Origin: Sphaerobacteraceae bacterium
GTDB lineage: Bacteria; Chloroflexota; Chloroflexia; Thermomicrobiales; Thermomicrobiaceae
Assembly: GCA_007695115.1 (NCBI GenBank)
Contig: REEK01000089.1
Coordinates: 1 to 40,440 of the forward strand
Direction: 5' to 3'
Length of the DNA stretch: 40,440 nt
Shown: positions 1 through 40,440 of the stretch, piece by piece
Layout of the letters: each line of letters starts with the position of its first letter
Numbering within the stretch: the first letter of the stretch is position 1
Made by a program: the position numbers and the translations under genes
The notes under the pieces: model-generated
The model's input: the letters and a program-made list of their open reading frames with translations, nothing else
The model's database searches: none
Told to the model about the DNA's origin: nothing

Positions 1-82
1 GCGTCGTCTTGCCGTGGTCGACGTGACCGATCGTCCCGATGTTTACGTGCGGCTTGTTCCGCTCAAATGTCTTCTTTGCCAC
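1..82 (-). CDS. tuf: Elongation factor Tu, N-terminal fragment (runs off left edge)
   Basis: EF-Tu delivers aminoacyl-tRNA to the ribosome as a GTP complex in the cytoplasm. Only the first 27 or so codons are present. They start at a GTG (82-80) preceded by GGAGGA about nine bases upstream, and read [14 protein letters not shown] followed by [13 protein letters not shown], the canonical EF-Tu N-terminus with the G1 P-loop (GHVDHGKT). It is the last gene of the rpsL-rpsG-fusA-tuf series, 55 nt after fusA, with no terminator or promoter visible between them, so co-transcription is likely. The rest of the gene lies outside the window. Confidence 0.95.
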
Positions 83-137
83 GTACTTCTTCCTCCATTA
101 CGCTTCGAATCGAGATCCGAATGAACCGATATCCGAA

Positions 138-2243
138 CTAACCCTTTTCGGCTTTCTCGCGCAGCTCTGCTGCCAGGCTATCCGGCAGCGGATCATAGTG
201 CGAGAACTCCATCGTATAGCTCGCTCGACCCTGCGTTGAGGATCGAAGATCCGTCGCATAGCCGAACATATTCGCCAGTGGGACGAATGCCTTCACCACC
301 TGGGCACCAGCGCGATTCTCCATGCCCTCGATGCGACCGCGACGGGAGCTCAGATCGCCCATGACGTCGCCCATGAAATCTTCAGGGGTGACGACTTCGA
401 CTTTCATCACCGGTTCCAGCACGATCGCCTTACCGACGCGCAGTCCTTCTCGAACCGCCATCGAGCCAGCAACCTTGAAGGCCATCTCGTTGGAGTCGAC
501 ATCATGGAAGGAGCCGTCAACGAGCGACACCTTGATATCCACCACCGGGTGACCCGTCATGCCGCCGGTTTCCAGCGTCTCGCGAACACCCTGCTGAACC
601 GCCGGGATGTACTCGCGCGGAATCGTACCGCCGACGATCTTGTCCTCGAAGACGAAACCGCCGCCACGATCGAGCGGTTCGACTTCGAGCCAGACGTGAC
701 CGTACTGACCACGACCACCCGACTGTCGGACGAAACGGCCTTCGACACGCGCGTCTCGCGTAATCGTTTCTTTAAAGGCCACCTGCGGCTGACCGATGTT
801 TGCGCCGACTTTGAACTCACGGAGCATACGGTCGACAATCACGTCCAGGTGAAGCTCACCCATACCGCGAATAATCGTCTGTCCGCTGTCCTCATCGGTG
901 TGAACCTGGAACGTCGGGTCCTCTTCAGCCAGACGGCCGAGAGCAACACCCATCTTGTCCATGTCCTGGCGGGTCTTCGGCTCAACAGCCACCGAGATTA
1001 CCGGCTCAGGGAACGTAATGTTCTCCAGCATGATCGGGTGGGCCTGTTCACAAAGCGTGTCACCCGTGAAGGTGTTCTTCAGGCCGATGACGGCACAGAT
1101 ATCGCCAGCGAGCACTTCGTCCACCTCTTCACGGTGGTTGGAGTGCATACGCAGCAATCGGCCGATTCGCTCCCGATCACCCTTTGACGAGTTGTACGTG
1201 TACGTTCCGGAATTGAGCTTGCCGGAATAGACACGGACGTAGGCCAGACGACCGACGTGCGGATCGGATACGATCTTGAACGCCAGCGCTGAGAACGGCT
1301 GGCCCTCTTCCACGGTCCGCTCTTCTGGCTCTTCCGTCTTCGGGTTGATACCAGTAACCGGCGGCACGTCGAACGGAGACGGCAGGAAATCGATAACGGC
1401 GTCGAGCATTCGCTGGACACCCTTGTTCTTCAGTGCCGTACCGCAGAGGATCGGCACCAGATCGCCAGCAATCGTAGCTGAGCGCAGCGCAGCCTTGAGC
1501 TCTTCCTCGCTGATCTCATCATCTTCGAGATAGCGCATCATCAGCTCTTCGTCGGTCTCGGCGATCTTTTCGATGAGCACCGCGCGATGGCGAAGCGCTT
1601 CTTCACGCAGATCGTCGGGGACATCGATGACTTCGATATCCTGCCCGAGATCATCGTTATAGAAGTACGCGGTCATCGAAAGCAGGTCAACAAGCCCCTT
1701 GAAGTGCTCTTCCTCGCCAATTGGCATGTGGATCACCGCTGGCTTGGCCTTCAGGCGATCAACGATCATCTCGACCGTTCGCCAGAAGTTGGCACCAGTA
1801 CGATCCATCTTGTTGACGAAGCAGATGCGCGGCACGCTGTATTTGTCAGCCTGGCGCCACACTGTTTCGGACTGCGGCTCAACACCGGCAACGGCATCGA
1901 AGACAACGACACCGCCGTCGAGCACACGCAGGGAACGCTCCACCTCAACGGTGAAGTCCACGTGACCCGGAGTGTCAATGATGTTGATCCGGTAGTCGCC
2001 CCAGAAACAGGTGGTAGCAGCGGAGGTAATCGTAATACCCCGCTCGCGCTCCTGTGCCATCCAGTCCATCACGGCAGTACCATCGTGGGTCTCACCGAGT
2101 TTGTGAAGGCGTCCGGTATAGAACAGAATGCGCTCCGTGGTCGTGGTCTTACCGGCATCGATATGCGCGATAATCCCGATGTTTCTCGTCATCTGGAGCT
2201 TGACATTCTGTTCGCGTGTTCGTTCTGTCACCGTACTACTCAT
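138..2243 (-). CDS. fusA: Elongation factor G
   Basis: EF-G is the GTPase that drives ribosomal translocation and, with RRF, ribosome recycling. The 701-residue product has the usual family length. The P-loop AHIDAGKT lies near residues 26-33, followed by the switch I segment [11 protein letters not shown], the DTPGHVDF G3 motif and the NKMD G4 motif. The C-terminal domain IV/V segment ([26 protein letters not shown]) is complete. The ATG at 2243 has only a distant, weak purine-rich stretch upstream (GGGAA about 12 nt away), so an internal GTG (VTERT) a few codons later is possible. The N-terminus is slightly longer than in many EF-Gs. It lies 54 nt after rpsG; a small 5-bp hairpin (2266-2278) sits in that gap. 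It is the third gene of the str operon. Confidence 0.97.
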
Positions 2244-2297
2244 GACTGTTGCAGATTCCCATTCCGCCGCTCAGCGGCAATGTGTGTATGAATGCTC

Positions 2298-2768
2298 CTA
2301 CCACCGGTAATGAGCAAAGGCGCGGTTGGCCTCAGCCATTCGATGGGTATCCTCACGTCGTTTGATCGTGACTCCGGTATTGTTGGCCGCATCCAGAAGC
2401 TCGCCGGCCAGCCTTTCGGCCATCGTGTGACCTGAACGCGAGCGTGCAGACTGGAGAAGCCAGCGCACGGCCAGAGACTGACGTCGCTGCGGCTCGATCT
2501 GGACCGGAACCTGGTAGGTGGCGCCACCAACACGGCGTGGCTTGACCTCCAGCAGTGGCGTCGCATTCTGAATAGCCAGCTGGAAAACCTCCAGCGGCTC
2601 CCGGCCACTTCGTTCCTGAATCAGATCCAGCGCATCATAGACGATACGCTCAGCAAGGCCCTTCTTACCCCGGGTCATCACCTTATTGATGAATCGGGCC
2701 AGAAGTTCGCTTCCATAGCGCGCATCTGGCTGGACTGGTCGACGCTCAATCTTAGACCGTCTCGGCAT
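2298..2768 (-). CDS. rpsG: 30S ribosomal protein S7 (uS7)
   Basis: S7 nucleates assembly of the 30S head by binding the 3' major domain of 16S rRNA. The 156-residue product matches the normal bacterial length. It contains the conserved N-terminus [10 protein letters not shown], the core segment [25 protein letters not shown] and the C-terminal segment [20 protein letters not shown]. The ATG at 2768 is preceded by a GGAGAG ribosome binding site. The gene follows rpsL after a 239-nt spacer, unusually long for an S12-S7 pair, which carries a strong compound hairpin right after rpsL. In E. coli the S12-S7 spacer is the target for autogenous repression by S7, so a similar role here is plausible but unproven. 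Confidence 0.97.
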
Positions 2769-2965
2769 GTCTCTCCGCTACCTTTCCCGCAGACCGCGCC
2801 GTAGTCATCTCCATGAAATCTGGCGGTCTCTGACACCACTTCAACCCGAATGTCACGTCGTAATCTTCAAAATCGCATTTCACAGCAAAAAGCGGTCACA
2901 ACGACTTTCGTCTCGTGAGCCCGCTTCCCGTACCTTGCGATCGCTATCAGGCGTCAAACAGCCGT

Positions 2966-3008
2966 GAGCACGGCGTTTCCGGAATAGTATCCGGATTTTG
3001 CCGTGCTC
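2966..3008 (-). promoter_or_regulatory. Compound stem-loop between rpsL and rpsG
   Basis: On the transcribed strand, GAGCACGGC and GCCGTGCTC form a perfect 9-bp outer stem. Inside it, two copies of the self-complementary TCCGGA, separated by TACTAT, can form a second 6-bp stem. The structure begins at the rpsL stop codon. No U-run follows, so it looks like an RNA regulatory or stability element rather than a full intrinsic terminator. By analogy with the E. coli str operon it could be an S7 binding or retro-regulation site; that is inference. Confidence 0.6.
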
Positions 3009-3430
3009 TAGCTCGCCTTTTTGGTTCCGTACTTGGACCGTCCCTGCTTGCGGTTTTCAACACCGCGAGCGTCGAGCGCTCCACGAATGATGTGATACCT
3101 GACGCCAGGCAAGTCCTTGACTCGTCCACCGCGGATCAGCACCACCGAGTGCTCTTGCAGGTTATGTCCCTCACCTGGAATGTAAGCAGTAACTTCCATA
3201 CCGTTAGTGAGCCGCACACGCGCAATTTTACGCAGTGCAGAGTTGGGCTTCTTCGGGGTCATCGTGCGTACCTGAGTACAGACGCCACGCTTCTGCGGGG
3301 AGCCTTTACCACGTCGAAGTCGACCAGCATAGCGACCCAGAGCGTTGTTGGTAAACCTCAACGCTGGTGCTTTGGTCTTCTTCGTGACCTTCTTGCGCCC
3401 TTTACGGACCAATTGATTGATCGTCGGCAC
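3008..3430 (-). CDS. rpsL: 30S ribosomal protein S12 (uS12)
   Basis: S12 sits at the decoding centre and shapes decoding accuracy; it is the classical streptomycin-resistance locus. The 140-residue product begins [13 protein letters not shown] and contains the decoding-site segments [11 protein letters not shown] and [29 protein letters not shown]. The C-terminal tail is a few residues longer than in E. coli. A GTG start at 3430 follows AAGGAG nine bases upstream. It is the first gene of the str operon, about 125 nt downstream of a near-consensus promoter. The lysines usually altered in streptomycin-resistant strains are present (PKKPNS and GGRVKDLPG), so the protein looks wild type. Confidence 0.97.
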
Positions 3431-3563
3431 GATCGAAACTCCTTCGTAGATACCCGGCTGTAACCGTGCTCTGCGTTTATTCGACGCAGCTGCGGCGCCG
3501 TCTATCTAGTGAGGAAGTCGGTTCCTCGCGCATACAGCCGTCAGAAAACGGCCACAAGGAGGT

Positions 3564-3592
3564 AGTGTATCAATAGTAATGGGTGATGTCAA
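3564..3592 (-). promoter_or_regulatory. Sigma-70-type promoter of the str operon (rpsL-rpsG-fusA-tuf)
   Basis: The minus strand shows TTGACA (3592-3587), a 17-bp spacer and TACACT (3569-3564), with TG one base before the -10 element (extended -10). Transcription should start near 3557, giving a leader of about 125 nt. That leader contains two small hairpins (GCCGT/ACGGC at 3537-3552 and GAGGAA/TTCCTC at 3511-3527). The rest of the 3431-3877 gap holds the rpoC terminator hairpin; I see no gene in it. Confidence 0.85.
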
Positions 3593-3812
3593 CGAACAAC
3601 GCCTCTGGAGAGGCCTGAGCTGGCGGCCGATCGACACCCTCGCGGCACGATCCCCACACACGATAACTCGTCTCAGAAGACCCTGTTACTACCCAGACTT
3701 GCACAGGTGCGACAGAACGACCCCCTGACATCGCTGGACGGGTTCGGCCACCGAAAACGAGCGGCTCGTTGGCCTTCACCGGCCCGGGAATCAGACAGAC
3801 AACCCGGCAAGG

Positions 3813-3844
3813 GCAACGCCCACTCCAATGAGAGTGGGCGTTGC
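3813..3844 (-). terminator. Terminator-like hairpin after rpoC
   Basis: GCAACGCCCACTC and GAGTGGGCGTTGC form a perfect 13-bp stem around a 6-nt loop, about 34 nt past the rpoC stop. There is no U-run on the downstream side (CCTTGCC follows), so termination may be partial or Rho-assisted. Its position between rpoC and the str promoter supports a transcript boundary. Confidence 0.75.
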
Positions 3845-3877
3845 GACGTTCGTTACGGTGCTGAGGGTCAGAGACGA

Positions 3878-8332
<4,455 letters not shown>

Positions 8333-8362
8333 TCACTCCTGAGGCTGTCGATCGAACGCCAA

Positions 8363-11300
8363 CTACTCTTCTGTCCGCTCGAACCCACTAAGGTTGATAC
8401 GGTCAAGATTCGTCAGCAGATCACGCGACGTGTCCTCTGTGAAGTCCACGGTCTGCTCATCTTCGTTGATAACCTCGATCGACAGACCGAGACTTCGAAG
8501 CTCCTTGACCAGAACCTTGAACGATTCCGGCACTCCGGCCTCGACAATCGGTTCACCCTTGACGATCGCCTCGTACGTCTTGACCCGGCCGACTACGTCG
8601 TCAGACTTGACCGTGAGCATTTCCTGAAGCGTGTGCGCTGCACCGTACGCTTCGAGCGCCCAGACCTCCATCTCACCGAATCGCTGACCACCGAACTGCG
8701 CCTTACCACCCAGCGGTTGCTGCGTGACCAGAGAGTACGGGCCAGTCGAACGTGCGTGAATCTTGTCTTCAACCAGGTGAGCGAGTTTCAGGATATACAT
8801 GATCCCGACTGTCACTGGTCGATCGAACTTCTCGCCGGTACGTCCGTCATACAGATCGACCTTGCCGTCAATCGGCAATCCGGCCTGCTCCAGCAACTCC
8901 TGAATTTCATCCTCAGAAGCGCCATCGAACACAGGGGTCGCAATACGGATTCCCATACGATCGGCTGCCCAGCCAAGGTGTGTCTCCAGCACCTGGCCGA
9001 TGTTCATACGAGACGGCACACCAATCGGGTTGAGCATGATGTCAACCGGCGTACCATCCGGCAGGTATGGCATGTCTTCCTCCGCGAGAATGCGGGAAAT
9101 CACACCCTTGTTGCCGTGACGGCCTGCCATCTTGTCGCCCTCGGAGATCTTCCGCTTCTGAGCAATGCTCACTCGGACGAGTTCATTGACGCCGGCCGGC
9201 AGTTCGTGTTCGATGCCATCGTCCCGTCGGAACTGCTTGACATCGATCACCTTGCCGTGGACACCGTGCGGCACTCGAAGGCTGGTGTCCTTCACTTCGC
9301 GAGCCTTCTCACCAAAGATCGCCCGGAGCAGGCGTTCCTCAGCTGAGAGCTCAGTTTCACCACGCGGGGTCACCTTACCGACGAGAATGTCGTTCGGACG
9401 AACCTCAGCGCCGATGCGGACGATGCCGTCTTCGTCGAGATTAGAAAGGCTGTCCTCGCCCACGTTCGGGATGTCTCGCGTAATCTCTTCCGGCCCAAGC
9501 TTGGTATCCCGGGCTTCGGTTTCATACTTTTCAATGTGGATCGACGTGAACACATCATCCTTGACCAGGCGCTCACTGATGAGGATGGCGTCTTCGAAGT
9601 TACCACCTTCCCAGGACATGAACGCCACGAGGATGTTCTGCCCCAGCGCCAGTTCACCGTTTTCGGTGCTGGAGCTGTCAGCGATCACGTCTCCGGTGCT
9701 GACCTCTTGACCAACCCGGATGGCCGGTCGCTGGTTGATGCAGGTGTCCTGGTTCGAGCGGATGAACTTGGCAAGGTTGTAAACGTCTTCCTCACCGTTG
9801 GTCGAACGCTCGATCACGATACGCTGCGATGTGACCGACTTCACCGTACCCGGTGCTCGTGCCACAAGTACCTGACCGGAATCACGAGCAGTCTGGAATT
9901 CGACACCGGTACCGACAACCGGAGCCTGCGGGCGAACCAACGGCACCGCCTGGCGCTGCATGTTGGCACCCATCAATGCCCGGTTGGCGTCGTCGTGCTC
10001 CAGGAACGGAATCAACGACGCGGCGACCGAAACGACCTGCTTCGGCGAAACGTCCATGTAGTCGATTCGCTCGGCCGGCTCAATCGAGAAGTGGCTTCCC
10101 TGGCGAGACGACACGCGATCATGGACGAAGCCCATGTCATCGGTAAGTTTGGTGTTGGCCTGTGCGACGATGAAATCATCCTCACGGTCAGCCGACAGAT
10201 ATTCGATCTCGTCCGTCACGAACGGCACGATGCGAACGATCGACGCCCCAGCTTCGACAAGCTGGTTCTTCAGCGCCTCGTCGACCACTGTTCCCTTTTC
10301 CGTCAGCACTTCGCCAGACTTTGGATGCTTGACATCGTGGAGAATAGTGCGGCCGACCAGCCGGTCGGCGTCCGACTTCATATCGATCGTGTTCAGCACT
10401 CGCCGGTACGGAGTTTCGATGAATCCGTACTGGTTGATACGTCCGTAGCTGGCCAACGAACCGATCAGGCCGATGTTCGGACCTTCCGGCGTCTCGATCG
10501 GACAGATACGTCCATAGTGAGAGTAGTGAACGTCACGAACATCGAAACCGGCGCGATCACGACTCAGACCACCGGGGCCCAGAGCCGACAGACGTCGCTT
10601 GTGCGTCAGTTCCGCCAGCGGGTTCGTCTGATCCATGAACTGTGACAACTGACTGCCACCGAAGAACTCACGCACCGAGGCCATCACTGGCCGGGTGGTG
10701 CTGATCAGTCCATTTGGCGTCACCGTGTCGATATCCTGAATCGTCATGCGCTCACGAATACCGCGTTCCAGACGCTGTAGTCCGGTACGGACGTTCATCT
10801 GAATCAATTCACCAACGGCGCGGATGCGGCGATTGCCGAGGTGATCGATGTCGTCCGGCGTGTCCTTGCCGAGGTTGATCATGACCATCCGTCGGATGAT
10901 CTCGATCAGGTCCTCATTGGTCAGGACGCGTGTATCCAGTCCGATATCGAGTTCGAGTCGCTTGTTGAGTCGATAACGACCAACCTTGGCGAGATCGTAG
11001 CGTCGACGATCGAAGAACAGGTTGTGCAGAAGTGAGGACGCGTTCTCCTTGGTCGGCGGATCTCCAGGTCGAAGACGGCGATACAGTTCGATCTGCGCCT
11101 CTTCGGGTGTTTCCGTCGTATCGCGCTCCAGCGTGTTCTCGATGAATTTCATGTCCTCATCGGAGATGTCATCAAACAGCGCCCGGATGTCATCGTTGTC
11201 CCCGAGATTGAGCGCGCGCAGAAGAACGGTAGCTGGAAGTTTGCGCTTGCGATCAACCTTGACGGACAGGACGTTCCGATTGGACGTCTCGAACTCCAGC

Positions 11301-11845
11301 CAGGCTCCACGGCTCGGGATCAGCTTAGCCCCGCACAGTCGGCGCCCGGTTGTGTTGTCCTCGCTCAAATCGAAGTAAGCACCTGGTGAACGAACCAGCT
11401 GCGAAACCACCACACGCTCGGCACCGTTGATAAGGAAGGTGCCTTTTGGTGTCATGATCGGGAAATCACCAAGGAAAACATCGCTTTCCTTGATCTCACC
11501 GGTCTCTCGAACCGTCAGACGTACCTTGATCCTCAGCGGAGCGGCGTAGGTCATGTCTCGTTCGCGGCACAGATCCTCGGAGATGCGTGGTTCGTCGAAC
11601 CAGTGCTCGAGAAACTCGAGCTGCATCTTGTTGTTATAGTCTTCAATCGGAGAGATCTCCTGCAGGAGTTCTCGCAGGCCATCCGACTTGAACCAGTCAA
11701 ACGAGTCGGTCTGAAGCTGAACCAGGTTCGGCATTTCCAGAACGGTCGGAATGCTGGCGTAGGATCGGCGGCCTATCCCCAGATTGGAGAGGACCTGGTC
11801 CTGACTGGCTCCGGCGACTCCCTGGTCACGGACAGTTATGGCCAT
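8363..11845 (-). CDS. rpoB: DNA-directed RNA polymerase subunit beta
   Basis: The beta subunit forms the pincer opposite beta' and the rifampicin pocket. The 1160-residue product contains the protrusion/fork segments ([16 protein letters not shown]), the rifampicin-region segment ([43 protein letters not shown]) with the usual sensitive-type residues, the [17 protein letters not shown] motif, and the C-terminal [13 protein letters not shown] and [38 protein letters not shown] segments. The ATG at 11845 follows GAGGAG. Unlike many bacteria, no rplKAJL cluster lies directly upstream: the next gene is divergent and rpoB has its own promoter with a leader of about 240 nt. Confidence 0.97.
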
Positions 11846-11892
11846 TCACTGCTCCTCAATATGTGTGGACCGGCAGGACAACAAATCGAAAT

Positions 11893-11936
11893 ACGTCAAC
11901 CCCGGGCAGGCGAATTCTTCGCTTGCGGGTTGACGT
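11893..11936 (-). promoter_or_regulatory. Long stem-loop in the rpoB leader
   Basis: Within the roughly 240-nt rpoB leader, ACGTCAACCC pairs perfectly with GGGTTGACGT (10 bp). Inside it, GCAAGCGAA pairs with TTCGCCTGC with one mismatch around a GAA loop; a 3-nt bulge separates the two stems. The element ends 47 nt before the rpoB ATG. No U-run follows. It is a good candidate for an mRNA control element of rpoBC (protein binding, RNase site or attenuation), but no known family is recognised. Confidence 0.6.
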
Positions 11937-12093
11937 GCGCGTATGAACCTCAAATGTCGACGGTAATCGCAGAGGACACGAAAACGCCGGTGGGCAAAAC
12001 ATACCCCTCCCGACGCATGGGACCGAATCGATTTTCCAATGTGATCCTAAGATAGTTCCGCATCCCCGCGCGACCACCAATCAGCAAACATGA

Positions 12094-12122
12094 AGTATAG
12101 GTGGCGAGGCAGCGTATGTCAA
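12094..12122 (-). promoter_or_regulatory. Sigma-70-type promoter of rpoBC
   Basis: The minus strand carries TTGACA (12122-12117), a 17-bp spacer and TATACT (12099-12094), close to the full consensus. Transcription should begin near 12087, leaving a 240-nt leader before rpoB. The remainder of the 11846-12292 gap contains this leader, its stem-loop, and the divergent promoter of the DUF2085 gene. Confidence 0.85.
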
Positions 12123-12214
12123 CGTACACAGTGAGATGCGTACAACGGGAGGGTTCCCGTTGCGGTTGCTAACGGCGGGCAGTCTACCACTAACTTCCGG
12201 TTGATGCGAACCCG

Positions 12215-12243
12215 TGCTGAAATCGAGGTCCGTTCGGTATAGT
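12215..12243 (+). promoter_or_regulatory. Possible promoter of the DUF2085 gene
   Basis: TATAGT (12238-12243) is a good -10 element, with only a poor -35 (TGCTGA, 12215-12220) at 17-bp spacing. It is divergent from the rpoBC promoter and ends 49 nt before the GTG start. Confidence 0.4.
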
Positions 12244-12292
12244 TGGGCTGTTCAGCGTTTCCGACGACTTCAGGTAGTCAGGTGGCAACTCA

Positions 12293-12874
12293 GTGGCCGA
12301 ATCAGCAGCCGGAAACCATGTAAAACATGAACCGTTGATCCTCCGCATCGATCGCAAGATCTACACGTTCGCCCGTCACTGGCTACTGGTCTTCAACGTA
12401 ACCGCGTTCTTCTTCGCCACCATGCCGATCATCATCCCACTTCTCGCATCTCAGGGATACACATCGCTAGCGAGCTGGCTGCACATGTCCTTCGGATTGA
12501 TGTGTCATCAGATGCCAGAGCGCAGCTTCACCCTCTTCGGCGAACAGATGGCGCTTTGTCATCGCATGAGCGCGATCTACGGAGCAACCTTCATCGCTGG
12601 AATCGGCTACGCCATCGTTCGGGACCGATTGCCACCCCTCAGCTTCCGCGGAATGCTCTTCATGGCTGCACCCATGGCAATCGACGGCTTTACGCAACTC
12701 TTCGGACTCCGGGAAAGTGTCTGGGAACTCCGGCTGCTGACCGGATCGCTCTTCGCCCTCGGCGTGATGTGGTTTGCGCTTCCGAGGCTCGACGATGGGT
12801 TCCGGGAGATCCGAACCGTTGTCGAAACCCGATTCAAGCGACTGGTGCGAGAAGGGCGCGGCAATCCGCTCTGA
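12293..12874 (+). CDS. DUF2085 family integral membrane protein
   Basis: This 193-residue protein has four likely membrane segments, near residues 28-50, 95-115, 125-145 and 148-167. It carries the DUF2085 hallmark: CHQMPERSF near residue 70, then a second conserved cysteine in LCHRMSAIYGA. The family is widespread in archaea, Firmicutes and Chloroflexota, and its function is unknown; the CHQ and C-R motifs suggest metal or redox chemistry at the membrane. The GTG start at 12293 follows a GGTGG purine stretch. The first in-frame ATG falls much later, inside the first membrane segment, so the GTG is preferred. The C-terminal 30 residues are basic and probably cytoplasmic. coaBC follows 50 nt later on the same strand. 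Confidence 0.8.
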   Translation: MAESAAGNHVKHEPLILRIDRKIYTFARHWLLVFNVTAFFFATMPIIIPLLASQGYTSLASWLHMSFGLMCHQMPERSFTLFGEQMALCHRMSAIYGATFIAGIGYAIVRDRLPPLSFRGMLFMAAPMAIDGFTQLFGLRESVWELRLLTGSLFALGVMWFALPRLDDGFREIRTVVETRFKRLVREGRGNPL

Positions 12875-12924
12875 CACCGGAAGCGAATTGCATTCGGCGA
12901 TGACACCGACATGAGTAAAGGGCA

Positions 12925-14136
12925 ATGCAGGTGATTCCATCCATTCTCGAAAACTCGCGAGTTCTGCTCGGAGTATCTGGCGGAATCGCCGCCTACAAGA
13001 CGATCGAACTGGTTCGGCTTCTCCGGAAAGCAGGAAGTCGGGTCGATGTGGTGATGACTCGAGCGGCCGAGGCGTTCGTCACACCCCTCACCTTCGAGAC
13101 GCTGACCCGTCAACCAGTTCGCACCGATGTCATCGAGCAATGGACCGACACGGAATCCGGGCATGTGACACTCGCTGAACAGGCGGACATCATGGTGGTG
13201 GCTCCCGCCACAGCCAATACGATCGCCAAGCTCGCACACGGACTATCCGACGATATGCTCAGCGTGAGCGCGCTCGCCTGCCCTGCCCCGCTTCTGGTGG
13301 CGCCGGCGATGGACCATCACATGTTCCTGCACCCGGCTACCCAGGCCAACCTTGCGACACTGCGCGATCGCGGAGCGCACATCATCGGTCCAGACGATGG
13401 GGAATTGGCCTCAGGAATTATCGGGCATGGTCGTCTGGTGCCACCAGAGGCCATTTTCGGCGCCATTCGCCAGATCCTCGGGCAGCACAAAGGTCGACTG
13501 ATTGGCAAACATGTCGTCATCTCGGCCGGCGCAACGAGGGAGCCGCTCGACCCGATCAGGTTTATCTCCAATCGCTCGAGCGGGCTGATGGGCTACGCGA
13601 TCGCCCAGGCGCTCGTGGATGCGGGTGCTGACACAACGCTGGTGACATCTGCTCAGCATCTGGACCCGCCGGTGGGCGCCAATGTTATCGATGTGGTTTC
13701 CGCTGCCGACATGTATTCGGCGGTCTCCGACGTCACGCCTGCCGCGGATGCACTGATCATGGCGGCTGCAGTCGGCGATTACGCCGCAAAAGACGTCGGG
13801 GTTGAAAAGATGAAGAAGTCCGATGACGATCTGACCATCGAACTGGCCCGAACCGTCGATATCCTGGCGACCATCGATCGCCCCGGATTAATCAAGGTCG
13901 GTTTTGCTGCTGAAACGACCAATCTGGTCGAGTACGCGAGCAAAAAGCTCGTCAGCAAGGGCGCCAGTCTGCTGGTCGCCAATGACGCACGGCAGGCGAT
14001 GGGCTCGAACGAGAACCAGGCGATCTTTTTCAAACCCGATGTCGAACCGGAGCATCTGCCAATGATGACCAAGCACGAGCTGGCTCGTCGGATCGTCGAT
14101 GAACTGGCCAACCTGATCGATCGACAGCCATCATGA
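12925..14136 (+). CDS. coaBC: Bifunctional phosphopantothenoylcysteine decarboxylase/phosphopantothenate-cysteine ligase
   Basis: CoaBC performs two steps of coenzyme A synthesis: CTP-dependent addition of cysteine to 4'-phosphopantothenate (CoaB) and FMN-dependent decarboxylation (CoaC). The CoaC half opens with VLLGVSGGIAAYK (flavin fold), has the active-site histidine in SGHVTLAEQAD and the substrate clamp GIIGHGRL. The motif usually written PxMNxxMW reads PAMDHHMF. The CoaB half begins GKHVVISAGATREPLDPIRFISNRSSG and ends with the KMKK lysine motif and KVGFAAET. Length (403 aa) is normal. The start is uncertain: ATG 12925 has its purine stretch (AAAGGG) too close, whereas GTG 12931 has it at a better distance. 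Its stop overlaps the next start by ATGA. Confidence 0.95.
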   Translation: MQVIPSILENSRVLLGVSGGIAAYKTIELVRLLRKAGSRVDVVMTRAAEAFVTPLTFETLTRQPVRTDVIEQWTDTESGHVTLAEQADIMVVAPATANTIAKLAHGLSDDMLSVSALACPAPLLVAPAMDHHMFLHPATQANLATLRDRGAHIIGPDDGELASGIIGHGRLVPPEAIFGAIRQILGQHKGRLIGKHVVISAGATREPLDPIRFISNRSSGLMGYAIAQALVDAGADTTLVTSAQHLDPPVGANVIDVVSAADMYSAVSDVTPAADALIMAAAVGDYAAKDVGVEKMKKSDDDLTIELARTVDILATIDRPGLIKVGFAAETTNLVEYASKKLVSKGASLLVANDARQAMGSNENQAIFFKPDVEPEHLPMMTKHELARRIVDELANLIDRQPS

Positions 14137-14498
14137 TGCGTCCACCAAGAACTCGAACGCCACGGATCGATCTGAGCAACATCGACGTGTTGAGAGCGTT
14201 GATCCTCAACACAACCGCACTCCTGATCACCCTGATGATTGCGCGCCTCCCAGCGTTGATGGTCCCGGGCTCCGATTCCGGAACCGTTCCCAGGCTGATC
14301 AAGACGATCTCGACACCGTTCGTCTGGCCGTTCAGCTTCATTCCACCCTTCAACATTGAAATCTTCGCCGGAATCACGCTGATCGACGTCCTGATTGTTC
14401 CGGTGATCGCCTTCTCAGGACTCCTGATCGCCGGCATTGTGACCGGCTGGCGTGACTCCACCGCCGACCGGCGTCGGCATCCAGCTTTCGAGGAGTAA
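14133..14498 (+). CDS. Small membrane protein, YggT-like topology
   Basis: A 121-residue protein with two hydrophobic segments (about 24-44 and 80-105), joined by a loop containing a proline-rich TPFVWPFSFIPPF stretch. Order and loop resemble YggT/YlmG proteins, in which two helices flank a P-rich, lipid-proximal loop, but I cannot confirm family membership by eye. It starts on the ATGA overlap with the coaBC stop, with no ribosome binding site of its own, so translation is probably coupled to coaBC. The C-terminal tail is charged (GWRDSTADRRRHPAFEE). Confidence 0.6.
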   Translation: MMRPPRTRTPRIDLSNIDVLRALILNTTALLITLMIARLPALMVPGSDSGTVPRLIKTISTPFVWPFSFIPPFNIEIFAGITLIDVLIVPVIAFSGLLIAGIVTGWRDSTADRRRHPAFEE

Positions 14499-14519
14499 AC
14501 AGCGGATTCAATGGACCGT

Positions 14520-14528
14520 GCTACACTG
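14520..14528 (+). promoter_or_regulatory. Possible extended -10 promoter for the 37-residue membrane peptide
   Basis: TGCTACACT has the TGn extension plus a -10 hexamer (TACACT). No -35 is recognisable. The same TGC-TAnnnT arrangement occurs at several well-placed promoters in this window. It would start a transcript about 115 nt upstream of the ATG at 14652. Confidence 0.35.
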
Positions 14529-14651
14529 AGTCACGGCAGGATTCATGCGCTCCAGCATCCAGTGACGAATTCGACCTGCACGGCGATTCCGCGCAATGCG
14601 AGAGACGTAGTCGACCGGATGGTCGACGCAGGCTGGGAGGGAAGAAGACTA

Positions 14652-14765
14652 ATGGCCCGTAACGTAGTACGAGCGATTCTGAATATCGTGCTGGCAGCCG
14701 CAGCCGCCTGGCTGGCAAATTTCATTGTCGAGAAGATGTTTGGCCCAGAGGAGCTAGAAGCCTAG
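14652..14765 (+). CDS. 37-residue single-pass membrane peptide
   Basis: The peptide reads MARNVVRAILNIVLAAAAAW followed by LANFIVEKMFGPEELEA. It has a basic N-terminus, one hydrophobic helix (about residues 7-26) and an acidic tail. The ATG at 14652 is preceded by GGGAGGG about ten bases upstream, one of the stronger ribosome binding sites in the window. The frame stays open upstream to 14511, but those codons lack a binding site and are unlikely to be translated. It lies between the YggT-like gene and the eRF1-like gene. Function unknown; it could be a small membrane regulator or subunit. Confidence 0.6.
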   Translation: MARNVVRAILNIVLAAAAAWLANFIVEKMFGPEELEA

Positions 14766-14836
14766 CTACGCTCGCCGCACACATTTCGCACGACAGAATC
14801 AGTTCTGATCAAGATGACAGAAGTAGGAGGCCGGGC

Positions 14837-15988
14837 GTGATCAAGCGTTCAGACCTGCAAAAAATCAGCAAACTCGACAGCCCGAAGGGACAGCTAGTCA
14901 GTCTGTACCTTCCGCTGTTTCAGGACTCCAACGACACGGACTACAACATCAAATTGAAGAATTTGCTCCGTTCCGCCGATCAGCGGTACAAGCACGAAGC
15001 AGGCAAAGAGTTGCCGGATGAATTCGATGATTTGTTCGAAGATATCCGGGTCTACATTCGAGACAACTCGACAAAGTACGGTCGAGGTATTGCCCTGTTC
15101 GCCACACCAGGCAAGGGGATTCTGGCCTCATACTCGATGCCAGACACGATTGAATCTTCGGCGATCGTCGATGAACGCGCCAACATTGCGCCGCTCATTC
15201 GGCTGATTGAGGACTATGCGCCCTATTGCACCTGCATTATCTCCCGGGATCACGCACGGATGCTCATCGGGAAGCTCGACGAAATCGAAGAGCATTCCCA
15301 ACTCGAAGATGACGAAGTTCCCGGGCAGCATGATCAGGGTGGCTGGTCGCAGTCCCGCTACGAGCGACACATTGAGGATCATGTACATCGGCACTTCAAG
15401 CGAGTCGCACAGCAACTGTTCGACATGCTCGAGAACAACGAGTATCACCACCTGATCCTTGGTGGTCCAGAAGAAGTCGTCTCGGGTTTCGAAGAGACAC
15501 TCCATCAGTACGTGACGGATCGAGTGATCGGCCACGTCCGGATACTCAAGGAAGCGAACATCAACGACGTCCGGCAGAACTCGATGGACGTGCTGGAGCA
15601 GCACATCACGGACCGGAAGCAGCGTCTCATCGACGCGGTGGAGTCCGAATCCGCAGCCGGAGATCTGGGAGTCAAGGGGCTCGCTGCTACGATGGAAGCC
15701 CTCCAGCGCGGACAGGTGATGAATCTGATCGTGGATCATGAGATCCGTTCGAGCGGAGTCGTCTGCCAGTCTTGCGGAGCGATGAGCGTAACCCCCGGCG
15801 AGGGCAACACCTGCTCCTACTGCCAGGCAAGCGATATCCGCGACATGGACAACGTTATCCCTGCATTGATCACATCTGCATTCGAGCAGGGAGCGAGTAT
15901 CGCGGTGATCGACCAGGATGATCAGCAGGAACAGATTGGGAAGCTTGGTGGCATCGGTGCAACACTGCGATTCCGAGTCGAGGAATAA
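14837..15988 (+). CDS. Bacterial eRF1/Pelota-like protein (baeRF superfamily)
   Basis: This 383-residue protein has the three-domain layout of archaeal and eukaryotic release factor 1. An N-terminal domain spans about 1-150. A central segment, GGWSQSRYERH at about 168-178, corresponds to the GGQ loop of eRF1 (GGQSALRFAR) but with tryptophan in place of the catalytic glutamine and a glutamine two positions on. The third domain, about 200-383, reads VKGLAATMEALQRGQV, carries a zinc-ribbon-like set of cysteines (CQSC...CSYC, about 312-332), and ends GGIGATLRF, very like the end of eRF1/aRF1. Such bacterial families are proposed to act in ribosome rescue or quality control, not normal termination, because bacteria use RF1/RF2. 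The GTG start at 14837 follows AGGAGG. The lipid-kinase gene starts 8 nt after its stop. Confidence 0.8.
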   Translation: MIKRSDLQKISKLDSPKGQLVSLYLPLFQDSNDTDYNIKLKNLLRSADQRYKHEAGKELPDEFDDLFEDIRVYIRDNSTKYGRGIALFATPGKGILASYSMPDTIESSAIVDERANIAPLIRLIEDYAPYCTCIISRDHARMLIGKLDEIEEHSQLEDDEVPGQHDQGGWSQSRYERHIEDHVHRHFKRVAQQLFDMLENNEYHHLILGGPEEVVSGFEETLHQYVTDRVIGHVRILKEANINDVRQNSMDVLEQHITDRKQRLIDAVESESAAGDLGVKGLAATMEALQRGQVMNLIVDHEIRSSGVVCQSCGAMSVTPGEGNTCSYCQASDIRDMDNVIPALITSAFEQGASIAVIDQDDQQEQIGKLGGIGATLRFRVEE

Positions 15989-15996
15989 CTCGATAC

Positions 15997-16962
15997 ATGT
16001 CTGAGCGCACGCGGGCCATCGCCATCATGAACCCCAACACAGGTCGCCTGCCGAGCGACAAAGTGGCCTGGTTCCTTGGAAAAATGCTCGAGCAGACCTA
16101 TGACGTTGAGTTTCGCTTCAGCACGTTTGCAGGTGAAGAGCGAGACCTTGCCGAAATCGCCGCCGATGAAGCCGATCTGGTGATAGCCGTCGGCGGCGAC
16201 GGTACCGTTGCCCATGTCGCCGCAGGCATCATGGGCAAGAACGTTGACATGGCGATCTTGCCAAATGGATCGACCAACGTCGTGGCTCGCGGCCTTGGCA
16301 TTCCCGGTGATCCGTTCCGGGCAGCCCGCGCGCTCCAGCGCGAAATGGAGCCGAGGTGGATTGACGTCGGTGTTTCAGGCGATCGCATCATCCTTCACAT
16401 GGCCGGGTCGGGACTTGACTCTCTGATGTTTCGGGACACCAGACCCGAACTCAAGAGATTCTTCGCCTGGCTCGCCTATGTGCCTCCCGCGCTGAAACAT
16501 CTCAGAACTCGTCCATGGAAGTTCAAGCTGACGATCGATGGGGAAACGCTGGAAACCGAAGCACGCATGGTCCTGGTGGCAAATGGATCGTTCGTGGTGA
16601 ATCCGCGGTTCAAGGTCGGCAAAGACATCAAGATCGACGACGGCTATCTGGATCTCCTGGTGTTTCGCCCGCCGAATATTGCCGCTTCATTGAGCCTGGC
16701 AGGTTGGATAGCACTCGGGCGACCTCACCGATCACGCCACGTTTACCAGACCAAAGCGAAATCATTCAGTGTCGATAGCAATCCGCCCGCACCAGTCGAG
16801 TTCGACGGTGACTACGTGGGCGTGACTCCGTTCGAAGTAACTGTTTCTCCGCGCGCGCTCCACATTATGACTCCAGTGGACCGACCCGGAACCCGCAAAT
16901 GGAATGGCCCGACCTACTCCGATATGGGTAGCCTCTCCAACACGCAAAGAGGGCACTACTAG
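15997..16962 (+). CDS. Diacylglycerol kinase-family lipid kinase (YegS/BmrU-like)
   Basis: The 321-residue product belongs to the DAGK catalytic superfamily, which phosphorylates diacylglycerol, sphingoid bases or related lipids with ATP. The N-terminal NPNTGRLPS strand-turn is followed by the nucleotide-binding GGDGTV motif (residues 66-71) and the typical ILPNGSTNVVARGLGIP segment. The second domain ends with the FDGDYVGVTPFEVTVSPRALHIMTP segment typical of the family. The ATG at 15997 lies 8 nt after the previous stop, and its binding site (GAGGAA) overlaps the end of that gene, so the two are probably one operon. Membrane-lipid recycling is the likely role; substrate not decided. Confidence 0.88.
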   Translation: MSERTRAIAIMNPNTGRLPSDKVAWFLGKMLEQTYDVEFRFSTFAGEERDLAEIAADEADLVIAVGGDGTVAHVAAGIMGKNVDMAILPNGSTNVVARGLGIPGDPFRAARALQREMEPRWIDVGVSGDRIILHMAGSGLDSLMFRDTRPELKRFFAWLAYVPPALKHLRTRPWKFKLTIDGETLETEARMVLVANGSFVVNPRFKVGKDIKIDDGYLDLLVFRPPNIAASLSLAGWIALGRPHRSRHVYQTKAKSFSVDSNPPAPVEFDGDYVGVTPFEVTVSPRALHIMTPVDRPGTRKWNGPTYSDMGSLSNTQRGHY

Positions 16963-17031
16963 GCCCTTTTCAAACGCTGCTAATCCAATTGCAGAATGAG
17001 TTGATGTTTCGAACGTCACCAGGTCGATGGG

Positions 17032-17976
17032 CTATGGGTAGCTTCCGACAGCATCCCACGCATCGCCCAGCGTCCCCCGAAATTCGCCGTTGACCGATAC
17101 CTGCACGTAGGGTGCGTTTCCGGATCGCAGCGAGAGGGTCTCACCCTGAAGTGATTCCGTGCGTCCCGGAGGCACGACATCGTCGAGCACAATCTGCCCA
17201 TCGACGGTCGCCTGGACCCACACAGCCTCAGTGGTGGAAATCGTGAACACATTGCCGGACGGCGCTGCATCAGGTTGGTCCGGCGGCTGTTCCTGACTTG
17301 CTTCCGCGTCTGCCGGCGACTCACCAGCCCCGTCAGCGGGTGCGTCATCAGACTGTTCGGGCTCTTCTGAATCGGGTTGATCGCCTGAACCCCGATTGAT
17401 ACGTTGAAGTGGCAATAAGGTTTCACCCCCGCCTTCAGCGAGCTCGAGTTCATCGCTGTCATCATCCTCGAGCACGGCAACTTCCTGGTCCTGCTCCGGA
17501 GTCTGCGCAGCTTGTTCTGTCTGGTCTCCGTTGGGATCCGGTGGGGCGAAGTATGCACTATACATCCAGGCGAAGATCACCGCAGACATAATGACCATAA
17601 ACGCGATGATTGCGAAGTTGGGGGCCCAGTGCGAGGGTACTTCAGTCGTCTTGACTGCCGGTACGACCTGGAATCCACCGCTTCGCTGACCGTGGCTCTG
17701 TTCGAACCTTGCCAGCGCGTCCATCGGATCGACACCCAGAAACTGGGCGTAGTTCCGGACAATGCCGCGCGCATAGATCAGCGGCGGTAGCTGATCGAAT
17801 TGCTCGGTTTCCAGCGCATGAAGATGACGGCGCGGGATACGCGTCTTTTTCTCGACGTCACGTAGACTGACGCCCTTGTATTCTCGCGCTTGCCGCAGGA
17901 ACAGGCCGAACCCCGTTAGATGGTAATCATTCCATCCTGATCGCTCGCCCGTATTCCCTTTCCCCCGAAAAGGCAC
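17032..17976 (-). CDS. RodZ-like protein: HTH, single membrane helix, periplasmic/extracellular DUF4115 domain
   Basis: RodZ links MreB filaments to the cell wall synthesis machinery, and related proteins act in cell-shape or regulatory roles. This 314-residue protein has an N-terminal cytoplasmic HTH (about 25-90: LRQAREYKGVSLRDVEKKTRIPRRHLHALE, then YARGIVRNYAQFLGVDP). One membrane helix follows at about 119-142, then a long acidic, P/Q/E/D-rich linker (about 148-240) and a C-terminal DUF4115-type beta domain (about 242-310: VWVQATVDGQIVLDDVVPPG). The GTG start at 17976 follows AAGGGG. It lies 49 nt after the double-cysteine protein and is probably co-transcribed. No mreB is in view, so function in shape control is inferred from the family only. 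Confidence 0.82.
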   Translation of the reverse strand: MPFRGKGNTGERSGWNDYHLTGFGLFLRQAREYKGVSLRDVEKKTRIPRRHLHALETEQFDQLPPLIYARGIVRNYAQFLGVDPMDALARFEQSHGQRSGGFQVVPAVKTTEVPSHWAPNFAIIAFMVIMSAVIFAWMYSAYFAPPDPNGDQTEQAAQTPEQDQEVAVLEDDDSDELELAEGGGETLLPLQRINRGSGDQPDSEEPEQSDDAPADGAGESPADAEASQEQPPDQPDAAPSGNVFTISTTEAVWVQATVDGQIVLDDVVPPGRTESLQGETLSLRSGNAPYVQVSVNGEFRGTLGDAWDAVGSYP

Positions 17977-18025
17977 GGTTCGCAGCCCCCCTTATTTGCT
18001 GAACGCCCACCCGTACTGGACTATC

Positions 18026-19252
18026 TTACGACCTTTCCTGTCCTTCCGTCGACCCTTCGATCCCGAAGTATCGAGTTCGGAGCTGTCGGATCAGGTTGTC
18101 GAACAACGGTGTTGGGGCTGAATGATGGGCAATATCGGCTCGTTCCATCCACCAATCATCTGACGGAGACCACCAGCTCCCGAACGAGCTTTGACACGCA
18201 ACCTCATCGCCACTCACCTTCTTGCGTTGCTCGAAGGCGAACGGATTGTCGCACCATCCGAAGCCGTCTTTCGCTGGCAAGAAATCTCGACAGTTACGAC
18301 AGCTAGCTTTCTCGTTCTTCAACATCGGAAGGTTGATCACCTGGCGGTCATCCAGATCTTCCATTTCAACCGCTGAAGACTCTTCGGCGGCGACAGATGC
18401 CGGCTGCTGCTCGATATTGTGCTGCGATGGTTCCGGTTGATGCACTGGTGCAGCGTCGAACTGCTCGGTCGCTCCGCTCCGGAAAGCTGGCTGTCGTTCC
18501 TCGTGCGGTGCAACAGATCGAACTGAATCAGATGACTGCGCGCGTTCTTCCTGCTGGTGGGACACGGCCCCAAAAGAAGGCTCCGGAGCCTGATGTCCAT
18601 TCAGGTGGGTCTCTTCCGGCGAACGCGAACGGGAATCCGCACCTTCTTTCGGCCTGACGTCAACATCGATCGGGATCGGGAACACTGACGGTTTGGCTGG
18701 AGGCGCTGGTGGCGCTGCCGGCTCATCCCACTCTTCACGGCGAGTGCCGAATCGACGGCTGATCGTCTCCTCCTGGAGCTGATCTTCACCCTGATTGCTT
18801 GTTGTCGGGCGAGATGACCACAATGATCGATAGTCAGTCTCAGTTCCGGTGGTCGGTGACTCAGTCTGGCGCACCGGCACTGGTGAATCAGAATAGTGCC
18901 GTTGAGTAGCAGACACGTCTCGTTCCGGCTGATCAGCGCCGATCCCCATATCGACAACCCGGTCAGCTTCCAGCTCGTGGTCAGGCTCGGTTGCGGCCCC
19001 AATTCCTGCCATCGCATTTCGTGACGGCGGACGCTGGCGCTTGCTTCCGTCACCCTGCTTTGCCCCTGCCCTGGCGCCCGATCTTTCCCGCGGCTCCCAG
19101 AGATCGTTGTCCCACCCCTGTCGGCAGGCGAGCTCGGTCTTCCGGACCAGAACCATATGTTCGAGTTCCTGTCGATCCGGGTGGCGACACCAACCCGACG
19201 AGGCAATCCCGCCCTCTTCGAAGTACCTGCACGTCCCACACTTTCGCTGCAT
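18026..19252 (-). CDS. Unrecognised protein with a four-cysteine module at each end and a long disordered middle
   Basis: I do not recognise this family. The N-terminal module has the pattern C-x2-C-x13-C-x20-C (residues 5, 8, 22, 43: CGTCRYFEEGG, GWCRHPDR, ELACRQGW). A second copy near the C-terminus (CRNCRDFLPAKDGFGWCDNP, DEVACQSSFGSWW) has C-x2-C-x12-C-x18-C. Both share R-x-F/Y after CxxC, GWC, and a proline shortly after. About 270 residues between them are polar, rich in S, E, Q, P and R, with no predicted fold. The cysteines could bind zinc or an iron-sulfur cluster. The start is taken at ATG 19252, which follows GGGGGGAAGAG; the frame extends 18 codons upstream to 19306 without a convincing binding site. 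It precedes the RodZ-like gene in the same operon. Confidence 0.7.
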   Translation of the reverse strand: MQRKCGTCRYFEEGGIASSGWCRHPDRQELEHMVLVRKTELACRQGWDNDLWEPRERSGARAGAKQGDGSKRQRPPSRNAMAGIGAATEPDHELEADRVVDMGIGADQPERDVSATQRHYSDSPVPVRQTESPTTGTETDYRSLWSSRPTTSNQGEDQLQEETISRRFGTRREEWDEPAAPPAPPAKPSVFPIPIDVDVRPKEGADSRSRSPEETHLNGHQAPEPSFGAVSHQQEERAQSSDSVRSVAPHEERQPAFRSGATEQFDAAPVHQPEPSQHNIEQQPASVAAEESSAVEMEDLDDRQVINLPMLKNEKASCRNCRDFLPAKDGFGWCDNPFAFEQRKKVSGDEVACQSSFGSWWSPSDDWWMERADIAHHSAPTPLFDNLIRQLRTRYFGIEGSTEGQERS

Positions 19253-19325
19253 GAAGCTCTTCCCCCCGGACCTCGCGGCCACCAGAGCAATACGTAGTTG
19301 ACCCATGAATGAGCCCTGTCAGTTA

Positions 19326-19338
19326 TGACAAATTGTCA
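19326..19338. promoter_or_regulatory. 13-bp palindrome in the leader of the double-cysteine gene
   Basis: TGACAAATTGTCA is a perfect 6+1+6 palindrome, about 75 nt upstream of the ATG at 19252 and downstream of the promoter at 19388-19416. It is operator-like in shape; no regulator is known. It also contains TTGACA on the minus strand, but no -10 element follows at the right distance. Confidence 0.4.
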
Positions 19339-19387
19339 AACCCCCGAGACTGACAGTCGACTGCTCTGCCCTGAATTTGTACTGGCA

Positions 19388-19416
19388 AGTGTAGCACCGG
19401 AATTTCCGGTTCGTAA
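19388..19416 (-). promoter_or_regulatory. Promoter of the double-cysteine/RodZ operon with a palindrome in the spacer
   Basis: The minus strand has TTACGA (19416-19411), a 17-bp spacer and TACACT (19393-19388) with a TGC extension. Fifteen of the spacer bases (19396-19410) are the perfect palindrome ACCGGAA-T-TTCCGGT, so a bound dimeric regulator would sit between the -35 and -10. Transcription would begin near 19381, about 130 nt before the ATG. The promoter is divergent from that of miaB; apart from these elements I see nothing in 19253-19622. Confidence 0.55.
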
Positions 19417-19543
19417 GATGTACGTATACGGTAAATCCCAATCGAATTTAGTCGAAACGGCAGTTAACACCCGTCCGTACACCTCATATTCTGCGTTCGT
19501 TCGCAGCCCCAAATCTGCCAGTGAGGCACAGATTTTGTTGCGT

Positions 19544-19572
19544 TCCCGCCATTCGCGATTCTACGTTATAAT
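19544..19572 (+). promoter_or_regulatory. Promoter of miaB
   Basis: A perfect TATAAT (19567-19572) with a weak -35 (TTCCCG, 19544-19549) at 17-bp spacing. Transcription would start near 19579, giving a 44-nt leader before the GTG at 19623. Confidence 0.55.
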
Positions 19573-19622
19573 TTTCGGTCGACAGTTGCACCAGCCTGAC
19601 GACACCATCGCGGAGGACACTC

Positions 19623-20978
19623 GTGATTCCACTTTCACCAGAGCGCAAACCAGCACTCGTTCCCGAACCGGATATTGGCGCCAAACGCTATTTTCTCTGG
19701 ACAATCGGGTGCCAGATGAACGAGGCGGAATCTGCGAAAGCTGGCGCTATGCTCCGGCAAGCTGGCTATCAGCCAGCCCATCGAGAAGATGAAGCCGACA
19801 TCATCATCGTTAACTCCTGTGTTGTCCGTCAGCAGGCTGAGGACAAGGTTGCCGGCAAAGTTGGATCACTGGCACGGCTGAAGCGCGCCAACCCTGACAT
19901 CAAGATCGCCCTCACCGGCTGCATGGTTACCAAACAGGAAGAAGCGCTTCAGAAGCGGTTTCCACACGTAGATCTGTTCTACGGTCCATCGGAGTTCGAA
20001 AAGCTGACCCAGCTGACCCCTGAGTTGGGGGAAATCGATGTCGACCTCGCGGAACTGCCGCACTATTACGAGGATACCGAGAACGAAACAGGTATCTCCG
20101 CCTTTGTGCCGATCATTTACGGTTGCAATTTCGTCTGTTCATACTGCATTGTTCCCTATCGCCGTGGCCGGGAGATTAGTCGCCCATTCAACGAGATCGT
20201 CAATGAGGTGACGGAGATGGCGAGTCGGGGCGTGAAGGAAGTCACCCTTCTCGGGCAGACCGTCAACGCCTACGGCCATGACTTGCCAGGCGATGTGGAG
20301 CTCTCCGACCTGCTCCTGGCCGTCAACGACATCGATGGGATCGAACGCATTCGATTCCTGACCTCGCATCCGAAGTACTTCACCGATCGACTGATCGACA
20401 CCATGGCCGCATGCGACAAGGTCTGCGAACACGTCAACCTTCCAGTACAGGCCGGTGACAACGATGTATTGCGACGGATGCGTCGGACCTACACTGTCGA
20501 GCACTACCGGGACCGGATTCAGCGCATCCGGGATACAATTCCCGGGGTAACGCTCTCTACTGACATTATTGTCGGATTTCCCGGCGAAACTGCCGAGCAA
20601 TTCGAGGGCACCATGGAGCTGCTCCGAGACATTCGCTTCGAGAAGGTGCATCAGGCAATGTATTCGCCCCGCCCCGGCACGCTTTCCGCAAGGTGGGAAG
20701 ATGAAGTACCGGCCGACGAGAAGAAACGGCGGCACCAGGAGATCGAGAAGTTGCAGACCGAAGTTAGCGCGGAATTGAATCAGCGCCACGACGGTGAGGT
20801 TCTCGAGGTACTGGTTGATGGCAAACAGCGCGGGCGATGGCGTGGCCGGTCCCGCGGCAACACACTGGTATTCTTTGATGCGCCCGGTGACTGGCTGGGC
20901 CAGACCGTAAACGTCCGGGTCACGGAACCGATGACCTGGTACCTGCTGGGCGAAATTCACGAACCAGCCCGTATCTGA
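19623..20978 (+). CDS. miaB: tRNA-2-methylthio-N6-dimethylallyladenosine synthase
   Basis: MiaB is a radical-SAM methylthiotransferase that adds a methylthio group to i6A37 in tRNAs reading UNN codons. The 451-residue product has the UPF0004 domain with its three cluster cysteines (TIGCQMNEAES, NSCVVRQQAEDKV, LTGCMVTKQEE). The radical-SAM motif follows (GCNFVCSYCIVPYRRGRE), then a C-terminal TRAM domain (HDGEVLEVLVDG...GRSRGNTLVFF). The MNEAES and VPYRRGRE details fit MiaB better than MtaB or RimO. A GTG start at 19623 has GGAGGA nine bases upstream. No miaA is in the window. The TPR gene follows after 58 nt, probably in the same transcript. Confidence 0.93.
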   Translation: MIPLSPERKPALVPEPDIGAKRYFLWTIGCQMNEAESAKAGAMLRQAGYQPAHREDEADIIIVNSCVVRQQAEDKVAGKVGSLARLKRANPDIKIALTGCMVTKQEEALQKRFPHVDLFYGPSEFEKLTQLTPELGEIDVDLAELPHYYEDTENETGISAFVPIIYGCNFVCSYCIVPYRRGREISRPFNEIVNEVTEMASRGVKEVTLLGQTVNAYGHDLPGDVELSDLLLAVNDIDGIERIRFLTSHPKYFTDRLIDTMAACDKVCEHVNLPVQAGDNDVLRRMRRTYTVEHYRDRIQRIRDTIPGVTLSTDIIVGFPGETAEQFEGTMELLRDIRFEKVHQAMYSPRPGTLSARWEDEVPADEKKRRHQEIEKLQTEVSAELNQRHDGEVLEVLVDGKQRGRWRGRSRGNTLVFFDAPGDWLGQTVNVRVTEPMTWYLLGEIHEPARI

Positions 20979-21036
20979 GACGTTCGACTCCTGAATTGAT
21001 TACAGACCGACCGCAAACCGAGAGGACGGAACAACG

Positions 21037-21924
21037 GTGGCAGACATCAACACGATCACACAGAGCAGGACGCTCAAACACCTCGCTGAGCAGGCTCGCC
21101 AGCGGGCAGTTGTCGGAGCCTGGGACGACGCGATTGCGATCAACCAGGAGATCCTGAAGCACGCCCCGCAGGACTCCGGCGCGGCAAACCGACTGGGCAA
21201 AGCGCTTGACCAGCTCGGCCGGATCGAAGAAGCGATCGAAGCCTATCGGGCCGCCGCTGAGATGGACCCGGGCAACATCATTGCTCAGCGAAACGTTGAA
21301 CGTCTCGAACAACTGGGTGATCGCGAGCCGAAGCCGGTTCCGACTCCGGATGGCTCCAAGGCAATTCGAGCCGCCGTATTTATCGAGGAGACCGGAAAGA
21401 CCTACGTCACCGAGCTGGTCCGCCCGGCAACGGGAGACATACTGGCCCGACTTTCTCCGGCGAGCCAGGTCGAGCTCCGTGATGAGAGCAACGGGTTTGC
21501 GGTTTACGATCAGTTCGACAACCGGATCGGCATGCTGGAGCCACTGGTGTCACGTAAACTCCACGAGCTGGTCCAGGCTGGCAACGCCTACGAGGCCTTC
21601 GTGGTAGCGCTCAGTGGCCGAACGGTTCGGGTCATCATCCGTGAGATCTATCGGGACCCCAATGTGGCTGCACACCTGGCCCTCCCGGCGCAGGCCAAGC
21701 TGCCAGCACCCCGGCCATATGTCCGAGATCAGCAGACGCCGGACGATCTGCCGGCCGCCTTGTTCTATGATGACGACGAAGTAGACGACGATGACGACGA
21801 GAACGAGGACGCGATCGATCCGGACAGCAACGACGACAGTCAGGACGAAGATCTCGAGGCAGAAGAGGTCGTCGGAGAGTCGACCGATGAAGATGAGGAC
21901 GACACACCGATCGTGCGTTCCTGA
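21037..21924 (+). CDS. TPR-repeat protein with long acidic tail
   Basis: A 295-residue protein, probably cytoplasmic (no signal or membrane segment). Two tetratricopeptide repeats occupy about residues 13-90 (LAEQARQRAVVGAWDDAIAI, AANRLGKALDQLGRIEEAIE, AYRAAAEMDPGN). A compact domain follows (about 105-215: AAVFIEETGKTYVTELVRPA, NRIGMLEPLVSRKLHELVQAG), which I do not recognise. The final 60 residues are almost entirely D and E (DDDEVDDDDDENEDA). TPRs suggest protein-protein contacts; the acidic tail could mimic nucleic acid or bind basic proteins. The GTG start at 21037 follows AGAGGACGG. Expression is likely linked to miaB, and it ends at a strong bidirectional terminator. Confidence 0.75.
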   Translation: MADINTITQSRTLKHLAEQARQRAVVGAWDDAIAINQEILKHAPQDSGAANRLGKALDQLGRIEEAIEAYRAAAEMDPGNIIAQRNVERLEQLGDREPKPVPTPDGSKAIRAAVFIEETGKTYVTELVRPATGDILARLSPASQVELRDESNGFAVYDQFDNRIGMLEPLVSRKLHELVQAGNAYEAFVVALSGRTVRVIIREIYRDPNVAAHLALPAQAKLPAPRPYVRDQQTPDDLPAALFYDDDEVDDDDDENEDAIDPDSNDDSQDEDLEAEEVVGESTDEDEDDTPIVRS

Positions 21925-21951
21925 TCACGCTCCGTTCGAATCAGGCAAGAA

Positions 21952-21984
21952 GAAACCGCCCGGAGCAATGCTCCGGGCGGTTTC
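21952..21984. terminator. Bidirectional intrinsic terminator
   Basis: GAAACCGCCCGGAGC and GCTCCGGGCGGTTTC form a perfect 15-bp stem around a 3-nt loop (AAT). It ends in TTTC on the plus strand and TTTCTTCTT on the minus strand. It sits between the convergent TPR gene and the tail-anchored protein gene. Confidence 0.85.
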
Positions 21985-22020
21985 GCGCGTTCACGTTCAA
22001 ACTATTAGCTCACCGGCGGA

Positions 22021-22371
22021 CTAGTTCATCGCCACAGCAATCGCGATCAGGAGCAATACCGTAATCCCTCCCCAGATTGCGATGCGGTAGAGCTCGCCAT
22101 GCACTGCCTGATAGTCTGCAGCGATCTGCTCTGGTGAGAGCTTGGGCACCTCTTCTTCTTCCTCGCGGGTGATGCCCAGAACATCAGCGTACTGGTGCTC
22201 GTAGTCTGACGCCATCTCTTCTTCGCGACGGAGCTGTCGACGCTGCTCTTCTTCACGTCTTCGCTCGACCTCTTCACGAGAAAGCACAGCTTCCTGGCGG
22301 GCGCGGTACGCCTGCAATTGAGACTGGGAAATCTTTTCCTTACCAGGTCGCTTCTTTTCCTTGCGTGCCAT
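22021..22371 (-). CDS. Tail-anchored, highly charged coiled-coil membrane protein
   Basis: I do not recognise the family. The 116-residue product begins with a lysine/arginine-rich stretch (MARKEKKRPGKEKIS), continues as a charged helix likely to form a coiled coil (about 20-60, with runs such as EEVERRREEEQRR), and ends in one hydrophobic segment (about 94-115), giving a C-tail-anchored topology. The start is ATG 22371 with AGGA seven bases upstream. The frame extends upstream to 22470, but that would overlap the previous gene and has no better binding site. It is the last gene of the MobA-like/SAM hydroxide adenosyltransferase series, 55 nt after the latter. Confidence 0.65.
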   Translation of the reverse strand: MARKEKKRPGKEKISQSQLQAYRARQEAVLSREEVERRREEEQRRQLRREEEMASDYEHQYADVLGITREEEEEVPKLSPEQIAADYQAVHGELYRIAIWGGITVLLLIAIAVAMN

Positions 22372-22426
22372 ATCAATTCCTGCCCGATCAGCAAATGCGC
22401 GGTTTCGGCTCGGATCCAACTCAATG

Positions 22427-23221
22427 TTAGCTGAATTGCACGGTGACTTCTGCACCCGTCTGTAAATCATATCGCGTCGCAGCGGCCCCGTCTCGAACCG
22501 CCAGCTCCAGCGTATCCATACTGGATATCAATGCCAGCGCCTCATCGGACTCCGCCGCCGCATATGACGCTGCAAGCCCCGAGCACCTGAACTCGCCGCA
22601 CTGTACCTCGATGCCCCTCGCCACAGCACCCTCCAGCAGATGCGCCGCGATATTCGTGATGCCGTTGCCGTAGTGATCGATGATGAGAATCGTTCCGTGT
22701 ACGGTGTCGCCATCCCGAAACGCCCGGGGGACATCCACTCGCACGAGCGAACGTGGATCGACGACTGAACCAAGGTCGGAGAGTGATCGCCCACCGGCGA
22801 GTTCGGCAGCGGCTGGAGCGAAGAGATCACGGCCATGAAACGTACGGGAGATTCGCTCCGCATGGAGTTGTCGGGGATCGATCTCGATGACGTCGTCAGG
22901 TTCTGCGCCGTCGAGCGCTCCATCGAGAACGCCGTTATCCGGTCCAACAAAATAGTGACCCTGCCAGGACAGAGCAATCGCGCGACGATCTGAGCCAACT
23001 CCGGGATCCACAACGACCAGGTGAACAGTGCCAGGTGGGAACGCGGACCAGGCTGCCCGCAGGTGCAGCGCTCCGATGAGGATCGATTGAGGCGGCACCT
23101 GGTGCGTGAGATCGACCAGAGTAAGGCCGGGCGTCCGGGAGAGCATCTCACCTTTCATCTGCCCGACGAAGGTGTCACTGAGCCCGAAATCCGTCAGCAA
23201 TGTCACAACGGACCCTGCCAC
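22427..23221 (-). CDS. SAM hydroxide adenosyltransferase (SAM hydrolase, DUF62 family)
   Basis: This family converts S-adenosylmethionine and water to adenosine and methionine; it is related to the fluorinase and chlorinase of halometabolite pathways. The diagnostic N-terminus VVTLLTDFGLSDTFVGQMKG is present, followed by VDLTHQVPP, the DPGVGSDRRAIAL motif (Asp and Arg of the proposed Asp-Arg-His set) and SRTFHGRDLFAPAAAELAGG (His). The C-terminal beta domain binds the adenosine face. Start choice is uncertain: GTG 23221 gives MAGSVVTLLTDFG, typical of the family; GTG 23206 and 23230 are alternatives; the open frame reaches GTG 23299 inside mobA. It is transcribed with the MobA-like gene just upstream. 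The hydroxide-using enzyme is more likely than a halogenase in this core-metabolism setting. Confidence 0.85.
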   Translation of the reverse strand: MAGSVVTLLTDFGLSDTFVGQMKGEMLSRTPGLTLVDLTHQVPPQSILIGALHLRAAWSAFPPGTVHLVVVDPGVGSDRRAIALSWQGHYFVGPDNGVLDGALDGAEPDDVIEIDPRQLHAERISRTFHGRDLFAPAAAELAGGRSLSDLGSVVDPRSLVRVDVPRAFRDGDTVHGTILIIDHYGNGITNIAAHLLEGAVARGIEVQCGEFRCSGLAASYAAAESDEALALISSMDTLELAVRDGAAATRYDLQTGAEVTVQFS

Positions 23222-23259
23222 ATCGTCCACGCTTTCCCGAGTGACCAATGCCCATCGTA

Positions 23260-23898
23260 CTAACGGGCCGAACCACTGGCCAACTGTTGTTTCGCCCACT
23301 CGAACTCTTCTGGCGTATTGGTGTTGAAGAAGGAGAGCAGCTGGCTGTCGATCTCCGCTACTTCTTCTTGCGGAACCTTCTGCACGTTGACTTCAGTGAA
23401 GAAGCCAACCACTTTGTACACGCCAGCATCGAGTTGACGCTGGATTGCGGGCAAGCACGATTTCGAATAGATCGCATGAAGCGTCTCTAGCGTCTCGGCT
23501 ACACCCTGATCGCTACGTTCTGCGTCAAGTGAAGGAATCAAGACGTCGTAGTCGCTCGATCGATCGATCATATGCTGAAGCAGCTTGACGTTGACAAACG
23601 GCATATCGCACGCCAGAACCAGACAACGATCGTGTTTGACCTCCGAGAGTGCGGTATAGATGCCTCCCAATGAGCCGGATTTCGGCAGGCGGTCCGGCAC
23701 TACGCGGCACTCGAACTGCTCGTACTCCGGACGATCCGTCGCCACGATAATCGTTTCATCGGCAACCGATTTCGCCGCGTTGATCACATATTCGATCATT
23801 GGACGACCATCGACCTCGAGGAGCGCTTTGTCCTCGCCCATCCGTCGACTCTGACCACCTGCGAGAATTGCTGCTGAAAGTCCACTAGACCTGCTCAT
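23260..23898 (-). CDS. mobA: MobA-like molybdenum cofactor guanylyltransferase (NTP transferase)
   Basis: MobA attaches GMP to molybdopterin. The 212-residue product has the nucleotide-binding LAGGQSRRMGEDKALLEVDG (residues 8-27), the PKSGSLGGIYTAL segment and the metal-binding CDMPF motif. These are shared with other small nucleotidyltransferases (MobA, MocA, CofC), so the exact substrate is not certain; length and the SRRMGxDKA motif favour MobA. The chosen ATG (23898) follows GAGGAGA; the frame runs 34 codons further upstream without a better binding site. A possible -10 (TACAAT, 23954-23949) lies upstream. It is the first gene of a three-gene series. No other molybdenum-cofactor gene is in the window. 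Confidence 0.8.
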   Translation of the reverse strand: MSRSSGLSAAILAGGQSRRMGEDKALLEVDGRPMIEYVINAAKSVADETIIVATDRPEYEQFECRVVPDRLPKSGSLGGIYTALSEVKHDRCLVLACDMPFVNVKLLQHMIDRSSDYDVLIPSLDAERSDQGVAETLETLHAIYSKSCLPAIQRQLDAGVYKVVGFFTEVNVQKVPQEEVAEIDSQLLSFFNTNTPEEFEWAKQQLASGSAR

Positions 23899-23974
23899 GT
23901 TCTCTCCTCGCCGTGTCTCGTCTCCTGCACCTGGTTTGTTAGCCCATAATTGTACTAGAGCAGCTCCGGACCAC

Positions 23975-24003
23975 TTGACGCACGGACGCTGGCTATTCAT
24001 AAT
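23975..24003 (+). promoter_or_regulatory. Promoter of the SWIM leader RNA and gene
   Basis: TTGACG (23975-23980), a 17-bp spacer and CATAAT (23998-24003). Transcription should begin near 24010, leaving a leader of almost 200 nt before the SWIM gene. It is divergent from mobA. No second promoter is seen between the terminator at 24087-24118 and the gene. Confidence 0.65.
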
Positions 24004-24042
24004 CAGTTAACGACCTGAGTTTTTAACCAGAGGAGGGCTGCG

Positions 24043-24087
24043 GTGAAAATACCGTTGGCAAACATCATTCGAAATCGGATGACCTGA
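24043..24087 (+). CDS. Putative 14-residue leader peptide upstream of the SWIM gene
   Basis: GTG AAA ATA CCG and following codons encode MKIPLANIIRNRMT and stop at 24085-24087. The GTG is preceded by AGAGGAGGG with a 6-nt gap, the best ribosome binding site in the region. The stop codon overlaps the first base of an intrinsic terminator. The start codon lies in a small hairpin (CGGT/ACCG, 24041-24054), and a 7-bp hairpin (TCATTCG/CGGATGA, 24065-24082) covers the end of the ORF. The codon content is not clearly biased to one amino acid. Confidence 0.5.
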   Translation: MKIPLANIIRNRMT

Positions 24088-24118
24088 AGCACCTGTCGCT
24101 ATGCGCGGGTGCTTTTTT
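24087..24118 (+). terminator. Intrinsic terminator/attenuator in the SWIM leader
   Basis: AAGCACC and GGTGCTT form the stem, with an inner CGC/GCG pair, followed by a run of six T. It lies between the promoter at 23975-24003 and the SWIM gene start at 24208, so either it is a conditional attenuator or the RNA upstream (24010-24118) is an independent small RNA. Confidence 0.75.
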
Positions 24119-24207
24119 GTTTGCCAGAAGGCCAGAGGTTTCCACGGATGAGGCTCGAAATCTCCTGATGCGGATCCCGCTTCAGGTCGCAGGAACGGAG
24201 AGGTCAG

Positions 24208-24474
24208 ATGAACTCATCGCTCATCGGCAAGATCCAGAAGGCTCGTCGGTACGCTCAGGAACCGGAACGCGCTCAGTTCCAGTCCCTCCACGTCCAGTTC
24301 CAGGGTGGACACGATGTCTACGATGTCCGCCTCGACGACCGGGAATGGTCCTGCAACTGCCACACCTATGAATCACTCGGAACCTGCAGTCACATCATGA
24401 CGATGGAACGACTGCTGGCTGCGATGATTCCCGCAGACGTAGAAGCCAGCGACAGGATCCCCGTCGCCGGTTAG
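24208..24474 (+). CDS. Small SWIM zinc-finger protein
   Basis: An 88-residue protein dominated by a SWIM domain. The C-x-C-x(n)-C-x-H zinc pattern is seen in WSCNCHTYESLGTCSHIMTMERL (Cys 54 and 56, Cys 65, His 67). SWIM domains bind DNA or proteins and occur in transposases, SWI/SNF helicases and many small bacterial proteins. The N-terminal part (KARRYAQEPERAQFQSLHVQFQGGHDVYDV) is the beta-rich lead-in usual for the fold. ATG 24208 follows GGAGAGG with good spacing. Its expression appears to depend on reading through the terminator in its leader. Function is not known. Confidence 0.75.
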   Translation: MNSSLIGKIQKARRYAQEPERAQFQSLHVQFQGGHDVYDVRLDDREWSCNCHTYESLGTCSHIMTMERLLAAMIPADVEASDRIPVAG

Positions 24475-24504
24475 CTGAAACAACGACGTTCCAGCCACGA
24501 AAAA

Positions 24505-24533
24505 GTCCCCGGTTGCAAAGAGCAATCGGGGAC
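24505..24533 (-). terminator. Intrinsic terminator after the 86-residue gene
   Basis: GTCCCCGGTTGC and GCAATCGGGGAC pair over 12 positions (one mismatch or wobble) around AAAGA. On the minus strand the stem is followed by TTTTT, making a proper intrinsic terminator for the c-di-AMP receptor transcript. It may also stop the convergent SWIM transcript. Confidence 0.8.
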
Positions 24534-24560
24534 CTGATACCTGTTCTGAATGTGAGTCTG

Positions 24561-24821
24561 CTAGTTTGCGGACATCGCAGGATGGTAATCCCGCCCGCTC
24601 GTCAGGCTGTGAGACCAGACGAGGACGAATGCGTCTCCGTTGTCTCGTCTGATTAACTCGTCGGGGTGCCAATCCGCTGATTCATCACCGGATGGCTGAA
24701 CGCGAACCAGTGGGTTCGGATTCTCCACCACTGTCGATTTCGGCGCAGCATCCAGTTGTTCGAGGATGATCGCAATCGCTGCCCCGTAACACGCAATCTG
24801 GTTTCGGAACCAGTTTCCCAC
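24561..24821 (-). CDS. Hypothetical protein downstream of the c-di-AMP receptor
   Basis: I do not recognise this 86-residue protein. It has a short hydrophobic stretch near the N-terminus (about 9-21: ACYGAAIAIILEQ), not long enough to be a sure membrane helix, then a polar region with WHPDELIRRDNGDAFVLVWSH. No known motif is visible. The GTG start at 24821 has only a weak GAGTGAG upstream. It begins 25 nt after the darA stop and ends at a strong terminator, which supports it being the second gene of that transcript. It could be a partner of the nucleotide receptor; this is only a context guess. Confidence 0.55.
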   Translation of the reverse strand: MGNWFRNQIACYGAAIAIILEQLDAAPKSTVVENPNPLVRVQPSGDESADWHPDELIRRDNGDAFVLVWSHSLTSGRDYHPAMSAN

Positions 24822-24846
24822 GAAAATTACTCACTCTGCTCGTCGC

Positions 24847-25173
24847 TCAGATGCGTTCGAATCGGTCCACATTCAACACGAATACGTTCGCGCCACCAAC
24901 GGTAACTTCAACCAGATCAGAGGGATACCATTCGTGAATGTCGCCGATAATTTCCGGCTGGATGGTCTCGGAGCGTTCACGACAGTTCCGGTCGATAATT
25001 CGGAGAACATCCGGAACCTCAGCGTCTTCAACACCCATCATCAGCGTCGTGTTACCCACGCGCAAGAATCCACCAGTACTACTGATCCGCGTAGAACGAT
25101 ACCCGGCTGCAGTAATTGCCCTCAGCAACTGGTTCGCGTCATAATCCTGAACGATCGCAAACACGAGTTTCAT
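24847..25173 (-). CDS. darA: Cyclic di-AMP receptor of the DarA/PstA (YaaQ) family
   Basis: DarA/PstA proteins are PII-like trimers that bind c-di-AMP. The 108-residue product aligns over its whole length with the family: MKLVFAIVQDYDANQLLRAI at the start, then the nucleotide-binding T-loop/B-loop segment STGGFLRVGNTTLMMGVED and DVLRIIDRNCRERSETI. The ATG at 25173 follows AGAGGAG; the frame stays open upstream to 25350, but the extra 59 codons are unrelated to the family. An extended -10 promoter lies at 25241-25249. Its presence implies that the organism makes c-di-AMP, although no cyclase gene is in the window. Confidence 0.9.
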   Translation of the reverse strand: MKLVFAIVQDYDANQLLRAITAAGYRSTRISSTGGFLRVGNTTLMMGVEDAEVPDVLRIIDRNCRERSETIQPEIIGDIHEWYPSDLVEVTVGGANVFVLNVDRFERI

Positions 25174-25240
25174 GCGCTTGCTCCTCTGGCCATAGTCAGG
25201 ACAACCCCTCGTCGGCTTTACCCAGCTACTGATTTGCCAG

Positions 25241-25249
25241 ACTATAGCA
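25241..25249 (-). promoter_or_regulatory. Extended -10 promoter of darA
   Basis: The minus strand reads TGCTATAGT, a TGn-extended -10 hexamer with no clear -35. Transcription would start near 25234, about 60 nt before the ATG at 25173. Confidence 0.5.
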
Positions 25250-25377
25250 CAGAAATGCGCCGGAATTCCCGTCCAGTTTTCGCACACGGCCTTCAGATCA
25301 GCCGATTGACACAACACTCGGATCCATGGGACAAACAGTTTGTGAACCATGTCTGAATACAGAACGATGAGGCCTTG

Positions 25378-26151
25378 ATGTCGCTCCCGAAAATCCCTAC
25401 GCTGTCAGCACTCACCTGGGTCGAGACGAGGGACATCCTGCAACTGCGGCCGGTCGGCCTGTTGCCGATCGGTGCGATCGAGGCTCACGGCCCGCATTTG
25501 CCGCTGGACACTGATGTGATTATCGCTCGAGCCATGGCAGCGGCAGGCGGATCGGCCATTCGGCAAAGCGGTATTCCGGCACTCATCCTGCCCGCGGTTC
25601 AGTACTCAGTGAGCTTCGCGGGTGCCTGCTTCCCTGGCACCATGCCAGTGAGTTCGGCCGCGCTCGGTGCCTATCTCGATGATATCCTGCGGTTTCATGC
25701 GTCCCAGGGGTACCGGGCGATCTGTATCTGCAACGCCCATCTCGAACCCGCCCACGTTGACGTCGTGTCCAGGGTAGCAACGACAGCAACGACGCACGCC
25801 GGAATCCCGGTGATCTTTCCTGACCAGCGGCAGGAGCCGTGGGCGTCGCGTCTGGGCGATGAATTTGCGGCGGGTTCTCGACACGCGGGCAAATACGAAA
25901 CTTCGATCGTACTCGCCGCCAGTCCGGATTCAGTCCGGCACACGGAGATGGAAGAACTCCAGCCGGTCTGGATCGATTTACCAGAGGCACTGAAAGCCGG
26001 GGCTCGCGATTTTGCAGAAGCTGGAGCCGATCAGGGATACTTCGGCGACCCGGCAGCAGCGAGTGAAGATCACGGCCTGGCGCTTCTCGAGATCCTCGGT
26101 GAAATGATCCGGGAACGAACCATGCAAGCTCTCGTATCATCTGGCAAATAG
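25378..26151 (+). CDS. Creatininase-family amidohydrolase
   Basis: The family includes creatinine amidohydrolase, the F420/riboflavin-pathway formamide hydrolase ArfB and mycofactocin MftE, all metal-dependent amide hydrolases. The 257-residue product has the first metal site in PIGAIEAHGPHLPLDTD (Glu35, His37, Asp46) and the second in NAHLEPAHVD (His121, Glu123), in the H-x-E form known from creatininase rather than the NGHGGN form common in ArfB. RHAGKYETS (Glu174) replaces the usual HAGxxETS. All expected ligands are therefore present. ATG 25378 is chosen over the adjacent TTG 25375; ATGAGG lies upstream. The MBL-fold gene follows 14 nt later. The natural substrate is not decided. Confidence 0.82.
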   Translation: MSLPKIPTLSALTWVETRDILQLRPVGLLPIGAIEAHGPHLPLDTDVIIARAMAAAGGSAIRQSGIPALILPAVQYSVSFAGACFPGTMPVSSAALGAYLDDILRFHASQGYRAICICNAHLEPAHVDVVSRVATTATTHAGIPVIFPDQRQEPWASRLGDEFAAGSRHAGKYETSIVLAASPDSVRHTEMEELQPVWIDLPEALKAGARDFAEAGADQGYFGDPAAASEDHGLALLEILGEMIRERTMQALVSSGK

Positions 26152-26165
26152 GGAAAGGAAACACG

Positions 26166-26813
26166 ATGGATCCGAAAATCACCTGGTTCGCTCAATCTGC
26201 GTTTATGGTCGAACATGGAGGAATGCGGATTTACATCGACCCCTTCCAGATTCCGGACGGCGTCGAGCCTGCCGATGTCCTGCTTCTGACGCACGAGCAT
26301 CGGGACCATCTGTCAGCCGATGACATCGCAAAAGTTCGTAACGACAACACCACCGTTATCGTGGGACCCAATGTCGAAGGAAAGATCGATAATCCATCGA
26401 AGGTGCTCGAGATCGAAGAATCGACCTCGGTTGGAAACCTCTCGGTCAAGGCTGTCGCTGCGTATACCATCACCAAATTGCGCGACACCGGGGAGCCAAC
26501 GCATCCGAAAGAGCACAAGCACGTCGGCTACGTCTTCGAGATCGATGGCCTGAGCTTCTACTTCGTCGGCGATAGCGATGTCATCCCGGAGATGAGCGGG
26601 ATTGGCCCGGTGGATTACGCATTCGTGCCCGTCAGCGGCAAGTTCGTTATGACGGCCGAAGAAGCGGCAGACGCGGTTGCAGTATTTCAGCCGAGCGTTG
26701 CAATCCCCTGCCACTACGGATCCGTAGTTGGCTCAATCGACGATGCTCGCAAGTTCGCCGATCTCGTTCCCGATCAGGTTCGAGTCTGGATTATGGAACC
26801 CGTTAGTTCATGA
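26166..26813 (+). CDS. Metallo-beta-lactamase-fold hydrolase (UlaG-like)
   Basis: A 215-residue MBL-fold protein of the compact UlaG-like type. The metal-binding THEHRDH motif (His43, His45, Asp47, His48) is intact, followed by a conserved Asp in YFVGDSDVIPEM and His in IPCHYGSV. The N-terminal WFAQSAFMVEHGGMRIYIDPF strand pattern is typical. Such enzymes hydrolyse lactones, phosphodiesters or similar bonds. It starts 14 nt after the creatininase-family gene with GGAAAGGAAA as binding site, so the two are likely translated from one mRNA. Cytoplasmic, no signal peptide. Confidence 0.83.
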   Translation: MDPKITWFAQSAFMVEHGGMRIYIDPFQIPDGVEPADVLLLTHEHRDHLSADDIAKVRNDNTTVIVGPNVEGKIDNPSKVLEIEESTSVGNLSVKAVAAYTITKLRDTGEPTHPKEHKHVGYVFEIDGLSFYFVGDSDVIPEMSGIGPVDYAFVPVSGKFVMTAEEAADAVAVFQPSVAIPCHYGSVVGSIDDARKFADLVPDQVRVWIMEPVSS

Positions 26814-26855
26814 CACCGATGATTCGATGCTATTTCGATAAGGACTGACCGTAAA

Positions 26856-28679
26856 ATGGACCGGTTGCTACTCTCTGTTCTCACTCGACGATCTCTACTC
26901 AAGAGCGGCGCCGTGGCGCCGGTTCTCTTCCTGGCCGGATGTTCCTATCTCATCGAGGAGGAGACGGAAGCGGAGCCTTCGCCCACCTCTGAACCCGAGA
27001 TAGAGATCGAGGCAACCCCTACGCCAGAGGAAGAGCCGACCGCAACTCCGGCTCCTGATCCCAGTCCTACCCCGGAACCAACACCCGAACCGACCGAGGT
27101 GCCAGAAGAGGAACTCGAGACGGTCAGCCTGTATATTGACAGCACGCTCGATGTCGCCGGACAAACGCTGGTACGGGAGTCAGTCGATCGACTTGAGTCG
27201 CTGGGGAGTGAACTGGGGATCGAGATTGAACTCACCAGCGACGGGCCGTCCGCCAACGTTGCCCTGTTCCCCAGAAACATGGGTCCGACCGGCCGAACGC
27301 CATTGATCGGTGAACCACTGATTGCAGTTGTTCGTCCTGATCATCTGGTCGACCGCGTCTGGCAGGAGCAGATGACCAATCTGTTCAACGGCACCATCTC
27401 CAACTGGAGCGACCTCGGAGGACAGGACCGGGACGTCCATCCGGTTCTCAGTCAATCACTGGCAATGCCGTTTACCGATACAGATGCGGTCCGCCATCCA
27501 CACGACGATCTGGTGGCATTCGCCGCAGACAATCCGGGGATGATTGCGCTGATTCCTCGCTCAGCGGCAAGTATTCATGTCCAGTCACTGATTGTGGACG
27601 AAATCGATCCGATCCGAGACGAACTCGACACGGACAACTGGCCCTTGTGGGATTCGATCGAAGTTCTGGTCGATCACCCTGACGAAGAGATCCATGACCA
27701 GTTGCTCGACATTCTGATGGACGGTAGAGAAGCACGAGCTCACGAATCACGCTCCATGATAAGCGTGACTGGCGACGTCATGCTCGGCAGAACTCCGCAC
27801 CGGATCATGGTGGAACAAAACGACTGGACCGCCCCGTTTCCGCTCGTGGCAGACGAGCTGCAGAAGGGCGATCTAACCATCGGGAACCTCGAGTGCGCGA
27901 TTACTGATTCCTTCGAACCGCCAGCCGATCCGACTACCTTCTCATTCATGACATTCACCCAGGCAGTCGAAGGATTGGAGCTCGCCGGTTTTCACGCCCT
28001 GTCCGGCGCCAACAACCATGCGCTCGATTTCGGCGTCGTCGGTATGCGCGACACCACCGAAGCACTGGAAGCCGCCGGCATTCAGCATTTCGGCACCGGA
28101 GACAATCTGGAGCAGGCTCGACAGCCATGCCTGCTGGAACACAATGGCGTGACGTTCGGGTTTCTGGGCTACGACGCGATCTCCATGCAGTACGCGGGCG
28201 CAACCGAGGAATCAGGCGGAGTAGCTCCGCTGGTGCGCGAATACGTGATGGAAGACATCGAGCGCACTCGGGAAGTTGCCGACGTGGTCATCCCCTATTT
28301 CCATTGGGGCATCGAATACACACTGACACCGACAGAGTTCGATCGACGCACTGCCCACATGGCCGTCGAAGCGGGTGCCGACCTTGTACTAGGCGGACAT
28401 CCGCACTGGGTCCAGGGAATGGAGATCTACCAGAATCGCGCGATCTTCTACTCGACATCCAACTTCGTATTCGATCAGGAGTGGTCGTTCGAGACCAAGC
28501 AGGGCTTCGTACTTCATCTGATATTCGACGGCACGACGCTGATCGGATACCGCGTTGTTCCGGTGCTGATCGAGGACTTTCATCGACCTCGCATCGTCGA
28601 AGATGATGTAAGAGACACGATTCTCGGTCGCTTCTGGGAATCGAGTCAGATCATCGCCAATACGCCGTATCCCCAGTAG
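26856..28679 (+). CDS. Lipoprotein: PstS-like substrate-binding segment fused to a CapA (poly-gamma-glutamate/metallophosphatase) domain
   Basis: A 607-residue exported protein. The N-terminus has a twin-arginine-like TRRSLLKSG motif and a lipobox ending in Cys29 (LFLAGC). A P/E/T-rich spacer (about 31-85) follows, then a region with features of periplasmic phosphate-type binding proteins (about 90-290: GEPLIAVVRPDHLV, NLFNGTISNWSDLGG). From about 300 to 590 is a CapA domain: VTGDVMLGR, NLECAIT, SGANNHALDFG, YFHWGIEY, LGGHPHWVQGMEIY and FYSTSNFVF, matching the metallophosphatase-like fold of PgsA/CapA. CapA proteins act at the cell surface in poly-gamma-glutamate metabolism. The binding segment lacks a complete two-lobe length. 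It lies 42 nt after the MBL-fold gene, on the same strand. Confidence 0.82.
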   Translation: MDRLLLSVLTRRSLLKSGAVAPVLFLAGCSYLIEEETEAEPSPTSEPEIEIEATPTPEEEPTATPAPDPSPTPEPTPEPTEVPEEELETVSLYIDSTLDVAGQTLVRESVDRLESLGSELGIEIELTSDGPSANVALFPRNMGPTGRTPLIGEPLIAVVRPDHLVDRVWQEQMTNLFNGTISNWSDLGGQDRDVHPVLSQSLAMPFTDTDAVRHPHDDLVAFAADNPGMIALIPRSAASIHVQSLIVDEIDPIRDELDTDNWPLWDSIEVLVDHPDEEIHDQLLDILMDGREARAHESRSMISVTGDVMLGRTPHRIMVEQNDWTAPFPLVADELQKGDLTIGNLECAITDSFEPPADPTTFSFMTFTQAVEGLELAGFHALSGANNHALDFGVVGMRDTTEALEAAGIQHFGTGDNLEQARQPCLLEHNGVTFGFLGYDAISMQYAGATEESGGVAPLVREYVMEDIERTREVADVVIPYFHWGIEYTLTPTEFDRRTAHMAVEAGADLVLGGHPHWVQGMEIYQNRAIFYSTSNFVFDQEWSFETKQGFVLHLIFDGTTLIGYRVVPVLIEDFHRPRIVEDDVRDTILGRFWESSQIIANTPYPQ

Positions 28680-28723
28680 CCTGAACTGCTCCATTCAGAC
28701 CTTCGTCCCTGAGGACAAACGGG

Positions 28724-28758
28724 TATAATCCGCCGGGCATCGGAGACTGGTGCCCGGC
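28724..28758 (+). promoter_or_regulatory. Promoter -10 with a 5'-terminal hairpin for the ThDP enzyme gene
   Basis: TATAAT at 28724-28729 (no good -35) predicts a start near 28736. At this point begins a strong hairpin: GCCGGGCA (28732-28739) with TGCCCGGC (28751-28758), extendable by U-G and C-G pairs around GGAGAC. It is followed by AAAATAG, not by a U-run. It may protect the 5' end or serve as a binding site; as a terminator for the upstream gene it is weak. Confidence 0.45.
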
Positions 28759-28801
28759 AAAATAGCGAATTTGGCAAACAGACCTGATCGGAGCATCCAT
28801 C

Positions 28802-30409
28802 GTGACAGAACGAATGCGTGGCGGAGTAGCCGCGGTAAAAACGCTCGAAGCGCTCGGCGTCGACACCGTGTTCGGAATTCCGGGAGTGCATACCCTCGAG
28901 ATCTATGACGCGCTCGTCGACTCGAAGATCAATCACATCCTGGCGCGTCACGAGCAGGGTGCCGGCTTCATGGCTGATGGCTACGCCCGTGCCTCCGGCA
29001 AACCGGGTGTTGCGGTGATCATCACCGGACCGGGCATTACGAATGTCGCGACACCGATCGGGGAGGCGTACACCGATTCCGTGCCGGTCTTTGTTCTCTC
29101 GTCCAACGTCGAGCGCAACTGGGCCGACCGAATGCTCGGCCACCTGCACGACCTCTCCGACCAGGTCGGCGTGATGGCCGCGGTAACCAAATGGAACGAT
29201 CGAGTCCTCGACGTCGCAGCAATCCCCGAGTCGATCGCGACCGCGTTCCAGAACATGACCTTCGGACGGCCACGTCCGACTCACGTGGAGATACCGATCG
29301 ATGTGCTCGCCGAGTTCGGCGACGTCTCTGTTGCTCCGGCCCCGCGCCTCAACTCGACAGCACCCGACCGGCTGTCTGTCGAAGCTGCTCTGGATCTGAT
29401 CGAGCGTTCAAGCAAGATCGTCATCTACTGTGGTGGTGGCGCGATCCACAACGGCGCCGGCGCATCGATTCAGGCTCTCACCGAGCAACTTGGTTCACCG
29501 GTGGTTACCTCCGCAATGGGGAAAGGCGCCGTCTCCGATCGCCATCCCTACGCGCTGGGTAACAACTGGGAGCGTGGCAACGCTGTCGATGACATGCTGA
29601 AGCAGGCCGACCTCGCTATCGTCTTCGGCAGCAAACTCGGAGCCCAGGAGACCGACTACCAGCGGATGCCGATGCCGGAGCGAATCATCAGAGTGGAAGT
29701 AGATCCCAACGAAGTTCTCCGCAACTACAAGCCAACGGTCCCCGTTGTCGCCGATAGTTCGGAAACCGCCAGCGCATTGCTCTCCGGGCTCAAGGAGCGC
29801 GGGATCAGCAAGCAATGCTGGCAAACGGGTGACGTTCAGGAGATCCGACAGCGTGCGCTGGAAACGTGCTGGGGAAGCAATCAGCAGCCGTATGTGGACG
29901 CGCTGCGAAACGCGATTCCAGACGACGGCATTCTGGTCAATGACATGACCATGATGTCGTATGTCAACAACCGTCGCTACCCCGTCTATGAACCGCGAAC
30001 CTATTTCTTCCCGTCCGGCTATGGAACGCTCGGATACGCGCTTCCGGCCGCAATCGGGGCCAAAGTTGCCTGCCCGGACAAGACGGTGGTGGCAATCATG
30101 GGAGATGGCGGCTTCCAGTACACGATGCAGGAACTGGCGACCGTCGCCCAGTTCAACATCAATCTGCCGATCGTGATCTTCAACGACTCAACCTACACCG
30201 CGGTCAAAGAGGAGCAGGCGGCAGAGCATGACCGCCGCTTCATTGCCGTTGATCTGAAGAACCCCGATTTTGTGGCACTGGCGAAATCGTATGGCATCGA
30301 GGCCGTTCGTGCGGAGTCGCCGGAAGCGCTGGGTGAAGCCCTCGAAGCCGCGAAACAGCGGAGCGGGCCAACGTTGATCGATACACCGATCGACGTCCAC
30401 TTCAATTAG
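28802..30409 (+). CDS. Thiamine diphosphate-dependent enzyme, AruI-like (5-guanidino-2-oxopentanoate decarboxylase type)
   Basis: A 535-residue enzyme of the acetolactate synthase/decarboxylase superfamily. The N-terminal pyrimidine-binding domain has GVDTVFGIPGVHTLEIYDAL and the catalytic Glu51 in RHEQGAGFMADGYARASG, followed by ITGPGITN. A central domain carries YCGGGAIHNGAG. The C-terminal domain has the ThDP motif GDGGFQYTMQELATVAQF starting near residue 434 and ending in IFND. The opening GVAAVKTLEALGVDTVFGIPGVHT resembles AruI of the arginine transamination route more than IlvB, and the enzyme has no regulatory subunit next to it. Other 2-oxo-acid substrates are possible. The GTG start at 28802 has GGAG upstream at about nine bases. 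The gene ends at a strong hairpin. Confidence 0.8.
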   Translation: MTERMRGGVAAVKTLEALGVDTVFGIPGVHTLEIYDALVDSKINHILARHEQGAGFMADGYARASGKPGVAVIITGPGITNVATPIGEAYTDSVPVFVLSSNVERNWADRMLGHLHDLSDQVGVMAAVTKWNDRVLDVAAIPESIATAFQNMTFGRPRPTHVEIPIDVLAEFGDVSVAPAPRLNSTAPDRLSVEAALDLIERSSKIVIYCGGGAIHNGAGASIQALTEQLGSPVVTSAMGKGAVSDRHPYALGNNWERGNAVDDMLKQADLAIVFGSKLGAQETDYQRMPMPERIIRVEVDPNEVLRNYKPTVPVVADSSETASALLSGLKERGISKQCWQTGDVQEIRQRALETCWGSNQQPYVDALRNAIPDDGILVNDMTMMSYVNNRRYPVYEPRTYFFPSGYGTLGYALPAAIGAKVACPDKTVVAIMGDGGFQYTMQELATVAQFNINLPIVIFNDSTYTAVKEEQAAEHDRRFIAVDLKNPDFVALAKSYGIEAVRAESPEALGEALEAAKQRSGPTLIDTPIDVHFN

Positions 30410-30423
30410 CAACCTCACGACCC

Positions 30424-30468
30424 GAGCCAGTGCCCGGGCGAGTATTCGACTCGCCCCGGCACTGGCTC
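30424..30468. terminator. Bidirectional terminator hairpin
   Basis: A 20-base arm beginning GAGCCAGTGCC (30424-30443) pairs with ACTCGCCCCGGCACTGGCTC (30449-30468) at 19 of 20 positions around ATTCG. It sits between convergent genes and overlaps the stop codon of the PLP enzyme. U-runs are lacking on both sides, so termination may be assisted. Confidence 0.7.
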
Positions 30469-31438
30469 AGGCATCGAGCGCCTGCCGAACCACCTTCTCG
30501 GCCGCATTTCCCCCGCTGATAACCACCCCGATCGGACCAGTTCCTGGCATCTCGATACCGTCCAGAATCGCCGCAATGGTCACCGATCCAGCGCCTTCCA
30601 GAATCATCCGTTCCGTGGTAATCCCAAATTTCATGGCACGGAGAATCGATGCCTCATCCACCAGGTCAATTCGTTCGACATGTTGCTGGATGATCTCGAA
30701 CGGTAGTCCGGAACGGGTCGCATTGCCCTCCAGTCCATCAGCAACCGTGCTTCCGCCGGAAACGCTGGTGATCTGGCCAGCTTCCAGCGAAACCTTCATC
30801 GCCGGCCATTCACTCGTCTGCACACCGATGACCGCCGCATCTGGGCTTACCGCATTCATGACAATCGCACAGCCGCTTATGAGCCCTCCGGAAGCGACCG
30901 GAGCCACCAGAACCTCCAGATCCGGAACATGCTTCAAAGCGTTGAGTGCACAGGTTCCGTGACCGGCAATGACATCCCGGTCGAATGCGTTGACGATCAT
31001 CAGGCCATGTTCCTCAGCGTACTGGTACATCCGGTCTTCGGCGTCGTCGAACCCTGAGCCCAGACGTAGACAAGTCGCCCCGAGATCTTCGAGAACACCG
31101 AGCTTCGCGCTGGAAACGCTCTCCGGAACAACGACCACCATCTCGATGCCAGTAAGTCCCGCGGCGACGGTCATGCCGATTGCATGATTCCCGGACGACG
31201 CGGTAACGACGGGAGAGCCATCGACCTGCGCGTGTAGCAGCATCCGATTCAACGCTCCGCGAAATTTGAACGATCCGGTTCGCTGGAGATTTTCCGGTAT
31301 CAGCCAGACATCGCGACCGGCGATCCGACTGAGCGCCGCACTCATTCTGGGAACCACCGGCCACAGCTCGTTTCGTATTCGCAAGTTTGCTTCGAGAACA
31401 TCCTGAATCGTTGGCTCACTCAGATCATTGACGGTCAA
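30467..31438 (-). CDS. Threonine dehydratase-like PLP enzyme (fold type II)
   Basis: The 323-residue product is a fold-type II PLP enzyme of the threonine/serine dehydratase and serine racemase group. The PLP lysine is Lys58 in RTGSFKFRGA; the cofactor phosphate and substrate loops are ASSGNHAIGM and APVASGGLISG, and ISGGNAAEK lies at the C-terminus. There is no ACT regulatory domain, so it resembles catabolic or short biosynthetic forms (TdcB, EutB, serine racemase) rather than long feedback-inhibited IlvA. It starts at TTG 31438, supported by AAAGGGG seven bases upstream. It is divergent from the cimA leader. Because threonine dehydratase and citramalate synthase are alternative sources of 2-oxobutanoate for isoleucine, the pairing is suggestive. 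Confidence 0.82.
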   Translation of the reverse strand: MTVNDLSEPTIQDVLEANLRIRNELWPVVPRMSAALSRIAGRDVWLIPENLQRTGSFKFRGALNRMLLHAQVDGSPVVTASSGNHAIGMTVAAGLTGIEMVVVVPESVSSAKLGVLEDLGATCLRLGSGFDDAEDRMYQYAEEHGLMIVNAFDRDVIAGHGTCALNALKHVPDLEVLVAPVASGGLISGCAIVMNAVSPDAAVIGVQTSEWPAMKVSLEAGQITSVSGGSTVADGLEGNATRSGLPFEIIQQHVERIDLVDEASILRAMKFGITTERMILEGAGSVTIAAILDGIEMPGTGPIGVVISGGNAAEKVVRQALDA

Positions 31439-31462
31439 AAATTCCCCTTTTCGGCTGTCGGC

Positions 31463-31492
31463 TTGACGTTTCCTGACGCGAGACTCTACACT
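31463..31492 (+). promoter_or_regulatory. Promoter of the cimA leader
   Basis: TTGACG (31463-31468), an 18-bp spacer and TACACT (31487-31492). Transcription should start near 31499, about 235 nt before the cimA ATG. Confidence 0.7.
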
Positions 31493-31522
31493 GTTCTAAC
31501 GGAATTGTTGTCTGGAGCGATA

Positions 31523-31648
31523 ATGAGTCTAGGTTTCCACGCAGATTACACGATGATCGCCGGTCCCGACCGGCGCAACTGCTCCATTTTCATTATCGAG
31601 ATTACTGAGCCCCGCGTGACGGGGCAATTCGCGTTCGGGAGGCTCTAG
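31523..31648 (+). CDS. 41-residue leader peptide with an isoleucine cluster, upstream of cimA
   Basis: The ORF starts at ATG 31523, five bases after GGAG, and ends at TAG 31646-31648. Residues 22-27 read IFIIEI, four isoleucines in six codons (31586-31603), in an otherwise mixed peptide starting MSLGFHADYTMIAG. A GCCCCG/CGGGGC hairpin (31609-31625) lies just after the Ile codons. The last codons contain GGGAGGC, which is complementary to the first arm of the terminator 40 nt downstream. The arrangement is that of a classical amino-acid attenuation leader. Confidence 0.65.
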   Translation: MSLGFHADYTMIAGPDRRNCSIFIIEITEPRVTGQFAFGRL

Positions 31649-31709
31649 TACGACGGATTGAAAACCGGAATTTGACGAGTGATCAGTTGCCTCCCTCGGG
31701 AGGTTTTTT
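31609..31709 (+). promoter_or_regulatory. Isoleucine-type transcription attenuator of cimA
   Basis: The terminator is GCCTCC (31689-31694) with GGAGGT (31699-31704), a tetraloop CTCG and a six-T run (31704-31709). The alternative antiterminator is GGGAGGC (31637-31643) with GCCTCCC (31689-31695), a perfect 7-bp pairing that uses the same arm. A ribosome finishing the leader peptide would cover 31637-31643 and allow termination; one stalled at the Ile codons would leave it free and allow read-through. No T-box sequence is seen. Confidence 0.65.
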
Positions 31710-31732
31710 GTTTTCCAGAGAGGGATCTCAGG

Positions 31733-33334
31733 ATGTCACAACGGCAAGTCGCAATCTACGATACAACGCTCCGGGACGGAAGTCAGGGCCACGGGTTGTC
31801 CCTCACATCGCAGGACAAGCTCAAGATCGCCCGATCACTGGACAAACTCGGCGTCGCCTATATCGAAGGCGGATGGCCGGGATCTAATCCGAAGGATATC
31901 GAGTTTTTCGAGGTTGCGGCGAAGGAAGAGTGGACCAATGCACGTATCGCCGCCTTCGGGAGCACGCGTCGGGCCGGCGCTGTTGTCGAAGACGACGACA
32001 ACGTCCGGTTGCTGATCGAAGCCAACACCCCTACCGTTACGATCGTTGGCAAGGCATCCCGCTTCCAGGTAGATCGCGTGCTCGGCACCACCGCTGAAGA
32101 GAACGTCAGGATGGTTGCCGACACCGTCGAGTTCCTCAAGCGGCACGATCGCGAGGTCTTCTTCGACGCGGAGCACTTCTTCGACGGCTGGGATGACGAT
32201 CGCGACTACACACTGGCCGTTTGTCAGGCAGCTGCAGAAGCCGGGGCCGACGCGATCATCCTCTGCGACACCAACGGGGGAGCGATGCCCGCTCATGTGG
32301 CTGACGTTGTCCGGGAGATCAACGATCTCCTGCCGTGCCCAGTCGGTATTCACACGCACGACGACTGCGATCTGGCCCTGGCAAACGCGATCGCAGCGGT
32401 AGAGGCCGGTGCAATTCAGGTACAGGGCACGATCAACGGCTACGGTGAACGCGTCGGCAATGCCAACCTCTGCTCGGTGATCCCGGTCATCGAACACAAG
32501 ATGGGATACGACTGCCTCCCTCCCGGCAACCTGCAGAACCTGACCGACACGTCCCGGTATATCGCAGAAGTCGCCAATGTGGCACACGATACTCGCCTGC
32601 CGTTCGTCGGCATTCACGCCTTCACTCACAAAGCAGGATTGCACGTCAACGCGGTGGCCAAAGATCCGGTGGCCTACGAGCACATGGATCCGGAGATCGT
32701 CGGAAACCATCGCAACATCCTCGTCTCCGAGCTGAGCGGCCGCAGTAACATCGTCATGAAGGCGGAAACATTCGGCATCGACCTTCGTGAGCAACCCCAG
32801 GTTGTCTCCCGGCTGGTCAAGAAGATCAAAGAGCTGGAGCACCAGGGCTACTGGTTCGAAGACGCCGACGGCTCGCTGGAACTGCTGATTCGGCGCGAGA
32901 TGGAAGGGTATGTTGCCCCGTTCGAAGCGGTGGACTACACCGTGCTGGCGGAGTATCGCGGCAATCGCGGCATGCTGGCCGAGGCAATGGTGAAACTCGA
33001 CATTCACGGCACCAAGTACCACACAGCCGCCGATGGCAATGGCCCAGTCAATGCCCTCGATACTGCTACCCGAAAGGCTTTGCTGGAGTTCTACCCTCAG
33101 ATCGCGAATGTCGAGCTCGAAGACTACAAAGTTCGCGTGCTCGACGATCACCACGGCACCGGTGCGGTGGTCCGGGTCTGGATCCGTTCCGGGGATGGAA
33201 ACCGCTCATGGCAGACCGTCGGATCGTCGCCGAACGTGATCGCGGCGTCGTGGATGGCACTGGCCGACAGCCTGACCTACTCGCTGGTTGTCCCGGCCCG
33301 GGAGTCGGCACCCACCTCGGTGGTTGCTGACTAG
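31733..33334 (+). CDS. cimA: (R)-citramalate synthase
   Basis: CimA condenses pyruvate and acetyl-CoA to citramalate, the first step of the threonine-independent isoleucine route. The 533-residue product has the DRE-TIM metallolyase N-terminus (YDTTLRDGSQGHGLSLTSQDKLKIA), the IHTHDDCDLALANAIAAVEAG motif with metal-binding histidines, GTINGYGERVGNANL, and HKAGLHVNAVAK. The C-terminal LeuA-type allosteric domain (LDIHGTKYHTAADGNGPVNALDTATRKALLEF) is where isoleucine binds in the CimA family. Length and the GHG/GERVGNAN details fit the long CimA type (TIGR00977-like) rather than LeuA. ATG 31733 follows GAGAGGG; the frame runs on to 31679 through the terminator and is not used. It is controlled by the Ile-rich leader upstream. 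Confidence 0.92.
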   Translation: MSQRQVAIYDTTLRDGSQGHGLSLTSQDKLKIARSLDKLGVAYIEGGWPGSNPKDIEFFEVAAKEEWTNARIAAFGSTRRAGAVVEDDDNVRLLIEANTPTVTIVGKASRFQVDRVLGTTAEENVRMVADTVEFLKRHDREVFFDAEHFFDGWDDDRDYTLAVCQAAAEAGADAIILCDTNGGAMPAHVADVVREINDLLPCPVGIHTHDDCDLALANAIAAVEAGAIQVQGTINGYGERVGNANLCSVIPVIEHKMGYDCLPPGNLQNLTDTSRYIAEVANVAHDTRLPFVGIHAFTHKAGLHVNAVAKDPVAYEHMDPEIVGNHRNILVSELSGRSNIVMKAETFGIDLREQPQVVSRLVKKIKELEHQGYWFEDADGSLELLIRREMEGYVAPFEAVDYTVLAEYRGNRGMLAEAMVKLDIHGTKYHTAADGNGPVNALDTATRKALLEFYPQIANVELEDYKVRVLDDHHGTGAVVRVWIRSGDGNRSWQTVGSSPNVIAASWMALADSLTYSLVVPARESAPTSVVAD

Positions 33335-33361
33335 GAGGTATCGGAAAGACCCCGAATAGGG

Positions 33362-33367
33362 TATAAT
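33362..33367 (+). promoter_or_regulatory. Possible -10 element for the 60-residue membrane protein
   Basis: A perfect TATAAT about 70 nt upstream of the ATG at 33440, in the 105-nt gap after cimA. No acceptable -35 element is present, so it may be fortuitous or need an activator. Confidence 0.35.
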
Positions 33368-33439
33368 TATGTCATGCAGAAGTTCTCGTGCCGGACATCT
33401 TCAGCCGCGTGTCCGGCGCTCATCCGAGGGAGGAACGCC

Positions 33440-33622
33440 ATGCATGCTGATCGACTTCAGGTTCTGGTCTGGTTCCTGATGCCCCTCATCGCCTTCGCTC
33501 TGCTCGTAACCGTCATTTCTGCCCGCACAGGCACCCTGTTCATTCCGGTGATCGTGGCGCTGGTGCTCATGCTCCTTACCGTTGCCGGACTTCTTCGGCA
33601 CGGGATGACCTCGACGCACTGA
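33440..33622 (+). CDS. 60-residue two-helix membrane protein
   Basis: The product has two strongly hydrophobic helices (about residues 8-28 and 33-52) joined by a short turn (ARTGTLF), with little outside the membrane. ATG 33440 follows GGGAGGA seven bases upstream; the frame also extends to 33374 without a binding site. It lies 105 nt after cimA and ends 4 nt before the stop of the convergent ABC-class ATPase gene. No family recognised. Confidence 0.6.
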   Translation: MHADRLQVLVWFLMPLIAFALLVTVISARTGTLFIPVIVALVLMLLTVAGLLRHGMTSTH

Positions 33623-33626
33623 GCGA

Positions 33627-35327
33627 TCAGTTCGAATTCTGGCGTACCCGGAGACCGCGCAGCCGATTGATAGCGGCACCGATCTCGAATCGACGAGGCC
33701 GGGCAAAATCTCCGGGATGGCCAGCAAATGGCGACACGATGTCGATCGGATCGCGGTCGAGCAACACATCGATCTCATCCAGGATCTCCCGCATCGTTCT
33801 CTGACCATCAATGATCTTTCTGGCCCGAGCATGAACCAGGATCTCGGCAATACCCCGGGTCTGACTTGAATCGACGATCTGCTCCACCTGTCGCAGATCG
33901 ATCAAATCTTCCCCGAATCCAATCTCCTCAGTACCTCGCGCCCGTGTCCGCGTCCGATTGCGACGCGTCGGGTCGATCGATCCCGGATCGGGGATCCGCT
34001 CGACGGCGTCCGGAAACGCGTCTGCTGCGCTCTCTCGAACAGGCACCAGCGACCGTGCGCGGTCGGTCACATCCTGCGGAAGGTACTCGTTCATCCAGAT
34101 CACGGTGTCGGCAACGCCAAAGTAGTCGCCAGACCCACCCATCACCAGGACGGTGGAGATCCCGTGGACGTCGTACAGTTCACGAACCCTGTCGATGAAC
34201 GGTGTAATCGGTTCCGAGGAATCAGGCACCAGACTCCGCATCACGTCATCGCGAATCATGAAGTTTGTAGCGCAAGTGTCCTCATCCATAAGAAGCAAAT
34301 TGCTGCCCATCTCCATCGCTTCCAGAATGTTTGCAGCTTGCGAGGTCGACCCGGATGCGTTCTCGGTTGAAAAATCCTCCGTGGAACGTCGCAGCGGGAG
34401 GTGATTGATGAACCCGCTCAGGTCATTGCCGGTTACCTGGCGTCCGTCCTCGGCCCGTATCTTGACCGCATCTGAACTGGTGACTACCCGTTCGCGTCCA
34501 TCACCGGGGACGTGGTTGTAGACACCGTGGGAGATCGCTTCGAGTAGCGTGGACTTGCCATGAAACCCACCACCTACGATCACCGTGACCCCGCGAGGAA
34601 TACCCATACCGCGAACGATCGATCCATCGGCCAGTTCCAGATCGAGCGCCAGTGAATCAGGGGCCTCGAAGGGAACCACCTCACCCGTCAACGGCCGATC
34701 ACTCACCCCGCTCGACCTCGGCAGGATCGCCCCATTAGCCACGAACCCAACCAGGCCTCGATGGTCCAGCTGGCGACGAAGCTTCTGGGCGTCACGTGCT
34801 GTCTGAATAAACTCCTCAGCCGCTGACCATGCCCTGGTGTCAAGAGTCACGGCGGCTCGCGAGAGGTTCGGCAACTCCTCAGTCAGCAGCGTATCGGCCT
34901 GTTTCCCGAGAATCGAGCGTCCCTGTGCCGGTAGCCCTACCGAGATCCGCAACTCGACGGAGCTCTCCGTGATGCGACAAGCAGTGCGCTCGATGACCTT
35001 CTGTCCGCCGCTATCTATCGTGATTGCCCCGGCCTTCCCACTCCCGCCGCCTCGCTTCCGAGAACGAAGTCCCTGGCTCATTCGCCTCGCCAGAACGTCC
35101 TCAAGCGATATCCGGTCGATACTGGATTCGATCTCCGGTAACTTCAGACTATCGCGCTGAAAAATGACCCGTACCCGGGACGGAGAGGCGAACGGATCGG
35201 CCTGCACATGATCGATCGCCAGCTCCATGTCACCCAGATCGAACGAGCCAGATATGTCCCGATAGGCCTTGAATCCGCGCTTGTCGATTCGATGTAGTGT
35301 TTGCCGCAGTTGGTCAACAGATTTCAT
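33627..35327 (-). CDS. ABC-class ATPase (COG3044 type, MRB1590-like)
   Basis: A 566-residue soluble protein with an unusual ABC ATPase fold. The N-terminal domain (about 1-200, YRDISGSFDLGDMELAIDHVQADPFASPSRVRV) is the family-specific region. Walker A is GGGFHGKST (252-260), the signature is SGSTSQAANILEAMEMGSN, and Walker B is LLLMDED (344-350) followed by TCATNFM. The C-terminal part (about 440-566) is helical. The trypanosome member MRB1590 works in mitochondrial RNA editing; the bacterial proteins have no firmly assigned role. Both halves of the ABC dimer interface seem present in one chain, and no permease is nearby. ATG 35327 follows GGTGGAG. It is a single-gene unit. Confidence 0.82.
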   Translation of the reverse strand: MKSVDQLRQTLHRIDKRGFKAYRDISGSFDLGDMELAIDHVQADPFASPSRVRVIFQRDSLKLPEIESSIDRISLEDVLARRMSQGLRSRKRGGGSGKAGAITIDSGGQKVIERTACRITESSVELRISVGLPAQGRSILGKQADTLLTEELPNLSRAAVTLDTRAWSAAEEFIQTARDAQKLRRQLDHRGLVGFVANGAILPRSSGVSDRPLTGEVVPFEAPDSLALDLELADGSIVRGMGIPRGVTVIVGGGFHGKSTLLEAISHGVYNHVPGDGRERVVTSSDAVKIRAEDGRQVTGNDLSGFINHLPLRRSTEDFSTENASGSTSQAANILEAMEMGSNLLLMDEDTCATNFMIRDDVMRSLVPDSSEPITPFIDRVRELYDVHGISTVLVMGGSGDYFGVADTVIWMNEYLPQDVTDRARSLVPVRESAADAFPDAVERIPDPGSIDPTRRNRTRTRARGTEEIGFGEDLIDLRQVEQIVDSSQTRGIAEILVHARARKIIDGQRTMREILDEIDVLLDRDPIDIVSPFAGHPGDFARPRRFEIGAAINRLRGLRVRQNSN

Positions 35328-35556
35328 CTCGCTCCACCAGACTGACTCTTACAGAACCGGTTTCATTTTCGCTGTTGGTAGCTGGGCAGCTCCGTCTGCC
35401 CCGGATCCCCCGAAGCGTTCGCCGGGTATGCGGTTGCCGTTCAGGGCCACACGGAGGTGGCCGACTACCGGTCATCAACTTCAATTGGAACCGCTCCAAC
35501 GGCTGTGTCCGTAGCAAGTTGCGCAGCGAGCTACGCTCCCTGGCGGGTGCGCGCAT
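35328..35556. other. Intergenic region between divergent ATPase and hydrolase genes
   Basis: I see no gene, tRNA or clear promoter for the ATPase here. A perfect 6-bp hairpin (GGGCAG 35384-35389 with CTGCCC 35396-35401) is the only notable structure. The hydrolase promoter begins at its right edge. Confidence 0.5.
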
Positions 35557-35585
35557 GTGTCACGCCATCACACCGGTGCTATGCT
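35557..35585 (+). promoter_or_regulatory. Promoter of the alpha/beta hydrolase gene
   Basis: GTGTCA (35557-35562), a 17-bp spacer and TATGCT (35580-35585) with a TGC extension. Each hexamer matches the consensus at four of six positions. The transcript would start near 35592, about 30 nt before the GTG start. Confidence 0.45.
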
Positions 35586-35622
35586 CTGCGGGTTGATTAG
35601 GCTCGAGTTGGTGGGAGTAACA

Positions 35623-36375
35623 GTGCCGGTTCTGGAACGTGACGATGCGCGCATCTATTATCGAGACTCGAAGAAGGGCAGCCCGCTGGTCCTCCTCCAC
35701 GAGTACTTTGGCACGGGCGAGAGCTGGAATGGACAGCGGCATGTTCTGGCTCGGGGATATCGCGTCATCATTCCGGATCTACGGGGTCACGGACGATCAG
35801 TGGCCGACCGGAACGACCGACTCACCGTCAGCACGCTTGCCGATGACACGCTGGCACTGCTGGATAAGCTGGAGATCAGGTCGGCACACTTCGCCGGATG
35901 CAGCCTCGGAGCAATAGTCGCGCTCCGTATTGCTCAAACTGCTCGGTCGAGAATCGACTCGCTGATGCTCAGCGGTGTACCAGACATCACCGAGTCAGGC
36001 CCACAGGCTTACGGAGCAGATTACGCGAAGCAGGTGTTTCCAAAGATCGAGGAGACGCTCAGTCAGCGCCATGGTTCCGGAGATCGGGCATACGTCCGGG
36101 ACATGCTGTTACGGAATTTCGAGATGGATCTGGAAGAAAAACCCGCAGACCATTTCGGGGCGTTCCAGCAAGCTGGGTCGGTCGATGCGCCAACGCTGTT
36201 GATCAGTGGTCAACACGACCCGGTGTTCTCGCCTCAGGCTGCCGTGAACGTGTCTGCCCGGATGAGGCACAGTTCACTGGCTGTGCTGCCAGACACCGGG
36301 CACCTCGTACACCTCGAGATGCCTGGATTAGTCACTGAGCTGATGCTCGATCATCTGGCACGTTCCGCTCGATAA
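35623..36375 (+). CDS. Alpha/beta hydrolase
   Basis: A 250-residue soluble alpha/beta hydrolase. The nucleophile elbow is GCSLGA (Ser94), the acid is the Asp in ISGQHDP, and the histidine is in PDTGHLVHLE; HEYFGTGESW is the oxyanion strand and PDLRGHGRS the usual turn. The protein resembles the 3-oxoadipate enol-lactonase/esterase branch, but the substrate cannot be read from sequence. GTG 35623 is chosen because GGGAG lies six bases upstream; the frame continues to 35557, overlapping the promoter. It is convergent with rho: only 12 nt separate their stops. Confidence 0.85.
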   Translation: MPVLERDDARIYYRDSKKGSPLVLLHEYFGTGESWNGQRHVLARGYRVIIPDLRGHGRSVADRNDRLTVSTLADDTLALLDKLEIRSAHFAGCSLGAIVALRIAQTARSRIDSLMLSGVPDITESGPQAYGADYAKQVFPKIEETLSQRHGSGDRAYVRDMLLRNFEMDLEEKPADHFGAFQQAGSVDAPTLLISGQHDPVFSPQAAVNVSARMRHSSLAVLPDTGHLVHLEMPGLVTELMLDHLARSAR

Positions 36376-36387
36376 CGGGAGCCTGAC

Positions 36388-37641
36388 CTAAATTTCCTTA
36401 TTTAGCGTTTGCAGGAACTCGTCATTCGTTCCGGTCTTGGACAGTCGGCCCAGAACCAGCTCGGTACCCTCGGTACCGCCGAGCATGGAGACCATTCGTC
36501 GCATCGTCCAGACCTGGCGAAGCGTGCTCTCGTCGAGCAGGAGTTCTTCGCGTCGGGTACCTGAGCGCTGAACGTCGATCGCCGGGTAAATGCGGCGCTC
36601 GGCCAGCTTCCGGTCCAGATGGAGCTCCATGTTACCGGTGCCTTTGAACTCCTCGTAAATGACGTCGTCCATACGGGAACCCGTATCGACCAGACAAGTC
36701 GAGATGATCGTCAGGCTGCCGCCACCTTCGATGTTACGCGCTGCACCGAAAAATCGCTTCGGCGGGTAGAGTGCAACCGGATCGATACCACCAGAGAGCG
36801 TTCGGCCACTCGGCGGGACGGCCAGGTTGTAGGCGCGGGCCAGGCGGGTGATGGAATCGAGCAGAATCACGACATCGCGACCGGACTCGACCATACGCTT
36901 GGCACGTTCCAGCGCCATCTCGGCGACCTTTGTGTGGTCCTCAACCGGCTCATCGAACGTGGAGCTGATTACTTCTCCATCCACAGACCGTCGCATGTCG
37001 GTGACCTCTTCAGGTCGCTCGCCGATCAGACAGACCATCAGATGGACGTCGTCGCAATTCGAAGTAACCCCATTGGCAATGGCTTTGAGCAAAAGTGTCT
37101 TACCCGCTTTAGGTGGCGACACCAGCAGACCACGCTGACCACGACCAACCGGAGCCACCAGATCGACGATCCGGGTGGCGAGAATGTTCGGGGCCGTCTC
37201 CAGTTTGATCTGTTCCAGCGGGAAAATCGGGGTCATGTGGTCGAAGTTCGGTCGTCGTCGGGCAGATTCCGGGTCCATCCCGTTGACCGCTTCGACACGC
37301 AGAAGGCTGTAATACTTCTCATTGTCCTTCGGCGGCCGAACATGGCCAGAAATCCAGTCGCCGGTTCGCAGCCCGAAGCGACGAATCTGTGACTGTGACA
37401 CGTAGATATCATTCGGGCCAGGCAGATACCGCTCGCCACGAAGGAACCCGAAACCGTCCTCGATGATGTCGAGCACGCCTTCGCCGTAGACATTCCCCTG
37501 CTGTTCGGTCTGTTTCTGCAGAACGCGGCTGATGAGGTCTCGCTTTTTGAGTCGTGAATAGCCGGTGACCTCGAGGTCCCTGGCCATTTCCTGCAACTCA
37601 TCGATGTTCTTGGATTCAAGCTCGGAAATCGTAACGATCAT
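36388..37641 (-). CDS. rho: Transcription termination factor Rho
   Basis: Rho is the hexameric RNA helicase that ends transcription at C-rich, unstructured RNA. The 417-residue product has the Rho N-terminal helical domain ([23 protein letters not shown]), the cold-shock-like RNA-binding domain ([42 protein letters not shown]), Walker A ([15 protein letters not shown]), Walker B ([17 protein letters not shown]) and the Q-loop/R-loop region ([13 protein letters not shown]). ATG 37641 follows GAAGAGGAAG. The frame is open for 107 more codons upstream with no family similarity, so these are treated as leader. There is no long N-terminal insertion of the kind seen in actinobacterial Rho. Confidence 0.96.
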
Positions 37642-38073
37642 CTTCTTCCTCTTCCCGCGAGCAGACAGACGCAGAAGAACTGCGCACTGGTACCCCGCGA
37701 ACAGATACTCGGGTGAGCGTCCATACGTTGGGAGACCCAAGAGGATCCCCGGAATTCGGATAGCGGCGGATAGGTCTGGATTTGCATAAATCTTGCTCGA
37801 TTGGTCGAACCATTCGTTCGAGACATGCTCGGAGAGCACTTGGAGATGTAGTTTCTGGTCAATGTACCTTCGAAATCCATTACCAGGATTACAGGTGGGC
37901 GGCCAGACTGCGTGCAGGGAAGCACGACCACTGACTTGGCCTACGAAGCCGATTGACTGCACATTGCGTTGTCATGCTGCAATATCCGATGATGTCCGTT
38001 GAATCACTCGGACCATTCCTGGTAGTTGGAGATTCGTGCAGGAAACAGAGGGGACTACGCCGATCCCCAGGCG
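37642..38073 (-). promoter_or_regulatory. Long untranslated leader of rho
   Basis: About 430 nt lie between the predicted rho start site and the ATG. The RNA contains several C-rich, G-poor stretches and only one modest hairpin (GTCCG/CGGAC near 37999-38013). Rho is known in E. coli to repress its own gene by terminating in the leader, so this may be a rut-containing autoregulatory region. I see no tRNA, small RNA or other gene here. The in-frame opening upstream of ATG 37641 has no similarity to Rho N-termini. Confidence 0.5.
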
Positions 38074-38080
38074 CTGACCG

Positions 38081-38110
38081 AGTATAGCACCCCTCATGTT
38101 CGCTAGTCAA
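38081..38110 (-). promoter_or_regulatory. Promoter of rho, overlapping the glpX stop
   Basis: The minus strand shows TTGACT (38110-38105), an 18-bp spacer and TATACT (38086-38081) with TGC before the -10. The -35 overlaps the glpX stop codon (TAG, 38105-38103). The start site should be near 38074. Confidence 0.8.
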
Positions 38111-39089
38111 ATGGTACGGCCGCGTACTGTGCAAGCTTCTTGAGCTCGTGGATCGACTCGATCCAGCGAACCGTTCCGGACCGGGATCGCATTACCAGTG
38201 ACTGCGTTGTGGCGCCCGCCGCCGTATAGCGAACACCGTTCAGGAACTCACCATCCGTTATGCCCGTCGCGGAAAAGAAGATGTTGTCCGAATTTACGAG
38301 GTCATCAGCGGTCAGAACTTTGTCGATCTCGAACCCAGCCTCTTCAGCAGTCCGGCGCTCATTATCGTCCCTCGGCCAGAGTTTGCACTGGATCGTTCCA
38401 CCGATGCACTTCAGCGCGGCTGCGGTGATCACGGCTTCCGGTGCACCACCAACGCCCATCAGAACGTCAGCGCCTCCACCCGGCGTGCAGGTCATCAGAC
38501 CACCGGCAACATCGCCATCGGCAATCAGCTTGATCCGGGCTCCAGTAGCTCGGATATCAGCGATCAGCTTCTCATGCCGTGGGCGCTGGAGGACAACCAC
38601 GGTCAACTGGTGAATCGGCATCCGTTTCGCGTCAGCCACTCGATTGAGATTCTCGGCAACCGACTCGTTGAGGTCGATAACGTGAGCAGCTTCCGGGCCA
38701 ACCGCGATCTTGTCCATGTACACGATACCCGGTGCGAAGAACATCGACCCTCGGTCGGACATCGCCACGACGGCGATCGAGTTCGGCATTCCGTTAGCCA
38801 GCAATGTCGTGCCTTCGACCGGATCGACGGCGATATCGACCTTCGGCTCGTCACCGGTTCCGACTTCCTCGCCGATATACAGCATCGGGGCTTCGTCCTT
38901 GTCCCCTTCGCCGATAACGATCACACCGTCCATCTGCACCGAAGCGAGCATCGTGCGCATTCCATCGACTGCGGCCTGATCAGCGGCAATCTTGTCTCCA
39001 CGACCCATCCATCGCGCCGCAGACAGCGCGGCTGCTTCCGTGGTTCGAGCCAACTCCATAGCGAGGTTACGATCGATAGAACCAGACAC
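38103..39089 (-). CDS. glpX: Fructose-1,6-bisphosphatase class II
   Basis: GlpX hydrolyses fructose-1,6-bisphosphate in gluconeogenesis. The 328-residue product shows the family motifs GEGDKDEAPMLYIGEEVG (metal-binding acids), DIAVDPVEGTTLLANG, GDVAGGLMTCTPGGGADVLMGVGGAPEAVITAAALKC and FSATGITDGEFLNGVRY. The GTG start at 39089 has GGGAG six bases upstream and yields MSGSIDRNLAMELARTTEAA, matching family N-termini; the open frame runs 68 codons further into dinG and is ignored. It follows dinG by 40 nt, probably in one transcript; rho comes next but has its own promoter inside the end of glpX. Confidence 0.95.
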   Translation of the reverse strand: MSGSIDRNLAMELARTTEAAALSAARWMGRGDKIAADQAAVDGMRTMLASVQMDGVIVIGEGDKDEAPMLYIGEEVGTGDEPKVDIAVDPVEGTTLLANGMPNSIAVVAMSDRGSMFFAPGIVYMDKIAVGPEAAHVIDLNESVAENLNRVADAKRMPIHQLTVVVLQRPRHEKLIADIRATGARIKLIADGDVAGGLMTCTPGGGADVLMGVGGAPEAVITAAALKCIGGTIQCKLWPRDDNERRTAEEAGFEIDKVLTADDLVNSDNIFFSATGITDGEFLNGVRYTAAGATTQSLVMRSRSGTVRWIESIHELKKLAQYAAVPFD

Positions 39090-39129
39090 AGTTCTCCCTC
39101 TCGAATTTACGTTTGTCGATACTCTGTCA

Positions 39130-40440
39130 CTACGATGTCGCAAGTTTCGTGCGCTGCTGTCGTTCTTCGAGCCAACTGGCCGCGCGGACTGGCAGATCGG
39201 CTGCTGAGCCACGTTCCACAGTGCATTCGGGCAACGAGTCCACAAACAGCGACCCGTATCCCCGGCCAACGACTCGGCGATCGAAAATCGCACAGACGCC
39301 GCTATCGGTGGAACTGCGAATCAGTCGGCCGAATCCCTGTTTGAACCGCAGCACCGACTGAGGCACGGCATAGGACATGAACGCATCATCGAACATTTCG
39401 CTCCGCGCGGCAAATACCGGGTCACTGGGGACCGAGAACGGGAGTTTTGTGATCACCAGCAGGCTCAGGGAATCGCCGACGATATCGACGCCTTCCCAGA
39501 AACTGTTGGTTCCCAGAAGAACGGTCGACTCGTGATTCCGCAGTCGGTCTACCAGCTGTCGAGGGTTTCCATCAATTCGCTGCCCCAGGACCAGAATCCC
39601 TGCATTTTCCAGGGGGCGTTTGATCGCCCGGTACGCGTTCTGAAGCGCGTTATGCGAGGTGAACAGCACCATCGCCCGACCACGCGTCGCCTGGCAGAGC
39701 TCCTGAATGGCGCGGTGCATCTCTTTCTGATGCCCTTGCTGGCCCGGTTCCGGCAGATCCTCGGCCAGATAGATCAGGGTCGACGCCGGATAATCGAACG
39801 GGGAATCAACCCGAAGCTCCTGTGCCCGATCAGCACCAAGCCTCGCCCGCATATAGTCGAACGAGCCGTCGATCGTCATCGTGGCTGACGTAAGCACTAC
39901 GGTCTCACACGGATCGAACAACTGCTCACGCAGCGTTGGGCCCACATGCAGAGGCGCCGCCTGAATCGAGATATCACCCGAAGACACGTGCTGTGAGAGC
40001 CAGTAGATCGTGTTGTTATCCGGTTCGGAGACCGCCAGCACCATCCGCTGCATCATCTCCTGACCGGTTCTGACGATCAGATCGAGCTCGGTGACCAGAT
40101 CATCCTGCTCGGGCAGTTCTTCCTTGAGACTGTCAAGCTCCCCGACCGTCCGGGCAACGGCATTCATCAGATCGACGAGGACACGCGACAGTTCTTCCCA
40201 GCGCAGCTCGATCTCGGACCATCCTGGATCGTGCCGTACCGCGCGAGTCATACGCAGGCGACGATCGTACCCGCTGCGATCAGCTTCCTGATAGTCATCG
40301 ACGAACTCACCCAGTCGCTCGAAGAAACTCTCGATCTGACCACGAGCACTATCGGCTTTAGATGTGCATTCGTCAAGCGTTCGATGAACGGTCCGGGCAA
40401 CGTCGCGAACTTCATCCGATGCGATATCCGATAGCGCACT
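39130..40440 (-). CDS. DinG-family ATP-dependent helicase, C-terminal part (5' end outside window)
   Basis: The frame is open without a stop to the right edge, so the start codon lies outside. The visible 436 residues hold the second half of an XPD/DinG-like superfamily 2 helicase: a helical region (about 1-120 of the visible part), VLTSATMTIDGSFDY (motif III), FTSHNALQNAYRAI (motif IV), LLGTNSFWEGVDIVGDSLSLLVITKLPF (motif V) and QGFGRLIRSSTDSGVCAIFDRRV (motif VI). The iron-sulfur cluster and Walker A of the N-terminal part are not visible, so an exonuclease-fused DinG (YoaA or DinG/EXO type) cannot be excluded. Such helicases unwind 5'-3' at R-loops and damaged DNA. glpX follows. Confidence 0.85.
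   Translation of the reverse strand, partial: SALSDIASDEVRDVARTVHRTLDECTSKADSARGQIESFFERLGEFVDDYQEADRSGYDRRLRMTRAVRHDPGWSEIELRWEELSRVLVDLMNAVARTVGELDSLKEELPEQDDLVTELDLIVRTGQEMMQRMVLAVSEPDNNTIYWLSQHVSSGDISIQAAPLHVGPTLREQLFDPCETVVLTSATMTIDGSFDYMRARLGADRAQELRVDSPFDYPASTLIYLAEDLPEPGQQGHQKEMHRAIQELCQATRGRAMVLFTSHNALQNAYRAIKRPLENAGILVLGQRIDGNPRQLVDRLRNHESTVLLGTNSFWEGVDIVGDSLSLLVITKLPFSVPSDPVFAARSEMFDDAFMSYAVPQSVLRFKQGFGRLIRSSTDSGVCAIFDRRVVGRGYGSLFVDSLPECTVERGSAADLPVRAASWLEERQQRTKLATS

Follow-up and report, generated by a model that had tools for sequence, protein, structure and literature searches.

A candidate isoleucine-sensing leader-peptide attenuator upstream of citramalate synthase in the Thermomicrobiaceae

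Leader-peptide attenuators of branched-chain amino acid genes are known in Proteobacteria. In the ilvGMEDA, ilvBN, and leuABCD attenuators of E. coli and Salmonella, a promoter is followed by a short ORF that is rich in codons for the end product, the antiterminator and the terminator are mutually exclusive, and the stop codon of the ORF lies beside the antiterminator arm. The leader that we describe here, upstream of the citramalate synthase gene (cimA) of the Thermomicrobiaceae, shares these features, but it is found in a different phylum and its target is cimA. It also differs in that isoleucine is nearly its sole regulatory residue, and in that a separate hairpin (P1) lies between the isoleucine codons and the 5' arm of the antiterminator (seg2).

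In the Actinobacteria, attenuators of ilvB have been predicted in Corynebacterium, Mycobacterium, and Streptomyces (Seliverstov et al. 2005, PMC1262725). Like the cimA leader, these combine a candidate branched-chain leader peptide with a terminator before a pathway gene, but their target is ilvB, and the likeness is one of architecture. Their closer functional counterparts are the ilvB leaders of the Thermomicrobiaceae. In Staphylococcus aureus, a leucine-rich attenuator peptide of ilvD has genetic support (PMC5794164). This too is a leader-peptide attenuator of branched-chain synthesis, but it is rich in leucine codons and shares control of the whole ilv-leu operon with CodY. T-boxes (RF00230) sense tRNA charging and control a terminator, as we propose for the cimA leader, but they bind the tRNA directly, and the cimA leader does not match the T-box family. 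For the Chloroflexi, an early survey of T-boxes lists only isoleucine-tRNA ligase and trp genes (PMC2494555).

Our search of openly accessible full-text literature found no attenuator or T-box for cimA and no branched-chain leader-peptide attenuator in Chloroflexota. Within that literature, the remark in an earlier note on this DNA that no attenuator of cimA had been described in Chloroflexota holds. The mechanism would be classical ribosome-mediated attenuation, which is apparently new for cimA and for the Thermomicrobia; we therefore view this as a known mechanism on a new gene, not as a new mechanism.

We compared the genome that contains the window (the whole stretch of DNA that was analyzed, 40,440 nucleotides) with 60 relatives. 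In the NCBI taxonomy, the group is the family Thermomicrobiaceae of the class Thermomicrobia, phylum Thermomicrobiota; the corresponding phylum in GTDB is Chloroflexota. The identification of the gene downstream of the leader as citramalate synthase is borne out by its score of 678 bits against the curated equivalog model TIGR00977 (cut-off 450), and the protein is below the cut-offs of all of the 2-isopropylmalate synthase models. Divergent from the leader is a threonine ammonia-lyase-like gene (30467–31438, minus strand), which is below the curated cut-offs. Beyond it lies a gene for a ThDP enzyme in the acetolactate-synthase superfamily (28802–30409, plus strand), and in four relatives (G001, G007, G009, and G011) there is also a ThDP-enzyme match no more than a few kb upstream of cimA.

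Table 1. The cimA leader and its putative regulatory elements, in coordinates of the window.
Feature	Position	Strand	Basis
Sigma-70-type promoter, TTGACG-N18-TACACT	31463–31492	+	Consensus match 9/12
Shine-Dalgarno sequence of the leader ORF, GGAG	31514–31517	+	Sequence reading, family comparison
Leader peptide ORF, 41 codons, MSLGFHADYTMIAGPDRRNCSIFIIEITEPRVTGQFAFGRL, stop TAG	31523–31648	+	C-terminal half conserved in 15 genomes
Sensing cluster, ATT TTC ATT ATC GAG ATT	31586–31603	+	4 Ile in 6 codons
P1 hairpin, GCCCCG/CGGGGC, directly 3' of the Ile codons and within the ORF	31610–31626	+	
Putative antiterminator 5' arm (seg2), GGGAGGC, in the last codons of the leader ORF	31637–31643	+	
Shared arm, GCCTCCC; candidate partners 31637–31643 (antiterminator) or 31698–31704 (terminator)	31689–31695	+	
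Terminator 3' arm, GGGAGGT, and U-tract	31698–31709	+	
cimA, citramalate synthase, the putative controlled gene	31733–33334	+	TIGR00977

The earlier note had given the ribosome binding site, the 41-codon ORF, the isoleucine cluster, and the pairing arms, and the coordinates that it states are correct base by base. The start codon (ATG, 31523–31525) is spaced 5 nt from the GGAG, and the stop codon (TAG, 31646–31648) is 2 nt past GGGAGGC. The note's promoter is present, but it lies upstream of the interval to which it had been assigned, and transcription would be expected to start at about 31499. Also, the note's terminator stem is correctly placed (31689–31704), but the six T (31704–31709) do not all follow it: the seventh pair is a G-U pair that uses the first T, which leaves five T after the stem. 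Our scan of a 2-kb region found no terminator-like site other than this stem with its U-tract. Between the end of the hairpin core and the start of cimA there are 29 nt, and the Shine-Dalgarno sequence of cimA is left unpaired; this fits termination of transcription better than sequestration of that site.

We propose that the leader controls cimA by ribosome-mediated transcription attenuation, with charged tRNA-Ile as what is sensed (probability roughly 0.88). This proposal is based on features that can be read from the sequence: the parts of the leader, their order, their conservation in 15 genomes, and the match between codons and gene product across cimA, leuA, and ilvB. We infer that the leader RNA is made and translated, that ribosomes stall on it, that termination results, and that isoleucine is the signal. 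A ribosome would start the leader ORF on the nascent transcript. If Ile-tRNA is short, the ribosome would stall in the isoleucine cluster and hold P1 open, and GGGAGGC would be free to pair with GCCTCCC. This antiterminator would block the terminator, and cimA would be transcribed. With ample Ile-tRNA, the ribosome would reach the stop codon and cover GGGAGGC; GCCTCCC would then pair with GGGAGGT, and transcription would end at the U-tract before cimA. Most likely, the leader restricts the reading of cimA to times of isoleucine shortage.

On its own, the sequence of the window makes a modest case for an attenuator. Our scan found one promoter (0.6 expected from shuffled sequences) and one terminator (1.7 expected). 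The folding energy of the whole leader is ordinary (z = -1.37), and the 7-bp antiterminator was matched or bettered in 83 of 1,000 shuffled leaders. At least four isoleucines within 7 codons of a short frame occur in 1.3% of 260-nt pieces of DNA from this family. The fold of the single sequence is dominated by a 9-nt perfect complement (31519–31527 with 31590–31598), which we set aside because no counterpart was visible in the related genome G001. Because these single-sequence features are weak, we judged the claim by comparison with relatives.

Fifteen genomes of the family, including that of the window, contain cimA with a readable start, and all 15 have the same leader directly upstream of it. 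The order of parts is isoleucine codons, the GCCCCG/CGGGGC hairpin, GGGAG(G), and then the terminator. In every case, four or five isoleucines fall within 7 codons before an R/E-P-R motif (in the window's leader, a threonine codon, ACT, replaces one isoleucine codon of the usual set); GGGAG(G), the complement of the left arm of the terminator, lies 3–18 nt before the leader's stop codon, near enough to be reached by a ribosome at that codon; and the terminator stem lies between the leader ORF and cimA. A promoter of the form TTGACR-N17/18-TAnnCT is at the equivalent place in 14 of the 15 genomes. A start codon is found downstream of the promoter, with a recognizable Shine-Dalgarno sequence in most of the leaders, and cimA is preceded by a translatable short ORF. 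With 15 of 15 genomes carrying it, the leader is beyond what chance would give. The earlier note had staked its proposal on finding the isoleucine cluster and the alternative pairing in relatives, and both are conserved in all 15 genomes.

To describe the distribution of the leader, we used a covariance model (R1) that spans the isoleucine cluster to seg2, and we considered matches with E below 1e-8 to be strong. There were strong matches in 15 of 158 genomes of the class, all of them upstream of cimA, and none in the class outside the 15 family genomes; cimA itself is present in 84 genomes of the class. The leader of one genome (G003) was detected by R1 alone. This genome was absent from R1's training set, and its cimA is split across two contigs. 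Weak matches (L112–L117, E above 2e-3) were in unrelated contexts or in long coding frames, and we took them to be due to chance. We found no convincing isoleucine leader before cimA at 30 loci from other families of the same class. Among 79 loci from other groups there was also none, except for a possible case (L079) on the Verrucomicrobia contig JANYCC010000130.1, where a short ORF ending in ASFIIGKIIICGPHRSC and a strong terminator are upstream of cimA at 391. This is possibly an independent isoleucine leader; no clear antiterminator is visible by eye.

The pairing of P1 is strongly conserved: across 14 sequences, at the six always-paired positions (GCCCCG/CGGGGC), the only changes are to G-U. 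This hairpin also encodes the P-R part of the leader peptide. Several genomes have an antiterminator that is longer than the shared stem. In G001, it has 11 bp and extends outward (GGGAGGCATC/GATGCCTCCC), and 0 of 1,000 shuffles were as good. In one genus (g6), it has 11–13 bp and extends into the terminator loop, and 1–14 of 1,000 shuffles were as good. Of the antiterminator cells, 88.6% are paired, and two terminator pairs have changed on both sides. No antiterminator pair has done so, although the earlier note had expected compensatory changes there. Because the terminator fixes the shared arm and the coding frame fixes the other arm, little covariation of the antiterminator is possible, so we consider its lack to be neutral rather than contrary. 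In a partner-swap comparison of energies, the leaders' own pairs beat shuffles (114 of 20,000 as good), but we give this result little weight because the effect is asymmetric between genera.

We also folded the leaders with the ribosome represented by masking. For a ribosome stalled at the isoleucine codons, with the sequence masked to about 12 nt past the A site and before the right arm of the terminator is made, seg2 pairs with the left arm of the terminator with a predicted probability of 0.79–1.00 in 14 of the 15 leaders. The exception, G007, is weaker, with antiterminator pairing only when the stall is at one of the two upstream positions. For a ribosome at the stop codon, the terminator has a predicted probability of 0.82–1.00 in all 15. 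For the window's leader, these values are 0.98–1.00 (stalled) and 0.82 (at the stop codon). With the right arm present as well, the window still favors the antiterminator (0.78); several members of g6 no longer do, and in these the antiterminator would need to act kinetically. With no ribosome, the predicted default structure differs between genomes. Folding is in line with the switch described in the earlier note, with an alternative pairing that is allowed by a stalled ribosome and blocked by a ribosome at the stop codon. However, shuffled leaders also pair the C-rich terminator arm with upstream sequence often (mean probability 0.84, versus 0.98 for the real leaders), so the folding indicates compatibility with the switch and is not proof of it.

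Other leaders in the family have different codons in the sensing slot. The cimA leaders are almost purely isoleucine, while the leuA leaders have 2–7 leucines and 0–1 isoleucines at 15 of 16 loci (for example, AGLLRLSLSRPRGGATRRAGR and SLLQLSLSRPRRGA). The ilvB leaders have mixed runs of isoleucine, leucine, and valine in all 18 genomes of the family in which the start can be read; the ilvB leader of the window's genome has LTVVLSSLVLLVVRIIIGGRVAVGG. The loci upstream of ilvB (L118 and L175–L191) have long runs of these three residues, with a terminator of the GAGCCTCC type in those that were fully read. Across cimA, leuA, and ilvB, the residue in the putative sensing slot follows the gene product, and this match is the strongest argument that the charging of the cognate tRNA is read.

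The leaders favor ATT, which is the minor isoleucine codon of these GC-rich genes: ATT accounts for 50 of 70 isoleucine codons in the leaders, versus 55 of 323 in the CimA genes (Fisher p about 2e-18, with all members counted as independent despite their shared ancestry). This bias would fit a higher sensitivity to low Ile-tRNA, or a need to keep the stretch unpaired. Upstream of leuA, there is a T-box, then a leader peptide with leucine codons and the P1 hairpin, and then a second terminator (L158–L172), so the leuA mRNA apparently carries two leucine sensors in series. Rfam identifies the leuA T-box at four loci (L138, L139, L140, and L141; 103–116 bits).

Could the hairpin act instead on the translation of cimA or on RNA stability, with the same sensing, at least where a U-tract is absent? 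Just 3 of the 15 terminators (those of the window and of two genus mates) have a U-tract, and the other 12 lack one. But the start of cimA is mostly 20–40 nt past the hairpin core, with the Shine-Dalgarno sequence outside the hairpin (the choice of start is uncertain in G011, G007, and G017), and the window and its genus mates do have a U-tract. Also, the leuA T-box terminators from the genera that lack a U-tract at cimA have none either, and those from the window's genus have one; this pattern in attenuator and T-box terminators covers the loci L138–L174 and L004–L015. The missing U-tract is therefore a trait of the lineage that does not count against the cimA leader, and we consider an effect on translation or stability to be unlikely. 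We think it very unlikely that the peptide itself (IIxIIRPRVAG) arrests the ribosome, as TnaC does, with free isoleucine or another effector, and not uncharged tRNA-Ile, as the cause of the stall. The residues after the isoleucine run (RPRVAG..ALGR) are conserved in most members, but they are encoded by P1 and seg2, so RNA pairing explains their conservation. Some members have E for R, S for P, or Q for V and still retain the P1 pairing, and the leuA leader has RPR too, but preceded by leucines.

Harder still to credit is a translation-independent riboswitch or T-box-like RNA that binds a ligand or tRNA directly, with an incidental ORF. In favor of this reading, the cimA leader does have structure, and leuA in this family carries a T-box. 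But a search of Rfam found no match to the cimA leader up to E = 5, neither to the T-box family, for which the leuA loci served as the positive control, nor to the amino acid leader families (Leu, Thr, His, and Trp leaders). Strong conservation at the RNA level is confined to P1, seg2, and the terminator, and the promoter, the reading frame, and the isoleucine codons are retained across members. Finally, if one looks at the window by itself, neither the pairing nor the isoleucine cluster is more than mildly unusual, as if an ordinary terminator or pause hairpin happened to follow a spurious ORF. Given the conservation in 15 of 15 genomes and an amino acid identity that tracks the gene in three operons, the probability of such a coincidence is negligible.

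If the cimA leader is an attenuator that responds to charged tRNA-Ile, then leader-peptide attenuation extends, in the deep-branching Thermomicrobia, to the enzyme through which pyruvate enters isoleucine synthesis, citramalate synthase. We tentatively speculate, at somewhat less than even odds, that the cimA and leuA leaders are paralogs derived from a single attenuator cassette, made up of sensing codons, a GGCCCCGC..GGGGC hairpin that codes for RPR, seg2, and a terminator. The leucine/isoleucine slot would have been recoded (in either direction), so that each branch has its own sensor and ilvB responds to all three amino acids; the leuA copy would sit behind a T-box. The leuA arrangement, a T-box followed by a leader-peptide attenuator, would stack two sensors of tRNA charging on one mRNA. 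Within one family, the codons show a clean division of labor, with isoleucine at cimA, leucine at leuA, and a mixture at ilvB, and this split across three operons offers a simple way, set up by nature, to test how specific attenuation is for the codons.
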